This document shows positions 1 to 64,000 of a stretch of DNA of 64,000 nucleotides, in pieces. This DNA is from an uncultured Saprospiraceae bacterium (lineage in GTDB: Bacteria; Bacteroidota; Bacteroidia; Chitinophagales; Saprospiraceae), in the NCBI GenBank assembly GCA_937961455.1, contig CALGNN010000021.1, positions 1-64,000 of the forward strand, read 5' to 3'. Every line of letters begins with the position of its first letter. The stretch's first letter is position 1. Both the position numbers and the translations under genes were made by a program. A model generated the notes under the pieces. It worked only from the letters and a program-made list of their open reading frames with translations, was not told the origin of the DNA and ran no database searches.

Positions 1-1515
1 AATACACTTTTGGTCTGGCTCCTAAGCTACAGGCTTTCTAGCAAAAGTTGCATTATTGCTTTTTTCACAGCACTTGTATTTGCAATTCATCCTATGCATG
101 TTGAATCAGTTGTTTGGGTCTCAGAAAGAAAAGATGTTCTCTACGCCTTTTTATTTTTATCGTCTTTACTGGTCTATTGGAATTATTTGAAAGATAAATC
201 ATCAAAATATCTTGTGCTTTGTTTCATTCTTTTCGTGTTCTCCTGTCTTTCAAAAGCGATGGCAGTTTCCTTAGTTCCTTGCCTATTGTTATTAGACTAT
301 TTCAAATCAAGGAATTTCTTTGCCACTCGATTGTACTATGAAAAAATACCGTTTTTCATTTTAGCCTTGTTAATTGGATTTACATCAATTGATATACAGG
401 GAGGAGGAAATTTATACGGCTTACTAAGCCTGTCTGAAAGTGCTAATGCCATGGAAGCAAAAAACTTGTCCTTAGGTGATAGGCTAATTAATTCTAGCTT
501 TGCAAACTTCTATTACTTAAGGAACTTTTTCTTCCCTACAGGTCACTCTCCCTTCCATCCTTATAGCTTGCAAACTGCATACAATCCAATCTTATATTTG
601 TCAGTTACATTTTTTATAATTGGGATACTCATATTGGCGGCTAAAAATAAATGGAGAACTATTGCATTTGGAATTGCCTTTTATTTTTCAACCATTGCAT
701 TAGTCTTACAATTTCTGCCAGTGGGATCAGCTCTTGTGGCAGAAAGATATACCTACATCCCCTATATTGGACTTGCTTTTATAACTGGTACATTTCTTCA
801 AAATTTATGGAATGCAGCTTATAAATATATAGTATTATTGACATTAACCGTTCTTTGTTATCTTATGACAATTACTACTAGGGTGCAATGTGATGTATGG
901 CAAGATCATGTAACTCTATTTCAACAAGCTGTAGAAGCATATCCTGACGATCCTTTTTCAAGAACAACACTAGCTAGTGGTTTATGGGATAATGAAAGGT
1001 TAGATGAAGCTATCTACCATACTGAATATGCGATCAACGAATTGGGTTTAATGACAAGTTCGGCTTTTGAATTATTAGCTAATTGTTATTCGGAAAAAGG
1101 AGAGAAAGAAAAAGCTATCGCATTTTTTAATAAGTCGATTAGGCTGGATAGCACCAATGTAATCGCTAGATACCATAGGGGCTTAGAACTTCTCGAAACT
1201 GATCCAAATAAAGCAATTATAGATTTTAATTTCTGTGAGGAATCAAATAATGAATATGTTAAAACACTACTTTATTCACCAAGAGGACGAGCTTTCGGTA
1301 TATCAGGAAAATACCATAATGCGCTTTCTGATCTGAATAAAGCTATTGAACTTTTCCCAACCGACATTAATAATTATCTAGATAAGGCAATTACCCTCGA
1401 AAAGCTGAAACGATTTGAAGAAGCTAAACAAGTATATTCCTATGTGCTATCAATAAAGCAAAACGAACCACTGGCTGTCGAAAGATTAAATATTCTTAAA
1501 ACATCTAAAATTTAA
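1..1515 (+). CDS. TMTC-like membrane protein with C-terminal TPR repeats (5' end cut by window)
   Basis: The reading frame is open from base 1, so the start lies upstream and only about 504 codons are visible. The N-terminal two thirds is a polytopic membrane region. It contains the block HPMHVESVVWVSERKDVLYA, typical of TMTC/DUF1736-type GT-C fold proteins that are often fused to TPRs. The last ~200 residues hold helical TPR-like repeats (for example around 'EKGEKEKAIAFFNKSIRLDS' and 'GKYHNALSDLNKAIELFP'). TMTC proteins are O-mannosyltransferases in animals. The role of the bacterial relatives is not settled, so a glycosyl transfer function from a polyprenyl-phosphate sugar is inference. A 58-codon gene starts 5 bases downstream and is probably co-transcribed. 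Confidence 0.75.
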   Translation, partial: NTLLVWLLSYRLSSKSCIIAFFTALVFAIHPMHVESVVWVSERKDVLYAFLFLSSLLVYWNYLKDKSSKYLVLCFILFVFSCLSKAMAVSLVPCLLLLDYFKSRNFFATRLYYEKIPFFILALLIGFTSIDIQGGGNLYGLLSLSESANAMEAKNLSLGDRLINSSFANFYYLRNFFFPTGHSPFHPYSLQTAYNPILYLSVTFFIIGILILAAKNKWRTIAFGIAFYFSTIALVLQFLPVGSALVAERYTYIPYIGLAFITGTFLQNLWNAAYKYIVLLTLTVLCYLMTITTRVQCDVWQDHVTLFQQAVEAYPDDPFSRTTLASGLWDNERLDEAIYHTEYAINELGLMTSSAFELLANCYSEKGEKEKAIAFFNKSIRLDSTNVIARYHRGLELLETDPNKAIIDFNFCEESNNEYVKTLLYSPRGRAFGISGKYHNALSDLNKAIELFPTDINNYLDKAITLEKLKRFEEAKQVYSYVLSIKQNEPLAVERLNILKTSKI

Positions 1516-1520
1516 ACTTT

Positions 1521-1697
1521 ATGGAAGCTAAATCAGTTGAATCGAATGTTGGAGTAAATCTAAATTTTGAATTATTGGAAGTAAAAAAAGGTAAATACCA
1601 TGTAAAATTCCCAAATATTGAAATTCCAATTGAAATGAATGAGGAGTATTATAAACGCTTGCTTAAAGAAAACAAAGAGACTCACTACACCAAGTGA
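1521..1697 (+). CDS. small hypothetical protein, 58 aa
   Basis: An ATG at 1521 lies 5 bases after the stop of the TPR protein and opens 58 codons ending in TGA at 1695-1697. The product (MEAKSVESNVG...) is charged, has no signal peptide or membrane segment, and has a Lys/Glu-rich C-terminus. I do not recognise a family. The tight spacing and the hairpin just downstream (1713-1750) support it as the last gene of the same transcript. It could also be a chance frame, because it is short. Confidence 0.45.
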   Translation: MEAKSVESNVGVNLNFELLEVKKGKYHVKFPNIEIPIEMNEEYYKRLLKENKETHYTK

Positions 1698-2219
1698 TGA
1701 TTATTTGGAAATGAGGGGGTACTTATACATATAATCGAATGTACCCCCTCTTATAGAATTTCAGAGTTGTATTTACGCAGATTCCAATTACGATACTCCC
1801 AGAGGACGAACTGATTTTTCAATACCCTTGCACCTGAATCTATTATGAGTTTTACTTCAGTAAATCCAAGTTACTTTGAAAGCAACCAAATCGAATTATT
1901 AAAATCGTTTTAATTGTATCATTAAAAAATAATTTATGTCCTCATGGTTAGATATATTTTTCTATATATTAATTATTTCCATGGAAATGAATTATGCCAA
2001 CAAATATATAATCTCAAATCAATACTAGCGGGAATTTTAATATTGAAGCCTACAAGTCCTTTACTCATAGACTTAATTTAACGAAGTATGAGTCTTAATA
2101 GGTTTTTATGTTTAGTTAGTATTTGGTCGCTTTTTCCACCCTCTGGGATCGCCGTAGGCAATCTTTATAAAATCATAAAGGTTTATTAATTCCTTTTATT
2201 CCAATTGATGGAGACTAAC
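1698..2219. other. gene-poor intergenic stretch
   Basis: No credible gene is seen here. It begins with a strong hairpin (1713-1750) and ends at the terminator of the minus-strand lipoprotein gene. Around 2115-2190 there is a slightly more GC-rich patch. Read on the minus strand it gives a short frame of about 27 codons (containing DFIKIAYGDPRGWKK) bounded by stops, possibly a relic of a coding sequence. Confidence 0.4.
1713..1750 (+). terminator. 10-bp perfect inverted repeat after the TPR/small-protein unit
   Basis: GAGGGGGTAC (1713-1722) and GTACCCCCTC (1741-1750) form a perfect 10-bp GC-rich stem with an 18-base loop, 15 bases after the small ORF. There is no T-run behind it, so it may be a weak or factor-assisted terminator or an mRNA 3'-end stabiliser. 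Confidence 0.5.
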
Positions 2220-2246
2220 AAAAAAAGCACCCAAAATGGATGCTTT
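2220..2246 (-). terminator. intrinsic terminator of the PrcB-like lipoprotein gene
   Basis: Read on the minus strand, AAAGCA-TCCA-TTT-TGGG-TGCTTT forms a stem with one mismatch and a 3-base loop, followed by a run of T (plus-strand A run 2220-2226). It lies 41 bases downstream of the stop of the 2287-2751 gene. Confidence 0.7.
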
Positions 2247-2286
2247 CATTGTCTTGTTGGATATGTGTTTTGTGATAACTAAACTC

Positions 2287-2751
2287 TTAGTTAAACTTAA
2301 CATCTAGTTCTTGTTTATCGATTTTTACAATATGGTAGGGTTGCGTTATTACTTGTGAAACAATTGATCCATCTGGAGGAATAATCTTCGTTATTTCTAC
2401 ATTAATATTCTCCGTATCATCAGTAATGAATAATTCAATTGCATAAGATGAGGATGGTCTAATTTGATCAAATACTGCTATGACTTCATATTTTGCAAAA
2501 TCGATATCCGTTTCTGTAAATTTATCAGTCTCTGTATTTACTGAATTAATTTTATCCATCAATTCTTCCCAAGCGCTTTGATCTGTAATGTGGAAATTTT
2601 CTTCGCCAATACCCTCATCACCATTTCCATATAAATTGTCTTTTACAATTAAGCTTGATGCTACTTCAACTAAGGGAAAATCTTTTTGCTGACAACTGCC
2701 AAGCACAAAGACCATTGCAAGAATGGGTAAAATATTAATAACTTTTTTCAT
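2287..2751 (-). CDS. PrcB_C-like lipoprotein, 154 aa
   Basis: The N-terminus is a lipoprotein signal peptide (MKKVINILPILAMVFVLGSC, lipobox LGSC, mature Cys about residue 20). The rest is a single small beta-rich domain. It has the pattern of the PrcB C-terminal domain family: a 'yeViavfdqirPsssYaIel' segment, a central beta strand, then 'TQPYHIVKI' at the end. In Treponema PrcB is a partner of a surface protease. In Bacteroidota the domain is found in lipoproteins without known function. The gene stands alone, with a terminator on each side. A role as protease partner is inference only. Confidence 0.6.
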   Translation of the reverse strand: MKKVINILPILAMVFVLGSCQQKDFPLVEVASSLIVKDNLYGNGDEGIGEENFHITDQSAWEELMDKINSVNTETDKFTETDIDFAKYEVIAVFDQIRPSSSYAIELFITDDTENINVEITKIIPPDGSIVSQVITQPYHIVKIDKQELDVKFN

Positions 2752-2837
2752 AAAGATTTTTTAATTCGTTTGTACATAAGCTAAAACGTTGCCTCATTCT
2801 ATTTAGTTGGGTGTGCATAAATACTTTGTGAAATAAA

Positions 2838-2869
2838 TTAAAAAAGGCACCGTCTTTATAGACAGTGCC
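2838..2869 (-). terminator. intrinsic terminator of the haloperoxidase-like gene
   Basis: On the minus strand, GGCAC-T-GTC / GAC-G-GTGCC forms a stem with one mismatch and a 6-base loop, followed directly by TTTTTT (plus-strand 2840-2845 A run). It sits 38 bases after the stop of the 2908-4377 gene. Confidence 0.8.
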
Positions 2870-2907
2870 ACTAAGCTTATAAATAAGAACATTAAAATTT
2901 AGTCTTT

Positions 2908-4377
2908 TTAGAGATGATCTCTTTTAAGATCATACTCATTGACAGCGTCAGAAATTTCATAGCCTAAGCGGAGACCCTCTGTACAATCCATTCTGATATG
3001 AACCCCTAGCGGAATTCTTGAATAGGCATTTTCAGCTGCCATTTCCCTCATTGTGTTCCATGCTCTGGGTGCTCCTTGAAATTCTGTTCGCCCTTCATGT
3101 GTCCGATCAATAAATTGGGTGTCATTCCCAAAATAGTCAATGAAGATTCCTGCGGCGGCAGAAGCAAAACATGAATGCCCAGATGGATAGCCAGGGAAAC
3201 TTGGATTTGGCCAATACACTAGACGATAAAGATTTGTTTGAAAATCTGGATCGATGAATTCACGAATGTAATTGCTCGGTCTCATCACCATATATTCGTA
3301 CTTATACTTCCATGTTGCCACTGCAGCATCATTCAAAGAAAAACCTAATTTAACATACATGCCTAAAGCTTCCTCTAAGTTTAAATCAAATTGTTGAATC
3401 ATTTGATTTGCAATAGAAAATTGACGTGCCGGAGGACTGATCATAAGATTCTCTACATCATCACTCCAAAATTCTGCAATCCATAGTTGTTCAGGATCAT
3501 TTGTTTTGGCAGCGTTATTTTCATTATAGGCCTCTAGCATTTCGTCATAATAAGGGCTGCCTTCCTCTGAACTGTATGTCTTTGGAGCAACAGTCGTAGT
3601 CTCATAAGGAGAAATAACGAAAGTTCTAACCGACTCCCAATATGGGAATAATGCTCTTTCTGGATCAGCTGAAAAGGTCCAAAAACCAGCTCCAGTTGGA
3701 GGCACATAGCTGTTTGGCTGTGGATTGAGAATTTGACGCTCTGCCTCCTCATCCGTTTCACTAAAAGCGATAATTTGATCAGCCACATATCTTCCCCATT
3801 GAACAGACGCTTCAATAATATTTGATGAAACACCTCCTCCAAATGCAGATAGTTGCGTACTTTCAAAATCAGCAATACTCGCTCTTTTGTCCTGTGGGAG
3901 ATTAATAAAAAAATGATCAAGGACTGATGCGTATGTAGCATTTATTGCAAGTTCAAAATTTATTTGATTTGGCACTTGATCCCTTCGAATACTTAAGTCA
4001 TCAAAGTCTCTGGTCGTAGAATTCAATCTTCGCATCCCAGGCACGGCTGTTTCATAAACTGCAAGATTAATATAAGCTAATGCTCTAGCAGAAGCATTGG
4101 GCCTCATTCCTGTTGTATACTGTTCTAATGAAAGCATATGAGTGGTCCAATTGTGCAGAATTTCAATAGTAAGATCTTCTACATCTTGATTTTGATTTCC
4201 GTTATTGTTTCCTCCATGGTTTCCGTGATTGTCACCTCCGTGGCTTCCCTGGTTATTATTTCCACCATTTGAAGCACTCTGTGCACCGAAGGCTTCAACC
4301 AATGTTTCATCTTTATCGCAAGACTGGAATACCAATGTTGCACACAAGATCCATATTAAAAACTTTACATAGTTCAT
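2908..4377 (-). CDS. vanadium-dependent haloperoxidase / PAP2-type lipoprotein, 489 aa
   Basis: A lipoprotein signal with lipobox FQSC is followed by a low-complexity Gly/Asn/His linker (about residues 36-66) and a large helical domain. The complete PAP2/vanadium haloperoxidase signature is visible. KYEYMVMRP (about 359-367) fits K-x6-RP. YPSGHS (about 395-401) gives PSGH. SRIPLGVHIRMD (about 449-460) fits SR-x5-H-x3-D. These residues bind vanadate or phosphate in the family. The length suits the bacterial vanadium haloperoxidase-like group better than simple PAP2 phosphatases. Whether it oxidises halides or hydrolyses phosphate cannot be told from sequence. The linker probably holds the domain away from the membrane. 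It ends in a strong terminator and neighbours a metal-regulator island. Confidence 0.85.
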   Translation of the reverse strand: MNYVKFLIWILCATLVFQSCDKDETLVEAFGAQSASNGGNNNQGSHGGDNHGNHGGNNNGNQNQDVEDLTIEILHNWTTHMLSLEQYTTGMRPNASARALAYINLAVYETAVPGMRRLNSTTRDFDDLSIRRDQVPNQINFELAINATYASVLDHFFINLPQDKRASIADFESTQLSAFGGGVSSNIIEASVQWGRYVADQIIAFSETDEEAERQILNPQPNSYVPPTGAGFWTFSADPERALFPYWESVRTFVISPYETTTVAPKTYSSEEGSPYYDEMLEAYNENNAAKTNDPEQLWIAEFWSDDVENLMISPPARQFSIANQMIQQFDLNLEEALGMYVKLGFSLNDAAVATWKYKYEYMVMRPSNYIREFIDPDFQTNLYRLVYWPNPSFPGYPSGHSCFASAAAGIFIDYFGNDTQFIDRTHEGRTEFQGAPRAWNTMREMAAENAYSRIPLGVHIRMDCTEGLRLGYEISDAVNEYDLKRDHL

Positions 4378-4619
4378 CTTTAAATTTTTTAGACGTGAAT
4401 AAATAATTGTTGAATGAGAAGTATGTGTGCTTCATTGTCTAAAATTTAATTGATAATAATAAGTGTGGTATCAGAGATTTTATGTCTACTATCCCCTTCT
4501 TAGATGTATAAGTAACTTGAAATGAATTTGTACTCAATGAATGCAAAAAAATATTTTGCTGAATACAGAAAGATCAATTTATCAGCCTAAGGTATAAAAG
4601 TAAATGCTAACGGAAAAGT

Positions 4620-5477
4620 TTAATTAGAAACAGCAACTTCGAAAAATGCAAAAGCCGCAATATTCCGAACGCCATCATTGGCACCAAGTGAGAAGCGATA
4701 ATTTCCTTCAACTAATGTTTGAGGTATGGTATAGTCAAAATTAAAATCATAACTAAGATCCGTGTTTTCATCAAAAGCGAAATACGCATCTGTAGCAAAA
4801 GTGTTTCCTGAAGACAAATCGGTATAAGAAAGATATAAGATTCCGTTTCCGCCATCACTTAATGATCTATCGTCTGTTACAGTTCCAACAAAATTTATTG
4901 CATCTCCTTTCTTAATCGAAAAACTATTCGTTGCTGGAGCCTCGACACTGATAGATGGAGCGACTGAATCAAGGGGATTTGTAATTTTAAGTGCAAATAC
5001 ATTTGCTGCTGGGTTGTCGTTTCCAGATTCGTCAAGCACTTGTATTTGAAAATGGTAATTACCTGTTGTAACATTATCGGGAACATCAAATGTCTGCATG
5101 ACAGATGAAGATTTTCCATCAATGTTATTGATATCTAAGACAGCCCAATCTTGGGTCTGATTGTCAACATTTGGGACAACTATAGAAGGAACAGTACCTC
5201 CTCCATGTCCATGACAATCAAAATTATTATGTATATCTACCTTATACTGAGATAAGGCTTCATCATCTTCAAAGATGACATCAAAACTTAGTTGATCCCC
5301 TCCCTTTAATCGAAAAACGGTAGGTTCGTTTATTGTACAAATTTCATCTTCAATGGGTTCGGGGACGAAGCTTAAAACCTGCATTGTTGGAGGTGTAACA
5401 TCTATATTTCTTTTTTCACAAGCCATGAAAAATACAATCAATGCAAAGAGGGTCAGGAGTATTTTAAGATTCTTCAT
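4620..5477 (-). CDS. DUF4625-type lipoprotein with two repeats, 285 aa
   Basis: A lipoprotein signal peptide (lipobox FMAC, Cys about residue 20) leads into two beta-sandwich repeats. The first, at about residues 45-165, contains a CHGHGGG segment. The second is at about 172-283. Both have the pattern 'DeaLsqy.vdih.....' and 'GnYrF.l...D..GN', as in DUF4625 proteins of Bacteroidota, which are often encoded beside TonB receptors. The gene is divergent from a Fur-family regulator. Two palindromes in the 132-base shared promoter suggest it is under that regulator's control. A role in holding or delivering a metal at the cell surface is inference. Confidence 0.65.
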   Translation of the reverse strand: MKNLKILLTLFALIVFFMACEKRNIDVTPPTMQVLSFVPEPIEDEICTINEPTVFRLKGGDQLSFDVIFEDDEALSQYKVDIHNNFDCHGHGGGTVPSIVVPNVDNQTQDWAVLDINNIDGKSSSVMQTFDVPDNVTTGNYHFQIQVLDESGNDNPAANVFALKITNPLDSVAPSISVEAPATNSFSIKKGDAINFVGTVTDDRSLSDGGNGILYLSYTDLSSGNTFATDAYFAFDENTDLSYDFNFDYTIPQTLVEGNYRFSLGANDGVRNIAAFAFFEVAVSN

Positions 5478-5541
5478 ATCGATACTTTATTATCAGACAT
5501 TATTTTTAGTCTAACGCTTGAAAAGCCAATGTAATATTCTA

Positions 5542-5560
5542 AATGCAATATTGTTGCAAA
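5542..5560. promoter_or_regulatory. predicted Fur-family operator, site 1
   Basis: AATGCAATA-T-TGTTGCAAA matches 16 of 19 positions of the perfect palindrome found at 8916-8934. It lies between the divergent lipoprotein gene (start 5477) and the Fur-family gene (start 5610). It directly follows a TATATTTG box (minus strand, 5564-5557) that could be the -7 element for the lipoprotein gene. Confidence 0.65.
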
Positions 5561-5572
5561 TATACACTAAGA

Positions 5573-5605
5573 TTTTGTTAATGCACCTAAGTTGCATTAT
5601 ATTTG
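5573..5605 (+). promoter_or_regulatory. Bacteroidota-type promoter of the Fur-family gene
   Basis: TTTTG (5573-5577) and TATATTTG (5598-5605) are separated by 20 bases, fitting the Bacteroidota -33/-7 consensus TTTG...TAnnTTTG. The predicted transcription start falls at about 5609-5610, right at the ATG. Operator site 2 fills the spacer, so a bound repressor would block sigma-factor access. Confidence 0.6.
5580..5598. promoter_or_regulatory. predicted Fur-family operator, site 2
   Basis: AATGCACCT-A-AGTTGCATT is a 19-base near-perfect palindrome with one mismatched pair. It shares both AATGCA and TTGCATT arms with the 8916-8934 element. It occupies the -33 to -7 spacer of the predicted promoter of the regulator, which would give autoregulation. 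Confidence 0.65.
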
Positions 5606-5609
5606 TCGC

Positions 5610-6002
5610 ATGGGAGTTAAAAGAAAAACTAAATCAGTAGAACTGATGCTTGAAACTTTTGGTCAATCAAAAAATGCCTTAACGGTAGTCGATTTGGTTA
5701 AAAGATTTGAAGGCAAAATGAATAAAACTACTGTGTACAGAGTGCTCGAAAGGCTAGAAGATGAAGGCAAGCTTCACTCATTCACAGGTAAGGATGGATT
5801 AAAATGGGTAGCTAAATGTCATGGTTGTATTTCTTCAAATCATACAGATGATCACCCCCATTTTCAATGTAATGATTGCGGCATCTCACAATGCTTAAGC
5901 TTGGATATCTCCATTCCAAAAGTAGCCAATCATAAAATCGAATCGGCAAATTTTTTGTTCTTTGGACAATGTGAGCAGTGTCTCAATTCTTATTCTGAAT
6001 AA
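5610..6002 (+). CDS. Fur-family metal-dependent regulator (Zur-like?), 130 aa
   Basis: This is a winged-helix DNA-binding N-domain (helix-turn-helix around NKTTVYRVLERLEDEGKL) followed by a dimerisation domain. The His-rich stretch HTDDHPHFQC and two structural CxxC pairs (CNDC and CEQC) fit the family. A third pair, CHGC (about residues 70-73), is extra. I chose ATG 5610. The frame is open upstream to a TTG at 5592, but that TTG lies inside the predicted promoter and operator. Neighbours are a TonB receptor 25 bases downstream and a divergent lipoprotein, as in metal-uptake islands. Zinc is a reasonable guess given the ZnuD-like receptor and His-rich lipoproteins. Iron or another metal is possible. 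Confidence 0.85.
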   Translation: MGVKRKTKSVELMLETFGQSKNALTVVDLVKRFEGKMNKTTVYRVLERLEDEGKLHSFTGKDGLKWVAKCHGCISSNHTDDHPHFQCNDCGISQCLSLDISIPKVANHKIESANFLFFGQCEQCLNSYSE

Positions 6003-6027
6003 GCAAACAAATAAACTATTCGGACTT

Positions 6028-8400
6028 ATGAGAATCATTGCATTATTATTGTTTGTATTTTTTCAATTTTCCCTAGCAGGACAAATCTCAGGTATTGTAC
6101 TTGACGAACATGATCACACTTTACCTGGAGCAACCCTACTTCTATTGCCCGATGGCCAACAAACTACTTCCAATGACAAAGGATTTTTTTCCTTTGAAAA
6201 TCTGGTAAGCAATACTTATGAAATCCATACTTCATATATAGGATACAAAACTGATACTACATTTATCATCATTCCCTCAAATAATTCTAAAAAGTTGAGA
6301 ATTCTTTTGAATTCAGTTGAATCAATTTTAGAAACGATCGTTGTCTCGGAAGAACACGCGAAGCAAGAAGAAAGCCTTCAAACGGAGCACATACATGAAG
6401 ATTTTTTTCAAAGAAATCTGGAGGGGACCTTTGCACAATCTATTGAAAAGTTACCTGGATTAAGCGCCATCAATGTTGGAGTTGGTATTGCCAAGCCTGT
6501 CATAAGAGGATTATCTTCTAATCGTATCATTGTAAATCATCAAGGGATAAAGCAAGAAAGTCAACAATGGGGCAGCGACCACGGATTGGAGATCGATCAA
6601 TTTGATGTCGAAAATGTTGAGATTATAAAAGGACCTGGTTCGCTGCAATTTGGTTCTGATGGACTTGGTGGAGTGATCAATATCATGCCGGATAAAATCA
6701 TTCCAAAGGACAGTTACAAAGCTAGCCTAAATGGTGTTTACAAATCCAACAATGACCACTGGGGTGGATCAGCTAAGCTTGGAATAAACCTTAACAATTG
6801 GTTTTTATCTACTAGGTATTCTGCTCAGAGCTTTGCTGATTATCGTGTCCCCAGTAATTCATTCACTTATAATGATTTTGATTTACCCATATTGAATAAT
6901 CGCCTTAAAAATACGGCGGGTGAAGAATCTAATATTAGCATCTCAGCTGGGGTAAATAAAGATTGGGGAATTACTCGAGTATTATATAGTCACTATTCTT
7001 TAGAAGCAGGATTGTTTAGTGGTGCTGTAGGTATCCCGCGTTCTTACGCATTAACACATGATGGTAATTATAGAGATATTGATGTACCCAGTCAGAAGGT
7101 TGATCATTATCGCATTTCTTTAAATCAACTTTTCTTTTTTGGGAGTAATCACCTAGCCGTAGATATTGGCTTACAAAGAAACCTTCGGCAAGAATTTTCT
7201 GAACCTGAATTTCACAGCATCCCACTATCCCAACTAGAAGATCCAAATGAAAAGCTTGCTATTGAATTGCTTTTAGAAACGTTTAGTCTAGCTTCTCATT
7301 ATGAGCATCATTTTTCATCAGATTGGCATAATACTATAGGATTGAATGCACAATGGCAGCACAATCAAAGAAGTGGGTTTGAATACCTACTCCCAGAATT
7401 CAGAACATTTCGAGGAGGTGTATATTCCATTGCTGAAAAAGAATTAAATGATAGTTGGCTTGTCAATGGTGGGCTTCGTTTGGACCTTGGAAAAAATGAT
7501 TCAGAATTTTACAGGCAATATGTTTGGGATAGCAATGAAAATATTATTGACTCTCTCCAATCTCCTGCTACTGATAATTTGTTTTTCAATTGGTCTGCGT
7601 CTATAGGCACCAATTACAGTTTTAAGAATGGCAATTGGAATCTTAAAGGAAATATTGGAAAAAGTTTTAGGGTACCCTATCCTGCTGAGACTGTTTCTAA
7701 TGGAATCCACCATGGAACATTCAGACATGAAGTTGGCACTGCTGATTTAAAATCTGAACAAGGCTATCAAATTGATCTGGGCGCTTATTGGAATTACAAT
7801 AGATTTGAAGGAAGTCTTGCTCTGTACTTCAATTACTTTGATAATTATATTTATTTAGGGCCTACCTTTCCTGCTCGTTTTTCAACATTACCTGAAGCAG
7901 GACAAATTTTTCAATATCGTCAAGATGATGCAATTTATACGGGTTTCGAACTTCAGTGGACTTGGAATATTTCGCCAAAGATTGATTTGGATGTAGCTGC
8001 AGATTTTGTACAAAGCTATAATCCTGTGACAAACCTAGCCTTACCTTTTACACCACAACCAGCGATAAAAACAGATTTTAATTATGCGCTTTTTGAGAAG
8101 GATTGGGTCCACGATTCTTATATACAAATTTCACATCAATACCATTTTGCAGCAAATAGTAGTTTACGCATAGATCGATCAGAACAGGCAACGCCGTCTT
8201 ATCAATTATGGGATTTAGGTATCGGGTCTACGTTTAAATTAGGAGGACAGGAAGTTGATGTAAATTTTAAAGTGCAGAATATATTCGATACGGAATATTT
8301 AGCTCATCTAAGTAGGTATCGAATCATCAATGTCCCAGAACAGGGCCGAAATATTTTACTTTCTATGAAAATTCCTTTTGGAGGTAGTTTTAAAAAATAA
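6028..8400 (+). CDS. TonB-dependent outer-membrane receptor, probably metal uptake, 790 aa
   Basis: A signal peptide (MRIIALLLFVFFQFSLAGQ) precedes a carboxypeptidase-regulatory-like domain (about 20-105, 'GIVLDEHDHTLPGATL'). A plug domain follows (about 120-235, with 'KPVIRGLSSNRIIV' and 'VEIIKGPGSLQFGSDGLGGV'). The rest is a 22-strand-type barrel ending in a C-terminal aromatic strand (KIPFGGSF). The plug resembles the ZnuD-like group of zinc or metal receptors, with a nearby WGSDHGLEIDQFD segment. ATG 6028 gives a proper signal peptide. The longer frame from 5962 would overlap the regulator. It probably forms an operon with the Fur-family gene, giving metal-responsive expression. The substrate is inferred. 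Confidence 0.85.
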   Translation: MRIIALLLFVFFQFSLAGQISGIVLDEHDHTLPGATLLLLPDGQQTTSNDKGFFSFENLVSNTYEIHTSYIGYKTDTTFIIIPSNNSKKLRILLNSVESILETIVVSEEHAKQEESLQTEHIHEDFFQRNLEGTFAQSIEKLPGLSAINVGVGIAKPVIRGLSSNRIIVNHQGIKQESQQWGSDHGLEIDQFDVENVEIIKGPGSLQFGSDGLGGVINIMPDKIIPKDSYKASLNGVYKSNNDHWGGSAKLGINLNNWFLSTRYSAQSFADYRVPSNSFTYNDFDLPILNNRLKNTAGEESNISISAGVNKDWGITRVLYSHYSLEAGLFSGAVGIPRSYALTHDGNYRDIDVPSQKVDHYRISLNQLFFFGSNHLAVDIGLQRNLRQEFSEPEFHSIPLSQLEDPNEKLAIELLLETFSLASHYEHHFSSDWHNTIGLNAQWQHNQRSGFEYLLPEFRTFRGGVYSIAEKELNDSWLVNGGLRLDLGKNDSEFYRQYVWDSNENIIDSLQSPATDNLFFNWSASIGTNYSFKNGNWNLKGNIGKSFRVPYPAETVSNGIHHGTFRHEVGTADLKSEQGYQIDLGAYWNYNRFEGSLALYFNYFDNYIYLGPTFPARFSTLPEAGQIFQYRQDDAIYTGFELQWTWNISPKIDLDVAADFVQSYNPVTNLALPFTPQPAIKTDFNYALFEKDWVHDSYIQISHQYHFAANSSLRIDRSEQATPSYQLWDLGIGSTFKLGGQEVDVNFKVQNIFDTEYLAHLSRYRIINVPEQGRNILLSMKIPFGGSFKK

Positions 8401-8445
8401 GATTTGCATGCCTATTGATAATAGACATGTAAATACATTCTCTCA

Positions 8446-8853
8446 TTATTCTATACAAAATTCAACATCAGCTGATTCTCGTGTAGCACAATCATGATCT
8501 TTGCAAGCAAATACTTCTAAGTGGAAGCAAGTTCCAGATGCATAGCTACAAAGATCAACTTCTTGTTCAAAAGTGATGACCTTATCATGACTATGCATAT
8601 CATAATCAATAATCTTGTCATCAACATCACCTTCAGGATGTAGAATGATTTCTACTCCATGATTTTCATCTGAAGCTTCAACATCAACATGTACATGTAT
8701 TTCACTACAGTTGGCTGAATTGAAATTTTCTCCATCTACCGGTTCTTCAATGGTTATCGTTATGGTATTTTCTACTGGATCTTTATCACAAGCAGTAAAA
8801 AACAAGCCTAAACTTAACATTGCTAATAAATAATTACATTTAACACTTTTCAT
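8446..8853 (-). CDS. small His/Asp-rich lipoprotein, 135 aa
   Basis: The signal peptide with lipobox FTAC (Cys about residue 22) is followed by one beta-rich domain of ~110 residues. It is full of potential metal ligands: EIHVHVDVEASDENHG, DYDMHSHDK, and Cys/His near the end (CFHLEVFACKDHDC). I do not recognise a named family, though it resembles a single DUF4625-like repeat. ATG 8853 is preferred over the in-frame TTG at 8862. The gene converges on the TonB receptor. A perfect 37-base palindrome overlaps its predicted promoter, so it is probably part of the same metal regulon. A periplasmic metal-binding role is inference. Confidence 0.6.
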   Translation of the reverse strand: MKSVKCNYLLAMLSLGLFFTACDKDPVENTITITIEEPVDGENFNSANCSEIHVHVDVEASDENHGVEIILHPEGDVDDKIIDYDMHSHDKVITFEQEVDLCSYASGTCFHLEVFACKDHDCATRESADVEFCIE

Positions 8854-8891
8854 TTTATTCAATTATGGTTTACAATGGTAAAACATTAAAC

Positions 8892-8922
8892 TAAAGATAA
8901 GAATTGATTTTATTTAATGCAA
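8892..8922 (-). promoter_or_regulatory. predicted promoter of the small lipoprotein gene
   Basis: On the minus strand, TTG (8922-8920) is followed after 20 bases by TATCTTTA (8899-8892). The second box is one base off TAnnTTTG. The -33 TTG lies inside the palindromic operator. Confidence 0.5.
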
Positions 8923-8943
8923 CATTGTTGCATTAAATAAAAT
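8907..8943. promoter_or_regulatory. 37-base perfect palindrome, predicted Fur-family operator
   Basis: The two 18-base arms are exact reverse complements around the central T at 8925. The core is AATGCAACA-T-TGTTGCATT. The core recurs, imperfectly, at 5542-5560 and 5580-5598 in front of the Fur-family gene. The site lies over the -33 region of the promoter for the gene starting at 8853. Confidence 0.75.
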
Positions 8944-8971
8944 ATTATTTTAAGTTTTTATAATGTTTGTA

Positions 8972-8997
8972 TAAAAAAAGCCCCATTGATTGGGGCT
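8972..8997 (-). terminator. intrinsic terminator of the 9045-10598 gene
   Basis: AGCCCCA (8979-8985) and TGGGGCT (8991-8997) make a 7-bp stem with a 5-base loop. On the minus strand the stem is followed by a T-run (plus-strand A run 8973-8979). Confidence 0.85.
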
Positions 8998-9044
8998 CAA
9001 TATTTTTAATTATAAAAGGATATCTTATATAAACATCAGGCGTG

Positions 9045-10598
9045 CTAATTTTCACATGCACCCATATCATTCACCAAGTCCTCGAGACTTGAAGTATCTC
9101 TGGAGTAGGATTCTGCTTCAGCTTTTACTTTTACCGAATTACAATCTCCAAACTTTTTTAAAATAGCTTTATTGATATTGAGCGCCACATCAGGCAGTAA
9201 TATTTTTTTACTTACAATATCAAATACTGCATAGGTCGCTTCCCTAGGATCGACATTATATTCTTTGGCAAGTAATGCTCTATCATTAGAGACGACACGT
9301 TCCATCGGTGCATAGTTGAAAGGAAGTAATTCAAACAAGGCGATCTCAGTTCCATCTATCATAATCTCTTTGACATTTGCTGGCTTGTACCTTCTAGAGC
9401 TTCCATCGGATAATATTACGTGGACATCGTCTACTACTCTAGCCTCCCCTTGCTTCATCCTCAATCTAACTTCGCCCTCAATTTTTTCACCATCTGTTTT
9501 CATGACATAACCCATTCTTAAGGGTTCTGAAACATCATCATCTGATGCTGCTGTTGGACCTGCTTGTGCATAATTTAAAAACTTCATCTCTACGGCTTCA
9601 TTGGCAGCTAAATCATCCATTCTACTTTTCACCATTCTTTCAAAGCTATTGACTGCCATTTTATTTTCGTCTGTCAAACGCATTTTCTCAATCATACCTG
9701 TGGCAAAATCCATTTGCTTTGAAAGAAAATATAGCTGTGCTAAATTATTGGCGCAAGCAAAAAAGGCCTCTCTTTGTTTTTTATCTTTTGGACTAAATTT
9801 AGTTAGGCCATTTTTCCAAAATTCCATTGCAGGTGCTAATTGCTCCAACATTGCTGCACTAAATACTTTCTCTTTCAACACAGATTCTGCGGCATCAAAA
9901 TATTTATCAAATTCTTCCATTCCATACTTTTCTGCTTTTTTCATGGTATGCAATGTGATTACTTTGGAGTAATCATAAACATCTGTTTGCCTTCTCAAAC
10001 TATTTGCAAAAGACTTTACGGCTTGATTTGCAATTTCAGATACTTTGTTTTTTACTAAGCGATCATAATTATCTTTTAAATATAATTTGACAGCACCGCT
10101 GCTTGCATAGCCCTTGCCATCGATGGTTTCTACATCATCAAAGCTTCTTATATCTCCAGCACGCATTACATTACCTGCAGCATCTAAAATTTCATAACTA
10201 ATCGGAGCTCGCACGCCAAATGAATATTTCCATTTCGTAACTTCTTTTTTATCATCACCTTTGCCTTCTGTTACTTTGTAACTTTCCGTATCAGCACTTG
10301 TCGAATTATCTCCATAAAAAGAAACCTTGATGGAGAAGTCTCCTTTAGCGTCTACCCTATTAAAAGTTTTAAAATTTTCAAACAGGCTCCTAAACTCAAT
10401 TCTTGACAAACCGTATTTAGAAAAATTCATTCCTTCATCTTTAATTCTTACTGTGAAGGTTTTAAATTCTCCTTCAAAAGGATTTGATGGAATATTAATA
10501 TCTCTGATGGAAACCGTTTTGGACTTTGATTTTTGTCCTTGGATATTTAGTGGCAGGCATATACATGCAGCCAACAACAGCATTAGTACTTGTTTCAT
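9045..10598 (-). CDS. secreted protein of unknown function, 517 aa
   Basis: The first ~21 residues form a signal peptide (MKQVLMLLLAACICLPLNIQGQ), with no lipobox. The next ~150 residues look beta-rich ('FKTFTVRIKDEGMNF', 'FSIKVSFYGD'). A long helical region follows (about 170-330, with TPR-like alternation of large and small residues such as 'AMLEQLAPAMEFWKNGL'). The C-terminal ~150 residues are again beta-rich ('MGYVMKTDGEKIEGEVRL', 'VHVILSDGSSRRYKPANVKEIMI'). I do not recognise a family. The last domain resembles the pattern in which a protein reports its own modified surface ('...YKPANVKEI'), seen in many Bacteroidota secreted proteins, but no function follows. It is monocistronic with its own terminator. 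Confidence 0.7.
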   Translation of the reverse strand: MKQVLMLLLAACICLPLNIQGQKSKSKTVSIRDINIPSNPFEGEFKTFTVRIKDEGMNFSKYGLSRIEFRSLFENFKTFNRVDAKGDFSIKVSFYGDNSTSADTESYKVTEGKGDDKKEVTKWKYSFGVRAPISYEILDAAGNVMRAGDIRSFDDVETIDGKGYASSGAVKLYLKDNYDRLVKNKVSEIANQAVKSFANSLRRQTDVYDYSKVITLHTMKKAEKYGMEEFDKYFDAAESVLKEKVFSAAMLEQLAPAMEFWKNGLTKFSPKDKKQREAFFACANNLAQLYFLSKQMDFATGMIEKMRLTDENKMAVNSFERMVKSRMDDLAANEAVEMKFLNYAQAGPTAASDDDVSEPLRMGYVMKTDGEKIEGEVRLRMKQGEARVVDDVHVILSDGSSRRYKPANVKEIMIDGTEIALFELLPFNYAPMERVVSNDRALLAKEYNVDPREATYAVFDIVSKKILLPDVALNINKAILKKFGDCNSVKVKAEAESYSRDTSSLEDLVNDMGACEN

Positions 10599-10728
10599 GA
10601 TTTATTGTTTTCGTTTCTATATTAAAATGATGGGGTCATTTTTATAAAAGTACGTATTTTGCTTGACATTGATTCTCAGTAAACTTCATATTTAATTCTT
10701 TTATCTGATTAAATACTTTAATAGTTCT

Positions 10729-11781
10729 TTACCTAAACGAAGCATTAATCTCTTCTAACTTTTCTGAACCTGGACAAAGTGCTTCTTGCTGTAACTTATT
10801 TAAAGGCTGATCAACTGTTCCTAATTTGCCATGTAAATCTTCACTCTCAGTATTAATATAATAAAGCCCAGTAAGAATTTGCCCATTAGCTTTTGCCTCA
10901 TGCAATCTATTAACCGCAGAAAACCGATCAGTAGGATCCCATTCAGGAGCGAGCTTACTCAACTGAATTTTCGAACCATCAAATAGCTCTAGTTCTTTGC
11001 TTGTTCCTTTATCATACTCTACTGTCAATGCTTCTTGATGCGGCACAAAATCAAAAATGGAAGTTTCCTCTATATGAGCTCTCACATGAGAATATGATTT
11101 TGTTGAACCCTTATTATTATTAAAAGTAACGCAAGGAGAAATCACATCCAAAAATGCAAATCCCGGATGTGCCATGGCTGCCTTGATCATTGGCACCAAC
11201 TGACTTTTATCTCCTGAAAAACTTCTACCTACAAAAGTAGCATTCAGCTCTAAAGCCAATCCTGCAAGATCTATTCCCTGATAAGGATTATCTGAACCTG
11301 CCTTACTGATAGAACCAAAATCTGCAGTAGCAGAATCTTGTCCTTTGGTTAAACCGTAACAGCCATTATTCATGACAATGTATACCATGTTTAAATTCCT
11401 TCTAATCGCGTGGACAAATTGCCCCATACCAATAGATGCGGTATCACCATCACCGGATACACCCAAGTAAATCAACTCTTTGTTGGCCATATTTGCGCCT
11501 GTCGTAATGGAAGGCATTCTACCATGCACAGAATTAAAGCCATGAGAATTACTTAAAAAATAGGTGGGTGTTTTTGAAGAACAACCTATTCCAGAAAGTT
11601 TTGCCAATCGATGCGGCTCTAAAGATATCTCATAACAAGCCTGTACGATGGCGCCGCTTATAGAGTCATGACCACAACCTGCACAGAGGGTTGAAATGAC
11701 TCCTTCATAATCTGCTTTAACATAACCAACCTTATTCTTTTTCAGCGAAGGATGGTGAAATAATGGTTTTACATAAGACAT
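10729..11781 (-). CDS. korB: 2-oxoacid:ferredoxin oxidoreductase, beta subunit, 350 aa
   Basis: This is the thiamine-diphosphate-binding subunit, which together with the alpha subunit decarboxylates a 2-oxoacid (2-oxoglutarate or pyruvate) and reduces ferredoxin. The ThDP motif is clear: GDGD (about residue 107) followed ~25 residues later by NN (IVMNNGCYGLTKGQ). CAGCGH near residue 34, GIGCSSKTP near 65, and a later Cys in SPCVTFNN are the expected [4Fe-4S] ligands. The length is normal for KorB-type beta subunits. It is the third gene of a minus-strand operon, 17 bases after korA. 2-oxoglutarate is the likelier substrate in an aerobe, but sequence alone does not prove it. Confidence 0.9.
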   Translation of the reverse strand: MSYVKPLFHHPSLKKNKVGYVKADYEGVISTLCAGCGHDSISGAIVQACYEISLEPHRLAKLSGIGCSSKTPTYFLSNSHGFNSVHGRMPSITTGANMANKELIYLGVSGDGDTASIGMGQFVHAIRRNLNMVYIVMNNGCYGLTKGQDSATADFGSISKAGSDNPYQGIDLAGLALELNATFVGRSFSGDKSQLVPMIKAAMAHPGFAFLDVISPCVTFNNNKGSTKSYSHVRAHIEETSIFDFVPHQEALTVEYDKGTSKELELFDGSKIQLSKLAPEWDPTDRFSAVNRLHEAKANGQILTGLYYINTESEDLHGKLGTVDQPLNKLQQEALCPGSEKLEEINASFR

Positions 11782-11798
11782 AAAACGTAAGCTTTATT

Positions 11799-13616
11799 TT
11801 ACATGGCAACAGCCATATGTTTTTCAATTTGTGATTTAATAGTCAATGCTGTGATGGGAGTTCCATCATAATTCAAGACCGACAACAGACGCACTGGATC
11901 GAGATCCATTTCATTTATTAACAAGGATCTAAATTGTGCATCTCTATTTTGTTCTACAACAATTATCTGTTTATGTTTTTCAATAAAATCTTCTACTTGT
12001 GCATGAAACGGGAAGGCTTTAACTCGAATAGAATCCAAAACAATTCCTTCAGCTTCTAAAAGGTCCATGGCTTCCATTGCTGCGTAGGTAGTCGTACCAA
12101 AGAAAAGCATCCCAATGTCAGATCGATTTTCTTTTTGATAAAATTCTGGTTGGGGAACTAAGGTTTTTGCTGTTTCCCATTTTTGCGCTAGACGATCTAC
12201 ATTTCTTAAATACACTTCACCCAACTCAGAATATTTTGCATACTCATCATGTGAAGTTCCTCTGGTAAAAAACGACCCTTTTGTTGGATGCGTACCTGGG
12301 ATGGTTCTGTAGGGAATGGCATCTCCATCCACATCCAAATATCTACCAAATGGTTTTTCCATTTCTTCGAGATCTTGGGCTGATAAAACTTTACCCAAAT
12401 CATATTTCTTATCATCATCCCATTTTAAAGGAGGAGACATATGATTATTCATACCTAAATCCAAATCTGAAATTAGCATCACCAAAGTTTGTAATCGATC
12501 AGCCAGATCAAAAGCTTTTACCGTATGTTCAAAACACTCAGCGGGAGTACTTGGAAAAAGCAATGGATGCTTTGTATCGCCATGTGATGCATATGCAGAA
12601 GAAATTAAATCTGCTTGTTGCGTTCGAGTCGGCATTCCCGTAGAGGGTCCTCCCCTTTCTACATTGATTAAGACCACAGGTATTTCAGCAAAATATGAAA
12701 GGCCGATGAATTCATTCATCAATGAAACTCCTGGCCCACTGGTTGCGGTAAAACTTCGCGCTCCATTCCATGTAGCTCCAATGACCATTCCGATCGCTGC
12801 CAACTCATCTTCTGCCTGAATAAAAGCATATTGTTTTTTACCCGTTTCTGGATCCACTCGCAATTTTTTACAATAGGTCTCAAAGGCTTTTGCCACTGAG
12901 GTCGAAGGCGTAATGGGATACCAAGCCATCACAGTTGCACCAGCGTAGATCGCTCCTAAACCACAGGCTGTGTTGCCATCAATCAAGATGGAATCACCAA
13001 CCTTATCCCTTCTTTCTACTCTGACATTAAGGGGGTAAGAATAATTTTCTTTAACAGCATCAATTCCTAATTGTAATGCTTTATAATTAGGTTCAATCAA
13101 TTTAGGTTTCTTTGCGAATTGCTCTGCTATAACCTCTTTCACCACATCTATTTCGACATCAAGCAGTGTGGCAACTGCACCTACATAAATGATGTTTTTG
13201 AAAAGCTGCTGCAATCTTGCAGACTCATATTCTCCCATGGCAAGAGAGATCATAGGAATCCCTATATAATTGATATCATCACGAATAAACTCGTCGTATA
13301 ATTTTTTACTGCTATCATAAACGAAATAACCACCAGGTCGCACACTATCAATATCTCTTCGAAGCACCTGCGGATTTACCCCAACTAATAAGTCTATCCC
13401 AGCACGTCTTCCCAGATAGCCTTTCTCACTTATTCTGATCTCGTACCATGTCGGCAATCCTTGAATATTTGAAGGGAATATATTTTTTGGTGTAACAGGT
13501 ATCCCCATTCTAAAAATAGATTTCGCAAACATTTCATTTGCTGAAGCTGAGCCTGTCCCGTTTACATTTGAAAAACGCACTACTAAATCATTAACCAACA
13601 ACTCCTGCTCCTTCAT
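11799..13616 (-). CDS. korA: 2-oxoacid:ferredoxin oxidoreductase, fused gamma-alpha subunit, 605 aa
   Basis: The N-terminal ~190 residues are the gamma domain (VVRFSNVNGTGSASANEMFA). The pyrimidine-binding alpha domain follows (about 205-450, 'GNTACGLGAIYAGATVMAWYPITPST' region and 'TATSGPGVSLM'). The C-terminal transketolase-like domain carries 'IIVVEQNRDAQFRSLLINE'. Such gamma-alpha fusions are normal for KorA proteins of Bacteroidota. It overlaps the upstream flavoprotein gene by 26 bases, implying translational coupling, and is followed closely by korB. The acceptor is ferredoxin or the Fe-S flavoprotein encoded just upstream (inference). Confidence 0.9.
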   Translation of the reverse strand: MKEQELLVNDLVVRFSNVNGTGSASANEMFAKSIFRMGIPVTPKNIFPSNIQGLPTWYEIRISEKGYLGRRAGIDLLVGVNPQVLRRDIDSVRPGGYFVYDSSKKLYDEFIRDDINYIGIPMISLAMGEYESARLQQLFKNIIYVGAVATLLDVEIDVVKEVIAEQFAKKPKLIEPNYKALQLGIDAVKENYSYPLNVRVERRDKVGDSILIDGNTACGLGAIYAGATVMAWYPITPSTSVAKAFETYCKKLRVDPETGKKQYAFIQAEDELAAIGMVIGATWNGARSFTATSGPGVSLMNEFIGLSYFAEIPVVLINVERGGPSTGMPTRTQQADLISSAYASHGDTKHPLLFPSTPAECFEHTVKAFDLADRLQTLVMLISDLDLGMNNHMSPPLKWDDDKKYDLGKVLSAQDLEEMEKPFGRYLDVDGDAIPYRTIPGTHPTKGSFFTRGTSHDEYAKYSELGEVYLRNVDRLAQKWETAKTLVPQPEFYQKENRSDIGMLFFGTTTYAAMEAMDLLEAEGIVLDSIRVKAFPFHAQVEDFIEKHKQIIVVEQNRDAQFRSLLINEMDLDPVRLLSVLNYDGTPITALTIKSQIEKHMAVAM

Positions 13617-15387
13617 GGGTATATGTTTTTGTAGTATTGTATAAATATTTTTGCATATCCCAAGCTGCTGTTGGACATCGCTCTGAACAAAGTCCGCAAT
13701 GCAAACAAACGTCTTCGTCTTTAATCATTACCCTTGCTGTTGGCAGTGGTTCAGAAACATATAAATCTTGACTTAGATTTTCAGCTGGTGCATTCAATCT
13801 TGTTCTCAAATCTTCTTCTTCTCCATTCACCACAAAAGAAATACAATCAGTAGGACATACGTCTACACAGGCGTCACATTCAATACAAAGACTGTGACTA
13901 AATACCGTTTGCACATCGCAATTCAAACAACGTTGCGCTTCCTTAAATCCCGCAATATGATCAAAGCCCAATTCGACTTCAATTTTTCTGTCTTTGAGCG
14001 AGATGGCTTTATCTTCATGAGGCACTTGATACCTCAAATCATGAGCGATACCATTATCGTAAGTCCATTCATGAATTCCCATTTTTTGGCTGACTAAATT
14101 GGTCATGGGTGGCAAACGATCCATCACATTTTTGCCTTTGCAAAATAGGTCGATAGAAATGGCTGCTTGATGACCATGTGCTACTGCTGTAATTACATTC
14201 TCTGGGCCAAAGGCGGCATCACCTCCAAAGAAAACTTTATCTAAGCTTGATTGAAAAGAAGTACGATCCACTACTGGCAAATCCCACTTACCAAATTCAA
14301 TTCCCAGATCTCTTTCTATCCATGGAAAAGCATTGTCTTGTCCAATTGCTATAATAACATCTGTTGCTTCAATAAAGACATCTGGCTCTCCTGTAGGTAT
14401 CAACGAACGTTTGCCATTCTCATCATATTCCGCTCTCACATTTCCAAAAAGCACTCCTTTCAATTTACCGTCCTCTATGACAAATTCTTTTGGTGGCATA
14501 TTATTTTTGATTATGATATCTTCTCTTTCAGCATCTTCAATTTCCCAAGGAGAAGCTTTCATATCTTTTCTTGGACTTCTGACAATTACATGCACATCAT
14601 CCGCGCCCAATCTCTTTGAAGTTCTACAGCAATCCATTGCAGTATTTCCTCCTCCGAGAACGATAACTTTTTTACCAATTTTATCTGTATGTTCAAAAGC
14701 GACATTCGCTAGAAATTCAATTCCAATTTGAATATTTTCTTTGCCTTCTTCATAGCCGGGAATTTTCAATGCTCTTCCACTTGGTGCTCCAGTACCTACA
14801 AATACGGCATCATAATCTTTGTCAAGTATTTCTTTCATACTATCTACAAAAGTATTGAAGTGGGTGTGCACTCCCATATCCAACACATAATTCACTTCTT
14901 CATCCAAGACAGATTCTGGAAGTCTGAATGCAGGGATTTGTGTGCGCATCATGCCTCCACCTTTTGCCCATTCATCATATAAGTGGATTTCATAACCCAA
15001 TGGAGCAAGGTCTCTAGCCACAGTTAAAGAAGCTGGTCCTCCACCAATTAAGGCGACTTTCTTTCCATTTGAAGGAAAGGGACCTTGAGGCATTAAATGT
15101 TTAACTTCCCCTTTATTATCAGCAGCAACACGTTTCAATCTGCAAATAGCAACAGGTTCTTCTTCAACCCGTCCTCTTCTACAAGCAGGCTCACATGGTC
15201 TATCACATGTTCTTCCTAATACCCCAGGAAAAACATTAGATTCCCAGTTTATCATATAGGCATCTGTATATCTTTCAGCAGCAATAAGTCTAATATATTC
15301 TGGCACAGGTGTATGTGCTGGGCAAGCATATTGACAATCGACTACCTTGTGAAAGTATTCAGGATTTTGAATATTCGTCGGCTTCAA
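13591..15387 (-). CDS. GltD-like FAD/NAD(P) oxidoreductase with C-terminal 2[4Fe-4S] ferredoxin domain, 598 aa
   Basis: The N-terminal Fe-S domain (CQYACPAHTPVPEYI, then CDRPCEPACRRG) is that of glutamate-synthase small-subunit proteins. Two Rossmann segments follow: VALIGGGPASLTVARDLA for FAD and VIVLGGGNTAMDC for NAD(P). The last ~130 residues carry ferredoxin-type clusters CIECDACVDVCP and CLHCGLCSERCP. No GOGAT large subunit is nearby. Being first in an operon with korA and korB, it probably moves electrons between ferredoxin or KorAB and NAD(P)H (inference). The start is the TTG at 15387. No in-frame ATG exists before a stop upstream, and the conserved Cys-rich N-terminus begins only ~16 residues in. 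Confidence 0.85.
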   Translation of the reverse strand: MKPTNIQNPEYFHKVVDCQYACPAHTPVPEYIRLIAAERYTDAYMINWESNVFPGVLGRTCDRPCEPACRRGRVEEEPVAICRLKRVAADNKGEVKHLMPQGPFPSNGKKVALIGGGPASLTVARDLAPLGYEIHLYDEWAKGGGMMRTQIPAFRLPESVLDEEVNYVLDMGVHTHFNTFVDSMKEILDKDYDAVFVGTGAPSGRALKIPGYEEGKENIQIGIEFLANVAFEHTDKIGKKVIVLGGGNTAMDCCRTSKRLGADDVHVIVRSPRKDMKASPWEIEDAEREDIIIKNNMPPKEFVIEDGKLKGVLFGNVRAEYDENGKRSLIPTGEPDVFIEATDVIIAIGQDNAFPWIERDLGIEFGKWDLPVVDRTSFQSSLDKVFFGGDAAFGPENVITAVAHGHQAAISIDLFCKGKNVMDRLPPMTNLVSQKMGIHEWTYDNGIAHDLRYQVPHEDKAISLKDRKIEVELGFDHIAGFKEAQRCLNCDVQTVFSHSLCIECDACVDVCPTDCISFVVNGEEEDLRTRLNAPAENLSQDLYVSEPLPTARVMIKDEDVCLHCGLCSERCPTAAWDMQKYLYNTTKTYTHEGAGVVG

Positions 15388-15615
15388 ATCTTTTGATTTT
15401 CAATTTATTATAATATTAAATATAATAGAAAGTGTGAAAACCCTTGCTTTATTTTGGCATTATATGAATTTGAAAGAAGCTTGTTCGTATAGTACTAACA
15501 TTCAAGTATTCTCATGGGAAATACATATTGTTTATAAGTAGGTTTAGAATTCCGTAAATTTCTGTAGTTTAAGTTTTAATTTTAGATCCTATTTATTTAT
15601 GAATTATTCAATCCT

Positions 15616-17154
15616 ATGAAAGTTGGAGTTCCAAAAGAGCTAACGAAAGGCGAGCTAAGAGTCGGTGCAACACCCAAGACCGTTAAAAGACTTCTCAAAC
15701 AAGGTTTCGAAGTATTTATCGAAAAAGATGCAGGCATCAATGCTAATTATTCTGACGAAGAATATGAAGCATCAGGCGCAACGATCCTACCGACAAGTGA
15801 TGCCGTCTATGAGACCGCAGACATTATTCTAAAAGTCCAAGCGGTTAAGGATGAAGAGATTGATAAGATGCATGAAGGACAAGTGAGCTTTAGCTATTTG
15901 AATCCTGCACAAAATCAAGATCTGTTACAAAAACTCGCAGATAAAAAAGTCAATGCGATTGCAATGGATGCCATTCCAAGAATTTCAAGAGCTCAAAAAA
16001 TGGATGTTTTATCATCCATGGCAAACATTGCTGGCTATAGGTCGGTAATTGAAGGAGCTAATTATTTTGGAAGGTTTCTAAATGGTCAAATCACTGCTGC
16101 AGGTAAAGTAGATCCAGCTAAGGTATTGGTCATAGGTGCAGGAGTTGCAGGTTTGGCTGCCATTGGAACTGCAAGATCTTTAGGTGCGATTGTTAGAGCT
16201 TTCGATACTCGGATGGAAGTAGCAGAACAAATCGAAAGTATGGGGGCTCAATTTCTCTCCGTAGAAATTGAAGAAGATGGTTCGACAGCTTCTGGATATT
16301 CGAAGGTCATGAGTAAAGAATTCATTGAAGCTGAGATGGCCTTGTTTAAAGAACAAGCGAAAGAAGTAGATATTATTATTACAACAGCACAAATCCCCGG
16401 AAGAGCAGCTCCAAAATTGGTTTTAGATTACCATGTAGCGGCAATGAAACCGGGTTCTGTTATTGTTGATTTGGCAGCGTCTTCAGGAGGAAATTGTGAA
16501 TTAACCAGAAATGGAGAAGTGTATACTACAGATAATGGCGTTACCATAGTTGGCAAATTAAGTCAACTCCCTGCACAGGCAAGTCAACTTTATGGAAATA
16601 ACTTATGCCACTTATTAGATGATATGGGCAAGGGTGAAAATTTTGCCATTGACATGGAAGATGATGTGGTAAAAAGAGCCATGGTAAGTTATAATGGAGC
16701 GGTTAATTGGCCACCTGAGCCATTGCCTGTCAGTCCGCAAAAAAGCGTTCAAGCTGTTGAAGAAGTTGAAGCCGTTCCTGAAATTTCTCCAGAAGCACTG
16801 GCTAAGAAAAAGACCATGAGTATGTTGATCACTTTGGGGATTATTGGAGCTTTTCTATATCTATTAGGCTTAGTAGCTCCTGCGGATTTTATGCAACACT
16901 TTACGGTTTTTGTATTGTCCGTATTCATAGGCTGGCAGGTGATTTGGAATGTTTCACATTCACTTCATACTCCGCTTATGGCTGTCACGAATGCCATTAG
17001 TGGAATCATAATAATTGGAGGTCTATTGCAGACTCGATCAGATATATCTAACCCCATGACTATTATAGCTTTTATCGCAATCTTAGTAGCTAGTATAAAT
17101 ATTGTTGGTGGATTTTTTGTCACGCATCGTATGCTGAAAATGTTTAGAAAGTAA
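15616..17154 (+). CDS. pntA: Re/Si-specific NAD(P)+ transhydrogenase, alpha subunit, 512 aa
   Basis: This subunit binds NAD(H) and, with PntB, couples hydride transfer between NAD(H) and NADP(H) to proton movement. Residues 1-380 are the soluble dI domain of the alanine dehydrogenase/PNT family ([20 protein letters not shown]; the NAD-binding loop [22 protein letters not shown]). After a short linker come four predicted membrane helices (about 400-505), as in E. coli-type single-chain PntA. The length matches E. coli PntA. The gene is divergent from the kor operon across 228 bases, and pntB begins 3 bases later. Confidence 0.95.
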
Positions 17155-17157
17155 ATT

Positions 17158-18546
17158 ATGATATCACCAGAAATACAAACAGCTTCCTATCTATTTGCAG
17201 GAATTCTATTTATACTTAGTCTAGGAGGTCTTTCTTCTCAAGAATCAGCTAAGAGAGGTGTTCTCTATGGAATTGTCGGAATGGCCATTGCCATTTTATC
17301 AACCGTATTAGGAGAAGGTGTCGAAGGACAAGCATACATCATTGCAGCTATTGCAATTGCTTCAGTCATCGGTATTCTTGTAGCTCGAAAAGTAGAAATG
17401 ACCTCTATGCCACAGTTGGTTGCCATCTTACATAGTTTTGTTGGACTTGCCGCTGTCTTAGTAGGATTCGGATCTTATTTAGACCCACACACACAAGCCC
17501 TTGAAGGAACTGAACACACCATCCATTTGGTAGAAGTTTTCATCGGGATATTTATTGGAGGAATTACCTTTACGGGATCCATTATCGCTTGGGGAAAATT
17601 AGAGGGAAAAATCAGATCCAAACCTTTGGTATACCCTGGAAGACATCTTGTCAATATCTTACTCGTCATAGGCTGCATCGTCTTATGTGTCTTTTTTATA
17701 AAAGCAGCAGGAACAAGTGGCTTGATACATTTATATATCATGACAGCGATCTCATTCTTCATTGGTGTGATGCTTGTAATGGCAATTGGAGGAGCAGACA
17801 TGCCTGTCGTTGTTTCGATGTTAAACTCTTATTCAGGATGGGCCGCTGCAGCAGCAGGTTTTATGCTTGGCAATGACTTACTCATAATTACGGGTGCACT
17901 AGTTGGAAGTTCAGGAGCGATCTTATCCATCATCATGTGTGAGGCTATGAATCGTTCATTTTGGTCTGTCATCTTTGGAGGCTTTGGTGCAGGTCCTACA
18001 GGTCCAGCAAAGGAAGTTACAGGTGAAGTGACAGCGATCCTTCATGATGCAGTTGCCGATTTATTAAAGGAAGCAAAATCTGTAGTTATCGTTCCCGGTT
18101 ATGGTATGGCAGTTGCAAAAGCACAATTCCCTGTTCATCAAATGGTTGAAAAATTAAAAGCTGATGGTAAAGAGGTTCGCTTTGGCATTCACCCTGTTGC
18201 AGGTAGATTACCAGGCCACATGAATGTACTTCTAGCTGAAGCAAATGTACCCTATGATATTGTGATGGAGATGGAAGAAATCAACGATGACTTATCAGAG
18301 ACGGATGTTGTCTTGGTGATTGGAGCAAATGATATCGTGAATCCTGGAGCACAGGATGATCCGAACAGTCCGATTTATGGTATGCCAGTTATAGAAGTTT
18401 GGGAAGCTAAGAATGTGATAGTGATGAAACGTTCCATGGCTACTGGATATGCTGGCGTTCAAAACCCACTTTTCTTTAAAGAAAACACCTCTATGCTCTA
18501 TGGAGATGCAAAAGATAGTGTGGATAAGATCAATGGCTTCTTGTAG
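17158..18546 (+). CDS. pntB: NAD(P)+ transhydrogenase, beta subunit, 462 aa
   Basis: About eight membrane helices (residues 1-260) form the proton channel domain. The soluble dIII domain that binds NADP(H) follows (about 285-462). The signature [15 protein letters not shown] and the later [21 protein letters not shown] are typical. The length equals E. coli PntB. It is translated from the same mRNA as pntA (3-base gap). Together with the kor/flavoprotein operon next door it would interconvert reduced ferredoxin, NADH and NADPH (inference). Confidence 0.95.
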
Positions 18547-18593
18547 GTTCCTGGCTTAAAATATTTATTTTTAGTAAAGCGACCTTTTATACT

Positions 18594-19769
18594 ATGAGAA
18601 ATACTTTACTGCTATTCTTTTTATTATTAGTGCTTTCGTGTAATCACGACTCTCAATCAAAACTTAAGAAAACGGATGGATTTGATTTTATATCAAAACC
18701 TGTAGTTGTTCCAGAGCAATTGGTAAAGCCTTTAAGCATTGGATCAAAAGCTCCTGACTTTAAATTACCGGGAGCGGATTACCGCTATCACAGTTTATCA
18801 GACTTCGCGGCTTCAAAGGTATTGGCCATAGTATTTACTTGTAATCATTGCCCTACTGCACAAGCCTATGAGGAACGTTTAAAAATGATTGCCAACAAAT
18901 ATCCTAAGGAAGATTTTCAACTGGTAGCCATATCTCCAAATAGTCCTCTGGGTTTACTCCCTGAAGAATTAGGCTATTCAGATTTGGGAGATGATTTTGA
19001 AGACATGGTCATTCGGGCCGAAAAACACCAATTTAATTTTCCTTATTTGTATGATGGCGATAATCAAAAAGTGTCTTTAGCCTATGGTCCAGCTGCTACA
19101 CCCCATGCATATGTATTTGATGAAAATCGACAGCTCCAATATATCGGACGAATAGACAAATCTGAAAAACCAGGCACTGCACATGCAGAGGATTTAATTT
19201 CAGCCATTGACTTACTTATTGATGACAAGCCTATCCCTACACCTACTACAAAGACATTTGGTTGCTCCACAAAATGGGGCTGGAAAACCAAGCTCAAAAA
19301 AGAAGCCGACAAACAATGGAATGAAAAAGAGGTAAGCCTTCAAGAAGCTTCTTTATCTGAGGTGTCAAAAATTATTGCTAATGGAACTGACAATCTGAGA
19401 CTCGTCAATGTATGGGCTAGCTGGTGTGCGCCTTGTAAATTAGAATATCCTAATTTCATGACCATTCAAAGGATGTTTGGAGATAGGGATTTTGAGTTTA
19501 TTTCAATTTCTGCTGACAAATTAAATAAGAAGGAAAGGGTTATGGATTTTTTACAATCGGTTCCCTCTCCAGTCCCCAATTACATTGTAAAAAATGACGA
19601 TAAATATGCATTGATTGAGAGCATTGATCCAAAATGGAATGGGGCACTTCCATATACCTTGCTAATTAATCCTGATGGAAGTACTGCATGGAGTTATCAA
19701 GGTGAGGTAGATTTCTTAGCATTAAAATCTGCAATTGTAGATCATGAAATGATAGGTCGTGTATATTAA
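18594..19769 (+). CDS. lipoprotein with two thioredoxin-fold domains, 391 aa
   Basis: The signal peptide ends in lipobox VLSC. The first domain (about 45-200) is of the AhpC/TSA-redoxin type, with FTCNHCPTAQAYEERL. It has a CNHC pair where peroxiredoxin-like thioredoxins have CxxC. The second domain (about 245-385) is TlpA/ResA-like, with VWASWCAPCKLEYPNF and a cis-Pro region (GALPYTLLI). The two are joined by a charged linker. It sits in the periplasm attached to the membrane and probably reduces or oxidises disulfides or transfers electrons between its domains (inference). It is 47 bases after pntB and may be read from the same promoter. Confidence 0.8.
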   Translation: MRNTLLLFFLLLVLSCNHDSQSKLKKTDGFDFISKPVVVPEQLVKPLSIGSKAPDFKLPGADYRYHSLSDFAASKVLAIVFTCNHCPTAQAYEERLKMIANKYPKEDFQLVAISPNSPLGLLPEELGYSDLGDDFEDMVIRAEKHQFNFPYLYDGDNQKVSLAYGPAATPHAYVFDENRQLQYIGRIDKSEKPGTAHAEDLISAIDLLIDDKPIPTPTTKTFGCSTKWGWKTKLKKEADKQWNEKEVSLQEASLSEVSKIIANGTDNLRLVNVWASWCAPCKLEYPNFMTIQRMFGDRDFEFISISADKLNKKERVMDFLQSVPSPVPNYIVKNDDKYALIESIDPKWNGALPYTLLINPDGSTAWSYQGEVDFLALKSAIVDHEMIGRVY

Positions 19770-19854
19770 TTGGTTCTTCTTAACTTAGTGTTATTGCATA
19801 CTAAATATCGTTTTATTTAATAGCATAAAATCTTGTCTATATCGTTAAGTACCT

Positions 19855-20163
19855 ATGAATTACACGCTCCAGATTAAAAGCATTCAGTCTAGACCGATTT
19901 TTTACATGATCCTAAGTGCTTTAATAAGCTCCTTATTTTTATTCTACATAGATGAAGGCTACTACAGTTTTGCCTGGATGAAGCAAAGGGGAGCTTGGTT
20001 CGTATTTGGATTATTCGTCTGTATCTTAACATCAGTACAATTTGTTTTGGCCTATCCATTCCAAAAGTTATTAAACAAAAGAAAGGCATTCATTGCTTCC
20101 ATTGCGATTGCTTTGCTTCCTTTATGCTTATTAGCATTCTTGGCAGTGCAATTATTCGCTTAA
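19855..20163 (+). CDS. small membrane protein, three predicted helices, 102 aa
   Basis: The three hydrophobic segments are at about residues 14-32 (FYMILSALISSLFLFYI), 46-68 and 79-101. There is no recognisable motif or signal peptide. It lies between the thioredoxin lipoprotein and a glycosyltransferase gene whose start is 16 bases after its stop, so it may be part of the surface-glycan unit. Function unknown. Confidence 0.6.
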   Translation: MNYTLQIKSIQSRPIFYMILSALISSLFLFYIDEGYYSFAWMKQRGAWFVFGLFVCILTSVQFVLAYPFQKLLNKRKAFIASIAIALLPLCLLAFLAVQLFA

Positions 20164-20179
20164 CTATAATTCAATTTTC

Positions 20180-21385
20180 ATGAAGATTGGGATGATTTTA
20201 GATAATGAGTTTTTTGGAGACATGCGAGTTGAAAACGAAGTCATCTCTCTCAAAGAAGCTGGATATGAGGTCTACCTTCTTTGTTTTGATCATAAAGAAA
20301 AAGATCACGAAACATCATTTCATGGAGCTACTATAGTAAAGATTCATTTGGACAAATGGTGGAAAAATAAAATGAAGGGGCTAACCAATTTTATTATTGA
20401 CCCATATACCAAATACTGGAGTAAAAGAATAAAAAGCTTTGTAGAAAAATATAAAATTGATGTCATCCATGTACATGACTTATATTTGCTTGGAGCTGCT
20501 TTAAAAGCCAATGCTTCATTCGCTGATAAAAAAATAGTAGTATCTGATCTACATGAAAATTATCCAGCTGCTTTAAAGCATTATAAATTTTCTAACACCT
20601 TTCCTGGCAAACAATTGATATCCATACCAAAATGGTATGAGACAGAAAAGAAGTGGACAAAGAGCGCCGATTATGTCATTACTGTAATTGAAGAAGCAGT
20701 ATCTCGCTACAAAAAAATTGGTGTTTCTAATATTAGGGTTGTCGCTAATTATGTCTACAGAAACATATTTATGTCTGAACAATCATTTGATAAGATGGAG
20801 GGAAGATTTGATGGCCGTTTTAATGCCTTGTATGTCGGAGGCTTTGACCAACATAGAGGCTTAGAGTCTGCCATTGATGCCGTACCGGAGATCATTAAGA
20901 AGATACCCAATTTCACATTAATTCTAGTGGGTACTGGCAGCAATTTAAATGACCTCAAACAACAAGCTCAAGAATTAGGAGTTGCTCAGCATATTTCATT
21001 TGAAGGTTGGCAGAATGCAAATATGCTCCCTTCATATATTAATGTTAGCGACATTTGTTTGATACCACATTTAAAAACGGAACATACCGATCATACCATT
21101 CCGCACAAGCTATTTCAATATATGCTTTTAAAGAAGCCTGTCTTATCAACAAATTGCAATCCTCTTGAACGCATTATCAATGAGACGCAATCAGGAAGGA
21201 TCTATCGTTCAAATGACTCAAAAGATTTTGCCGAAAAAATAATTTCGATGTTTGAAAATGCTACAGAACGAAATCAAATGGGTATCAATGGATATAATGC
21301 CGTAAACGATAACTATAATTGGGAATCGACCGCAAAAAATTTGATAGCTTTATACGAAGAAATACAATCAACTCATTTCGTATAA
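20180..21385 (+). CDS. glycosyltransferase family 4-type, 401 aa
   Basis: The protein has a GT-B fold. The N-terminal Rossmann domain begins MKIGMILDNEFFGDMRVENE, with a typical 'VIHVHDLYLLGAAL' segment. The C-terminal GT4 domain (about 210-395) has YVGGFDQHRGLESAIDAV, VGTGSNLNDLKQQA and a late HTIPHKLFQYMLLKKPVL, which replaces the usual E-x7-E region. It transfers a sugar from a nucleotide donor to a lipid- or glycan-linked acceptor on the cytoplasmic face. The acceptor is unknown. Methyltransferase and flippase genes follow, suggesting a short polysaccharide or lipopolysaccharide cluster. Confidence 0.85.
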   Translation: MKIGMILDNEFFGDMRVENEVISLKEAGYEVYLLCFDHKEKDHETSFHGATIVKIHLDKWWKNKMKGLTNFIIDPYTKYWSKRIKSFVEKYKIDVIHVHDLYLLGAALKANASFADKKIVVSDLHENYPAALKHYKFSNTFPGKQLISIPKWYETEKKWTKSADYVITVIEEAVSRYKKIGVSNIRVVANYVYRNIFMSEQSFDKMEGRFDGRFNALYVGGFDQHRGLESAIDAVPEIIKKIPNFTLILVGTGSNLNDLKQQAQELGVAQHISFEGWQNANMLPSYINVSDICLIPHLKTEHTDHTIPHKLFQYMLLKKPVLSTNCNPLERIINETQSGRIYRSNDSKDFAEKIISMFENATERNQMGINGYNAVNDNYNWESTAKNLIALYEEIQSTHFV

Positions 21386-21404
21386 TATTATTCAGAAAGA
21401 AATT

Positions 21405-21968
21405 ATGGAGTCTTCACAAGAATTTGGCAAGCGTTATTCGATTGATAATAAAACATTAAGAGATCGGTATAATAAGACGATTAAATTCCTTTGCAAGCAT
21501 ATTACTCCACCTGCCTCAATATTAGACTTGGGTATTGTAAATCCTTTCACACAAATTATGTCAGACAAAGGTTTTAAGATTACAAATACCGAAATGGGTC
21601 TCGACTTGGATACACATTATGCCTCGGTAGAAACAGCCAATTTTGACGTAGTAACTGCTTTCGAAATATTTGAACATCTTGTGGCTCCGTATAATATTTT
21701 AAATGAAATTAAATCACCAAAGTTGGTAGCATCGGTCCCACTAAATTTATGGTTCACTAAAGCTTATTGGAATAAGGATGACCCTTGGGACAGGCATTAT
21801 CATGAATTTGAGCCTAGGCAATTTGACATGGTTTTAGAAAAGGCCGGATGGGAAATTATAGACAGTGAATTGTGGACAAGTAAAAATTATAAAATTGGAA
21901 TCAGGCCCTTATTGCGTAGTATATATCCTAGATATTATATTGTCTATTGCAAAAGAAGAAATGTTTAA
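21405..21968 (+). CDS. class I SAM-dependent methyltransferase-like protein, 187 aa
   Basis: The fold pattern is that of small Rossmann methyltransferases: a motif I-like SILDLGIVNPFT (about 38-49) replaces the usual glycine-rich loop. FDVVTAFEIFEHL (about 76-88) then matches the post-motif II region of methyltransferase type 11/12 proteins. Motif I is degenerate (no GxGxG), so SAM binding is not certain. It sits between a glycosyltransferase and a flippase gene, fitting methylation of a glycan or its precursor. Confidence 0.7.
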   Translation: MESSQEFGKRYSIDNKTLRDRYNKTIKFLCKHITPPASILDLGIVNPFTQIMSDKGFKITNTEMGLDLDTHYASVETANFDVVTAFEIFEHLVAPYNILNEIKSPKLVASVPLNLWFTKAYWNKDDPWDRHYHEFEPRQFDMVLEKAGWEIIDSELWTSKNYKIGIRPLLRSIYPRYYIVYCKRRNV

Positions 21969-22002
21969 AACCAGATCACTGCTAAGCCTGAAGAAATAGC
22001 TC

Positions 22003-23490
22003 ATGGGGATTATCGTCAAACAAGGTGTAAAAGGTAGTGTCTATGCGTATATAGGTGTTATCATTGGCTTCGTTATATCCAGCATATTAATGCCACAGTG
22101 GCTAACGACAGCCCAAATTGGTGCAGTACGCCTTATTGAATCTTATGGCGGAATATTGAGTAAGATAGCCTCTCTTGGAATATTAGGAATAACATTAAAG
22201 TATTACCCATTTTTTCAAGATAAAGACAAAAACGATAATGGATTTATTAGACTTGTTTTTGGCCTTCCATTAATCGGATTTGTCCTGGTAGGATGTGTAT
22301 TCTTTTTCTTTAAAGATTTTTTCCTAGCTGCAGATTTAAAAGATGCTTTATTCAAAAGTGTGGCTTGGTTAATTCTGCCGTATACCTTTATTAGACTCTC
22401 TTATGAAATCTTTGATAATTATAGAAGGTCCTTACTTGATGCTGTAGTGGGGATTATTACAAGAGATGTGCTACAAAGAATATTCGTGGTGGTAATACTC
22501 TTCCTATTTTATTTCGAGCTCATAGGATTTATTAGTTTTGTCATGGCTTTTATTGGCGTTCATACTTTTCCTTCAATTGTCATGTTGATAAAATCTATTA
22601 GAGAGGGGAAATTTAATTTAAGTCAAAAATTCATTTTACCAAAGCATGATGAGCTCTCAAAAAATGGGATGATATCCTTCGCTGGATTTACTTTTTTGGC
22701 AGGATTCTCAAATATCTTGATGCATACCATTGATGGAATCATGGTCAATAAATATATTGGTTTAGGTGATGCCGGGATCTACTTTGTGATGTTCTATTTT
22801 GGTGTATTAATTTCCATTCCTACGAGAGTGTTATTAAAAATTGCACCTGCTATTTTATCTATTGATATCAGGGATCGAAATAGAGAGAAGCAAATAGAAA
22901 TGCTAAAAAGCACCTCTATTACTTTGACTTTTACGGGTGTCGTTTTACTCGTATTACTTTGGGCTAATATTCATAATATTTTGGCCTTTCTTCCAGAAGC
23001 ATATGAAAAAGGGAAGTATGTAATTTTATTTATCGGATTAGCAAAATTGGTAGAAATGATGCCCGGAACTACCATGCTGCATATTTACCTTTCGAAGCAT
23101 TATAAATATCATTTACTGTCTTCCATATTATTTATCAGTTTATTGATCATTAGCAATCATATTTTAATTCCTCAATATCAAATTATAGGAGCTGCATTTG
23201 CTTCCTTCTTAACCAGACTAATTATTGGAATCATTAATCAAATTGCGTATTACTATTTTTTAAAAGAACAGCCTTATAGTTTAAAGACCTTATACTGTTT
23301 GGTAAGTGGAGTATTAATCTATTTTTTGATGAGCCTACTTCCCCACTTTGATCATTTTATGATTGATATTATCATTCGATCGGGAATCATTGGATTTATA
23401 TTTTTAATCCTAAATATGAGTTTAAATTTAGTTCCAGAATACAACCAGCTCATTTATAAATATGTACCATTCCTTTCAGCTAAAAAATAA
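22003..23490 (+). CDS. Wzx-like polysaccharide flippase (MOP superfamily), 495 aa
   Basis: The protein has about 12-14 hydrophobic helices and begins MGIIVKQGVKGSVYAYIGV, characteristic of polysaccharide-biosynthesis (RfbX/Wzx/MATE-like) exporters of Bacteroidota. The first half and second half show the same helix pattern. It would flip a lipid-linked glycan across the inner membrane, with the products of the two preceding genes building the glycan (inference). It is the last gene of the plus-strand run and is followed by a strong bidirectional hairpin. Confidence 0.85.
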   Translation: MGIIVKQGVKGSVYAYIGVIIGFVISSILMPQWLTTAQIGAVRLIESYGGILSKIASLGILGITLKYYPFFQDKDKNDNGFIRLVFGLPLIGFVLVGCVFFFFKDFFLAADLKDALFKSVAWLILPYTFIRLSYEIFDNYRRSLLDAVVGIITRDVLQRIFVVVILFLFYFELIGFISFVMAFIGVHTFPSIVMLIKSIREGKFNLSQKFILPKHDELSKNGMISFAGFTFLAGFSNILMHTIDGIMVNKYIGLGDAGIYFVMFYFGVLISIPTRVLLKIAPAILSIDIRDRNREKQIEMLKSTSITLTFTGVVLLVLLWANIHNILAFLPEAYEKGKYVILFIGLAKLVEMMPGTTMLHIYLSKHYKYHLLSSILFISLLIISNHILIPQYQIIGAAFASFLTRLIIGIINQIAYYYFLKEQPYSLKTLYCLVSGVLIYFLMSLLPHFDHFMIDIIIRSGIIGFIFLILNMSLNLVPEYNQLIYKYVPFLSAKK

Positions 23491-23515
23491 AGGGAAGCAA
23501 TACAATTGCTTCCCT
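23491..23515. terminator. bidirectional terminator between flippase and HYR protein genes
   Basis: AGGGAAGCAAT (23491-23501) pairs exactly with ATTGCTTCCCT (23505-23515) around a 3-base loop. An A-run lies upstream and a short T-run downstream. It can serve the converging genes on both strands. Confidence 0.8.
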
Positions 23516-23554
23516 TAAATATCTCGCGAATAATCCTATCCGTTTTATAAGACC

Positions 23555-26500
23555 TTAGTCAATCGCCTTAATCATTTTCTTCACGGCACTAAACTCATTT
23601 GATTTTACTTCATAATAGAATATTCCTGCAGCATCTATTTCATGCTCTTGAAGGAAGAATTCATTATAACCTTTATCAAAATCATTCGTTTTACTTAAGA
23701 CTATTTTTCCAGAAACATCATAAACATGTAATTCTACAGTTCCCTCTTGTGCCAAGTTGAACCCAATGTTTGTATAGCTTACAAATGGATTTGGTTCATT
23801 TTGATACAATTCAAAACTAGCAACTGTCTCTGGAGTCTTTATACCTTCGAAATTAATATCAATGGTATTTTGTTCATTATTGCTTGTATAAGCTTCTGCT
23901 GCAGTTATATCAGAATGCATTCGCATCATATTTGATAACATTCCTGAGGAGCTTGCTGTAATATTAATACTAAACAGAACCTCTCCATTTTCTTTCTTAG
24001 AAGCTTTTATGTCATTCCAACTTGCCGTCATCACATTCTCAGTTAAGAATGCATAATTGCTTTCATTGAAATCAATTGCATTAGCCTGAGCTTTATTAAA
24101 TACAGCTCCGTCTAAGCTTAAAGTATATTGGAATCCAATAATTTCTTCAAAGTCTCTTGCTTCAAAGTCGATGGTATAAGTCTTACCAGCTTCAATCATT
24201 TGATCTTTGATCGTAAACATTGAAGTATTTAAACCACCTCTATCTTCAAGATCAGTCAGATTTACCGCTGCACTGTTATTCACATCACCAATTTTTACTG
24301 CAACGAAATCTCCATTTAAGAAACTCTGTGTTACATTATTATATTGATAATTTTCTTGGAAAGGCCATGGTTGCAAGTGATTGATAAATTCAGTCTCACT
24401 CGTAACAAACCTCCATGAATAATTATTAGGGAAATCATTTGTAATTCCAAGAATTAACTTTCTAATTTCTACAATATCAATAGCTGAAATGGTGCTAGAA
24501 TTATTTGCATCTGCCGCAATCATTTTATATGGCGTACTCAAATATTCTATTCCAAGAAGGTGCTTCTGAATACCAACTAAATCCAATGTTGTTACACCAT
24601 TTAGGTAATCAATATCCTTGTAAGGTGCCACTTGATAATCATATCCTAAAGGCATATTGGTATAGGCATAAACACCTGTTTCATCTGTAGTGTAAATGGT
24701 ATTTCCAGTATTCAATTGAGAACTACTTAGATAAATACTAACGTTTGAAAGTGGCTCATTCATTTCTGTATATACATCACCAGCAAATGTGATAATATTA
24801 CTTACCATGTCTGGACAAACATCATCATTATCAACCACGAGTAAACTAGACATACAGAAATCTTGATTTCCAGCTAAGTCAGTCACCCATATCTCTACAT
24901 CAAAAGTTTGAGATTGGCCATCTTCAATATCTGCACACGAAATTGTAAAACCTGTATCATTTACATCTTCACTGAAAGAAAAACGCAACTGATCGTAAGG
25001 CGTACAATCATCAAAACTACTTCCAGATTCGAAATCGTTTGCCCAAATGGTAACTGCTCCTGTTGTTGGCATTACTACGGTTGACAATCCAGTGAGACAT
25101 ACTGGAGTTGGTTTTTTTACATCACCGACCGAGAAATCATAACTACAAGAACTTTCGTTTCCACATTGATCAGTTGCTGTAAAAGTTATCGTATGGGTTC
25201 CAAATGGATAAGTGTCAGTAACGGTATTTCCATTACCAAAGAAGTCTGGACTTCCATCACTATTCGCATCAATAACCCAAGTGTATTCTATATTATCACC
25301 ATCGCAGTCATCAACAGCTAAGGCACTTAATTCAACTGTGCTTTGGCAATCACCTGTTGAGATTACATTCACATCTGAACATTCAGTAAAAGTTGGAGCA
25401 GTTGAATTAACAACTTTTATAACCTGTGTATATTCCCAAATACCGCCTGCATTTGGATTACTTTGGTCAAACTGGCACCAGTCTAAAACCGTCCATGTTC
25501 TTAATATTTTTGCACACACACCGTCAACATAATAGAAGGCTTGATCTTCATAACTTACGGCTATTTGACCGCACCCGCTCTCTGTATAATCAGGATAAGC
25601 AGCATACGAAGGAAGATCTTCAGGATCGATACCTGACATACATCCTACATCTATATCATCTGGCCAATTGATATTATTTCCACTGAATGGATTGCTATCA
25701 ATGACAAAAATATTTTGAATACAAGTATTAGATCCATTTCCGTCAGAAGCAGTAATGTATCTCTGAATGGCTGGAAGTGGATTTCCATTATTGTCAGTTG
25801 GGCTTAAACCACAAACTCTATTATCAAATACTTGAACAGAAAGATCTGCGCTGCAATTATCATTTACGAAAGGAGCACCACCATAGTTTGCACTATAAGG
25901 GTCTTCTAAATCAGTAAGATCAATCACATCATCACAATCGAATGTCACATTGGGTGGACAAACGATCGTAGGTGCAGTTTTATCTTGAACTGTAACCTCT
26001 ACCATACATGTAGTATAGTGATTCACATTGGTTTCTTCCCAGTTTGGATGAATCGGACCTAATCCAGGATCCTTATCATACACTCTGAATTGAACCATTA
26101 CTGAGGATCCTATATCTGCACAACAGAAGTGGATTTCATCATCAAAGTACTCTTGATAGCCTCCTACTGAATCATCGTCTCCATTTGCTCCATCACAAGA
26201 ACCTGTATCCATTCTTCGTACTTTGAAATATACGTCATTACAATTGTCAAAACTTCCATCATCAAAAGTATATGCTGGAATTGCTGCAATACCATCATTC
26301 GTTAAAGACACAACAGTATGTCCCTCACAAACGGCAATTGGAGGAGAATTATCTAATACTGTAATTACAATATCAGTAATCGCAGGACCTCCATTAGGTC
26401 CTCCAACTCCACCATTTCCTGTAACATCTGTGTTTCCACATTCATCATAAGCTTTGTACCAAACAGTATGTTGTCCTATGGGTAAATCTGAAACTACATA

Positions 26501-27811
26501 ATATTGTCCCGTCCATGTTACATTACCAACCGTACCATCTTCAATTAAAACCTCATAAAAACCAGGTCCATCTGCTGCACACTCAAAGGTAATATTAGGT
26601 ATAGGCAAGGCCGAACTAGCCAAGCATTGTGTGTTGTCAGCATATATGGTGATATCGCCAGGGAAAGAAATACTTGGCCCAGCACTTTCAACTTTGATTA
26701 TTTGTATGTGATTCAAAACTTCGTTGGCACACCAATCAAAAATTGTCCAATTTCTTAATACTTTATAGCTTGCTCCACAAAGTGGTAATACGGTATCTTC
26801 GTATACTACAGCAATGTTATCACAAAGTGCACCACCTGGTTCACCTGTCTCTTCTACATCTGGATATTCATTTCCATTTGTATCCCAACTACCATTACAA
26901 GCTAAAGGATCCAATCCTTGCCCATCATAATTTGGAGGTAATACAACGTCAGTAAGATCTCTTTTTAGTATAAATATGGTATCGTCACACATATCTTCAT
27001 TTCCATAACTATCTGTTACTGTCCATGTTCTGTAAATGATACTCACATAATCAGGATCAGCACATCCTAGATCTACTATATTATCTTCATATTCAATCGT
27101 AAAGTTTCCACAAGCATCTCCGCCACCTGGAGCAGGAGGAACATCTGCACCTGGAGTAGGATCTTGTTCACAACCAATAGTGTAAGAAGAACATTCTAAT
27201 TCTGGTGGCAGTTTATCTTCAACTAGGACATAACCCCAACAACTAATCCCAGAATCTGGATCAATTACTGAAATACTTATAAGTTGACCAATATGATCCA
27301 TATTTACGATTGCTGGCTCACCGGTATCTGTGAATACCACCAAATAATTATCGTAGCAACCATAGGGTCCACCTTCGAGAATCATGTCTGCAGTGATTGT
27401 CGTTTCGCAATCAGGACCTAGGCTTATGTTTACTTGTCCATTACAAGCTAAAGAGTTTGAACTTGGAACAAATCCATTGATCGTTACATTGACATCACAA
27501 GTAGCTACATTACCAGAAAAATCTGCAGTAGAGAAAGTAACAATAGTTGTACCTATTGGGTAGTTTCCTGATGCATCTGCACCCATATCATCTGCATAGA
27601 TGGAATTGTTAGTAATGGCAATGGCACAAGTCCCACTAAAACTAGCTGTTAGCAATGAAGGAACAATGTATTCCTCACATTCACCTGGACCAAGATCTAC
27701 CACAACATCAGCAGGACATGTAATCGCACAAGATTGTGCATTCAATTGCACTGTCTGCATGAGGAATATTACACTACTAAGAATGTAAAGAAAAGTATAC
27801 TTTTTAAGCAT
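23555..27811 (-). CDS. giant secreted HYR-type protein with dockerin-like repeats and T9SS sorting domain, 1418 aa
   Basis: ATG 27811 gives a clean signal peptide (MLKKYTFLYILSSVIFLMQT...NAQ). The in-frame codons back to 27904 add nothing plausible. Residues ~30-1000 are repeated, Cys-rich, beta-sandwich HYR/Ig-like modules (repeated 'APTIVCPPNVTFDC'-type and 'CGN' motifs). About 1005-1075 is a prealbumin-like module (FAGDVYTEMNEPLSNVSIYL). About 1075-1170 holds dockerin-type repeats (TLDLVGIQKHLLG; DANNSSTISAIDIVEIRKLILG split around a loop; DVNNSAAVNLTD). About 1175-1320 resembles a cohesin-like sandwich. The final ~80 residues are a T9SS type A sorting domain (YQNEPNPF...YEVKS). It is probably a surface adhesin or matrix protein (inference). 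Confidence 0.85.
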   Translation of the reverse strand: MLKKYTFLYILSSVIFLMQTVQLNAQSCAITCPADVVVDLGPGECEEYIVPSLLTASFSGTCAIAITNNSIYADDMGADASGNYPIGTTIVTFSTADFSGNVATCDVNVTINGFVPSSNSLACNGQVNISLGPDCETTITADMILEGGPYGCYDNYLVVFTDTGEPAIVNMDHIGQLISISVIDPDSGISCWGYVLVEDKLPPELECSSYTIGCEQDPTPGADVPPAPGGGDACGNFTIEYEDNIVDLGCADPDYVSIIYRTWTVTDSYGNEDMCDDTIFILKRDLTDVVLPPNYDGQGLDPLACNGSWDTNGNEYPDVEETGEPGGALCDNIAVVYEDTVLPLCGASYKVLRNWTIFDWCANEVLNHIQIIKVESAGPSISFPGDITIYADNTQCLASSALPIPNITFECAADGPGFYEVLIEDGTVGNVTWTGQYYVVSDLPIGQHTVWYKAYDECGNTDVTGNGGVGGPNGGPAITDIVITVLDNSPPIAVCEGHTVVSLTNDGIAAIPAYTFDDGSFDNCNDVYFKVRRMDTGSCDGANGDDDSVGGYQEYFDDEIHFCCADIGSSVMVQFRVYDKDPGLGPIHPNWEETNVNHYTTCMVEVTVQDKTAPTIVCPPNVTFDCDDVIDLTDLEDPYSANYGGAPFVNDNCSADLSVQVFDNRVCGLSPTDNNGNPLPAIQRYITASDGNGSNTCIQNIFVIDSNPFSGNNINWPDDIDVGCMSGIDPEDLPSYAAYPDYTESGCGQIAVSYEDQAFYYVDGVCAKILRTWTVLDWCQFDQSNPNAGGIWEYTQVIKVVNSTAPTFTECSDVNVISTGDCQSTVELSALAVDDCDGDNIEYTWVIDANSDGSPDFFGNGNTVTDTYPFGTHTITFTATDQCGNESSCSYDFSVGDVKKPTPVCLTGLSTVVMPTTGAVTIWANDFESGSSFDDCTPYDQLRFSFSEDVNDTGFTISCADIEDGQSQTFDVEIWVTDLAGNQDFCMSSLLVVDNDDVCPDMVSNIITFAGDVYTEMNEPLSNVSIYLSSSQLNTGNTIYTTDETGVYAYTNMPLGYDYQVAPYKDIDYLNGVTTLDLVGIQKHLLGIEYLSTPYKMIAADANNSSTISAIDIVEIRKLILGITNDFPNNYSWRFVTSETEFINHLQPWPFQENYQYNNVTQSFLNGDFVAVKIGDVNNSAAVNLTDLEDRGGLNTSMFTIKDQMIEAGKTYTIDFEARDFEEIIGFQYTLSLDGAVFNKAQANAIDFNESNYAFLTENVMTASWNDIKASKKENGEVLFSINITASSSGMLSNMMRMHSDITAAEAYTSNNEQNTIDINFEGIKTPETVASFELYQNEPNPFVSYTNIGFNLAQEGTVELHVYDVSGKIVLSKTNDFDKGYNEFFLQEHEIDAAGIFYYEVKSNEFSAVKKMIKAID

Positions 27812-28437
27812 TTGCTCTGAGTTTAATATGTTCAAGACTTCATGGGGAGAAGTCAACAGTCTAATACTGCATAAAATGTACCAAAAAGGATTGATGCTTT
27901 CCAATCCTAGGAGTTACTTGTTGAACCCTAAAAGTAAAAAGTTTTTGAATTCATACAAAGTATTGATATACAATTATTTAAGCAAGTAAATCCCAATATG
28001 TTCAGTTCTATAATTAATTGAAAAAAAAGATAAGAATTTGGATAGAAATTACAGATTATCAAAATGATTAATCTAAACACTTGATAATTAGATTATATAT
28101 TTAACTATATGATTTATAGAAATAAATAGATGATAAATTTTACATATATATATAATTCAGATGTATTAGGAGTGAGTTTAGATATTTTGAAGGAAATATT
28201 GTCCTCAAAAAAAGCTGAAAAATTATTTTTACAGAAAATGGAGATTTACAGAAATCGTATAGCATACTTGAAATTTTGGAAATATTTCAATGATTGAGCA
28301 GCTAGTTCAAAGAAATGGAAAATGATCATTCAAGCACCCTACTTTGCTTTCAACTAAATGCTAAAGTGTAAACTTGTGTGAAGCTAAAGATGGGTCTGAA
28401 TTGATGGTAACATCTTGCACAAATTACGCTATAAAAT
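27812..28437. other. long AT-rich intergenic region, no gene seen
   Basis: The region upstream of the giant HYR gene and downstream of the tRNA terminator is very AT-rich, with homopolymer and TATA runs (for example 28142-28155). I find no credible ORF or RNA fold. It must hold the promoter of the HYR gene, but I cannot pin the element down. Confidence 0.4.
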
Positions 28438-28474
28438 AAAAAACCCTAAATAGCGATCTTACAACTATTTAGGG
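28438..28474 (-). terminator. intrinsic terminator of tRNA-Arg
   Basis: CCCTAAATAG (28444-28453) and CTATTTAGGG (28465-28474) form a perfect 10-bp stem with an 11-base loop. On the minus strand a T-run (plus A run 28438-28443) follows it, 8 bases after the tRNA 3' end. Confidence 0.9.
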
Positions 28475-28481
28475 AGAAAAA

Positions 28482-28558
28482 TGGTGATCCCTTCAGGACT
28501 CGAACCTGAAACCTGCTGCTTAGAAGGCAGCTGCTCTATCCAGTTGAGCTAAGGGACC
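28482..28558 (-). tRNA. tRNA-Arg (anticodon TCT)
   Basis: The 77-nt cloverleaf includes an encoded CCA (plus-strand TGG 28482-28484). The acceptor stem is GGTCCCT/AGGGATC (one G-U pair). The anticodon loop is CTTCTAA on a GCTGC/GCAGC stem, and the T arm is TCAGG-TTCGAGT-CCTGA. The anticodon TCT reads AGA/AGG arginine codons, AGA being frequent in this AT-rich genome. Confidence 0.95.
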
Positions 28559-28718
28559 TTTAAAAATTCGAATGCAAAGATAAACTTTATTAAATTTTAG
28601 CAAACGCTAATTGAAAATAATTGATCATCAATTCATAAAAAGATTCAAGATTGATTTTGTCAAAATCATTCACTTTAATTAACTTAAGTTAATTATAAAC
28701 CATTTTATACTAAACACG

Positions 28719-29213
28719 ATGAGAACACTCCTTTTAACTACTTTCTGCCTCTTCTTCTATCACCTATCTTTCGCTGTCAATCCTAATATAATTTCTGATA
28801 GCGAGGTCGGTTTGAGTAATATGGACTTGATTGCTAAAAAATATTCAAGCACGGATATTTTGCAATTAAATGCAAGAAAATTCAAAAAGGCAACCCATAG
28901 AAAATTCAAATTAAAGGATCGAATATGTCTGCACATTTCAAAAATTGAGATTGCAAAAGCCATAAAACAAGGAAAATCAGAAGAAGAAATTCAAGCTCTT
29001 GTAGCAGCAACCGATGACAACAGTCAACATTGGTTAGCTTTTTTACTAGGTTTTGCCTTAGGCGTAATGGGTGTATTGATATGTTATCTAGTTGATGACT
29101 TTAAACCACATACAAATTATGCTTGGTATGGCTTTGGTTCTAGATTCGTTTTAGCCATACTTTTTTACGTGGTATATTTTATCTTGATACTGGGTGTGTA
29201 TCAAATATTTTAA
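28719..29213 (+). CDS. small exported protein with two C-terminal membrane helices, 164 aa
   Basis: The signal peptide (MRTLLLTTFCLFFYHLSFAV) is followed by ~80 residues rich in Lys/Arg (KARKFKKATHRKFKLKDR region). Two hydrophobic helices then follow (about 104-123, HWLAFLLGFALGVMGVLICYL; and 140-163). The same order of signal peptide, basic stretch and C-terminal helices occurs in the 30410-30817 gene, so they may be distant paralogues. I know no function for this type, which is common in Bacteroidota. Confidence 0.65.
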   Translation: MRTLLLTTFCLFFYHLSFAVNPNIISDSEVGLSNMDLIAKKYSSTDILQLNARKFKKATHRKFKLKDRICLHISKIEIAKAIKQGKSEEEIQALVAATDDNSQHWLAFLLGFALGVMGVLICYLVDDFKPHTNYAWYGFGSRFVLAILFYVVYFILILGVYQIF

Positions 29214-29223
29214 TTAAAGAGTT

Positions 29224-29262
29224 ATAAAAGTTAGATGCCATTCGTTAGCATCTAACTTTTAT
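29224..29262. terminator. bidirectional 15-bp hairpin terminator
   Basis: ATAAAAGTTAGATGC (29224-29238) pairs perfectly with GCATCTAACTTTTAT (29248-29262) around a 9-base loop. It lies 10 bases after the stop of the 28719 gene and before the converging 29290 gene, so it can serve both. Confidence 0.85.
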
Positions 29263-29289
29263 TTAGTAATTAAGTATTTTGACCATGCT

Positions 29290-29517
29290 TTAAATTATCA
29301 TTACAATTTCGTACATGATATAAGTGATTAAGGCGATTGCTATAAGTCCCTTATAATCGATATATCTGGTTTTAACAGGCTTTTTAATACTGACATAGTC
29401 TTCTTTAATGTCAGTAAAATTTTTGTAATTAAGCTCTTGCTTTACAAGCTTCATTTCTCTTATTCGTCTTTGCTGTCTTTGTGTCTCAAAAACTCCTCCG
29501 TAGGCACTAATTCCCAT
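29290..29517 (-). CDS. small single-helix membrane protein, 75 aa
   Basis: An ATG at 29517 opens 75 codons. The N-terminal ~55 residues are hydrophilic and basic (RQQRRIREMKLVKQELNYK). A single C-terminal helix follows (GLIAIALITYIMYEIVMII), so it could be a tail-anchored protein. A fitting terminator hairpin lies just downstream at 29224-29262. No family is recognised, and the gene may be spurious. Confidence 0.5.
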   Translation of the reverse strand: MGISAYGGVFETQRQQRRIREMKLVKQELNYKNFTDIKEDYVSIKKPVKTRYIDYKGLIAIALITYIMYEIVMII

Positions 29518-29634
29518 AATGTATTCTTTTTAGTTCCTTAATAGTATATTCAAATAATCTTCGATATTCCATTCCTTTCGATAAAGGGATAAAAATTTCA
29601 GATTAAAGAATTATTATTGTTTCAATGAGAATCC

Positions 29635-30309
29635 ATGAGTAAAAAAGTTGCTATAAACCCTGAGTGGTACGAGGTCCTTAAAGGAGAATTTGATAAGGAG
29701 TACTTTCAAAGCTTACGACAATTCTTGAAAGAAGAAAAGAAAGCTTCAAAGAAAATCTACCCTCCAGGCCCTTTAATTTTCAATGCTTTTGAAATGACTC
29801 CATACTCAAAAGTTAAGGTGGTGATCATCGGACAAGACCCTTATCATAATCCAGGCGAGGCTATGGGCTTATGTTTTTCTGTCCCCAAATCTTGCAAGGT
29901 GCCACCTTCTTTAAAAAATATCTATAAGGAACTTGCTCGAAGTACAGACTTTGAAATACCTGGTCATGGAGATCTTAGTTTGTGGGCGGCGCAAGGGGTT
30001 TTTCTTTTAAATGCTATGCTTACAGTAGAACATAAAAAAGCGGGATCACATCGTAAGATTGGCTGGCAAAATTTTACCGATGCTGTAATTAAATTGTTGT
30101 CTGACTCTAAGGAAGGTGTAGTATTTCTACTTTGGGGTAATTTTGCAAAATCTAAGAAAGATCTAATTGATACAGAAAAGCATTTGGTTTTAGAGTCGGT
30201 GCACCCTTCTCCTCTTGCTGGTGGCAAATTTCATGGGAATGATCATTTTGTCAAGACCAATGCGTTTTTAGAATCTAAAAATCAAGCTAAAATTAATTGG
30301 CAGAATTAA
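29635..30309 (+). CDS. ung: uracil-DNA glycosylase, 224 aa
   Basis: It removes uracil from DNA as the first step of base excision repair. The family 1 motifs are all present: the catalytic GQDPYHNPGEAMGLCFSVP (Asp about residue 68), the uracil-binding LLNAMLTV segment, and the minor-groove loop HPSPLAGG (about 188-195). The length is normal for the family. It stands alone between small membrane-protein genes. Confidence 0.97.
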   Translation: MSKKVAINPEWYEVLKGEFDKEYFQSLRQFLKEEKKASKKIYPPGPLIFNAFEMTPYSKVKVVIIGQDPYHNPGEAMGLCFSVPKSCKVPPSLKNIYKELARSTDFEIPGHGDLSLWAAQGVFLLNAMLTVEHKKAGSHRKIGWQNFTDAVIKLLSDSKEGVVFLLWGNFAKSKKDLIDTEKHLVLESVHPSPLAGGKFHGNDHFVKTNAFLESKNQAKINWQN

Positions 30310-30409
30310 ATTTCAAACGCCTATTATTTATTTCATTAATATGTTAGGTCTTTATTTTTTTGTTTAAATTGAGGTGGAAAAATTATTATCTCCTTAAAAA
30401 ATATAACTG

Positions 30410-30817
30410 ATGAAAATTAAATTTCTACTCTTTTTTGGTTTGTTTTTCCTTGGCTTGCAAACCAGTTATGCTATTCCAAAAGAAAAGGATATGCTACAAG
30501 TTGACAAATCTCAATTTGTAAGTTTTGAAGACATCGCGAAAGCTGATGTAGTTCTAGACAAAAAAGCCATTAAGCGACAACAAAAAGCAACTAAACGATA
30601 TAACAAAGTCAAGAATCTATTAGCCAAAGCTAATATCGATTTAGACGATGAAGTTGAGAAGTGGATGTGGTTTTGGATTTTTGGATGGGGAGCAGCTATT
30701 GCGCTTTCCATAGTAGCAGCTATTATTGGCTCAGTAATTATTTCTGCAATTGCGAGCTTAGTAGGATTAGCTGGAACAGTTTGTTTAGTACTTTGGCTGG
30801 TTAAGAAATTTGCTTAA
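30410..30817 (+). CDS. small exported protein with C-terminal hydrophobic region, 135 aa
   Basis: A signal peptide (MKIKFLLFFGLFFLGLQTSYA) is followed by a basic helical stretch (KKAIKRQQKATKRYNKVKNLL). Two glycine/alanine-rich membrane helices follow (about 84-106 and 108-132). It resembles the 164-aa product at 28719 in layout but not clearly in sequence. Function unknown. A bidirectional terminator follows 18 bases after the stop. Confidence 0.65.
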   Translation: MKIKFLLFFGLFFLGLQTSYAIPKEKDMLQVDKSQFVSFEDIAKADVVLDKKAIKRQQKATKRYNKVKNLLAKANIDLDDEVEKWMWFWIFGWGAAIALSIVAAIIGSVIISAIASLVGLAGTVCLVLWLVKKFA

Positions 30818-30834
30818 GCATAACTAGATAAGAT

Positions 30835-30873
30835 AAAAAAAAGACCGCTTCAATGAGAAGTGGTCTTTTTTTA
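30835..30873. terminator. bidirectional terminator between the 30410 gene and the oxidase operon
   Basis: AAGACC-G-CTTC (30841-30851) and GAAG-T-GGTCTT (30857-30867) pair around AATGA with one internal mismatch. A-run before and T-run after make it usable on both strands. It closes the long minus-strand respiratory operon as well as the plus-strand gene. Confidence 0.85.
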
Positions 30874-30917
30874 TGTCTTATACTCAATATATTTTTAGAC
30901 TACATATTACATTACCA

Positions 30918-31184
30918 TTAGTATGAATCACTTAATTCTGCTTCCTCCACCCGCTTCTTATTTTTAACATACAAGAATGCCATCGTAGCTACAATCGTAT
31001 ATGGCGCGGCTAGCATAAATAAGATTCCAGCATTTAAACCTTTACCAGCTGTACCTCCACTTTTTAGATTTGATTCTGCAGACATTCTACACATAGGACA
31101 TTGTGCTTGAATTTCGACTGTTGTGGTCTGCAAGGCGAATAGTAAGGAGAACGCAATTACAATTTTCTGAAGCTTTTTTTTCAT
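30918..31184 (-). CDS. small membrane protein with CPMC motif, 88 aa
   Basis: The first ~27 residues form a signal-like helix (MKKKLQKIVIAFSLLFALQT). The exported segment QCPMCRMSAESNLKSGG follows and then a second helix (GILFMLAAPYTIVATMAFLYV) with a basic tail. The ATG at 31184 overlaps the TAA stop of the DUF420 gene by one base, so translation is coupled. The longer frame back to 31259 lies inside that gene. A thioredoxin-like or copper-binding use of CPMC (plus Met residues) would suit its place in the oxidase operon, but the fold is not thioredoxin-like and the function is unknown. Confidence 0.7.
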   Translation of the reverse strand: MKKKLQKIVIAFSLLFALQTTTVEIQAQCPMCRMSAESNLKSGGTAGKGLNAGILFMLAAPYTIVATMAFLYVKNKKRVEEAELSDSY

Positions 31185-31729
31185 TAGTAACAATCCTTTA
31201 GCATTAAATAAATCACTGGGCCGGTAATGGCTACATAGAGCCACAATGGAAAAACCCAACGCGCCATCTTTTTATGACGATCATATTGTTCTGTAAATGC
31301 TCTAATAAAGGTAAGAAATATAAATGGCAGGATGAGTCCAGCTAGAATGATATGACTTATCAATAGAAAGAAGTACAAATATCTGATGGCCCCTTCTTTA
31401 CAAAAAGCGGTCTCATCATTGGTGAAACGGTATAACAAATAAGAACAAAGAAAAATGAACGAAAGCACCATGGCTGTATAGATACTTTTGCGGTGCATGG
31501 ATACATTCCCGTTTTTAATAAAGTATAAAGCCATCATTAATATGAATGCCGTTACAGCATTGACCGATGAATGAAAAGCTGGAAGGTAGCTAAAATCGAT
31601 ATCTGTATGCCACTTCAAATTCTCATTTCCACTGACTACAACAGCAGCAAGAGCTAGTATACTTATAATGATACAAGCTACATTTAATTTTTTTTCTAAT
31701 GCTTTATTAGCTTCTAAACTTCTGGGCAT
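31184..31729 (-). CDS. DUF420-type membrane protein, 181 aa
   Basis: About five membrane helices are predicted. The pattern 'DFSYLPAFHSSVNAVTAFILM ... HRKSIYTAM ... SHIILAGLILPFIF' is that of DUF420 proteins. These are encoded in many haem-copper oxidase operons (related to CtaM of Firmicutes, which is needed for oxidase maturation). Its conserved His residues (in AFHS, MHRK, SHII) could touch haem or copper. It lies 4 bases after the cysteine-free protein gene and is followed by the 88-aa gene. Confidence 0.85.
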   Translation of the reverse strand: MPRSLEANKALEKKLNVACIIISILALAAVVVSGNENLKWHTDIDFSYLPAFHSSVNAVTAFILMMALYFIKNGNVSMHRKSIYTAMVLSFIFLCSYLLYRFTNDETAFCKEGAIRYLYFFLLISHIILAGLILPFIFLTFIRAFTEQYDRHKKMARWVFPLWLYVAITGPVIYLMLKDCY

Positions 31730-31733
31730 GAAT

Positions 31734-32279
31734 TTATTTTTCCTTTACCTTTTTTATTTTAATATCAGCTTTGGTTTCGTAGGGTAATAATAGCGCAGTG
31801 TGTTCTATCAACTTCGATAATTCCTTCATATTTAAAACATCATACTGCTTGCGAAGTTCATGTTTTGTGTCAAACAATAAGGCAAAATTTGTATAATCCT
31901 CCTTAGATGACTTCATTGTGCCACGATGAACCGTGTAGAGATGCTTCTTCATATCTTCAGGATAATACTTTCGCTCATTTACAGTGAGAATGATATTGTC
32001 ATTATCCGCGAATTGATCAGCAATATAACTTAGGTCTCGTAATGCTTTGGTATCATCCGTATCAAAGTATAGAATGATTTTGCCTTCAAGCGCTTTTATT
32101 AAAGTGGTATCGGCTTCTTGAGATATAAGAACAAGGTTTTTATCAACTTGACCTAAGTTTTCAAGTTCACTCTTGGTATTTACGTGCCACTCCTCTCCTT
32201 TTTTTAAATACATCCATGATACTAATGGAAAGATTACGATTAGAACAAAGACGGCAATAATGTTGAATCTACTCTTCAT
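31734..32279 (-). CDS. membrane-anchored protein in SCO position, without cysteines, 181 aa
   Basis: One N-terminal helix (NIIAVFVLIVIFPLVSWMYL) anchors a periplasmic ~155-residue domain. Alternating strands and helices suggest a thioredoxin-like fold (KIILYFDTDD; IILTVNERKYYP; TNFALLFDTKHELRKQYDV). In related Bacteroidota operons this place is taken by SCO1/SenC copper chaperones with a CxxxC motif. This protein has no cysteine at all, so it cannot be a normal SCO. It may be a decayed or repurposed relative. Assignment to the SCO family is inference from context and pattern. A hairpin (32284-32319) separates it from the subunit IV gene. Confidence 0.55.
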   Translation of the reverse strand: MKSRFNIIAVFVLIVIFPLVSWMYLKKGEEWHVNTKSELENLGQVDKNLVLISQEADTTLIKALEGKIILYFDTDDTKALRDLSYIADQFADNDNIILTVNERKYYPEDMKKHLYTVHRGTMKSSKEDYTNFALLFDTKHELRKQYDVLNMKELSKLIEHTALLLPYETKADIKIKKVKEK

Positions 32280-32283
32280 GCTA

Positions 32284-32319
32284 TAAAAAAAGCGAAGTAA
32301 AAACTCCGCTTCTTTTTTT
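32284..32319. terminator. terminator-like hairpin inside the oxidase operon
   Basis: AAGCG-A-AG (32290-32297) pairs with CT-C-CGCTT (32304-32311) around TAAAAA with one mismatch, and runs of T on both strands. Located between the subunit IV gene and the SCO-position gene, both read leftward. It may end most transcripts after the structural oxidase genes. Confidence 0.65.
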
Positions 32320-32320
32320 A

Positions 32321-32734
32321 TTAATAATTTTCTTTTAATTCAGGTAATTCAAGAAGCATCCCTTGGGGCTTCAAAGAATCGTCTACTACTTTTTCGTTAC
32401 GTTCTTTTACAACGTCTCTATTATTTCTCCATGCACTTCCTTCTTGAAAGAAGGCAATGATTCCCCACACTAATAAAAGTGTTGGCAGAAGCACAGTTTT
32501 TGCGAGTGCAGGTACTTCGTATTTCATGTGCATGAATTCGAAAACCACTAAATAGGCTTTTACGATACTCATTACAATCATTACTATTGCGATTAACCAT
32601 AAAGGAAAATGTACGCCTTTTATTAAATATCCTTTACCTAATAAGGCAAAAAGAACCTCAGCGATTGTTATTCCACCTAAGATTAAGATGGTCTTTAAGG
32701 CTAAACTTTTACTTTCTTCGTATGAATGTCCCAT
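32321..32734 (-). CDS. ctaF: cytochrome c oxidase subunit IV family protein, 137 aa
   Basis: Three membrane helices (about 14-34, 41-63, 77-95) are followed by a short hydrophilic tail. The 'VMSIVKAYLVVFEFMHMKYE' stretch is typical of prokaryotic COX4-type small subunits. It lies 19 bases downstream of a subunit III gene on the same strand. The subunit is thought to stabilise CuB during assembly in related oxidases. Confidence 0.85.
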   Translation of the reverse strand: MGHSYEESKSLALKTILILGGITIAEVLFALLGKGYLIKGVHFPLWLIAIVMIVMSIVKAYLVVFEFMHMKYEVPALAKTVLLPTLLLVWGIIAFFQEGSAWRNNRDVVKERNEKVVDDSLKPQGMLLELPELKENY

Positions 32735-32753
32735 GACGTTTAATATCTAATGT

Positions 32754-33749
32754 TTAAATAAGGTAGAATACAAGGAATACAAAAATCCACACTAAATCTA
32801 CAAAGTGCCAATAGAGTCCCATCTTCTCAACCATCTCATATTCATTTTTACGTTTTTCATATAAGCCACTGGCTACGTTCAACATAATAATGATTAGAAA
32901 TATTACTCCTGAAAGAACGTGAAATCCGTGAAATCCTGTAATAAAAAAGAAGAGCGCTCCAAAGGCTTTTGGACCAAACTGCTCCGTCTTTACCATTCCA
33001 TCTTCATCTCCTTCAGTTACCTTAAATTTTCTATGTATATATCCTCTTTCATCTACTGTTGCAAAAGGATAGTCTTTTGACTTTTCTAAATTATAAACAC
33101 CATAAGAATCTGCATGTCCTTCTTCATGATGCCCATCATCAGCATGGTCTCCGCCATGATCATCTGCATGGTCATCTCCATGTCCATGATCATCTGCATG
33201 AGCCATATGCATTAAATAACTTTCGCCTGCCTCAAAGGTTTCATTTGAAACTGTCCCATCTTTATTTAAATAGGCACCTGCAGCAGTGTGTGTACCAAAT
33301 GGATTGGTCGTTACTGACATATGCTCGCCCTTTATCAATGTCGTCCACTCCCATGCTTGACAACCCAAAAAGGCAGCTCCTCCAATAATGGTAAGAATCA
33401 TCCAAATAACTACACCTCTTTTATTTTCTCTTTTCCCTTCTTGTACTGCTCTCACCATAGTGAAAGAACTAAATAGCAGAACGAAGGTCATGATGGTTAC
33501 AAAAATAAGTGGTGCATTGTGAATTCCACCTGGTAAGGATTGAAATACAAAATCTGGAACTGGCCAGGTTGGCATACTTACTCTAAGTGTACCATAGGCA
33601 ATCAAAAATCCTGCAAATGTAAATGCATCCGACAATAAGAAATACCACATCATCAGCTTTCCATAGCTAGATTTCATTGGTGATTTCCCACCGTCCCAAA
33701 CTGCATTGCTATCTTCTACATGATGTGCTACTGCTGTATCTGAACCCAT
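32754..33749 (-). CDS. ctaE: cytochrome c oxidase subunit III with His/Asp-rich insertion, 331 aa
   Basis: This is a seven-helix-type subunit III. Early helices (MMWYFLLSDAFTFAGFLIAYG) and the late 'FFFITGFHGFHVLSGVIFLI' and 'YWHFVDLVWIFVFLVFYLI' blocks are canonical. Between the third and later helices lies an insertion (about residues 130-235). Its core is a His/Asp/Gly-rich run of ~40 residues (about 178-216, for example HADDHGHGDDHADDHG) that ordinary subunit III proteins lack. It could bind Cu, Zn or other divalent ions (inference). It follows a second, shorter subunit III gene by 16 bases. Confidence 0.9.
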   Translation of the reverse strand: MGSDTAVAHHVEDSNAVWDGGKSPMKSSYGKLMMWYFLLSDAFTFAGFLIAYGTLRVSMPTWPVPDFVFQSLPGGIHNAPLIFVTIMTFVLLFSSFTMVRAVQEGKRENKRGVVIWMILTIIGGAAFLGCQAWEWTTLIKGEHMSVTTNPFGTHTAAGAYLNKDGTVSNETFEAGESYLMHMAHADDHGHGDDHADDHGGDHADDGHHEEGHADSYGVYNLEKSKDYPFATVDERGYIHRKFKVTEGDEDGMVKTEQFGPKAFGALFFFITGFHGFHVLSGVIFLIIIMLNVASGLYEKRKNEYEMVEKMGLYWHFVDLVWIFVFLVFYLI

Positions 33750-33765
33750 GTTCTAAATATTTAAT

Positions 33766-34359
33766 TTAAAGTATGTATCTAATTACGTGTATAAACACAA
33801 TTAAAATAATCCATAATATATCAACGAAGTGCCAATAACTCACGACTAAATCAAATCTCAATCTTCGTTTATTTGAAACAAAAAACGGCAATTTATAGGC
33901 ATGGAAGGTTGCCACTAACATGGCAGCAATTCCTCCTAAAATGTGTAAGGCATGCAATCCAGAGATCAGATAAAAAAAAGATCCTGAAGGATTACCATTT
34001 AACTCTATTCCTCTAGCTTCTAATTCAAACCATCCAAATGTTTGCATGGCTACAAAAGCAATCCCTAATACTAGACTTACTAATAATAAGAACTTATAGG
34101 ATTTTTCATCTTCAGCTACAAATGACTTATAAGATTTATGCAATGTAAAACTGCTTATCACTAAAACTACTGTGCTAATATAAAATAGAGATGGAATATT
34201 AAATTCTTGCCAGTTTCCTGCAGCGTAACGAACGATATAAGCACTTATCAATCCAATGAACATCATCGTAATGCTGCACAACGATGCCCACAATGCAAAT
34301 TTGTGTGGGTGGAATGTACTTTCATACCTAGGTTCTTTTATGCTCATTTCAGTACTCAT
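33766..34359 (-). CDS. cytochrome c oxidase subunit III-like protein, 197 aa
   Basis: This is a short five-helix subunit III (family of COX3/CyoC), with 'FYLISGLHALHILGGIAAM' and 'SYWHFVDILWIILIVFIHVI'. Two COX3-type genes in tandem are usual in Bacteroidota aa3 operons. ATG 34359 is chosen: it follows the stop of ctaB by one base and begins MSTEMSIKEPRYE. The longer frame from 34383 would overlap ctaB. Confidence 0.85.
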   Translation of the reverse strand: MSTEMSIKEPRYESTFHPHKFALWASLCSITMMFIGLISAYIVRYAAGNWQEFNIPSLFYISTVVLVISSFTLHKSYKSFVAEDEKSYKFLLLVSLVLGIAFVAMQTFGWFELEARGIELNGNPSGSFFYLISGLHALHILGGIAAMLVATFHAYKLPFFVSNKRRLRFDLVVSYWHFVDILWIILIVFIHVIRYIL

Positions 34360-34360
34360 A

Positions 34361-35254
34361 TTAAAAAGGAAGTAATAAAGCAATTAACACTACAGGTAAG
34401 TAAATAAAAGAAGCATACATCATCTTCTTCACATGCTTGGTATCTTTATGTTTTTGAAAATCCCAACAGCTCTTCGTATAATACAAAGCAGCTAAAACAC
34501 ATATACTCAAGGATATCGGTCCTCCGACGCCAAAGTAAAATAAGCCAACACTTATTGGAATTAATAACAAGGCATATATCATCGAAATCAATCCAACATT
34601 AGGATCGATGACTCCGTTTCTTTCTGGTAATAATTTGAATCCAGCATTCATGTAATCGTCCTTACCATTCCAGCCGATCGCCCAAAAATGAGGAAACTGC
34701 CAGAAAAATTGAATACCGAATAATAACAATGCAATCCAACCAATTTCACCGGTCGCTGCAGTCGCTCCAATTAACATAGGTAAAGCTCCTGGAATCGCTC
34801 CTACTGGAACAGCAAGTGTACTGAATCTTTTTAATGGTGTATAAACAAAAGCATACAGAATCATGGAAAGCATTCCTAAGAATCCTGTTAATGCATTAAA
34901 TGAGCACAACATAATTACGCCGACTACTGCCATTAATCCAGCAATCAAAACTGCCTCAGAATCTTTCATCCTTCCTGCTGCTACAGGACGATTTTCGGTT
35001 CGCTTCATCAGTTTATCAAAATCACTTTCAAGAACCTGATTTAATGCATTCGCCGCACCAGTTACAAGGAAACCTCCAATTGCAAGAATCACCACCCCAA
35101 ATCCACTGAACGGAGCTGGACTTAATACTAAAAAAGCAATTACCGCTGAAAAAACGACCAAGATATTTAATCGCAATTTCACCAAGACTTTGATATCATC
35201 CCAAAAGCTTGGCTTTGATAATGCTATTTGTTTATATGTTGCTTTAGATTTCAA
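34361..35254 (-). CDS. ctaB: protohaem IX farnesyltransferase (haem O synthase), 297 aa
   Basis: It adds a farnesyl chain to haem B to make haem O, the precursor of haem A for the oxidase encoded next to it. The UbiA-family Asp motifs are present: NALNQVLESDFDKLMKRTENRP (about 68-89) and the second loop WNGKDDYMNAGFKLLP (about 190-206). Nine or so membrane helices are predicted. The start appears to be a TTG at 35254, since no in-frame ATG precedes it before a stop. It lies 11 bases after ctaD. Confidence 0.92.
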   Translation of the reverse strand: MKSKATYKQIALSKPSFWDDIKVLVKLRLNILVVFSAVIAFLVLSPAPFSGFGVVILAIGGFLVTGAANALNQVLESDFDKLMKRTENRPVAAGRMKDSEAVLIAGLMAVVGVIMLCSFNALTGFLGMLSMILYAFVYTPLKRFSTLAVPVGAIPGALPMLIGATAATGEIGWIALLLFGIQFFWQFPHFWAIGWNGKDDYMNAGFKLLPERNGVIDPNVGLISMIYALLLIPISVGLFYFGVGGPISLSICVLAALYYTKSCWDFQKHKDTKHVKKMMYASFIYLPVVLIALLLPF

Positions 35255-35265
35255 TCCTTCTTGTA

Positions 35266-37125
35266 TTAATGATCACCAGCCTCTTCCCCGTCTTTCATAG
35301 GAATGTGTTGTGGTGTATATTCAATTCCGTCTTTCCCGTAATCATATGCCCATCTATGTACCTTTGGTAAGTTGCCAGGCCAATTTCCGTGTCCAGCAAC
35401 AATTGGTGTAGTCCACTCTAAAGTAGTTGCACCCCAAGGGTTTCTTGTCTTTTGTTGTTTTCCTTTATACATGCTATAAAAGAAGTTTATCACGAATAGT
35501 ATCTGTGCGGCAAATACAATGATTGCTGCTACTGTGATAAACTGATTCATTACATCAAAGTGCTTAAAAGTTTGGAAGGTTTCAAAAGAGTAATACCTTC
35601 TTGGTACTCCAGCCATTCCCAAATAGTGCATAGGCCAAAAGATAGCGTATGCTCCTATCATGGTTACCCAAAAATGAATCTTTCCTAAAGTTTCATTCAT
35701 GAATCTGGCAAACATTTTTGGATACCAATGATACACACCTGCAAACATTCCAAAGAATGCAGCAATACCCATAACTATGTGAAAGTGTGCAACAACAAAA
35801 TAGGTATCATGCAGTGGAATATCAATCGCAGAATTTCCAAGGAATATACCTGTTAATCCTCCTGATATAAATAAGGAAACGAACCCAATAGCAAACAACA
35901 TCGGTGTGTTGAGCCTCAGATTTCCACCATATAATGTAGTGATCCAGTTAAACACTTTTACCGCAGAAGGTACTGCGATGATCAGTGTAAAGATCACAAA
36001 GAAGTTAGATATAAATGGATTTACTCCTGCCATAAACATATGGTGAGCCCATACAATAAATGATAAGAATGCAATCGCAAGTATTGAAAATACCATGGCC
36101 TTATAACCAAAGATTGGTTTTCTTGCATGAACAGATAAAACTTCTGATACCAAGCCCATCGCTGGAAGGATGATGATATATACTTCAGGGTGACCTAAGA
36201 ACCAAAATAAGTGCTGATATAATATTGGACTTCCTCCCACATAATCCAGTGCACCCTGTCCTGCTATAAATATTTCACTTAAGAAGAAACTCGTCTCTAA
36301 TCCTCTATCCATCATTAGCATCAAAAATCCTGAAACTAATACTGGAAAGGACAAAAGTCCAATAATGGCAGTTACAAAAAATGCCCAAATGGTAAGTGGC
36401 ATTCTCCACAAACTCATTCCTTTTGTTCTTAAATTTAAAACAGTTGTTATATAGTTAATACCTCCAAGAAGTACTGATACTACAAATAGAGTTAAACTCA
36501 CTAACCAAAGTGTCATACCTCCAGCTGACCCACTCGATGCCTGAGGCAATGCACTCAGTGGCGGGTAGGCTGTCCATCCTCCTGAGAAAGGTCCGGTGGA
36601 TAAAAACAGTGAGAAAAACATAACGACAGAAGCCATAAAGAAAAACCAATAAGAAAGCATATTCAAAAATGGCGATGCCATATCTCGAGCTCCTAATTGA
36701 AGGGGTATTAATAGATTACTAAATGTACCACTCAGTCCGGCTGTCAATACAAAGAATACTATGATGGTACCGTGCATGGTGACCAGCGCATAATAAAATT
36801 GAGGATCAAGTGTACCCATCCCAGTCACATCATCAATCACAATCCACTTACCTAATAAGGGTTTGATCCAAGCAAGACTTTCTTCAGGAAAACCAAGTTG
36901 TAACCTAAAAATGATAGACATCCCAGCTCCAATCAATGCCCAAAAAATTCCAGTAAAAAGGAATTGTCTAGCAATGATCTTATGATCCATGCTGAATATA
37001 TACGTATTTAAGAATCCAGAACGATATTTATCGCCATGTTCATGTTCATGAAAGTGATCATCATATCCACTTTCTTTTATTAATACATCAGTGTCGTTAT
37101 CTCCGTACAATTTTGTATCTATCAT
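35266..37125 (-). CDS. ctaD: cytochrome c oxidase subunit I (aa3-type), 619 aa
   Basis: This is the catalytic subunit that reduces O2 and pumps protons. It has twelve or more helices with the family A signature: HPEVYI (about 312-317, the His-Tyr cross-link and CuB ligand), the HHMFMAG CuB histidines, and HDTYFVVAHFHIVMG (about 435-450) for haem a/a3. GGWTAYPPLSA is also typical. The N-terminus has an extra hydrophilic segment with HFHEHEHGD (about residues 22-30) before the first helix. It comes 12 bases after the subunit II gene. Confidence 0.97.
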   Translation of the reverse strand: MIDTKLYGDNDTDVLIKESGYDDHFHEHEHGDKYRSGFLNTYIFSMDHKIIARQFLFTGIFWALIGAGMSIIFRLQLGFPEESLAWIKPLLGKWIVIDDVTGMGTLDPQFYYALVTMHGTIIVFFVLTAGLSGTFSNLLIPLQLGARDMASPFLNMLSYWFFFMASVVMFFSLFLSTGPFSGGWTAYPPLSALPQASSGSAGGMTLWLVSLTLFVVSVLLGGINYITTVLNLRTKGMSLWRMPLTIWAFFVTAIIGLLSFPVLVSGFLMLMMDRGLETSFFLSEIFIAGQGALDYVGGSPILYQHLFWFLGHPEVYIIILPAMGLVSEVLSVHARKPIFGYKAMVFSILAIAFLSFIVWAHHMFMAGVNPFISNFFVIFTLIIAVPSAVKVFNWITTLYGGNLRLNTPMLFAIGFVSLFISGGLTGIFLGNSAIDIPLHDTYFVVAHFHIVMGIAAFFGMFAGVYHWYPKMFARFMNETLGKIHFWVTMIGAYAIFWPMHYLGMAGVPRRYYSFETFQTFKHFDVMNQFITVAAIIVFAAQILFVINFFYSMYKGKQQKTRNPWGATTLEWTTPIVAGHGNWPGNLPKVHRWAYDYGKDGIEYTPQHIPMKDGEEAGDH

Positions 37126-37137
37126 CTTAAAAAAGGC

Positions 37138-38631
37138 TTATTGTGATATAATTTTCAGTTCAGTTCTTCTATTATTTTGTCGTCCTTCAGCTGTATCATT
37201 TGAGTCGATAGGTCTAGTTTCACCATAACCTATAGCTCCTAATCTATTGCTAGCTATACCTTTACCTGTCAAGTAGTTGTATACTGCTCTTGCTCTACTT
37301 TCTGAGAGCGCCATATTACCTGCATCATCTCCTACACTATCTGTATGTCCGCCTAGCTCAATGGAAATATTTCCATACTGATTCATCGCCCCAACAACAT
37401 TATCTAATTCATATTTAGAAAGTGATGTTAGATTTGCTGAACCAGTTTCAAATTCTACGTAATCCAATTTTATAATTTTGCCATCGTCTGTATCAGCATT
37501 TAAGGCAAGTTGCATTTTTGAATTAAAGTCCTTTTTACGCTGAATGATTTCAGTATTCAATAAGGTACCTTTATGAGGATCATCATCTGTGTTCCTAATG
37601 GTAGACATGTAATAGCTATTCTGTGTTTCAAGCCAAGCATCATACTCTTCTTGCTCTACTACCTTTAGTATTTTTCTCATACTATAATGAGATTTACCAC
37701 AGAGTTCTGCACAAGCCAATTCAAACTCAAAAGACTCCCACAATTTCATCGTAGGATCATCTGGATCCGTCATCTGATACTCGGGTGTATTTCTCAGTCG
37801 CTCTCTATATTCTTCGGTAGTTGTCTCCGGTGTAAATACAAAATAAGTAGGTATACCAGGAACTGCATCCATTTTCACTCTAAAGTGTGGAAGATAAAAG
37901 TTGTGTAAAACATCTCTTGAGGTAATTCTAACTCTAACCTTCTTACCTACAGGTAGATAGAATTCACTTCCTGTATGGAAGTCATCTAGGTTTTTCACAT
38001 CGTTCCAATCTTGTCCTACAGGATTGTTACCCGTTATCATTTTGTAATTCTTGGTACCAAGAACTCCGTCTTCTCCTGGGTATCGAATGTTCCAAGCAAA
38101 CTGATAGCCAGTTGCTTCAATTTCTATATAATCTTCATCTGGATCAACATCAGCCATAACTTCATTCCATACAGCTAATCCTTTTATTACGAGCACAAAC
38201 ATTACAAATGCTGGTATTCCAGTCCAGATATATTCAAGTGTGCTATTATGTGGAAAGAAGAAGGCTTTTCTTCCTTCTTGATGCTGATACTTGTAAGTAA
38301 ACCAGAAAAGTAAAATGTGTGTTGCTACAAATACAATCCCCGTGAAAATCAAGGTGATATTAAAAAGATTATCAATCAATTTCCCACCGTAAGAAGCAGA
38401 TTCATGTGGCCCATATCCGAGCATCCAATTTCTATAATAATAGGCTGTAACGACACAAAAGATCAACATACCTATCATGAAGACCATACCCATAATGGCT
38501 TGTGTCTTATTTGATTTTCTTTCCGCTTCTTCTTCGCCTCTGATCTTTGCAGACAGCTCTGATACTTTGCCTATTTGAACGGCAATGATTGCTAAAAGAA
38601 TTAAACTTGCTATGATTATTAACCCAATCAT
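37138..38631 (-). CDS. ctaC: cytochrome c oxidase subunit II fused to an OmpA-like peptidoglycan-binding domain, 497 aa
   Basis: Several N-terminal helices (about 1-20, 47-66, 88-112, 130-152) lead into the periplasmic cupredoxin. The CuA centre is complete: His in VLHNFYLPHFRVKMDAVPG (about 238) and CAELCGKSHYSM (about 305-316). After a ~60-residue helical linker comes a second domain (about 384-497). It has the OmpA/Pal signature GGHTDSVGDDAGNMALSESR, then RLGAIGYGETRPI and EGRQNNRRTEL. The Asp and Arg that hold diaminopimelate are present. Ordinary subunit II ends soon after CuA. The fusion would tie the oxidase to the cell wall (inference). It lies between actF and ctaD. Confidence 0.93.
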   Translation of the reverse strand: MIGLIIIASLILLAIIAVQIGKVSELSAKIRGEEEAERKSNKTQAIMGMVFMIGMLIFCVVTAYYYRNWMLGYGPHESASYGGKLIDNLFNITLIFTGIVFVATHILLFWFTYKYQHQEGRKAFFFPHNSTLEYIWTGIPAFVMFVLVIKGLAVWNEVMADVDPDEDYIEIEATGYQFAWNIRYPGEDGVLGTKNYKMITGNNPVGQDWNDVKNLDDFHTGSEFYLPVGKKVRVRITSRDVLHNFYLPHFRVKMDAVPGIPTYFVFTPETTTEEYRERLRNTPEYQMTDPDDPTMKLWESFEFELACAELCGKSHYSMRKILKVVEQEEYDAWLETQNSYYMSTIRNTDDDPHKGTLLNTEIIQRKKDFNSKMQLALNADTDDGKIIKLDYVEFETGSANLTSLSKYELDNVVGAMNQYGNISIELGGHTDSVGDDAGNMALSESRARAVYNYLTGKGIASNRLGAIGYGETRPIDSNDTAEGRQNNRRTELKIISQ

Positions 38632-38645
38632 CTAATTAATCAATT

Positions 38646-39911
38646 TTATACGTGATGATGAATACTCTCTGCTAAATAAGGATCGTTTGCTGGATACAAG
38701 GATGCTCGTGACATATTCGAGAATACGACAAAAATGAACAAGCCTAAAAATCCTAACATCGTCCCAATATCAATAAATCCTGGGATCGTAAAGCCAGACA
38801 TAAAACTTGCTGCTCCATGATGTGCATCACCAGCAGCATGTGTTAAATGTTCAGCGGTCTTTCTAACGCCAGGTTTTATCATCAAGAAGAAATCCATCCA
38901 GTGTCCAATAAATACCACACTTGCAATGAATAATAAACTTCCATATTTTCTCTTTGTTGAATTCCTCATTAGAACAAGGAAAGGCAGGGCAAAGTTTACA
39001 GCAAGATTTGCCCAAAATAATATTGGATAGCTATCCATTCTTTCTCTGAAATAAATGGTTTCCTCACCAACATTTGCATACCAAATCAACATGAATTGTG
39101 AGAACCATAAGTAGGTCCAAAAGATACTGAAGGCAAATATGTATTTACCCATATCATGCAAGTGCTCATGTGATACTTGCTCAAGGTATCCTCTACCTTT
39201 TAAATAAGCTGTAAATATTGCTGTCAAGCAAAGCATTGATACCAACCAACTAGCAGCTGCATACCAAGCAAACATGGTACTGTACCAAGCTGAGTCAACT
39301 GACATAACCCATTGCCAAATTAAGAAAGCACTTGTGAAACCTCCAATAGGAAGAATCGCAGCAGCCCAAATTCTCATTTTTCTGTGCTTACTAAAGTTAG
39401 GATCTCTCTCTTCATTATCTTCTGCCACACTAAGTCCTCTTAATCTAGTTGCAATGAAATACCAAATTCCAACAAATAAGATGGTACCTCCTGTAAACCA
39501 AAATTTATTTAGAAATCCAGTTTTACCTAGAATAATTTGATCATGCAGTTTGTCAGGATTTAGGGCTGATGTATCATTCCATTCATATAGATGATGGAAG
39601 TCTAGCCATAGTCCGGCAGCTATTATAAGCATAAGTATCAAACCTACAGGCAGGAATAAATAGATACCCTCCCATACTCTTTTAAATACGATGTGCCATC
39701 CAGACCATCCTGTTATGAAAGCAGAATAAAGGAATAAAGCCATAAAGGCGATTCCTGTGAAAAATACACTGTTATGTAAAAAATTAGACCAGAACCTCGT
39801 TTGTAATTCATCGTCGCCAAAAAAGCAAAGGACCATGGACAACACTCCGATTCCCATTAATACAAAACAAAACGTTCTTTCTCTACCTGTAAAAACAAAT
39901 TCTCTGTTCAT
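38646..39911 (-). CDS. actF: alternative complex III subunit ActF, 421 aa
   Basis: This is an integral membrane protein with about ten helices, of the quinol:cytochrome c oxidoreductase quinone-binding subunit 2 family. It resembles ActC at low level, as in other ACIII operons. 'WHIVFKRVWEGIYLFLPVG', 'SVDSAWYSTMFAWYAAASWLV' and 'WFSQFMLIWYANVGEET' are typical blocks. ATG 39911 is preferred to the adjoining in-frame TTG. The C-terminal part has His-rich patches (EHLTHAAGDAHHGAAS; terminal SIHHHV). It lies 15 bases upstream of the subunit II gene. Confidence 0.9.
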   Translation of the reverse strand: MNREFVFTGRERTFCFVLMGIGVLSMVLCFFGDDELQTRFWSNFLHNSVFFTGIAFMALFLYSAFITGWSGWHIVFKRVWEGIYLFLPVGLILMLIIAAGLWLDFHHLYEWNDTSALNPDKLHDQIILGKTGFLNKFWFTGGTILFVGIWYFIATRLRGLSVAEDNEERDPNFSKHRKMRIWAAAILPIGGFTSAFLIWQWVMSVDSAWYSTMFAWYAAASWLVSMLCLTAIFTAYLKGRGYLEQVSHEHLHDMGKYIFAFSIFWTYLWFSQFMLIWYANVGEETIYFRERMDSYPILFWANLAVNFALPFLVLMRNSTKRKYGSLLFIASVVFIGHWMDFFLMIKPGVRKTAEHLTHAAGDAHHGAASFMSGFTIPGFIDIGTMLGFLGLFIFVVFSNMSRASLYPANDPYLAESIHHHV

Positions 39912-39925
39912 CAAGAAATTATTTA

Positions 39926-40846
39926 TTAGTGATGTTCATGATTATCTTCTTCTCCATGATCGCCTCCTGCATCATGACTATGTCCTCCTTCCCCTTCTCC
40001 GTGACCCTCATGATCGTCTGTATCGTGACCTGATCCTTCATGAGCATCGTGATCACTTAAATCAATATCTTCGAGTTTATTCAACGATACATTTCCAAGT
40101 GGCACATCAACATTATTTAAAGTATTTACATTCTCATCATAGCTTAAACCTCTTTCTTTGGCTTGTAAAGATCTGATGTAATGAATTACTTCCCAACGCT
40201 CTGCATAGGAGAGTTTATCAGCATAAGAACCCATTAAGTTCTTACCATACATTATCGCATGATACAACCTTCCATTACTCGCTAATGAAAAAGTATCATT
40301 TGTTAGAATGGCTGGTTGAACTGGATAAACACCAGCAGTTATTCCTTTAGCAGGGTCAGCATCTCTTACAAGATAACCTGCTCCACCTCCTTTGGGCCCA
40401 TGACAAATACCACAATAGATATCATACAATTCTTTCCCCTTAGCTAAGCCAGCGGCAGAAATAGGATATGGATTTGCAATAATCTCTCTTGTTGCTCTTG
40501 CTCTTTCGGCATCATTGTCCCCATAATAATATGGAACACTTCCATTAGCAGGAACCGAGATATCATTTGAATATTGAGAAGCACGTGCCCCAGCAGGATT
40601 ACCTGCAAGTCCACGAGGTATGGTACCTTCAACTGGTTGTCTAGGCATCGCATACTTTAAGTACTCTTCTTCCGAACCCCAAGTATTATAGTAATAGTAA
40701 GAGTTCACATTTGCTTCATAAGCAACACTATGCACCATATCGGGCATAAATTCATGTCCTGTTTTATTGCCGTCTGCGGGAGCGCAAGCCTGCACTAAAA
40801 CGAGGAGCATAACAATTATGAATGCGCTATATAAGTTTCTTTTCAT
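39926..40846 (-). CDS. actE: alternative complex III subunit ActE, monohaem cytochrome c lipoprotein, 306 aa
   Basis: The signal peptide ends in lipobox VQAC (Cys about 20). A cytochrome c domain with CGICHGPKGGG (haem-binding CxxCH, about 145-149) follows, with an axial Met in the GKNLMGSYAD segment. The last ~45 residues (about 262-306) are almost only His, Asp, Glu and Gly. Such a tail is not part of the core ActE fold. ActE is thought to pass electrons from ActA to soluble carriers or directly to the oxidase. The tail may bind metal or be a docking patch (inference). Confidence 0.9.
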   Translation of the reverse strand: MKRNLYSAFIIVMLLVLVQACAPADGNKTGHEFMPDMVHSVAYEANVNSYYYYNTWGSEEEYLKYAMPRQPVEGTIPRGLAGNPAGARASQYSNDISVPANGSVPYYYGDNDAERARATREIIANPYPISAAGLAKGKELYDIYCGICHGPKGGGAGYLVRDADPAKGITAGVYPVQPAILTNDTFSLASNGRLYHAIMYGKNLMGSYADKLSYAERWEVIHYIRSLQAKERGLSYDENVNTLNNVDVPLGNVSLNKLEDIDLSDHDAHEGSGHDTDDHEGHGEGEGGHSHDAGGDHGEEDNHEHH

Positions 40847-40850
40847 TAGG

Positions 40851-41372
40851 CTATAGCGTTTTTATGTTAACTTCCGAAGCTCCTGTGCTCGAAAAGAATT
40901 CTTTAATTTTATCTAAACCTGTCTCTTCAAAATCATGTGTATCAAAAGCGATACAAAATTTATCATCAGTGATTCTGTCGTCCAATGTTTTATTAATAAC
41001 TCCTGGCCCCATACCACAAATGATGTAAAAGGTAACTGTCATCCCAATCCCAGCAAATAATACCGTCAACTCAAAAGTGATCGGAATAAAAGCAGGTACT
41101 GACCAATAAGGCTTACCTCCATAGATCACTGGCCAATCGGCAGTGAAAATCCAGGTCATTCCTAAGAATGCAGTTAGCAAACCTAAAGCTCCAAAAATGA
41201 AACCTCCGATATGTAATCTGGATTCATCCAATCCCATTGCGTCATCTAATCCGTGTACTGGAAAAGGTGTGTAGACATCCATGATATCTAAATGAGCGTC
41301 ATGCGCAGCATGTACCGCGTGGAGTAAATCCTCCTCATCATTATAAAGTCCGTATAATACTTCTTTACTCAT
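40851..41372 (-). CDS. actD: alternative complex III subunit ActD (DUF3341), 173 aa
   Basis: DUF3341 pattern: an N-terminal hydrophilic segment (LYGLYNDEEDLLHAVHAAHDA) with 'DVYTPFPVHGLDDAMGL' is followed by two helices (about 55-75 and 95-119) and a periplasmic or cytoplasmic tail. It is a small structural subunit of ACIII. The stop is 4 bases before the actE start and the gene begins 8 bases after actC. Confidence 0.92.
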   Translation of the reverse strand: MSKEVLYGLYNDEEDLLHAVHAAHDAHLDIMDVYTPFPVHGLDDAMGLDESRLHIGGFIFGALGLLTAFLGMTWIFTADWPVIYGGKPYWSVPAFIPITFELTVLFAGIGMTVTFYIICGMGPGVINKTLDDRITDDKFCIAFDTHDFEETGLDKIKEFFSSTGASEVNIKTL

Positions 41373-41380
41373 TATATCTA

Positions 41381-42805
41381 TTAATGATGGTGATCTTCAA
41401 CTACGAGACTTTGACCTGTTCTATGCTTTTCAGCATGTCCACTGGCATATTGATCTCCAGATGATTTTAAAATATGTTTTATCTCTGCAATAGCTACCAC
41501 TGGTGCTACTCTTGTAAATATCAAATACAGTGTAAAGAAAATTCCAAGGGTTCCTAGGAAGATTCCTACCTCTACAAATGTTGGCACATACCAACTCCAT
41601 GATGATGGCAAGTAATCTCTTGCTAAAGTAGTTGCGATGATTACAAATCTTTCAAACCACATTCCAATATTCACGAAAATTGACATGGCAAAAGTGATCA
41701 CAATACTTCTTCTGTACTTTTTCCACCAGAACACTTGTGGAATTAATAAGTTACATGACATCATACCAAAGTATGCCCACCAATAAGGACCAAATGCTCT
41801 ATTGAAGAAAGCAAACTGCTCATATACATATCCTGAATACCAAGCAATAAACAACTCTGTCAAATAGGCAACCCCTACAATGGTTCCTGTCAACAAGATT
41901 ACCTTATTCATGGATTCAATATGCTCTAAAGTGATGTAATCTTGAAGGTTCAAGACTTTCCTTGTAATAAGCATTAAGGTTTGCACCATAGCAAATCCAG
42001 AGAAGATGGCTCCTGCAACAAAATAAGGTGGAAATATCGTTGTATGCCATCCAGGAATTACTGAAGTGGCGAAATCAAAACTTACAATTGTGTGAACGGA
42101 AAGTACCAATGGTGTTGCAATCCCTGCTAAAACCAAAGATAGAGATTCCCATCTTTGCCAGTGTTTAGCTGAACCCGTCCAACCAAAGGAAAGCAGGTTG
42201 TATAATTTTCTTCTAAATCCTTTAGCTCTATCTCTAACTGTGGCAAAATCTGGAACTAAACCTGTATACCAAAACAGTAAAGAAATGGTAAAATAGGTAC
42301 TAATCGCAAATAAATCCCAAAGCAAAGGAGAATTAAAATTAGGCCAAAGTGGCCCCCTTGTATTTGGATATGGGAAGAAGAAATAAACTACCCACATTCT
42401 TCCTACGTGTATCCCTGGGAATAGTGCCGCACATAAAACGGCAAAAATCGTCATGGCCTCAGCTGCTCTGTTTACTCCAGTTCTCCATTTTTGTCTAAAC
42501 AACAAAAGGATCGCTGAAATCAATGTTCCCGCATGACCGATTCCAATCCACCAAACGAAATTGGTAATATCCCAACCCCATCCAATTGTTCGATTCAAGT
42601 TCCATGAACCAATCCCTTTCCAGATCGTCCATAGAATACATGCAATTCCTAAACTCAGAAAAGCCACTGAAATCAAAAATGCAATTACCCACGCTTTGCT
42701 GGGTGCTTTTTCCGTTGGTCCGCATAGATCTTCTGTAATCTGGTGGTAGGTTTTACTACCAGTTACTAAAGGTTGTCTAATCGGCGAAATAGGTGCTCCA
42801 CTCAT
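41381..42805 (-). CDS. actC: alternative complex III subunit ActC, NrfD-like quinol-oxidising subunit, 474 aa
   Basis: Ten helices of the NrfD/PsrC family ('WIGIGHAGTLISAILLLFRQKWR', 'WHTTIFPPYFVAGAIFSGFAM'). In ACIII structures this subunit binds quinol near the [3Fe-4S] cluster of ActB. The C-terminus adds a hydrophilic His-bearing tail ending VVEDHHH. It is placed 10 bases after actB and belongs to the act operon. Confidence 0.95.
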   Translation of the reverse strand: MSGAPISPIRQPLVTGSKTYHQITEDLCGPTEKAPSKAWVIAFLISVAFLSLGIACILWTIWKGIGSWNLNRTIGWGWDITNFVWWIGIGHAGTLISAILLLFRQKWRTGVNRAAEAMTIFAVLCAALFPGIHVGRMWVVYFFFPYPNTRGPLWPNFNSPLLWDLFAISTYFTISLLFWYTGLVPDFATVRDRAKGFRRKLYNLLSFGWTGSAKHWQRWESLSLVLAGIATPLVLSVHTIVSFDFATSVIPGWHTTIFPPYFVAGAIFSGFAMVQTLMLITRKVLNLQDYITLEHIESMNKVILLTGTIVGVAYLTELFIAWYSGYVYEQFAFFNRAFGPYWWAYFGMMSCNLLIPQVFWWKKYRRSIVITFAMSIFVNIGMWFERFVIIATTLARDYLPSSWSWYVPTFVEVGIFLGTLGIFFTLYLIFTRVAPVVAIAEIKHILKSSGDQYASGHAEKHRTGQSLVVEDHHH

Positions 42806-42815
42806 ACTCTAAAAT

Positions 42816-45800
42816 TTAGGCATCGAGTTTTTCTATTTTATTAATAAGCTTAGCGCTATAGTTAACGCTAGACCGTGTGTTCACTTCCTCTAAGACCACA
42901 TAATTTAATGGTGATCTTAACTTTTTGGACAATTGTCCTTTTTTATTATTGGTATCTCCAAATGTAATCGCTCCTGTTGGGCAAGCAGTTTGGCAAGCCG
43001 TTCTTACATCACGATCTTCTAATCTTCTTCCTTCTTTCTTAGCTACCAATTTTCCACTTTGGATTCTCTGCGTACAGAAACTACACTTTTCAATTACTCC
43101 TCTTGATCTAACAGTTACATCAGGATTCAAGACCATTCTTGTTAAGTTGTCCGCTCCAAATGGCAATTCATCACTCTTTGTTAATTCTGGCTCGTTTGAT
43201 GGCCATAAATCAGCAGTGGTATAATCTAACCAATTGAATCTTCTTACTTTATATGGACAGTTGTTGGCACAATATCTAGTACCTACACATCTATTGTAAG
43301 CCATTTGATTTAAACCTTCTGAACTGTGGTTTGTAGCATTTACTGGACAAACATTCTCACAAGGAGCATTATCACAATGCTGACACATCATAGGTTGATA
43401 TACCGTATTCGGGTTATCAGCATCTCCATAGAAGTACCTATCGATTCTTAACCAAGTCATTTCATGATGCCTGTGTACCTCATGCTTTCCTACGATAGGA
43501 ACATTATTTTCAGCAATACATGCAACTGTGCAGGCACCACAACCAATACAAGCATTTAAATCAACATGCATTCCCCAGTGATGACCTTGATCATATAGAT
43601 CTTCTTTGTACTCATCGTATGGATAAAGCGTTTGTTCGTTTAAGTGCTCGAAATGATGTCTTTCTTCATGCAGATGGTGAACAAATTCCTTTACATCTGC
43701 TATATGAGTTCTTCTAATTATTGAACGATTTGTCAACGAACCTTCAAAACCTTTTACAAGAGTTCCAGTTGCAAGTTCATCAGCTACTACTTCTTCGCCA
43801 GCTGTGTTCACATCTTTGACACCCATCGTGTGATGGTATTGTACAGATGCAAAATCATCATCTTCTCCAGTCTTTCCAGATACAGCAACATCTGTTGCAT
43901 AATACTGTGTCAAGCCATTAGCATCAGTTGTCAACCAAGGATTAACATTGGTTCCATACCCTACTGCAGATTTACCACCTACTTCTCTTCCATATCCAAG
44001 AGATAAACTAACCGTACCTGGCATTTGGCCAAATTGCTGCACAACTACCGCCGTTTGAGCAACTCCATTTACTGTAAGTGTTACCGTATCTCCATCTTCT
44101 AAATCATTGAATCCTATAAATTTTCTAACTCCGTTAAATTTCACAGGAACATGTAAGATATTACCCCAAGAAGTTCTTGTAACTGGGTCTGGCATTTCCA
44201 TCAGCCATGGGTTATTGGCAAATTGCCCATTACCCATATGGACGGTCTCATAAAAATTGATTTCCAGATCCGAGCTATTCGGTTTTGAAACATTACTCAA
44301 GGCATTGCCAACATTGGCACTAAAAGCACCAGCTGAATAACTTGCACCTGAATTATGGAAACCATCGTGAAGGGCTTTATCCCAAGAACCGCCTCCTAAT
44401 ATATTTTGCGTCCAATTGGACTTTAAATAATCGTAATAATCAAGCTTTTCACCTGCCCAAGTCAACAGGGAGGTCTGCGCTTGTCTTGTATTAAACAATG
44501 GATTGATTGTAGGCTGAATCAAGTGGCAGTGGCCCAATTTTGGCTCAGCGTCTCCCCATGATTCAAGACCGTGGTGGTCAGGCGCGACATAGTCACACAA
44601 AGCCGTTGTCTCATCATTTGACTGAGCAAATGATAATTTGAAATCGACCTTTGCAAAAGCATCTGCGAAAGATGATCCAGGGAAATCATATGCTGGATTT
44701 GCGCCATAAACCATGACTGCATCAATTCTTCCTGCATTCATATCAGCAATCAAATCATTCATATCTGAATCAATTCCTTGTCTTTGCATGGAAGGATGAG
44801 CGAATGAAATGGTATTACCGTAGCTTCCTAAAACATCATTGATTTTATTAACCAATATTTGTTCTGAAACATTATTTGAATTTGAAACAACTAAAGCCTT
44901 GCCTCTAGCTCCTTTTAATTCATCAGCTAGCACCCTTAATGAATCCATGATTTCTTTTGGTAAAGAAGGTCCGGATCCTGAGCCACCTAACAAATTACAC
45001 AGTGCTGCTATTGCTGCACCTTGCTGTGAAGGTTTTACTAAAATTCTGTTATCTGCATTTGAGCCTGTCAAAGACATCCCATTTTCTATCTGCACGTGCT
45101 TTGACATACTTGCGTTGTCAACATCTTTTATTACTCTATTTTTTGCGTATTGTCTTGCATACTCAATAGGAGAAATCCATGTACCCAGAAAATCAGCGCC
45201 AAAGCTTACAATTACATTTGCTTTGTCAAATCTATAATCAGGAATTACTTTGCTTCCAAAAGTCGCTTCATTGGCTAGTAACATTGCTGAGCTCGATACG
45301 GGATCATAACTCACATGCTTCGTATTTGGGAAGCTGCTTTTAAATCTTGCAATAGCTTTCTTAGTCGTAGGACTTAGAATAGAATTGCTGATTATAGCAA
45401 TTCTTGAATTGCCGTTTAAATTTGATTTAACTGCGGCATCTATTGCATCCCAAGTAGAGGCTGCAAAACCTTTTTCACCATCTCTAGCAATAGGACCTTT
45501 AAATCTATTGGTGTCATACAAGCTTAACACATATGCTTGTGCTCTAGCGCTTGTTCCTCCCATAGAAACAGATGATAGACTGTTTCCTTCGATTTTAATA
45601 GGTCTACCCTCTCGGGTTTTTACTAAAACAGAACAAAAGTCTCCTCCATTTACATAACTAGATGCATAGTAATTAGGAATACCTGGTACAATGGTATCAG
45701 GCTTAACTACGTATGGTAAAGCTTTTTTGACTGGGATATCGCAACTAGCAACAGTAGCCGCGCCTAATCCAAATCCAAGATATTTAAGAAAATCTCTTCG

Positions 45801-45953
45801 ATCCGTTTTGTAAGATTCAGACTCTGTGGCTTCTCCCATTGTTTCATACAAAGGGGTATCTGTAAATTCGTTACCTGCTGTTTTTAAAAACTCAGGATCA
45901 CTTCCCAGATCTTTCCCACCAATCCAAATTTCTTCTTCTTTATGATTCTTCAT
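42816..45953 (-). CDS. actB: alternative complex III subunit ActB, molybdopterin-oxidoreductase-like with Fe-S domain, 1045 aa
   Basis: The Tat-variant signal (RRDFLKYLGFG, about 52-62) comes after a ~50-residue N-terminal stretch, as in the 'TAT-variant-translocated' family. Residues ~70-740 resemble the molybdopterin-binding fold, but the cofactor is absent in known ActB proteins. The C-terminal ~280 residues hold four cysteine clusters: CIGCGACTVAC, CQHCDNAPCENVC, CVGTRYCANNCP and CSFCTQR..CQTACP, which bind three [4Fe-4S] and one [3Fe-4S] in studied homologues. A His-rich helix (VHHLHEERHHFEHL) sits before them. It links haem subunit ActA with membrane subunit ActC. Confidence 0.95.
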   Translation of the reverse strand: MKNHKEEEIWIGGKDLGSDPEFLKTAGNEFTDTPLYETMGEATESESYKTDRRDFLKYLGFGLGAATVASCDIPVKKALPYVVKPDTIVPGIPNYYASSYVNGGDFCSVLVKTREGRPIKIEGNSLSSVSMGGTSARAQAYVLSLYDTNRFKGPIARDGEKGFAASTWDAIDAAVKSNLNGNSRIAIISNSILSPTTKKAIARFKSSFPNTKHVSYDPVSSSAMLLANEATFGSKVIPDYRFDKANVIVSFGADFLGTWISPIEYARQYAKNRVIKDVDNASMSKHVQIENGMSLTGSNADNRILVKPSQQGAAIAALCNLLGGSGSGPSLPKEIMDSLRVLADELKGARGKALVVSNSNNVSEQILVNKINDVLGSYGNTISFAHPSMQRQGIDSDMNDLIADMNAGRIDAVMVYGANPAYDFPGSSFADAFAKVDFKLSFAQSNDETTALCDYVAPDHHGLESWGDAEPKLGHCHLIQPTINPLFNTRQAQTSLLTWAGEKLDYYDYLKSNWTQNILGGGSWDKALHDGFHNSGASYSAGAFSANVGNALSNVSKPNSSDLEINFYETVHMGNGQFANNPWLMEMPDPVTRTSWGNILHVPVKFNGVRKFIGFNDLEDGDTVTLTVNGVAQTAVVVQQFGQMPGTVSLSLGYGREVGGKSAVGYGTNVNPWLTTDANGLTQYYATDVAVSGKTGEDDDFASVQYHHTMGVKDVNTAGEEVVADELATGTLVKGFEGSLTNRSIIRRTHIADVKEFVHHLHEERHHFEHLNEQTLYPYDEYKEDLYDQGHHWGMHVDLNACIGCGACTVACIAENNVPIVGKHEVHRHHEMTWLRIDRYFYGDADNPNTVYQPMMCQHCDNAPCENVCPVNATNHSSEGLNQMAYNRCVGTRYCANNCPYKVRRFNWLDYTTADLWPSNEPELTKSDELPFGADNLTRMVLNPDVTVRSRGVIEKCSFCTQRIQSGKLVAKKEGRRLEDRDVRTACQTACPTGAITFGDTNNKKGQLSKKLRSPLNYVVLEEVNTRSSVNYSAKLINKIEKLDA

Positions 45954-45965
45954 TATTGCCTTTAA

Positions 45966-47372
45966 TTAATAATGACATTTTTGACATTCTAAACCGCCTA
46001 TATCTTCAACTGTTACTTTTTCACGACTTCCATCAGAAAGTTCGTTGTGATATTTCTCGTAACTATTGTAGTATTCGTTACCAACAAACTGAACTTCAGT
46101 TTCTCTGTGACAATTGATACACCATCCCATAGACAGAGGTGCATACTGTTCCAAAATTTCCATCTCTTCAACAGCACCATGACACTGCTGACACTCTACT
46201 TTTCCGATGCTAACATGCTGAGCGTGATTGAAATAGACGTGGTCAGGTAAATTATGAATTCTAGTCCATGGAATAGGACCATAAACGGATGGCTTAAGGT
46301 CACTCGTAAGCGAACTAACTATACCATCCCATTGTTCTTTGACTATTCTTTCACCTTCTCTTCCAAGAGACTCAACACCTGCGTCTGACATATAAGAATC
46401 GCCAATCCACTTTTTGTAAATCTTGGCAATCTCATCCTCCGACATGTTCTCGTAATTGTCAATGTATTTTAATGTGTTAGGATCAAAACCTACACTAGCA
46501 TATATTTTAGAGATTTCTGCAGTTCCATGCAAAGAACCCTTTGTTACTGCAGAGTGACAATTCATACAAGTATTCGCTGCTGGTATTACTGCATGCTTTG
46601 ATCTTCTTGCACCATCATGGCAATATTGACAATCAATGCCTTGCATTCCAGCATGTGTTTCATGACTGAACTTTATGGGTTGCTCTGGAGCATAGTTTTG
46701 TTGTCTTCCCCAAGCGATACCATTTTTAACTGTAGTATAACCTCCAATCAATACGAGTGCAAATAATAAAAAGCTGATAACGCTCTTACTTGTTAGTGAT
46801 TCAACAATGGTTTTTGAAGGTTGTAGAACTCCTGTTTCTTCTTTTGTAACGATTCGACCTAAGTTCGAAATCATTCTAGTAAGGAATAATGCTAGAATTG
46901 ACAAAATTCCAAAGACTACATAGTATATCCAATTGTTATTTTGTTCAACAGTAACCTCAGCTCCAGGTGTACCAGCAACTTGAGGAGGGTAAGTGCCATC
47001 ATTCACCCCTTGGATGTAAGTTAACAATGATGCGATATCATCATCTGTTAATTCATTAAAAGCTTGCATTACGGTTGGCTTCCATTCATTCCACAATTCT
47101 GTGGCTCTTGGATGTCCCGCGTCAATCAAGGAACTTGAGTTCCTGATCCAAGCGTATAGATCTTCTTGGGGATAGTCTGCCCATCGTTCTTCAACACCTC
47201 CTAGTGCAGGTCCAGTACTACGGGATTTCATGTCCTTAGCGTGGCACTGATTACAGTTAACTTGAAAAAGTTTCTTTCCAGCATCTATTGAAACCTCGCC
47301 GAATACAGAAGATGAGGTCAGAAGGTAGAAGAATAAGAAGTAAAATGTATTCCTAAACAGCGTTTTTATCAT
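45966..47372 (-). CDS. actA: alternative complex III subunit ActA, multihaem cytochrome c, 468 aa
   Basis: Six CxxCH haem sites are visible: CNQCH (about residue 41), CQYCH, CMNCH, CQQCH, CINCH and CQKCH at the very C-terminus. Residues ~30-125 form a class I cytochrome c domain with one haem. After a linker and one membrane helix (about 195-220) the other five lie in a cytochrome c3-like module. Well-studied ActA proteins are described as pentahaem, so the N-terminal haem domain deserves attention. ATG 47372 gives the signal peptide MIKTLFRNTFYFLFFYLLTS. A TTG at 47390 is less likely. It is the first gene of the act-cta run. Confidence 0.93.
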   Translation of the reverse strand: MIKTLFRNTFYFLFFYLLTSSSVFGEVSIDAGKKLFQVNCNQCHAKDMKSRSTGPALGGVEERWADYPQEDLYAWIRNSSSLIDAGHPRATELWNEWKPTVMQAFNELTDDDIASLLTYIQGVNDGTYPPQVAGTPGAEVTVEQNNNWIYYVVFGILSILALFLTRMISNLGRIVTKEETGVLQPSKTIVESLTSKSVISFLLFALVLIGGYTTVKNGIAWGRQQNYAPEQPIKFSHETHAGMQGIDCQYCHDGARRSKHAVIPAANTCMNCHSAVTKGSLHGTAEISKIYASVGFDPNTLKYIDNYENMSEDEIAKIYKKWIGDSYMSDAGVESLGREGERIVKEQWDGIVSSLTSDLKPSVYGPIPWTRIHNLPDHVYFNHAQHVSIGKVECQQCHGAVEEMEILEQYAPLSMGWCINCHRETEVQFVGNEYYNSYEKYHNELSDGSREKVTVEDIGGLECQKCHY

Positions 47373-47444
47373 GTGTAAGCTATTTCTCAAGCGATTACTT
47401 ATTACAAAAAAACATCAAGCGTAATCTCTTCATTTAAGCTGCCG

Positions 47445-47452
47445 CAAAAATA
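47445..47452 (-). promoter_or_regulatory. possible -7 element of the act-cta operon
   Basis: On the minus strand TATTTTTG fits TAnnTTTG, ~73 bases in front of the actA ATG. I see no clear TTG at the right distance upstream, so this is a weak call. Confidence 0.35.
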
Positions 47453-47495
47453 GGATTCACTTGCATTTATTGCATATATCTATACCTATTATTGA

Positions 47496-47520
47496 TTTAT
47501 TTAGACATTATCTAAATAAA
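47496..47520 (-). terminator. AT-rich 10-bp hairpin between thyA and actA
   Basis: TTTATTTAGA (47496-47505) and TCTAAATAAA (47511-47520) pair exactly around CATTA, 8 bases after the thyA stop. It is AT-rich and lacks a T-run, so it may be a weak thyA terminator or a protein-binding palindrome upstream of actA. Confidence 0.4.
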
Positions 47521-47527
47521 CTTTTAA

Positions 47528-48322
47528 TTAAACTGATACTGCAGCCTTAATATGAGGATCTGGATTGTAATTAAGCAATTCAAAATCCTTAAAATCAAAA
47601 GCTAAAATATCAGTGATTTGTTCGTTTATTTTAATACTTGGTAATTGTTTTGGCGTCCTTTGAAGTTGTGTTCTTGCTTGATCAAAATGATTGCTATACA
47701 AATGTAAGTCTCCAAAGGTATGCACAAACTCGCCAGATTTAAGGCCACATACTTGAGCCATCATCATGGTCAACAAGGCGTAAGAGGCTATATTAAATGG
47801 CACACCTAAAAATGCGTCAGCTGATCTTTGATACAATTGACAAGATAATTTACCATTTGCTACATAAAACTGAAACATACAATGACACGGACATAAGGCC
47901 ATTTCATCAAGCTCACCCACATTCCAAGCGTTAACTATAATTCTTCTACTATCAGGATTATGCTTTATAAGATCAATAACATTCATGATTTGATCATGCA
48001 CTTTTCCATCTGCACCTTCCCATGACCTCCATTGTTTACCATATACTGGTCCTAAATCTCCATCCTCCCTAGCCCACTCATTCCAAATTCTCACACCATT
48101 CTCCTGCAAATACTTGACATTAGTATCTCCTTTCAAAAACCAAAGTAATTCGTAAATAATAGATTTAAGATGTAATTTCTTGGTTGTCAGCATCGGAAAG
48201 CCTTCCGCTAGATCAAATCTAATTTGATGGCCAAAGACAGATCTTGTGCCTGTGCCTGTCCGATCAGACTTATCTGTTCCATTTTCAAGTATGTGTTCTA
48301 AAAGATCTAAATACTGTCTCAT
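47528..48322 (-). CDS. thyA: thymidylate synthase, 264 aa
   Basis: It methylates dUMP to dTMP with methylene-tetrahydrofolate. The catalytic region reads [11 protein letters not shown] (Cys about residue 146-148), followed by [22 protein letters not shown]. Arg-rich phosphate-binding '[11 protein letters not shown]' and the terminal '[13 protein letters not shown]' are canonical. The length is the same as E. coli ThyA. folK, another folate-related gene, is close by on the other strand. Confidence 0.97.
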
Positions 48323-48470
48323 TGATAAACCGTAGTGGTAAATGTCGATGCGAATATATATAGATTTTTTTAATTTGTAATTTGTACAATATGATTCATT
48401 TTAAAAATTCCTTTTTGCCAAGTTTAAATAAAAGCCTACTTTAAATTTTATTTGAAAACAAACTCCTTAC

Positions 48471-50057
48471 ATGAAAAGAAGAATATTACAGATTTTAGGA
48501 CTCTTATTATTACCTGTTTTGGCTTGGAGTCAGACGGAAGAAAGAGGTTGGGATGAAGCTATAAATGATGCAGTTACTCCAGCAACTGAGTTTATATTTA
48601 ATATCGTTTTTTATCCATGGGTTTATGGACCAAACGGCGACACCTCAACAATGCCATATGTAATTATTTTACTTCTAGGAGCCGCGACTATATTCACCCT
48701 GTACTTTGGCTTTATTAATATAAGGAAGTTTCCTCTTGCCATTAATGTTGTCAGAGGAAAATACGATGATGTAGAAGGATCTGACGAGCCCATTGGCAAA
48801 GCTGCTGTGAATATGGTAGATGGTGATGTAGTTGATACAATCAAAATTGAAGGCCAAGAAGGAGAAGTCAGTCATTTTCAAGCATTAACTGCTGCACTTT
48901 CAGGGACGGTTGGTTTAGGAAATATTTCTGGTGTGGCTATTGCGATTACGATTGGTGGACCTGGAGCTACCTTTTGGATGATTGTAGCAGGACTTCTTGG
49001 GATGTCATCAAAATTTGCAGAGTGTACACTGGGTGTTAAATATAGGGACATCGGTCCAGATGGAACTGTCTATGGAGGTCCTATGTATTACCTTTCCAAA
49101 GGATTAAAAGAAAGAGGTATGGCAGGCTTTGGAAAAGTCCTTGCAGTCTTTTTTGCCATTATGTGTATTGGTGGATCTTTCGGTGGTGGTAATATGTTTC
49201 AAGCAAATCAGGCTGCCGCACAGTTTAATACCATGATGGGGATAACTGGAGATAGCGCGGGTGCAATTTTTGGAATTGTCATGGCGGTAGGTGTTGCCAT
49301 TGTTATCATCGGAGGAATAAAAAGAATCGCGAGTGTTACGGAGAAAGTGGTACCCTTTATGGTTGGTATTTATTTAGTAGCTGCCCTTATCGTAATTTTT
49401 GCAAAAATCAGTTTTGTACCAGAAGCATTCAAACTCATCTTCAATGGTGCTTTCACAGGTGCAGGTGTTGCGGGTGGATTTGTTGGAGTATTGATTCAAG
49501 GATTTAGACGAGCTGCATTTTCTAATGAGGCTGGAGTTGGTTCAGCTGCCATAGCTCACTCCGCTGTTAAAACAAACTATGCTGCAAGTGAGGGTATTGT
49601 TGCATTACTTGAGCCATTCATTGATACTGTAGTTGTTTGTACTATTACTGCTTTAGTAATTATTATGACAGGATTCTACAGTCCAACCGCTGCAGAAGGA
49701 TTAGGTGGAGTAGATTTGACCTCAGCTGCATTTGCAAGTGTCATACCATGGTTTCCGTATATTCTTACATTAGCGGTAGTACTCTTTGCCTTTTCAACCA
49801 TGATTTCTTGGTCTTATTATGGCTTGCAGTCATGGCTATATTTATTCGGCAGAAATAAAACCAATGAATATATCTACAAGGTATTGTTTTGCTTATTTGT
49901 AGTGATTGGAGCAGCCGCTAGTTTAGGAGCCGTAACGGATTTTTCAGATTCTATGATCTTTGCCATGGCCGTTCCTAACCTTATTGGTGTCTTCTTATTG
50001 TTACCACGAATTAAGGAAGAATTAAATAAATATTTAGCTGCCCTTAATAAGGCCTAA
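48471..50057 (+). CDS. alanine/glycine:Na+ symporter family protein, 528 aa
   Basis: About 11-12 helices of the AGCS family follow an N-terminal cleavable-looking segment ([21 protein letters not shown]) and a ~25-residue hydrophilic stretch. The family signature block [23 protein letters not shown] (about 149-171) and [14 protein letters not shown] (about 351-364) are clear. It imports alanine or glycine with Na+ or H+. A terminator follows 27 bases later. The added signal-peptide-like N-terminus is common in Bacteroidota members. Confidence 0.93.
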
Positions 50058-50078
50058 TTTTATTCAAATCAAAATATA

Positions 50079-50112
50079 AAAAAGCTTGCTCCCAAAGAGT
50101 GAGCTTTTTTTA
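50079..50112 (+). terminator. intrinsic terminator of the symporter gene
   Basis: GCTTGCTC (50084-50091) pairs with GAGTGAGC (50097-50104) with two G-T pairs, a 5-base loop and a T-run after it. Confidence 0.85.
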
Positions 50113-50138
50113 TTATTGTAAAAACATAATTTATAAAA

Positions 50139-50633
50139 GTGGTCTATTTGTTACTAGGATCGAATATGGGTGATCGCCTTTCATTTCTAAGGGCAGCTTA
50201 TCAGCAGCTTCAATTTGAAATTGCACCCATAACACAAAGCTCGTCAATCTATGAAACAGAAGCATGGGGAAAAACCGACCAACAAAGTTTTTACAATATG
50301 GTAGTAGCTTTAGATACCGATCTTTCTGCAGAAGCATTGCTTGATAAAACCCAGCATATTGAAAGCGTAATTGGTAGAGCTAAGAGAGAAAAATGGGGAC
50401 CCCGACAAATTGATATTGACATCTTATTATTCTATAAAGAAATTATCAACAAAAAGAATTTAACGATTCCCCATGCAAAATTGCATTTAAGAAATTTTGC
50501 TTTAATACCTTTGGTAGAAATAGCTCCCCAGCTTCAACATCCGGCATTGAACAAAATGTTTATGGATATCTTTCTCGATAATGGAGATGAATCTGAGGTT
50601 ACAAAATTGAATGTTCGAATAGATTCATGTTAG
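50139..50633 (+). CDS. folK: 2-amino-4-hydroxy-6-hydroxymethyldihydropteridine pyrophosphokinase, 164 aa
   Basis: It makes the pyrophosphorylated pterin used for dihydropteroate (folate synthesis). It starts at GTG 50139 with VYLLLGSNMGDRLSFLRAA, the HPPK N-terminus; a stop lies just upstream in frame. The signature GPRQIDIDILLFY (about 88-100), with the two Mg-binding Asp, and HLRNFALIPLVEI are typical. The stop overlaps the start of the next gene by 7 bases. Confidence 0.95.
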   Translation: MVYLLLGSNMGDRLSFLRAAYQQLQFEIAPITQSSSIYETEAWGKTDQQSFYNMVVALDTDLSAEALLDKTQHIESVIGRAKREKWGPRQIDIDILLFYKEIINKKNLTIPHAKLHLRNFALIPLVEIAPQLQHPALNKMFMDIFLDNGDESEVTKLNVRIDSC

Positions 50634-51274
50634 AAAATCTTCCTTATAATTATGTTTGCATCGAAGGCAATATTGGAGCTGGGAAAACATCCTTAGTCAA
50701 ACGCATTGCCAGTGAGTATCAAGCACAAATTATTTTAGAAGAATTTGCAGATAATCCATTCCTTCCCTATTTCTACAAAGACCCAACGAGATACGCATTT
50801 ACTGTTGAATTGTTTTTCATGACTGAAAGACATAAACAATTACAGCAACATTTAATCAACAGAGATTTATTTTACAAATTCATCGTCAGTGATTACTTCT
50901 TCCCTAAGACTTTAATCTTTGCAAGGAAAAATTTAAAGGAGGATGAATACCGATTGTTCAATCGATTATTCAATATCCTAAACGCCAACTTTCCAAAACC
51001 TGACATCCTAATATACTTACATCGAAGTCCAACAAAACTGCGAAAGAATATAAGGTCGCGTGGACGAGAATATGAATACTTCATCGGACTTGATTATTTA
51101 CAAAATATACAAGATTCTTATTTTGAATATTTTAGATCAGTAGTGCAATTTCCCATCCTCGTTATTGACGTCGAAGAAATGGATTTTTTAACCAACGATG
51201 ATCAATACAATGAGATCAAAAGATTGATTTCTAGATCCTACAATCCAGGTTTACATCGTGTAAGATTGACATAA
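50627..51274 (+). CDS. deoxynucleoside kinase family protein, 215 aa
   Basis: It phosphorylates deoxynucleosides using ATP. The P-loop EGNIGAGKTS is at about 12-21, followed by EEFADNPFLPYFYKDP (substrate loop) and the ERHKQLQ and RSRGREYEYFIGLDYL lid region. These match the dGK/dAK/dCK-like family. The ATG lies inside the end of folK (7-base overlap), so translation is coupled. The base specificity is not readable. Confidence 0.9.
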   Translation: MLENLPYNYVCIEGNIGAGKTSLVKRIASEYQAQIILEEFADNPFLPYFYKDPTRYAFTVELFFMTERHKQLQQHLINRDLFYKFIVSDYFFPKTLIFARKNLKEDEYRLFNRLFNILNANFPKPDILIYLHRSPTKLRKNIRSRGREYEYFIGLDYLQNIQDSYFEYFRSVVQFPILVIDVEEMDFLTNDDQYNEIKRLISRSYNPGLHRVRLT

Positions 51275-51564
51275 GCAATTGAAAATTTCTCACACAGTCT
51301 TAATCACAAAGACCAAAATAGAAAATACATAGTTACAGCGCTCTCACACTTCACTCACTCAAAGCATTGCCATATCATCTCGCTTTCGCGTTCCTTCACT
51401 TTTTAACCTGTCGGTTAAAATCAGCAATCTGAATCGTTCAGTCGTACCTTCAGTGATCTTTCATTCATCCGAACAAACAATCCATTGGTATAATTATAAT
51501 TTAAATTCTTGTGCTTCGTTGTAATTTACAGCTGGCCTGATTTCTAAAAACTAAATACCAAATT
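51275..51564. other. intergenic region with a small hairpin
   Basis: It lies between the kinase and the DUF5916 genes. No gene is found. TTTTAACC-TGTC-GGTTAAAA at 51401-51420 is a perfect 8-bp stem with a 4-base loop, perhaps an RNA hairpin. Further elements are not clear. Confidence 0.3.
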
Positions 51565-54081
51565 GTGAAGCACATTCACTTAATACTTTTCATTTGCTTA
51601 GCTAGCTTAAATCTTAATGCCCAAACGGAGGCATTCCCTGACAAAATTATTAAGAGTCAAAGAACCCAGCAAACCATAAAAATTGATGGAAAACTTGACG
51701 AGGCTGATTGGACCATAGCGGAGACCAGCTCTGGATTTGCACAAAGAAGCCCAGATCCAGGTGCTCCTGCTTCTGTCAGTTCGACTGTACAAGTACTTTA
51801 TGATGACAGGGCTGTATACTTAGGTGCTTATTTAAAAGACACAAGTGAATTAATCTCAAGACAGTTAACAGAAAGAGATGGCTTATCAAATGCTGATTGG
51901 TTTGGAATGATCTTTTGTCCATATCAAGATGGTATTAATGGAGTAGGATTTATTACAACTCCTGCCGGCGTACAATTTGACACAAAATATTCTAGTCAAG
52001 GGGAAGATACTGGATGGGATGCAATCTGGGAATCTGCTACAAGAATCGTAGATGACGGCTGGATTGTAGAGTTAGCTATTCCATATTCAGCTTTGCGTTT
52101 TCCAAATACACCTTCACAAAATTGGGACATCAACTTTGTTAGAAATGTTAACCGACTTCAAGAAGTAAGTTTTTGGTATCCCGTAGATAGAGAAATTGCA
52201 GGCTTCCTTACACAGACTGGAAAACTAGAAGGCATTAGCAACATCAAGCCTCCACTTCGTTTGGCATTGACACCTTTTGTAGCTGGATATTTACAAAATT
52301 ATAATGACCGAGATCCAGTTGATCCCTACTCTGTGTGGGGCAGATCTTTTAACGCTGGAATGGATGTAAAACTTGGTCTTGGAGATGCCTTCACTTTAGA
52401 CATGACTTTGATTCCAGATTTTGGAGAAGCACAATCAGATAATAATGTATTAAACCTTTCACCTTTTGAAGTCAGATTTGATGAAAATCGACAATTCTTC
52501 ACAGAAGGTACTGAGCTATTTAATAAAGCAAATTTATTCTATTCAAGACGAGCAGGAGGATCACCTTTACATAGCGCATCTTCTTATCTATTGGAAGGCG
52601 AGGAGATTGTAGATGAACCTAGTCAAGTTCAATTATATAATGCAACAAAAATCTCAGGAAGAACGGATAAGGGCACCGGCATTGGCTTCTTCAATGCAGT
52701 CTCTAAAAAGTCTGAAGCCACTGTTCGTAATGTACTAGGTGAAGAGCGACGTGTGCAAACCAGTCCGTTGACAAATTTTAATGTTTCTGTCATTGATCAA
52801 AATTTAAAAAACAATTCATACATCAGTTTGATTAACACCAATGTTCTGCGCAAAGGAGATGATTACGATGCGAATGTAACAGGGATGGAATTCGATTTTA
52901 AAAATAAGAAGCAGTCCTATTCCATTGTTGGCAATGCTAAATTAAGCCAAAAGTTTTTTGCAAATCATGCCCGATATAGAGATCATGTTTCAGGCTTAGC
53001 ATTCATCCTTGATTCAGAAAAGGACCGATTGGTCGAGGATGGTATCGATAAGAATTTAGAGGGGCACGCCTATGGAATTGGCATCAATAAAATAAGTGGC
53101 AAAGTAACGGCAAATTTAAGTTACGATGCAGAAAGCCACACCTTTGATATTAATGATTTAGGTTTTCAAAGAGTGGCCAATTCTCATGACTTTGCTGCTA
53201 GACTTCGATACAGTCATTTTGAACCTTTTGGTAAATTCAATGCCATGGGTGCTGGAATGAATTTGAGATACAGTCGAATTTATAATCCAAATCTTTATTC
53301 GGATCATGGTGCCAATATTTTTTGGTGGGGTGATTTAAAAAATTTCTGGTCCTTTGAAACTTGGATCTATGCACAGCCTTTTAATGAATTGGATTTTTAC
53401 GAAACCCGAACATTGGACCGATATCTCAAGAAGCCCAGATTTGGGATGATGGGATTTGAATTGAGTTCGGATAGACGGAAGCGTTTCATTTTTCAAGTTT
53501 TTGGAGGCGCTGGATCAGCCTTTGAATTCATTGATTCTGACTGGGGAAATATTGGCTTCAACATAGACCTCAATGTCAGTGATCGCTTAAAATTCAACAT
53601 CAATAGTAGAAAAGAATATGACAACAATGATGTAGGCTTTATAAGTTACAGTGGAATAAATAATGAGAATATCATCATGGGTGTAAGAGATGTTTCCACT
53701 TGGAATCATCGATTTAACACCAGCTTTATTTTCACCAAAAACATGAATCTAAATCTGCGTCTAAGACACTATTGGTCTTCTGTCGCTTACAATCGTTTTC
53801 AAGATCTCACGGAAGATGGACTTTTGACGAATACGGACTATGAAGCGCAACATGACTTCAGTTTAAATTTTTGGAATATTGATATGATCTATCAATGGCG
53901 CTTTGCTCCTGGAAGTGACCTATTTGTGATTTGGAAAAATTCTATCAGTGACTTCACTACTGATCCAAATTCTATTGAATACAAATATCTAACGAGTCTG
54001 AGCAGACTCAGTGAGTTTCCCATGAATAATTCCTTATCTATGAAGCTTGTATATTATTTGGATTATGAACGATTTATTTAA
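51565..54081 (+). CDS. DUF5916 outer-membrane protein with CBM9-like N-domain, 838 aa
   Basis: The signal peptide (MKHIHLILFICLASLNLNAQ, GTG start at 51565) is followed by a carbohydrate-binding family 9-like domain (about 35-215). It reads IDGKLDEADWTIAETSSGFAQ and YDDRAVYLGAYLKD. Then comes a long beta-barrel-like region (about 235-838, with alternating polar/aromatic strands and a final aromatic strand). This is the usual DUF5916 architecture of Bacteroidota. Family members are outer-membrane proteins of unclear substrate. The gene is alone on its strand. Confidence 0.85.
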   Translation: MKHIHLILFICLASLNLNAQTEAFPDKIIKSQRTQQTIKIDGKLDEADWTIAETSSGFAQRSPDPGAPASVSSTVQVLYDDRAVYLGAYLKDTSELISRQLTERDGLSNADWFGMIFCPYQDGINGVGFITTPAGVQFDTKYSSQGEDTGWDAIWESATRIVDDGWIVELAIPYSALRFPNTPSQNWDINFVRNVNRLQEVSFWYPVDREIAGFLTQTGKLEGISNIKPPLRLALTPFVAGYLQNYNDRDPVDPYSVWGRSFNAGMDVKLGLGDAFTLDMTLIPDFGEAQSDNNVLNLSPFEVRFDENRQFFTEGTELFNKANLFYSRRAGGSPLHSASSYLLEGEEIVDEPSQVQLYNATKISGRTDKGTGIGFFNAVSKKSEATVRNVLGEERRVQTSPLTNFNVSVIDQNLKNNSYISLINTNVLRKGDDYDANVTGMEFDFKNKKQSYSIVGNAKLSQKFFANHARYRDHVSGLAFILDSEKDRLVEDGIDKNLEGHAYGIGINKISGKVTANLSYDAESHTFDINDLGFQRVANSHDFAARLRYSHFEPFGKFNAMGAGMNLRYSRIYNPNLYSDHGANIFWWGDLKNFWSFETWIYAQPFNELDFYETRTLDRYLKKPRFGMMGFELSSDRRKRFIFQVFGGAGSAFEFIDSDWGNIGFNIDLNVSDRLKFNINSRKEYDNNDVGFISYSGINNENIIMGVRDVSTWNHRFNTSFIFTKNMNLNLRLRHYWSSVAYNRFQDLTEDGLLTNTDYEAQHDFSLNFWNIDMIYQWRFAPGSDLFVIWKNSISDFTTDPNSIEYKYLTSLSRLSEFPMNNSLSMKLVYYLDYERFI

Positions 54082-54211
54082 TCAGAATGTCATATCAGCT
54101 TATACATTTGAGTCTTTTATGTAACGTTTATCCTTTTTAGAAAGCCTTTAATCGAATGTAATCCCCATTTATGGTGCACTTCATTATATTTGTGACCATA
54201 ATTATATTCGA

Positions 54212-55981
54212 ATGAAATTTATAAAAATCGTTTTTGGTTCTTGCTTAGGTGCACTCATCGCAATGTTTGCGGTTATCGGAATCATGTATGCAATTGGTAT
54301 CTCAGTTGCCAACTTTTCAAACAAATCACCTGATGTAAGTTCAGGCTCTGTTTTGTCTCTGGATTTCAATATGCTTACTCCTGAAAAGACAAATAATGTC
54401 CAAGCACAAGGTTTTGAGTTAGAGCCAAAAGATGCTGTAGGAGTTCATGATATTGTCAAGCACATCAAGCATGCAAAAGATAATAGTAAAATAGATGGTA
54501 TCTACCTTGAAAGTTCTATGCTATCATTGGATGGTAGTAAATCAAAAATGATTAGAGATGCCTTAATGGATTTCAAATCTGATGGTAAGTTTATTGTAGC
54601 CTATGGAGAAATGTACTCTCAACGAGGTTACTACTTAGCTTCCACTGCGGATGATATTATTTTGAATCCAGTTGGCGCTATTGACTTTAGAGGATTTAGT
54701 AGAATCATTCCTTTCTATAAGAAAGCAATGGATAAGTTTGGTGTGGATATGAAAATCTATTACGCTGGTAATTTCAAATCAGCTACAGAGCCATATCGGT
54801 TAGAAAAAATGAGTGAGCCTAGTCGATTGCAAACTATGGAATATCTTTCCACCAGCTATGACTTATTCCTTCAGGATATTGAGGATGCACGAGGCTTAAG
54901 CAAAACAACTTTAAAGGACATCGCTGCAACATGGAAATGCAGTACCGCAGAAGGAGCATTAGCCAGTGGTATGATTGATACGATTGGTTATAAGAGAGAT
55001 GCAACCATCAGCATGCTGAAAAGAATGGGTAAAGATCTAGACAAAAAACTGAAGTTGGTAAGCATCCAAGATTACCACAAAAGCTTCCCTACTAAATCGA
55101 GTTTTTCAGCAAAAAATAAAGTAGCTGTTGTATATGCGGAAGGGACGATCACTTCAGGTGAAAATAAACCTGGAGGAATTACAGATGGCGACTATGTGCC
55201 CATCATTACAAAATTGAAAAACGATGATAAAATAAAAGCCATGGTCTTGAGGGTAGACTCTCCAGGTGGATCTGTTTTAGCATCAGAAAATATTTTAGAT
55301 GCCCTTGAGGCATTCAGAGATGCTGGCAAACCCATTATCGTTTCTATGGGATCTTTAGCAGCTTCTGGCGGGTATTACATCTCTTGTGCTGCAGATTCAA
55401 TCATCGCAGAGAAAAATACGCTGACAGGATCTATTGGTGTGTTCAGCATGATTCCTGATCCAACCGAATTAATGACAGAGACAATTGGGATTACTATGGA
55501 TACCATCGGTACCGGCCCAATGGCTTCTAAATTTGTCCTAGGAATGGAATGGGGCCAATCAGAAAATGAATTTTTCCAAAGACAAACTGATCGCATTTAC
55601 CAGACCTTCTTAGGTAGAGTAGCGAATGCAAGAGGCATGACAAAAGATGCCGTCCATGAAGTAGCTCAAGGACGTGTATGGATGGGTGAAAAAGCTCGAA
55701 CCTTAGGCTTAGTTGATCAAATTGGTGATCTGGACATGGCGATTGCCATTGCAAGAGAGAAGATTGGTGTAGAAGATGCAGCCATAACTGAATATCCAAA
55801 ATCAAAAGATCCTTTCACCAAAATGATTGAATCATTTTCGAATACACCATTCAGCACAGATATGGACATGAAAGTATTGGAAGCTATAGATAAAAACCTT
55901 GCTGATCAAGTTGCCTTTCACAAGGATTGGATGTTGAAGGGAGAGCCTATGATCATCATGCCATTCGCCATCGAACATTAA
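54212..55981 (+). CDS. sppA: signal peptide peptidase SppA, 67K type, 589 aa
   Basis: This is a membrane-anchored protease that cuts remnant signal peptides. One N-terminal helix (about 9-33) is followed by two tandem S49 domains. The catalytic Lys is in the N-terminal domain (AGNFKSATEPY, about 187). The catalytic Ser is in the C-terminal domain (SMGSLAASGGYYISCAAD, about 384-392; Ser in AASGGYY). The length fits the long type. It ends 16 bases before a strong hairpin. Confidence 0.95.
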   Translation: MKFIKIVFGSCLGALIAMFAVIGIMYAIGISVANFSNKSPDVSSGSVLSLDFNMLTPEKTNNVQAQGFELEPKDAVGVHDIVKHIKHAKDNSKIDGIYLESSMLSLDGSKSKMIRDALMDFKSDGKFIVAYGEMYSQRGYYLASTADDIILNPVGAIDFRGFSRIIPFYKKAMDKFGVDMKIYYAGNFKSATEPYRLEKMSEPSRLQTMEYLSTSYDLFLQDIEDARGLSKTTLKDIAATWKCSTAEGALASGMIDTIGYKRDATISMLKRMGKDLDKKLKLVSIQDYHKSFPTKSSFSAKNKVAVVYAEGTITSGENKPGGITDGDYVPIITKLKNDDKIKAMVLRVDSPGGSVLASENILDALEAFRDAGKPIIVSMGSLAASGGYYISCAADSIIAEKNTLTGSIGVFSMIPDPTELMTETIGITMDTIGTGPMASKFVLGMEWGQSENEFFQRQTDRIYQTFLGRVANARGMTKDAVHEVAQGRVWMGEKARTLGLVDQIGDLDMAIAIAREKIGVEDAAITEYPKSKDPFTKMIESFSNTPFSTDMDMKVLEAIDKNLADQVAFHKDWMLKGEPMIIMPFAIEH

Positions 55982-55996
55982 AAATAAAACGCTTCA

Positions 55997-56044
55997 AAGT
56001 ATGAATCACAAATGGAGAAATGCGCTTCTGTGATTCATACTTTC
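55997..56044 (+). terminator. 15-bp hairpin after sppA
   Basis: AAAGTATGAATCACA (55997-56011) and TGTGATTCATACTTT (56030-56044) pair perfectly around an 18-base loop, with a pyrimidine-rich stretch after it. It probably ends the sppA transcript. Confidence 0.7.
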
Positions 56045-56123
56045 TTCTTCCCTCCTCTTTTCTCTTTAAAATTTACTGCCAATAAAATCGCTTGTTTTCT
56101 AGCAGCTCTATTCTATTCAATAC

Positions 56124-57428
56124 TCACCCATTACTAACATTATCATCCTTAGTGCTTGTTTGCTCATTTTGTTTTATGATGAGTCTAAGCGACTGATCGT
56201 AGGTAATGTAATTCCAAATCCAGTTAAAAAGCACCAGTAGACGATTCTTAAATCCCAAGATGGAATATAGGTGCACCACGAGCCAAAGGATCCAAGCTGA
56301 GAAGCCTCCAAACTTTGCATTCTTTAGATCCACTACTGCTTGGTGTCTTCCAATAGTTGCCATGGAGCCCTTATCCTTGTATTCAAAATTTTTCACCGTT
56401 TTACCTTCCAGAATATCCAGCAGATGCTTTGCCAAATACCTCCCCTGCTGAATCGCTGGCTGAGCAACTTGCGGGTGTCCATATTCATACTCTGCTGATT
56501 TCATTGAAGCAATATCACCTAAAGCAAAAACATCTTTAACGTTTGCTACTTTGAGATTACCATCCACATGCAATCGATTACTTCTATCTCTAGAATCTTC
56601 TGGCAGACCTTTTATGGGATCACAGCAAATACCTGCTGCCCAAATAAGTTTTTTGCAATAAATCTTTTCACCAGAATCTAAATGCACATGAGTGCCATCA
56701 AAATCACTAACTCTTTTATTCAGCACCACATTTACATTCAATCTTTGCAATTCTTTCAAAGCTCTTGCGGAAGATTTTTCCGACATTGAATTTAGCAGTC
56801 GATCTCCTGATTGGACCAAATAAATATCCATCTCTTTAGAATCAATTTCTACATATTCTTTAGGTAGAATATATTTTTTCATTTCAGCTAATGCACCTGC
56901 AAGCTCGACCCCTGTAGCACCTCCACCTACGATTACAATATCAATATATTTTTGTCTCTTGTCATAATCTGGTTCTGATAAGGCCTTCTCATAATCTTCT
57001 AAAATCGCATTTCTCAATTTTAGAGAATCTGATACGGACTTTAAGGTGTAGGCTCTTTTTTCCAGATTCTTATTTCCATAAAAATTGGTTCTGGCACCTG
57101 TGGCTATTACAAGTGCATCATACCAAATTTCTCCTGAACTGGTTTGAATTCTTTTCTTTTCATGATCAACAGATTCTAGGCTTGCAATCCTAATAAATAC
57201 ATTCTTCTTTTTTTGGAAGAGCCTTCTGATAGGAAAACTAATAGAAGAAGGTTCAAGACCCGCCATGGAAACTTGATAAAGTAAAGGTTGAAATTGATGA
57301 TAATTTATCTTATCAATAAAGACCAGTTGCACATCTTGTTTTGCGATTCTACTTGCAAAGCTTACACCGGCAAAACCTGCTCCAATTACAACAATTCTTT
57401 TTTGCCCTGTATCAGGTATATTTAACAT
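56124..57428 (-). CDS. ndh: type II NADH dehydrogenase (NDH-2), 434 aa
   Basis: This is a non-proton-pumping flavoprotein that passes electrons from NADH to quinone. FAD-binding VVIGAGFAGVSFASRI (about 13-28) and NAD-binding IVIVGGGATGVELAGALAEM (about 163-182) are clear. The late block LGDIASMK (about 303-310) closes the FAD site. The C-terminal ~60 residues are amphipathic or hydrophobic (ILWLVVHLYSILGFKNRLLV) and attach it to the membrane. It supplies quinol for ACIII encoded 9 kb away (inference). Confidence 0.92.
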   Translation of the reverse strand: MLNIPDTGQKRIVVIGAGFAGVSFASRIAKQDVQLVFIDKINYHQFQPLLYQVSMAGLEPSSISFPIRRLFQKKKNVFIRIASLESVDHEKKRIQTSSGEIWYDALVIATGARTNFYGNKNLEKRAYTLKSVSDSLKLRNAILEDYEKALSEPDYDKRQKYIDIVIVGGGATGVELAGALAEMKKYILPKEYVEIDSKEMDIYLVQSGDRLLNSMSEKSSARALKELQRLNVNVVLNKRVSDFDGTHVHLDSGEKIYCKKLIWAAGICCDPIKGLPEDSRDRSNRLHVDGNLKVANVKDVFALGDIASMKSAEYEYGHPQVAQPAIQQGRYLAKHLLDILEGKTVKNFEYKDKGSMATIGRHQAVVDLKNAKFGGFSAWILWLVVHLYSILGFKNRLLVLFNWIWNYITYDQSLRLIIKQNEQTSTKDDNVSNG

Positions 57429-57503
57429 TCAGATTATTTAATGCAAAGAAAAATAAGCTCAGTCATAAAACCATACTTTATTCAACTTGTTTACATATTA
57501 ATC

Positions 57504-58082
57504 ATGGAAAAAGCGCACACCATACACAGCAATTTGAGGGTTCTTTTTAGTTATTATAAAAAATTAGGCGCTCAAGCTTTTGCACAAGTAGCAGATGACA
57601 AATTGTTCTTCATGTACAATGAAGATAGCAACAGTATTGCAAGCATCGTAAAACATTTACATGGAAACATGATGAGTAGGTTTACCGATTTTTTAGACTC
57701 CGACGGAGAGAAAAAATGGAGAAGAAGAGACGAAGAATTTGTAAATGATATCAAGAGCCGAGAAGAAATGATACATAAATGGGAAGAAGGATGGACTGTA
57801 GTTTTTGAAGCTTTGGATGTATCAGAAGATGAAGATCCAAGTAGACTCATTTACATCAGAAACCAAGGCCATAGCATTCAGGAAGCTTTACTAAGACAAG
57901 TGACCCATTACGCTTATCATATTGGTCAAATTGTTTATCTCTCTAAGATGTTTTGCAAAGATGATTGGAAAAGTTTATCCATCCCTTTGGGAAAATCTTC
58001 AGAATTCAATGCTAAAACATTTGCTAAAGGAAAGAGAAAAGAGCATTTTAGTGATCCCTATATGAAAGAATCGAATGACTGA
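57504..58082 (+). CDS. DinB/DUF1572-like protein, 192 aa
   Basis: The helical bundle has the DinB-superfamily metal-site pattern. One His lies early (SIVKHLHGNMMSRFTDFL, about 48-65), and the pair HYAYHIGQIVYLSK (about 139-152) comes late, typical of DUF1572. ATG 57504 (MEKAHTIHSNL) is preferred. The longer frame from 57441 enters the space of the divergent ndh gene. It overlaps the next gene by 8 bases. No substrate is known. Confidence 0.8.
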   Translation: MEKAHTIHSNLRVLFSYYKKLGAQAFAQVADDKLFFMYNEDSNSIASIVKHLHGNMMSRFTDFLDSDGEKKWRRRDEEFVNDIKSREEMIHKWEEGWTVVFEALDVSEDEDPSRLIYIRNQGHSIQEALLRQVTHYAYHIGQIVYLSKMFCKDDWKSLSIPLGKSSEFNAKTFAKGKRKEHFSDPYMKESND

Positions 58083-58716
58083 TCCAAAAAACTATTTACC
58101 CATATTCCCGCTCAATCTTGTTGTCTTTCCTACGGAAGATTTAAACCTGCACATTTTCGAGCCTAGATATAAGCAATTGATTGCGGATTGTTTTGAGCAG
58201 GATTTACCATTTGGTATTCCTCCTTATATCAATGATAAAATCAAATCCATAGGAACCCAGCTAAAAGTTGTTTCTATTGAAAAGAAATATCCAGATGGCA
58301 AAATGGATATTAAGACCAAAGCTTTTGGCCTTTTCCAAATTATAAATATTGATGAACGAGCACCCGGAAAACTGTATTCAAGAGCGGAGGTAAAGTACCT
58401 AGATTACGATGAAATTGCGAATCCAGATATCAATCGTAATATCTTAAGTTTATTGAAACGCCTATTCGAATGTTTGAATCTCAAAAGGAAATTGCCAGAG
58501 GATTTATCTTTTTCTTCTTATGCTATAGCGAAACTTGTAGGCTTTAGTCTTGAACAAGAATTTGAGTTCTTGAGAACGCCTGAGGAGCATATTAGACAAA
58601 CCATCATGTTGAGGCATTTAGAACAAATGATACCAGCTGTTGAAAACATGGAAAAGATTAGAAAACAGGCTCAAATGAATGGGCACTTTAGAGATATTAT
58701 TCCCCCGAATGTTTAA
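58075..58716 (+). CDS. LON-peptidase substrate-binding-domain protein, 213 aa
   Basis: It begins YLPIFPLNLVVFPTEDLNLHIFEPRYK, the start of the LON N-terminal (substrate-binding) domain, and covers only that domain (~200 residues). No ATPase or protease part follows. Such stand-alone domains occur widely and are thought to bind proteins or peptides. It overlaps the DinB-like gene by 8 bases. Confidence 0.88.
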   Translation: MTDPKNYLPIFPLNLVVFPTEDLNLHIFEPRYKQLIADCFEQDLPFGIPPYINDKIKSIGTQLKVVSIEKKYPDGKMDIKTKAFGLFQIINIDERAPGKLYSRAEVKYLDYDEIANPDINRNILSLLKRLFECLNLKRKLPEDLSFSSYAIAKLVGFSLEQEFEFLRTPEEHIRQTIMLRHLEQMIPAVENMEKIRKQAQMNGHFRDIIPPNV

Positions 58717-58759
58717 GAGTTAATTGTGTATCCTAAAAGAATTTTCCTTTTAATAGAAA

Positions 58760-59878
58760 TTAATTTTCCAGAACTGGACTCTTTACAGATTTTTCCTTTA
58801 GGTCTAACCTTACAGAGAAAACATTAGAATATAAAGAACTTCCAAAGCTTCCTACATTAGTCAATGCATAATCAATTCCGATTTGCCCCAATATCAGCCC
58901 GATACCTACATTGGGTTGAATCGCAAAATCTTTATAGGTCACATTGTCTGGATCCTTCAAAATTTGCATATTATTAAATCCTGCTCTCAAGGCAAGGAAT
59001 TTTTTATACTTAAATTCAAATCCGATGTGTGGGTCAATACTAATAGGATCAGCACTGATCAAAACCGTTCTTTTACCATCTGTCGTAATGTCAAAATCAG
59101 CTTCCATGGTAAGTACCGTTCTCTTTCCAGTTCTAACATCATAAGCAAAGGCAGCCACAATTCTAGGTAGTGTCTTCTCTACAGAACTTACAGGGACTTC
59201 ATTACCTGTCGACGCAAAGACGAGTTTTTCTTCTTCTGTCAAAGTAAAGGACCAAGCATTAAAAGTGGTAGTTAGATCTTTCCCTACAAAAGCCATTCTA
59301 AAATTTTCAGAAGATCTATACAAACCTACATCAACACCGAATCCCCAAGCTTTGGCAAATTGGCCTATTGAACGATGGATCACTTTAGCAGAACCGCCAA
59401 TCATCCATTTTGTATCTTTAAATCGCTGTCCATATGAAGCTAAGAAGCCATAATCAGCTGCTGAAAATTCTGTGATATTATCGTAATTGACACTGCCATC
59501 TGGGTTGATCAAATTTAAAGTATAAGGGATTTGATCTATGCCTAAGCGGATCATGGAAACGGAGGCAAATCCTTTTCTATTTTGACCAACTGGCAGACCC
59601 ACTGCGATGTAATCATAATTGGCAATTCCTGCAAACCACTCTGCATGCTGAGCATTAATTTGAAAAGGCGATTTGACATTTGCCAATGCTGCAGGATTCC
59701 AATAACCAGCAGTTATATCATCCAAAGATGCTGCGACTGAGTTTCCCATGGCTTGAGCTCTTGCCCCAACACCAATACTCATAAACTCATTACTGTACTT
59801 GCTAGTTTGAGCCTCTAAAGAGAACGTACAAAGCAATAGCATTGCCATTGTGAAATAATTCCATTTTTGGAAGGGCAT
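58760..59878 (-). CDS. PorV/PorQ family outer-membrane protein, 372 aa
   Basis: A signal peptide (MPFQKWNYFTMAMLLLCTFSLEAQ) is followed by 'EFMSIGVGARAQAMGNSVAASLDDITAGYWNPAALA', the start of the UPF0164/PorV-PorQ beta-barrel family. A barrel-like sequence follows. Proteins of this family act in the T9SS. PorV is a shuttle for cargo with the C-terminal sorting domain, and PorQ is a partner of the sortase. Which one this is cannot be decided. The giant cargo at 23555-27811 is a plausible client. ATG 59878 is used rather than the upstream TTG/ATG-rich frame. Confidence 0.8.
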   Translation of the reverse strand: MPFQKWNYFTMAMLLLCTFSLEAQTSKYSNEFMSIGVGARAQAMGNSVAASLDDITAGYWNPAALANVKSPFQINAQHAEWFAGIANYDYIAVGLPVGQNRKGFASVSMIRLGIDQIPYTLNLINPDGSVNYDNITEFSAADYGFLASYGQRFKDTKWMIGGSAKVIHRSIGQFAKAWGFGVDVGLYRSSENFRMAFVGKDLTTTFNAWSFTLTEEEKLVFASTGNEVPVSSVEKTLPRIVAAFAYDVRTGKRTVLTMEADFDITTDGKRTVLISADPISIDPHIGFEFKYKKFLALRAGFNNMQILKDPDNVTYKDFAIQPNVGIGLILGQIGIDYALTNVGSFGSSLYSNVFSVRLDLKEKSVKSPVLEN

Positions 59879-59996
59879 ATATTGGGTCTTTATAGTGCAA
59901 AAATTTAATGATTTAACGGCCATAAGAACTTTTAAATTGCTATATATGTGCATATTATCCTTATTAATACGAATTCGTTGCTCAATGTTTCAAATT

Positions 59997-61721
59997 ATGC
60001 CATACAAAAGTACCTTTCTTACGACAATCATCCTATTCATTTTTTGTACTTCTTGTAAAAAAGAGCTAGTAGACCAAGCCATTTATGATCTAGTTAAAAC
60101 AGCAGAATCTGATTTGGGAATGGTTGTTTCTGCCCACCCCTTAGCCTCAGAGGTAGGAGCAGACATTATTGCTAAAGGTGGAACGGCTGCCGATGCTGCA
60201 ATAGCCACCCAATTGGCACTTGCTGTTGTATATCCACGAGCTGGCAATATTGGTGGTGGTGGTTTTATGGTCTACAGAGAAGGGAATGGGGCTGTCACTG
60301 CGCTCGATTATAGAGAAAAAGCGCCTGCTGCAGCTCACAAGGATATGTATCTAGATGAAGATGGAAATATCATAAAGGATTTAAGTACAAAAGGCCATTT
60401 AGCTTCGGGAGTGCCAGGCACCGTGGCGGGCTTGTATGCCACTCATGATAAATATGGCAGATTGGGATTTAACAAATTGATTGAGCCCGCCATTCAATTG
60501 GCGGAAAATGGATTTAAACTCACTAAAAATGAAGCAAAACGTTTAAATGAATTAAAAGAAGTTTTTGTGGAATTGAATGGTGAAGATTTCCCTTTCGTCA
60601 AAGCTAGCCCATGGAAAGCTGGCGATCTATTGATTCAGAAAGCTTTAGCAAATACCTTGAGACAGATTAAAACAAAAGGACCCAATGGATTTTACTGGGG
60701 TCAAACAGCAGACTATGTAGTGGAAGAAATGCAATCTGGAAATGGAATCATCACCAAGGAAGACTTGTCATCATACGAAGCTTCTTGGAGGACACCCATT
60801 CATGTTACCTACAGAGACTACGATATCTATTCTATGTCTCCTCCTTCCAGTGGAGGTGTTGCTTTGGGGCAACTCACCAAACTTTTAGAACCTATGGAAT
60901 TATCTCAATATGGTTTTCAAAGTGTTGAATCAATCCACAGAATTGTTGAAGCTGAGCGAAGAGTATATGCAGATAGAGCTGAGCACCTTGGTGATAGTGA
61001 TTTTTATGATGTGCCTATTGATTTACTCTTGGATGAAGCGTATTTAGAAGAGCGCATAAATGATTTTTCAGCAGACTCCGCAAGCTCATCCGCTTCTATT
61101 GTTGCAGGAGATTTTGCTATGGCCAAAGAGAGTTTTGAAACCACCCATTTGTCCGTAATGGATGGAGAAGGCAATGCGGCTTCTGTGACAACGACCATCA
61201 ATGCATCTTATGGCTCAAAGGTTTGGGTGAAGGGAGCTGGGTTTTTCTTGAATAATGAGATGGACGACTTTAGTTCAAAGCCAGGTACCCCAAATATGTT
61301 TGGACTCATTGGCGCAGAAGCCAATAAAATTGAAGCTGGCAAACGTATGTTGAGTAGCATGACACCTACCATTATTGAAAAAAATAATCAACTATTCATG
61401 GTGCTTGGAACACCTGGTGGATCAACGATTATTACATCTGTACTTCAAGTATTTCTCAATGTGGTAGAATACGGAATGAATATTAGCGAAGCTGTAGCAG
61501 CGAAGAGATTTCACCATCAGTGGTTACCTGACCAAATCATGTACGAAAAGGAAGGAAATTTTGATGCAGATAAGATTAAAATATTAGAATCGATGGGTCA
61601 CAAACTCAGAGCGGTAGATCACATTGGGACGGTCGAAGCCATCATGGTTGTCAATGATACAATGATTGTAGGTGCGGCAGATCCAAGAAGAGATGATCAT
61701 GCAGCTGCAGTACGGGAATAA
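59997..61721 (+). CDS. ggt: gamma-glutamyltransferase, 574 aa lipoprotein
   Basis: It cleaves and transfers the gamma-glutamyl group of glutathione and related peptides in the periplasm. The signal peptide ends in a lipobox (FCTSC, Cys about 19). The large subunit begins GMVVSAHPLASEVGADIIAKGGTAADAA. The autoprocessing Thr is in ETTHLSVMDGEGNAASVTTT (Thr about 382-383). The small-subunit motif MTPTIIEKNNQ and 'GTPGGSTIITSVLQVF' follow. ATG 59997 is chosen over 59985 or the TTG/ATG upstream. The divergent PorV-like gene is 118 bases away. Confidence 0.93.
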   Translation: MPYKSTFLTTIILFIFCTSCKKELVDQAIYDLVKTAESDLGMVVSAHPLASEVGADIIAKGGTAADAAIATQLALAVVYPRAGNIGGGGFMVYREGNGAVTALDYREKAPAAAHKDMYLDEDGNIIKDLSTKGHLASGVPGTVAGLYATHDKYGRLGFNKLIEPAIQLAENGFKLTKNEAKRLNELKEVFVELNGEDFPFVKASPWKAGDLLIQKALANTLRQIKTKGPNGFYWGQTADYVVEEMQSGNGIITKEDLSSYEASWRTPIHVTYRDYDIYSMSPPSSGGVALGQLTKLLEPMELSQYGFQSVESIHRIVEAERRVYADRAEHLGDSDFYDVPIDLLLDEAYLEERINDFSADSASSSASIVAGDFAMAKESFETTHLSVMDGEGNAASVTTTINASYGSKVWVKGAGFFLNNEMDDFSSKPGTPNMFGLIGAEANKIEAGKRMLSSMTPTIIEKNNQLFMVLGTPGGSTIITSVLQVFLNVVEYGMNISEAVAAKRFHHQWLPDQIMYEKEGNFDADKIKILESMGHKLRAVDHIGTVEAIMVVNDTMIVGAADPRRDDHAAAVRE

Positions 61722-61724
61722 ATT

Positions 61725-62732
61725 TTAATTGATCAATTTATAAATCATCTCAGCGAACATATCCCTATCGCTCATATTTTTATTTCCTACACCCTTTGAT
61801 TTCAAATCATAATATTTGAGGGTATGAATGGCATTTTTAATTTCTTGCAAGGAGTAATTACGCAGTGCAGATTTATATTCATTTAGAAAGTAGCTGTTGT
61901 TTAAATTTAATGCTTTCATTAAGCTCGCATCAGTTCCATTAGAACTACTCTTTGCCACAAATAACTTACTGTAATAGGAATACAATAAACCAATGATCAT
62001 TTGTATGGGATTGGTACGCATATTGGCGGCCATGTATTGAATGATCTTGGCGATTTGTCCTCTGGATTTTTTTCCCAAAGCTTTTTGCAATTCAAAAACA
62101 TTGTAATCTTTACTAATGCCAATGTTATCCTCAATGTCTTGTTTTTTTACCTCCGCTTTTCCTGCAAGTTGAATGGCTAACTTCCCCATCTCATTGGAAA
62201 TTCTGCTGAGGTCGTTTCCCATATATTCGGCTACAAGTTGAGCTGCATCTAAATCTATCTTAAGGTCTTTTTCGGCCATATATTTTACCACCCAGCTTGG
62301 AACTGCATTTTCCTTCAGTCGTTTGCTTTCAAAAATGACAGATTGCATAGAACGCTTCATGTTTTTAGCAAAATTGGTTCTACCGTCCATTTTTTTGTGT
62401 TTATGGGCAAAAACTAGGATGGTTTGAGGAGCTGGATTGTTGATATAGGAGTCCATATCTGGCAAAGAACGCATGGACTGCGCCTCTTTCACGATGATCA
62501 TCCTGTAAGGCGCCATCATAGGTAATTGAATACAATAATCCGTTAATTGGGAAGCATTGAGGTCTTTCCCATACGTTATAATTTGGTTAAAAGCCTTTTC
62601 AGAGTTGTTTAATACCTTATTTTCAAAATATCTTACAAGCAAATCAATGAAATATTCTTCCTCACCATGCAGGAAATAAATATTTTTAAACTCCTTCTTT
62701 TCTAATTGTAGAACAATATTTTTGTAATCCAA
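61725..62732 (-). CDS. holA: DNA polymerase III, delta subunit, 335 aa
   Basis: The clamp-loader subunit that opens the beta clamp. The N-terminal domain reads IYFLHGEEEYFIDLLVRYF. LVFAHKHKKMDGRTNFAKNMKR and 'LVAEYMGNDLSRISNEMGKLA' (about 170-190) belong to the family. The C-terminal collar domain follows. The length is normal. The start is TTG 62732, since an in-frame stop lies three codons upstream and no ATG is near. It converges with ggt, 3 bases apart. Confidence 0.9.
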   Translation of the reverse strand: MDYKNIVLQLEKKEFKNIYFLHGEEEYFIDLLVRYFENKVLNNSEKAFNQIITYGKDLNASQLTDYCIQLPMMAPYRMIIVKEAQSMRSLPDMDSYINNPAPQTILVFAHKHKKMDGRTNFAKNMKRSMQSVIFESKRLKENAVPSWVVKYMAEKDLKIDLDAAQLVAEYMGNDLSRISNEMGKLAIQLAGKAEVKKQDIEDNIGISKDYNVFELQKALGKKSRGQIAKIIQYMAANMRTNPIQMIIGLLYSYYSKLFVAKSSSNGTDASLMKALNLNNSYFLNEYKSALRNYSLQEIKNAIHTLKYYDLKSKGVGNKNMSDRDMFAEMIYKLIN

Positions 62733-62780
62733 ACCCTTTTAGTATTCGTATTTTATTTTTTATAATATAAATATAAATTA

Positions 62781-63353
62781 ATGTCACGGTTCTTAGTAAT
62801 TTTCTTTTTTGGGATTTTATTTTCTTCAAGCACAGAGGCACAGAGTTCCATAAAATCATACATGGAAACCTTGCATATGGGGCTTCCCATTCATAGTGGT
62901 TTTGATGTGCTCAAGGCCGTCGTATATGAGAAGTATGAAGTCACCAATGTCAACAATGGCCTAACAGGAAGAGCTTCATATGAGAGTCATGAAATTGACT
63001 TTGAGAATTATAAAGTACTCTCCTATCCAGCTGATTATGGAGAAATTGCATTTGCTCAATTTGGTGCGCAAAAAGGTATGGGTTGTTATACAGTGCAAAT
63101 GAAATTAGCCTTTGATGAAAAAGGATTTGTAAAAAGAGACGGGCAATACCTTCAGGTGGATCAAAAGCTCATGCAATTTTCGAATAGAGAAGAAATCCAA
63201 GAGATCAAAGCGCCATTTAGTGAGATTCCCACAACCATTAAGACTTATCATTTCAATGAAGATGGTATTCAATCAAAGCTATATATCACAAAGAGTTATG
63301 AGCCACATTCTGAAGGTTGGTTGATGATGAATTATGAAGTTTGTGTTAATTAG
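62781..63353 (+). CDS. secreted protein of unknown function, 190 aa
   Basis: The signal peptide (MSRFLVIFFFGILFSSSTEAQ) precedes a beta-rich domain of ~165 residues (YSHEIDFENYKVLSYPADYG-like strands; KGMGCYTVQMKLAFD). Two cysteines (in GCYT and near the end, YEVCVN) could form a disulfide. I recognise no family. It starts 48 bases from the divergent holA start, and surE follows. Confidence 0.6.
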   Translation: MSRFLVIFFFGILFSSSTEAQSSIKSYMETLHMGLPIHSGFDVLKAVVYEKYEVTNVNNGLTGRASYESHEIDFENYKVLSYPADYGEIAFAQFGAQKGMGCYTVQMKLAFDEKGFVKRDGQYLQVDQKLMQFSNREEIQEIKAPFSEIPTTIKTYHFNEDGIQSKLYITKSYEPHSEGWLMMNYEVCVN

Positions 63354-63448
63354 AAAATAGCTAATGAACTTCTGGGCTAATCTCCCAATCAAATAAAGGA
63401 TTTCTTCCTGCTAAATATTATCTTTATTCATAATATATAACTTATAAA

Positions 63449-64000
63449 GTGGATAGACCTTTAATTTTAGTTACAAACGATGATGGCATTACTGCCCCAG
63501 GTATCAAAGCATTAGTAGCTGTTGCAAGAGAAATAGGTGAAGTGGTCGTGGTAGCACCAGATTCACCTCAATCAGGAAAAGGACATGCCGTGACTTTGAC
63601 AGATCCTTTAAGGCTGAAGAAACGAAAAGTTTTTGAAGGCATTGAAGCTTATGAATGTACTGGCACACCAGTCGACTGTGTGAAGCTCGCAGTGAATGTA
63701 ATTTTAAAAGATCGAAAGGTCGACCTTTGTGTCTCTGGCATCAATCATGGTGCGAATGATTCTATCAATATACTTTATTCAGGAACCATGTCCGCTGCGA
63801 TGGAAGCCTCTTTGGAAGGTATTGACTCTATAGGCTTTTCCTATTTAGATCACAGCTACAATGCAGACTTTAGTGTTTGTCAAGAGGTCGCGAAAAAGTG
63901 TATGCATTTTGTTTTAGAAAAGGGCATCCAAAATGCTAAATTGATCAACGTCAACATTCCCTTTGTTCCACTTGAAGATTTAAAAGGAATTAAAATCTGT
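63449..64000 (+). CDS. surE: 5'/3'-nucleotidase SurE (3' end beyond window)
   Basis: A GTG at 63449 opens a frame that continues to the end of the window (184 codons). An in-frame stop just upstream leaves no ATG option. The product begins VDRPLILVTNDDGITAPGIKALVAVA, with the metal-binding NDDG. GTPVDCVKLAV, SGINHGANDSINILYSGT (Ser/Asn of the active site) and AAMEA follow, all hallmarks of SurE. It removes phosphate from nucleoside monophosphates. The remainder is outside the window. Confidence 0.95.
   Translation, partial: MDRPLILVTNDDGITAPGIKALVAVAREIGEVVVVAPDSPQSGKGHAVTLTDPLRLKKRKVFEGIEAYECTGTPVDCVKLAVNVILKDRKVDLCVSGINHGANDSINILYSGTMSAAMEASLEGIDSIGFSYLDHSYNADFSVCQEVAKKCMHFVLEKGIQNAKLINVNIPFVPLEDLKGIKIC

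Follow-up and report, generated by a model that had tools for sequence, protein, structure and literature searches.

An OmpA-like domain on cytochrome c oxidase subunit II as a candidate peptidoglycan tether of the alternative complex III-aa3 assembly in Saprospiraceae

We analyzed a 64,000-nucleotide stretch of DNA from an uncultured Saprospiraceae bacterium (the window), in which the gene for cytochrome c oxidase subunit II, coxB, continues beyond its CuA domain into a C-terminal OmpA-like domain. We consider it likely that this domain makes subunit II a non-covalent peptidoglycan tether of the assembly of alternative complex III (ACIII) and the aa3 oxidase, the binding to the wall being predicted from the retained site. 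The proposal draws on the fusion itself, the site residues, the predicted fold, the spread of the fusion, its independent origins, and the alternative placement of the domain on the ACIII subunit ActE, all of which have direct support in the data that follow.

Architecture of the subunit II fusion

The coxB gene lies on the minus strand at positions 37138 to 38631 and encodes a 497-residue protein. The uninterrupted 497-codon frame that the preliminary description had reported, with no strand given, is present and has no internal stop, and the fusion claimed there was borne out, as Pfam models COX2_TM (residues 80-152), COX2 (171-260), and OmpA (394-488) all match this single protein above their curated cut-offs. 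Together with the full set of CuA ligands, COX2_TM and COX2 mark the product as a subunit II by domain content; the NCBIfam equivalog TIGR02866 scored 138.2, slightly below its cut-off of 147.7. A caa3-type subunit II, which would have a CxxCH haem c domain after CuA, was ruled out, because the protein contains no cytochrome c domain.

The membrane part comprises residues 1-160 (38152-38631, minus strand), where AlphaFold predicts helices at residues 2-31, 33-65, 81-114, and 130-158. The last two form the canonical COX2 hairpin and the first two an additional N-terminal pair; in the structure comparison, COX2 chains in the PDB match the membrane part starting at about residue 66. The periplasmic CuA domain follows (residues 161-338; 37618-38151, minus strand), with ligands H243, C307, E309, C311, H315, and M318, each of which is invariant among 53 fusion proteins. 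The complete CuA motif that had been placed at about residues 305-316 was found at residues 307-318 (CAELCGKSHYSM), with all of its ligands there, and the CuA/oxidase part of the model matches Paracoccus subunit II with a Z score of about 16.7.

A linker (residues 339-390; 37462-37617, minus strand), which includes a helix predicted with fair confidence at residues 359-377, leads to the OmpA-like domain (residues 391-496; 37144-37461, minus strand). Across the 53 fusions, the distance from the CuA methionine to the start of the OmpA domain is 63-93 residues (median, 69). PF00691 matches the coxB product with an E value of 1.1e-20 and 74.2 bits (cut-off, 27.2), over profile positions 2-98 of 98.

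The OmpA-like domain and its putative diaminopimelate site

Asp431 and Arg446 occupy the diaminopimelate-contact positions of the domain. The equivalent pair in Acinetobacter baumannii OmpA, Asp271 and Arg286, binds diaminopimelate and is retained in PA0833, a protein that a section heading of the same article presents as binding peptidoglycan in vitro (PMC5974059). In sequence matches, the OmpA domain of the window aligns to PA0833 and to further solved OmpA-like domains. The loss of the diaminopimelate-binding Asp or Arg, which the preliminary description had named as an outcome that would speak against its proposal, was ruled out, since both residues are kept in 54 of 54 COX2-fused and 14 of 14 ActE-fused aligned domains (68/68). 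The conserved pair is a property of the OmpA domain family and does not prove binding in the setting of an oxidase.

The AlphaFold model, built with 53 aligned fusions, has a mean pLDDT of 89, with values of 84-96 (by blocks of ten) in the OmpA part, and an OmpA-like fold spanning about residues 386-496. The fold comparison places it nearest to Capnocytophaga OmpA-C (Z, 18.3), PA0833 (16.6), the peptidoglycan-binding domain of TagL (16.1), and MotB (15.7); the superposition on 5wtp (Z, 18.3; rmsd, 1.8 over 117 residues) identifies the fold as OmpA-like. The structure prediction thus returned a confident OmpA fold like that of peptidoglycan-binding proteins. Relative to the window protein, the OmpA domain has a median identity of 55%, as compared with 66% for the CuA domain and 39% for the linker, and the gap between the OmpA domain and the linker argues for constraint on the former.

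By the established topology of their families, subunit II exposes its CuA side to the periplasm, and the lipid-anchored ActE is periplasmic as well. The OmpA domain would therefore lie on the wall side of the membrane in either placement, which supports the periplasmic location that had been claimed for it.

Operon and host genome

The host assembly comprises 4.6 Mb in 250 contigs and is 96% complete. Among named genomes, the best matches of the oxidase core are to Saprospiraceae (Chitinophagales, Bacteroidota) and their kin; Membranihabitans, Lewinella, and Neolewinella isolates are among them.

On the minus strand, the order of transcription is actA, actB, actC, actD, actE, actF, coxB, coxA, ctaB, and two subunit III genes. 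The first of these, actA (45966-47390), encodes a multihaem cytochrome (Cytochrome_C7) with an additional N-terminal cytochrome c domain (Cytochrom_C, residues 36-129). It is followed by actB, the gene for the iron-sulfur subunit (42816-45953; Fer4 matches), by actC (41381-42805; NrfD-like; PF03916), and by actD (40851-41372; PF11821; E = 4e-56). The actE gene (39926-40846) encodes a mono-haem cytochrome c lipoprotein that here has a His-rich tail and no OmpA domain, and actF (38646-39914), which has no Pfam match, was assigned by position and homology. ActD was thus recognized by Pfam; ActA, ActB, ActC, and ActE by domain content; and ActF by its place in an actABCDEF order beside the oxidase genes. 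The coxB gene is separated by 14 bp from actF, which precedes it, and by 12 bp from coxA, which follows it, and these short gaps argue that it belongs to the operon. It adjoins the gene for subunit I (coxA, 35266-37125; PF00115; E = 6e-143), and the genes for heme o synthase (ctaB) and two subunit III proteins of the coxC type, assigned by sequence features and synteny, lie further downstream (32754-35254).

The additional N-terminal cytochrome c domain of ActA is likewise found in ActA of Flavobacterium johnsoniae (PMC5928083), a resemblance by which the window looks like one encoding an ACIII-aa3 system of the F. johnsoniae type.

Two proteins of the operon have stretches of unusual composition. 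The C terminus of ActE (39926-40140, minus strand) is a His/Asp/Glu-rich tail (HDAHEGSGHDTDDHEGHGEGEGGHSHDAGGDHGEEDNHEHH), possibly metal binding, and other relatives (e.g., loci L088, L294, and L296) likewise have an ActE with His-rich stretches. One of the subunit III proteins (32754-33749, minus strand) has a His/Asp-rich insert (HADDHGHGDDHADDHGGDHADDGHHEEGHADS) with a composition like that of the ActE tail.

Distribution of the fusion

Of 36 genomes sampled from the same family, 23 have a near-full-length match to the coxB product with 52-63% identity; one further genome has such a match at 49%, and a single genome from a different family has one at 41%. The fusion also occurs in the named isolates Membranihabitans marinus, Membranihabitans maritimus, Lewinella sp. 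W8, and Neolewinella antarctica. A sequencing or assembly error that joined two genes, which had been raised as a concern, is ruled out by this recurrence across dozens of independent genomes and isolates.

A homology pipeline run on gene neighborhoods yielded 184 loci with complete ActE, ActC, COX1, and COX2, of which 61 have the OmpA domain on COX2, 13 on ActE, 110 on neither, and none on both. An ActE-OmpA protein was then searched over 363 Saprospiraceae genomes, and after the addition of loci and the removal of copies, the Chitinophagales set stood at 159 rows. Within it, 90 nonredundant Saprospiraceae operons have the domain on COX2 in 51 cases, on ActE in 22, on neither in 17, and on both in none, and Chitinophagales outside Saprospiraceae have it on COX2 in 4, on ActE in 6, and on neither in 59; these family shares are biased, as sampling was partly targeted and some loci, ActE fusions among them, were chosen since they were apparently fused. 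No OmpA fusion was found in the Chitinophagaceae loci examined or in 30 ACIII operons of further families in the class, and nearly all of the remaining Bacteroidota in the sample lack the domain on both subunits. Since 17 of the 90 Saprospiraceae operons and many relatives have it on neither subunit, the domain is not essential to the complex; it is optional for the oxidase and ACIII.

Among about 200 operons, none has both fusions. A Pagel correlation test of COX2-OmpA against ActE-OmpA gave a likelihood ratio of 9.28 (4 degrees of freedom; p = 0.055), and in an independent-pairs analysis of their exclusion, the pairs were too few to reach significance. Mutual exclusion of the two placements is therefore suggestive, not proven, and rests on few independent changes.

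Other subunit II tails were seen in the same survey. In loci L075 and L218, which share a genus with L064, the COX2 tail ends in HNIADNKATEGKQ and HNIADNKAMEGKQ, respectively. These ends resemble, over a short match, the end of the OmpA domain in a relative (PIADNATKEGKQ) and may be a remnant of a deleted OmpA domain. Long C-terminal extensions other than OmpA occur on subunit II in loci L065, L213, L214, L215, L285-L287, L125, L131, and L133, where they possibly serve alternative functions; the L065 extension has no Pfam match besides COX2 and COX2_TM. Chitinophagales-type ACIII-cox genes are also present on contigs labeled 'Thermoanaerobaculia bacterium' (L107) and 'Streptomyces griseus' (L164), bins that are probably contaminated or misnamed.

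ActE as a second site for the domain

In loci with a short COX2, an OmpA match was often found about 2 kb upstream, where it is the C-terminal part of ActE. The spacing from CxxCH to the OmpA domain is 113 to 248 residues in the ActE-fused loci; one further ActE, that of L224, has the same layout but is interrupted by a stretch of undetermined bases (N). An AlphaFold model of an ActE-OmpA protein, built from only 13 aligned rows, is weak as a whole, with a mean pLDDT of 63, and better in the OmpA part, with values of about 73-89 by blocks. ActE is lipid anchored, and in F. johnsoniae it is dispensable for electron transfer to aa3 (PMC8552683).

The occurrence of the domain on ActE in other lineages argues that selection favors a wall anchor on the ACIII-oxidase assembly and not on subunit II as such. 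It also bears on the earlier suggestion that the anchor serves ACIII as well as the oxidase, which gains indirect support from the presence of the same kind of domain on an ACIII subunit.

Origins of the fused domains

In a tree of COX1 and the COX2 core, the ActE fusions of Saprospiraceae all fall into a single clade (support, 0.97) that lies within a set of COX2-fused lineages. An earlier tree had pointed to two moves to ActE within the family; as more loci gave the single clade, the event was counted once. A common clade of the COX2-fused and ActE-fused domains of Saprospiraceae was not rejected in the domain tree (AU p = 0.33, in the row subset described below). These results fit a transfer of the anchor to a different subunit of the same operon in this family.

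The COX2 tails of L069 and L216, which belong to two other families, share 57-68% identity with a protein combining DUF937 with OmpA, over 155-172 residues, as opposed to 38-42% with the tail of the window protein. On this sequence comparison, we take both tails to derive from a DUF937-OmpA-type protein. A gene of this type lies at L243:16687-17922, immediately upstream of the act operon of L243.

In AU tests on a 32-row subset, which was picked after a first, poorly resolved tree had been seen, a single clade of all COX2-fused domains was rejected (p = 1.8e-6), and with it a single origin of the COX2-OmpA fusions, as was a single clade of all ActE-fused domains (p = 0.015). From these two rejections, we conclude that an OmpA-like domain was probably added at least three times: (i) to COX2 in Saprospiraceae, (ii) to COX2 in the L069/L216 lineages, and (iii) to ActE outside Saprospiraceae.

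Proposed role and alternatives

In the mechanism that we propose, the oxidase and the ACIII of the same operon would be seated in the inner membrane, and the OmpA-like domain would extend from the periplasmic CuA side toward the wall through a linker of ~50 residues (longer in ActE). There, the Asp431/Arg446 diaminopimelate site may grip the peptide stems of peptidoglycan. Supercomplexes of ACIII with an aa3 or caa3 oxidase are known from F. johnsoniae and Rhodothermus marinus (PMC8552683 and PMC5928083), and ACIII and aa3 would form a physical supercomplex in these bacteria also, the evidence at the locus being operon linkage. The tether would immobilize this complex and may fix respiratory islands in the membrane, as the preliminary description had suggested; the selected trait would be a wall anchor anywhere on the assembly. 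The movement of a small adaptor domain between partners of one supercomplex lends evolutionary support to the idea that the oxidase and ACIII function as a unit in these bacteria. Respiratory complexes are usually seen as freely diffusing or as clustered by means unknown; a wall anchor with a conserved site, carried by the oxidase or by its electron donor, would offer a direct genetic handle on whether their position and mobility matter. A wider version of the proposal, which we offer tentatively and would stop short of calling probable, is that the family as a whole ties its respiratory supercomplex to the wall by a portable anchor, carried by the oxidase or by ACIII, never by both in the operons seen, and taken from different donors more than once. 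If this is true, peptidoglycan would determine where respiration takes place.

The same domain could instead make an abundant inner-membrane complex into a fastener that holds the membrane to the wall, with the activity and location of the oxidase incidental. Such a role would fit a dispensable domain found on either of two subunits, and the domain class does serve envelope integrity; related NCBIfam models include the 'peptidoglycan-binding anchor lipoprotein' PA1041 and the 'outer membrane integrity protein' CHU_0125. However, the genome of the window already has many OmpA-domain proteins (15 matches at E <= 1e-12, the coxB product included), so that another fastener is not obviously required, and the domain was repeatedly fused to one particular complex; we regard this role as unlikely. 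Rather less likely still is a protein-protein contact, in which the OmpA-like fold would bind no peptidoglycan and would, for example, stabilize the interface between ACIII and the oxidase or an association with a partner in the outer membrane. The invariance of the diaminopimelate-contact residues would be unexpected in a fold retained for its surface alone, and the wide range of ActE spacings is easier to reconcile with a flexible tether than with a fixed interface. In favor of a contact role, the domain was found on just the two partners in electron transfer, subunit II lies near ActE in the map of the R. marinus supercomplex (PMC5928083), and the linker helix is predicted with fair confidence.

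Finally, the end of an OmpA gene may have joined coxB by chance in an ancestor and persisted with no function, an explanation to which we give very little weight. It would account for the repeated losses across Saprospiraceae and for the possible domain remnant in L075 and L218, but not readily for invariant site residues, for a domain identity well above that of the linker, for independent gains from different donors, or for survival across dozens of genera. The tether reading stands as the preferred one.

Relation to known systems

The ACIII-aa3 system of F. johnsoniae (PDB 6BTM; PMC8552683) shares with the window its gene set, the cytochrome c extension of ActA, an aa3-type oxidase, and a lipid-anchored mono-haem ActE, of which the solved chain has 162 residues. 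In contrast to the window, neither subunit II nor ActE carries an OmpA domain in the 11 operons examined from family f24, presumably Flavobacteriaceae. The caa3 subunit II of Thermus and Rhodothermus (PDB 2YEV) also has a functional domain on its periplasmic C terminus, but that domain is an electron-carrying cytochrome c, whereas the one in the window is a cofactor-free OmpA-like domain. OmpA, Pal, YiaD, and PorE share the domain family and the site residues, but they are outer-membrane proteins or lipoproteins and have no oxidase fusion. We found no account of a subunit II-OmpA or ActE-OmpA fusion in the open-access literature searched; articles behind a subscription, for instance reviews of the subunit makeup of ACIII, might mention it.

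MotB and TagL are inner-membrane proteins whose OmpA-like domains are used as wall anchors. The MotB/PomB stators and TssL/TagL of the type VI secretion system are, like the complex in the window, inner-membrane machines with a periplasmic OmpA-like domain (Z, 15-16), but they must withstand mechanical force, which an oxidase need not. Among energy-converting complexes, the single precedent encountered, and the closest of all, is photosystem I PsaB (PDB 7F4V chain aB, 872 residues), which we take to come from Gloeobacter violaceus. PsaB is likewise a redox core subunit with a C-terminal OmpA-like domain (E = 2.7e-18), but it belongs to a photosystem and not to a respiratory oxidase, with no sign of a common acquisition.
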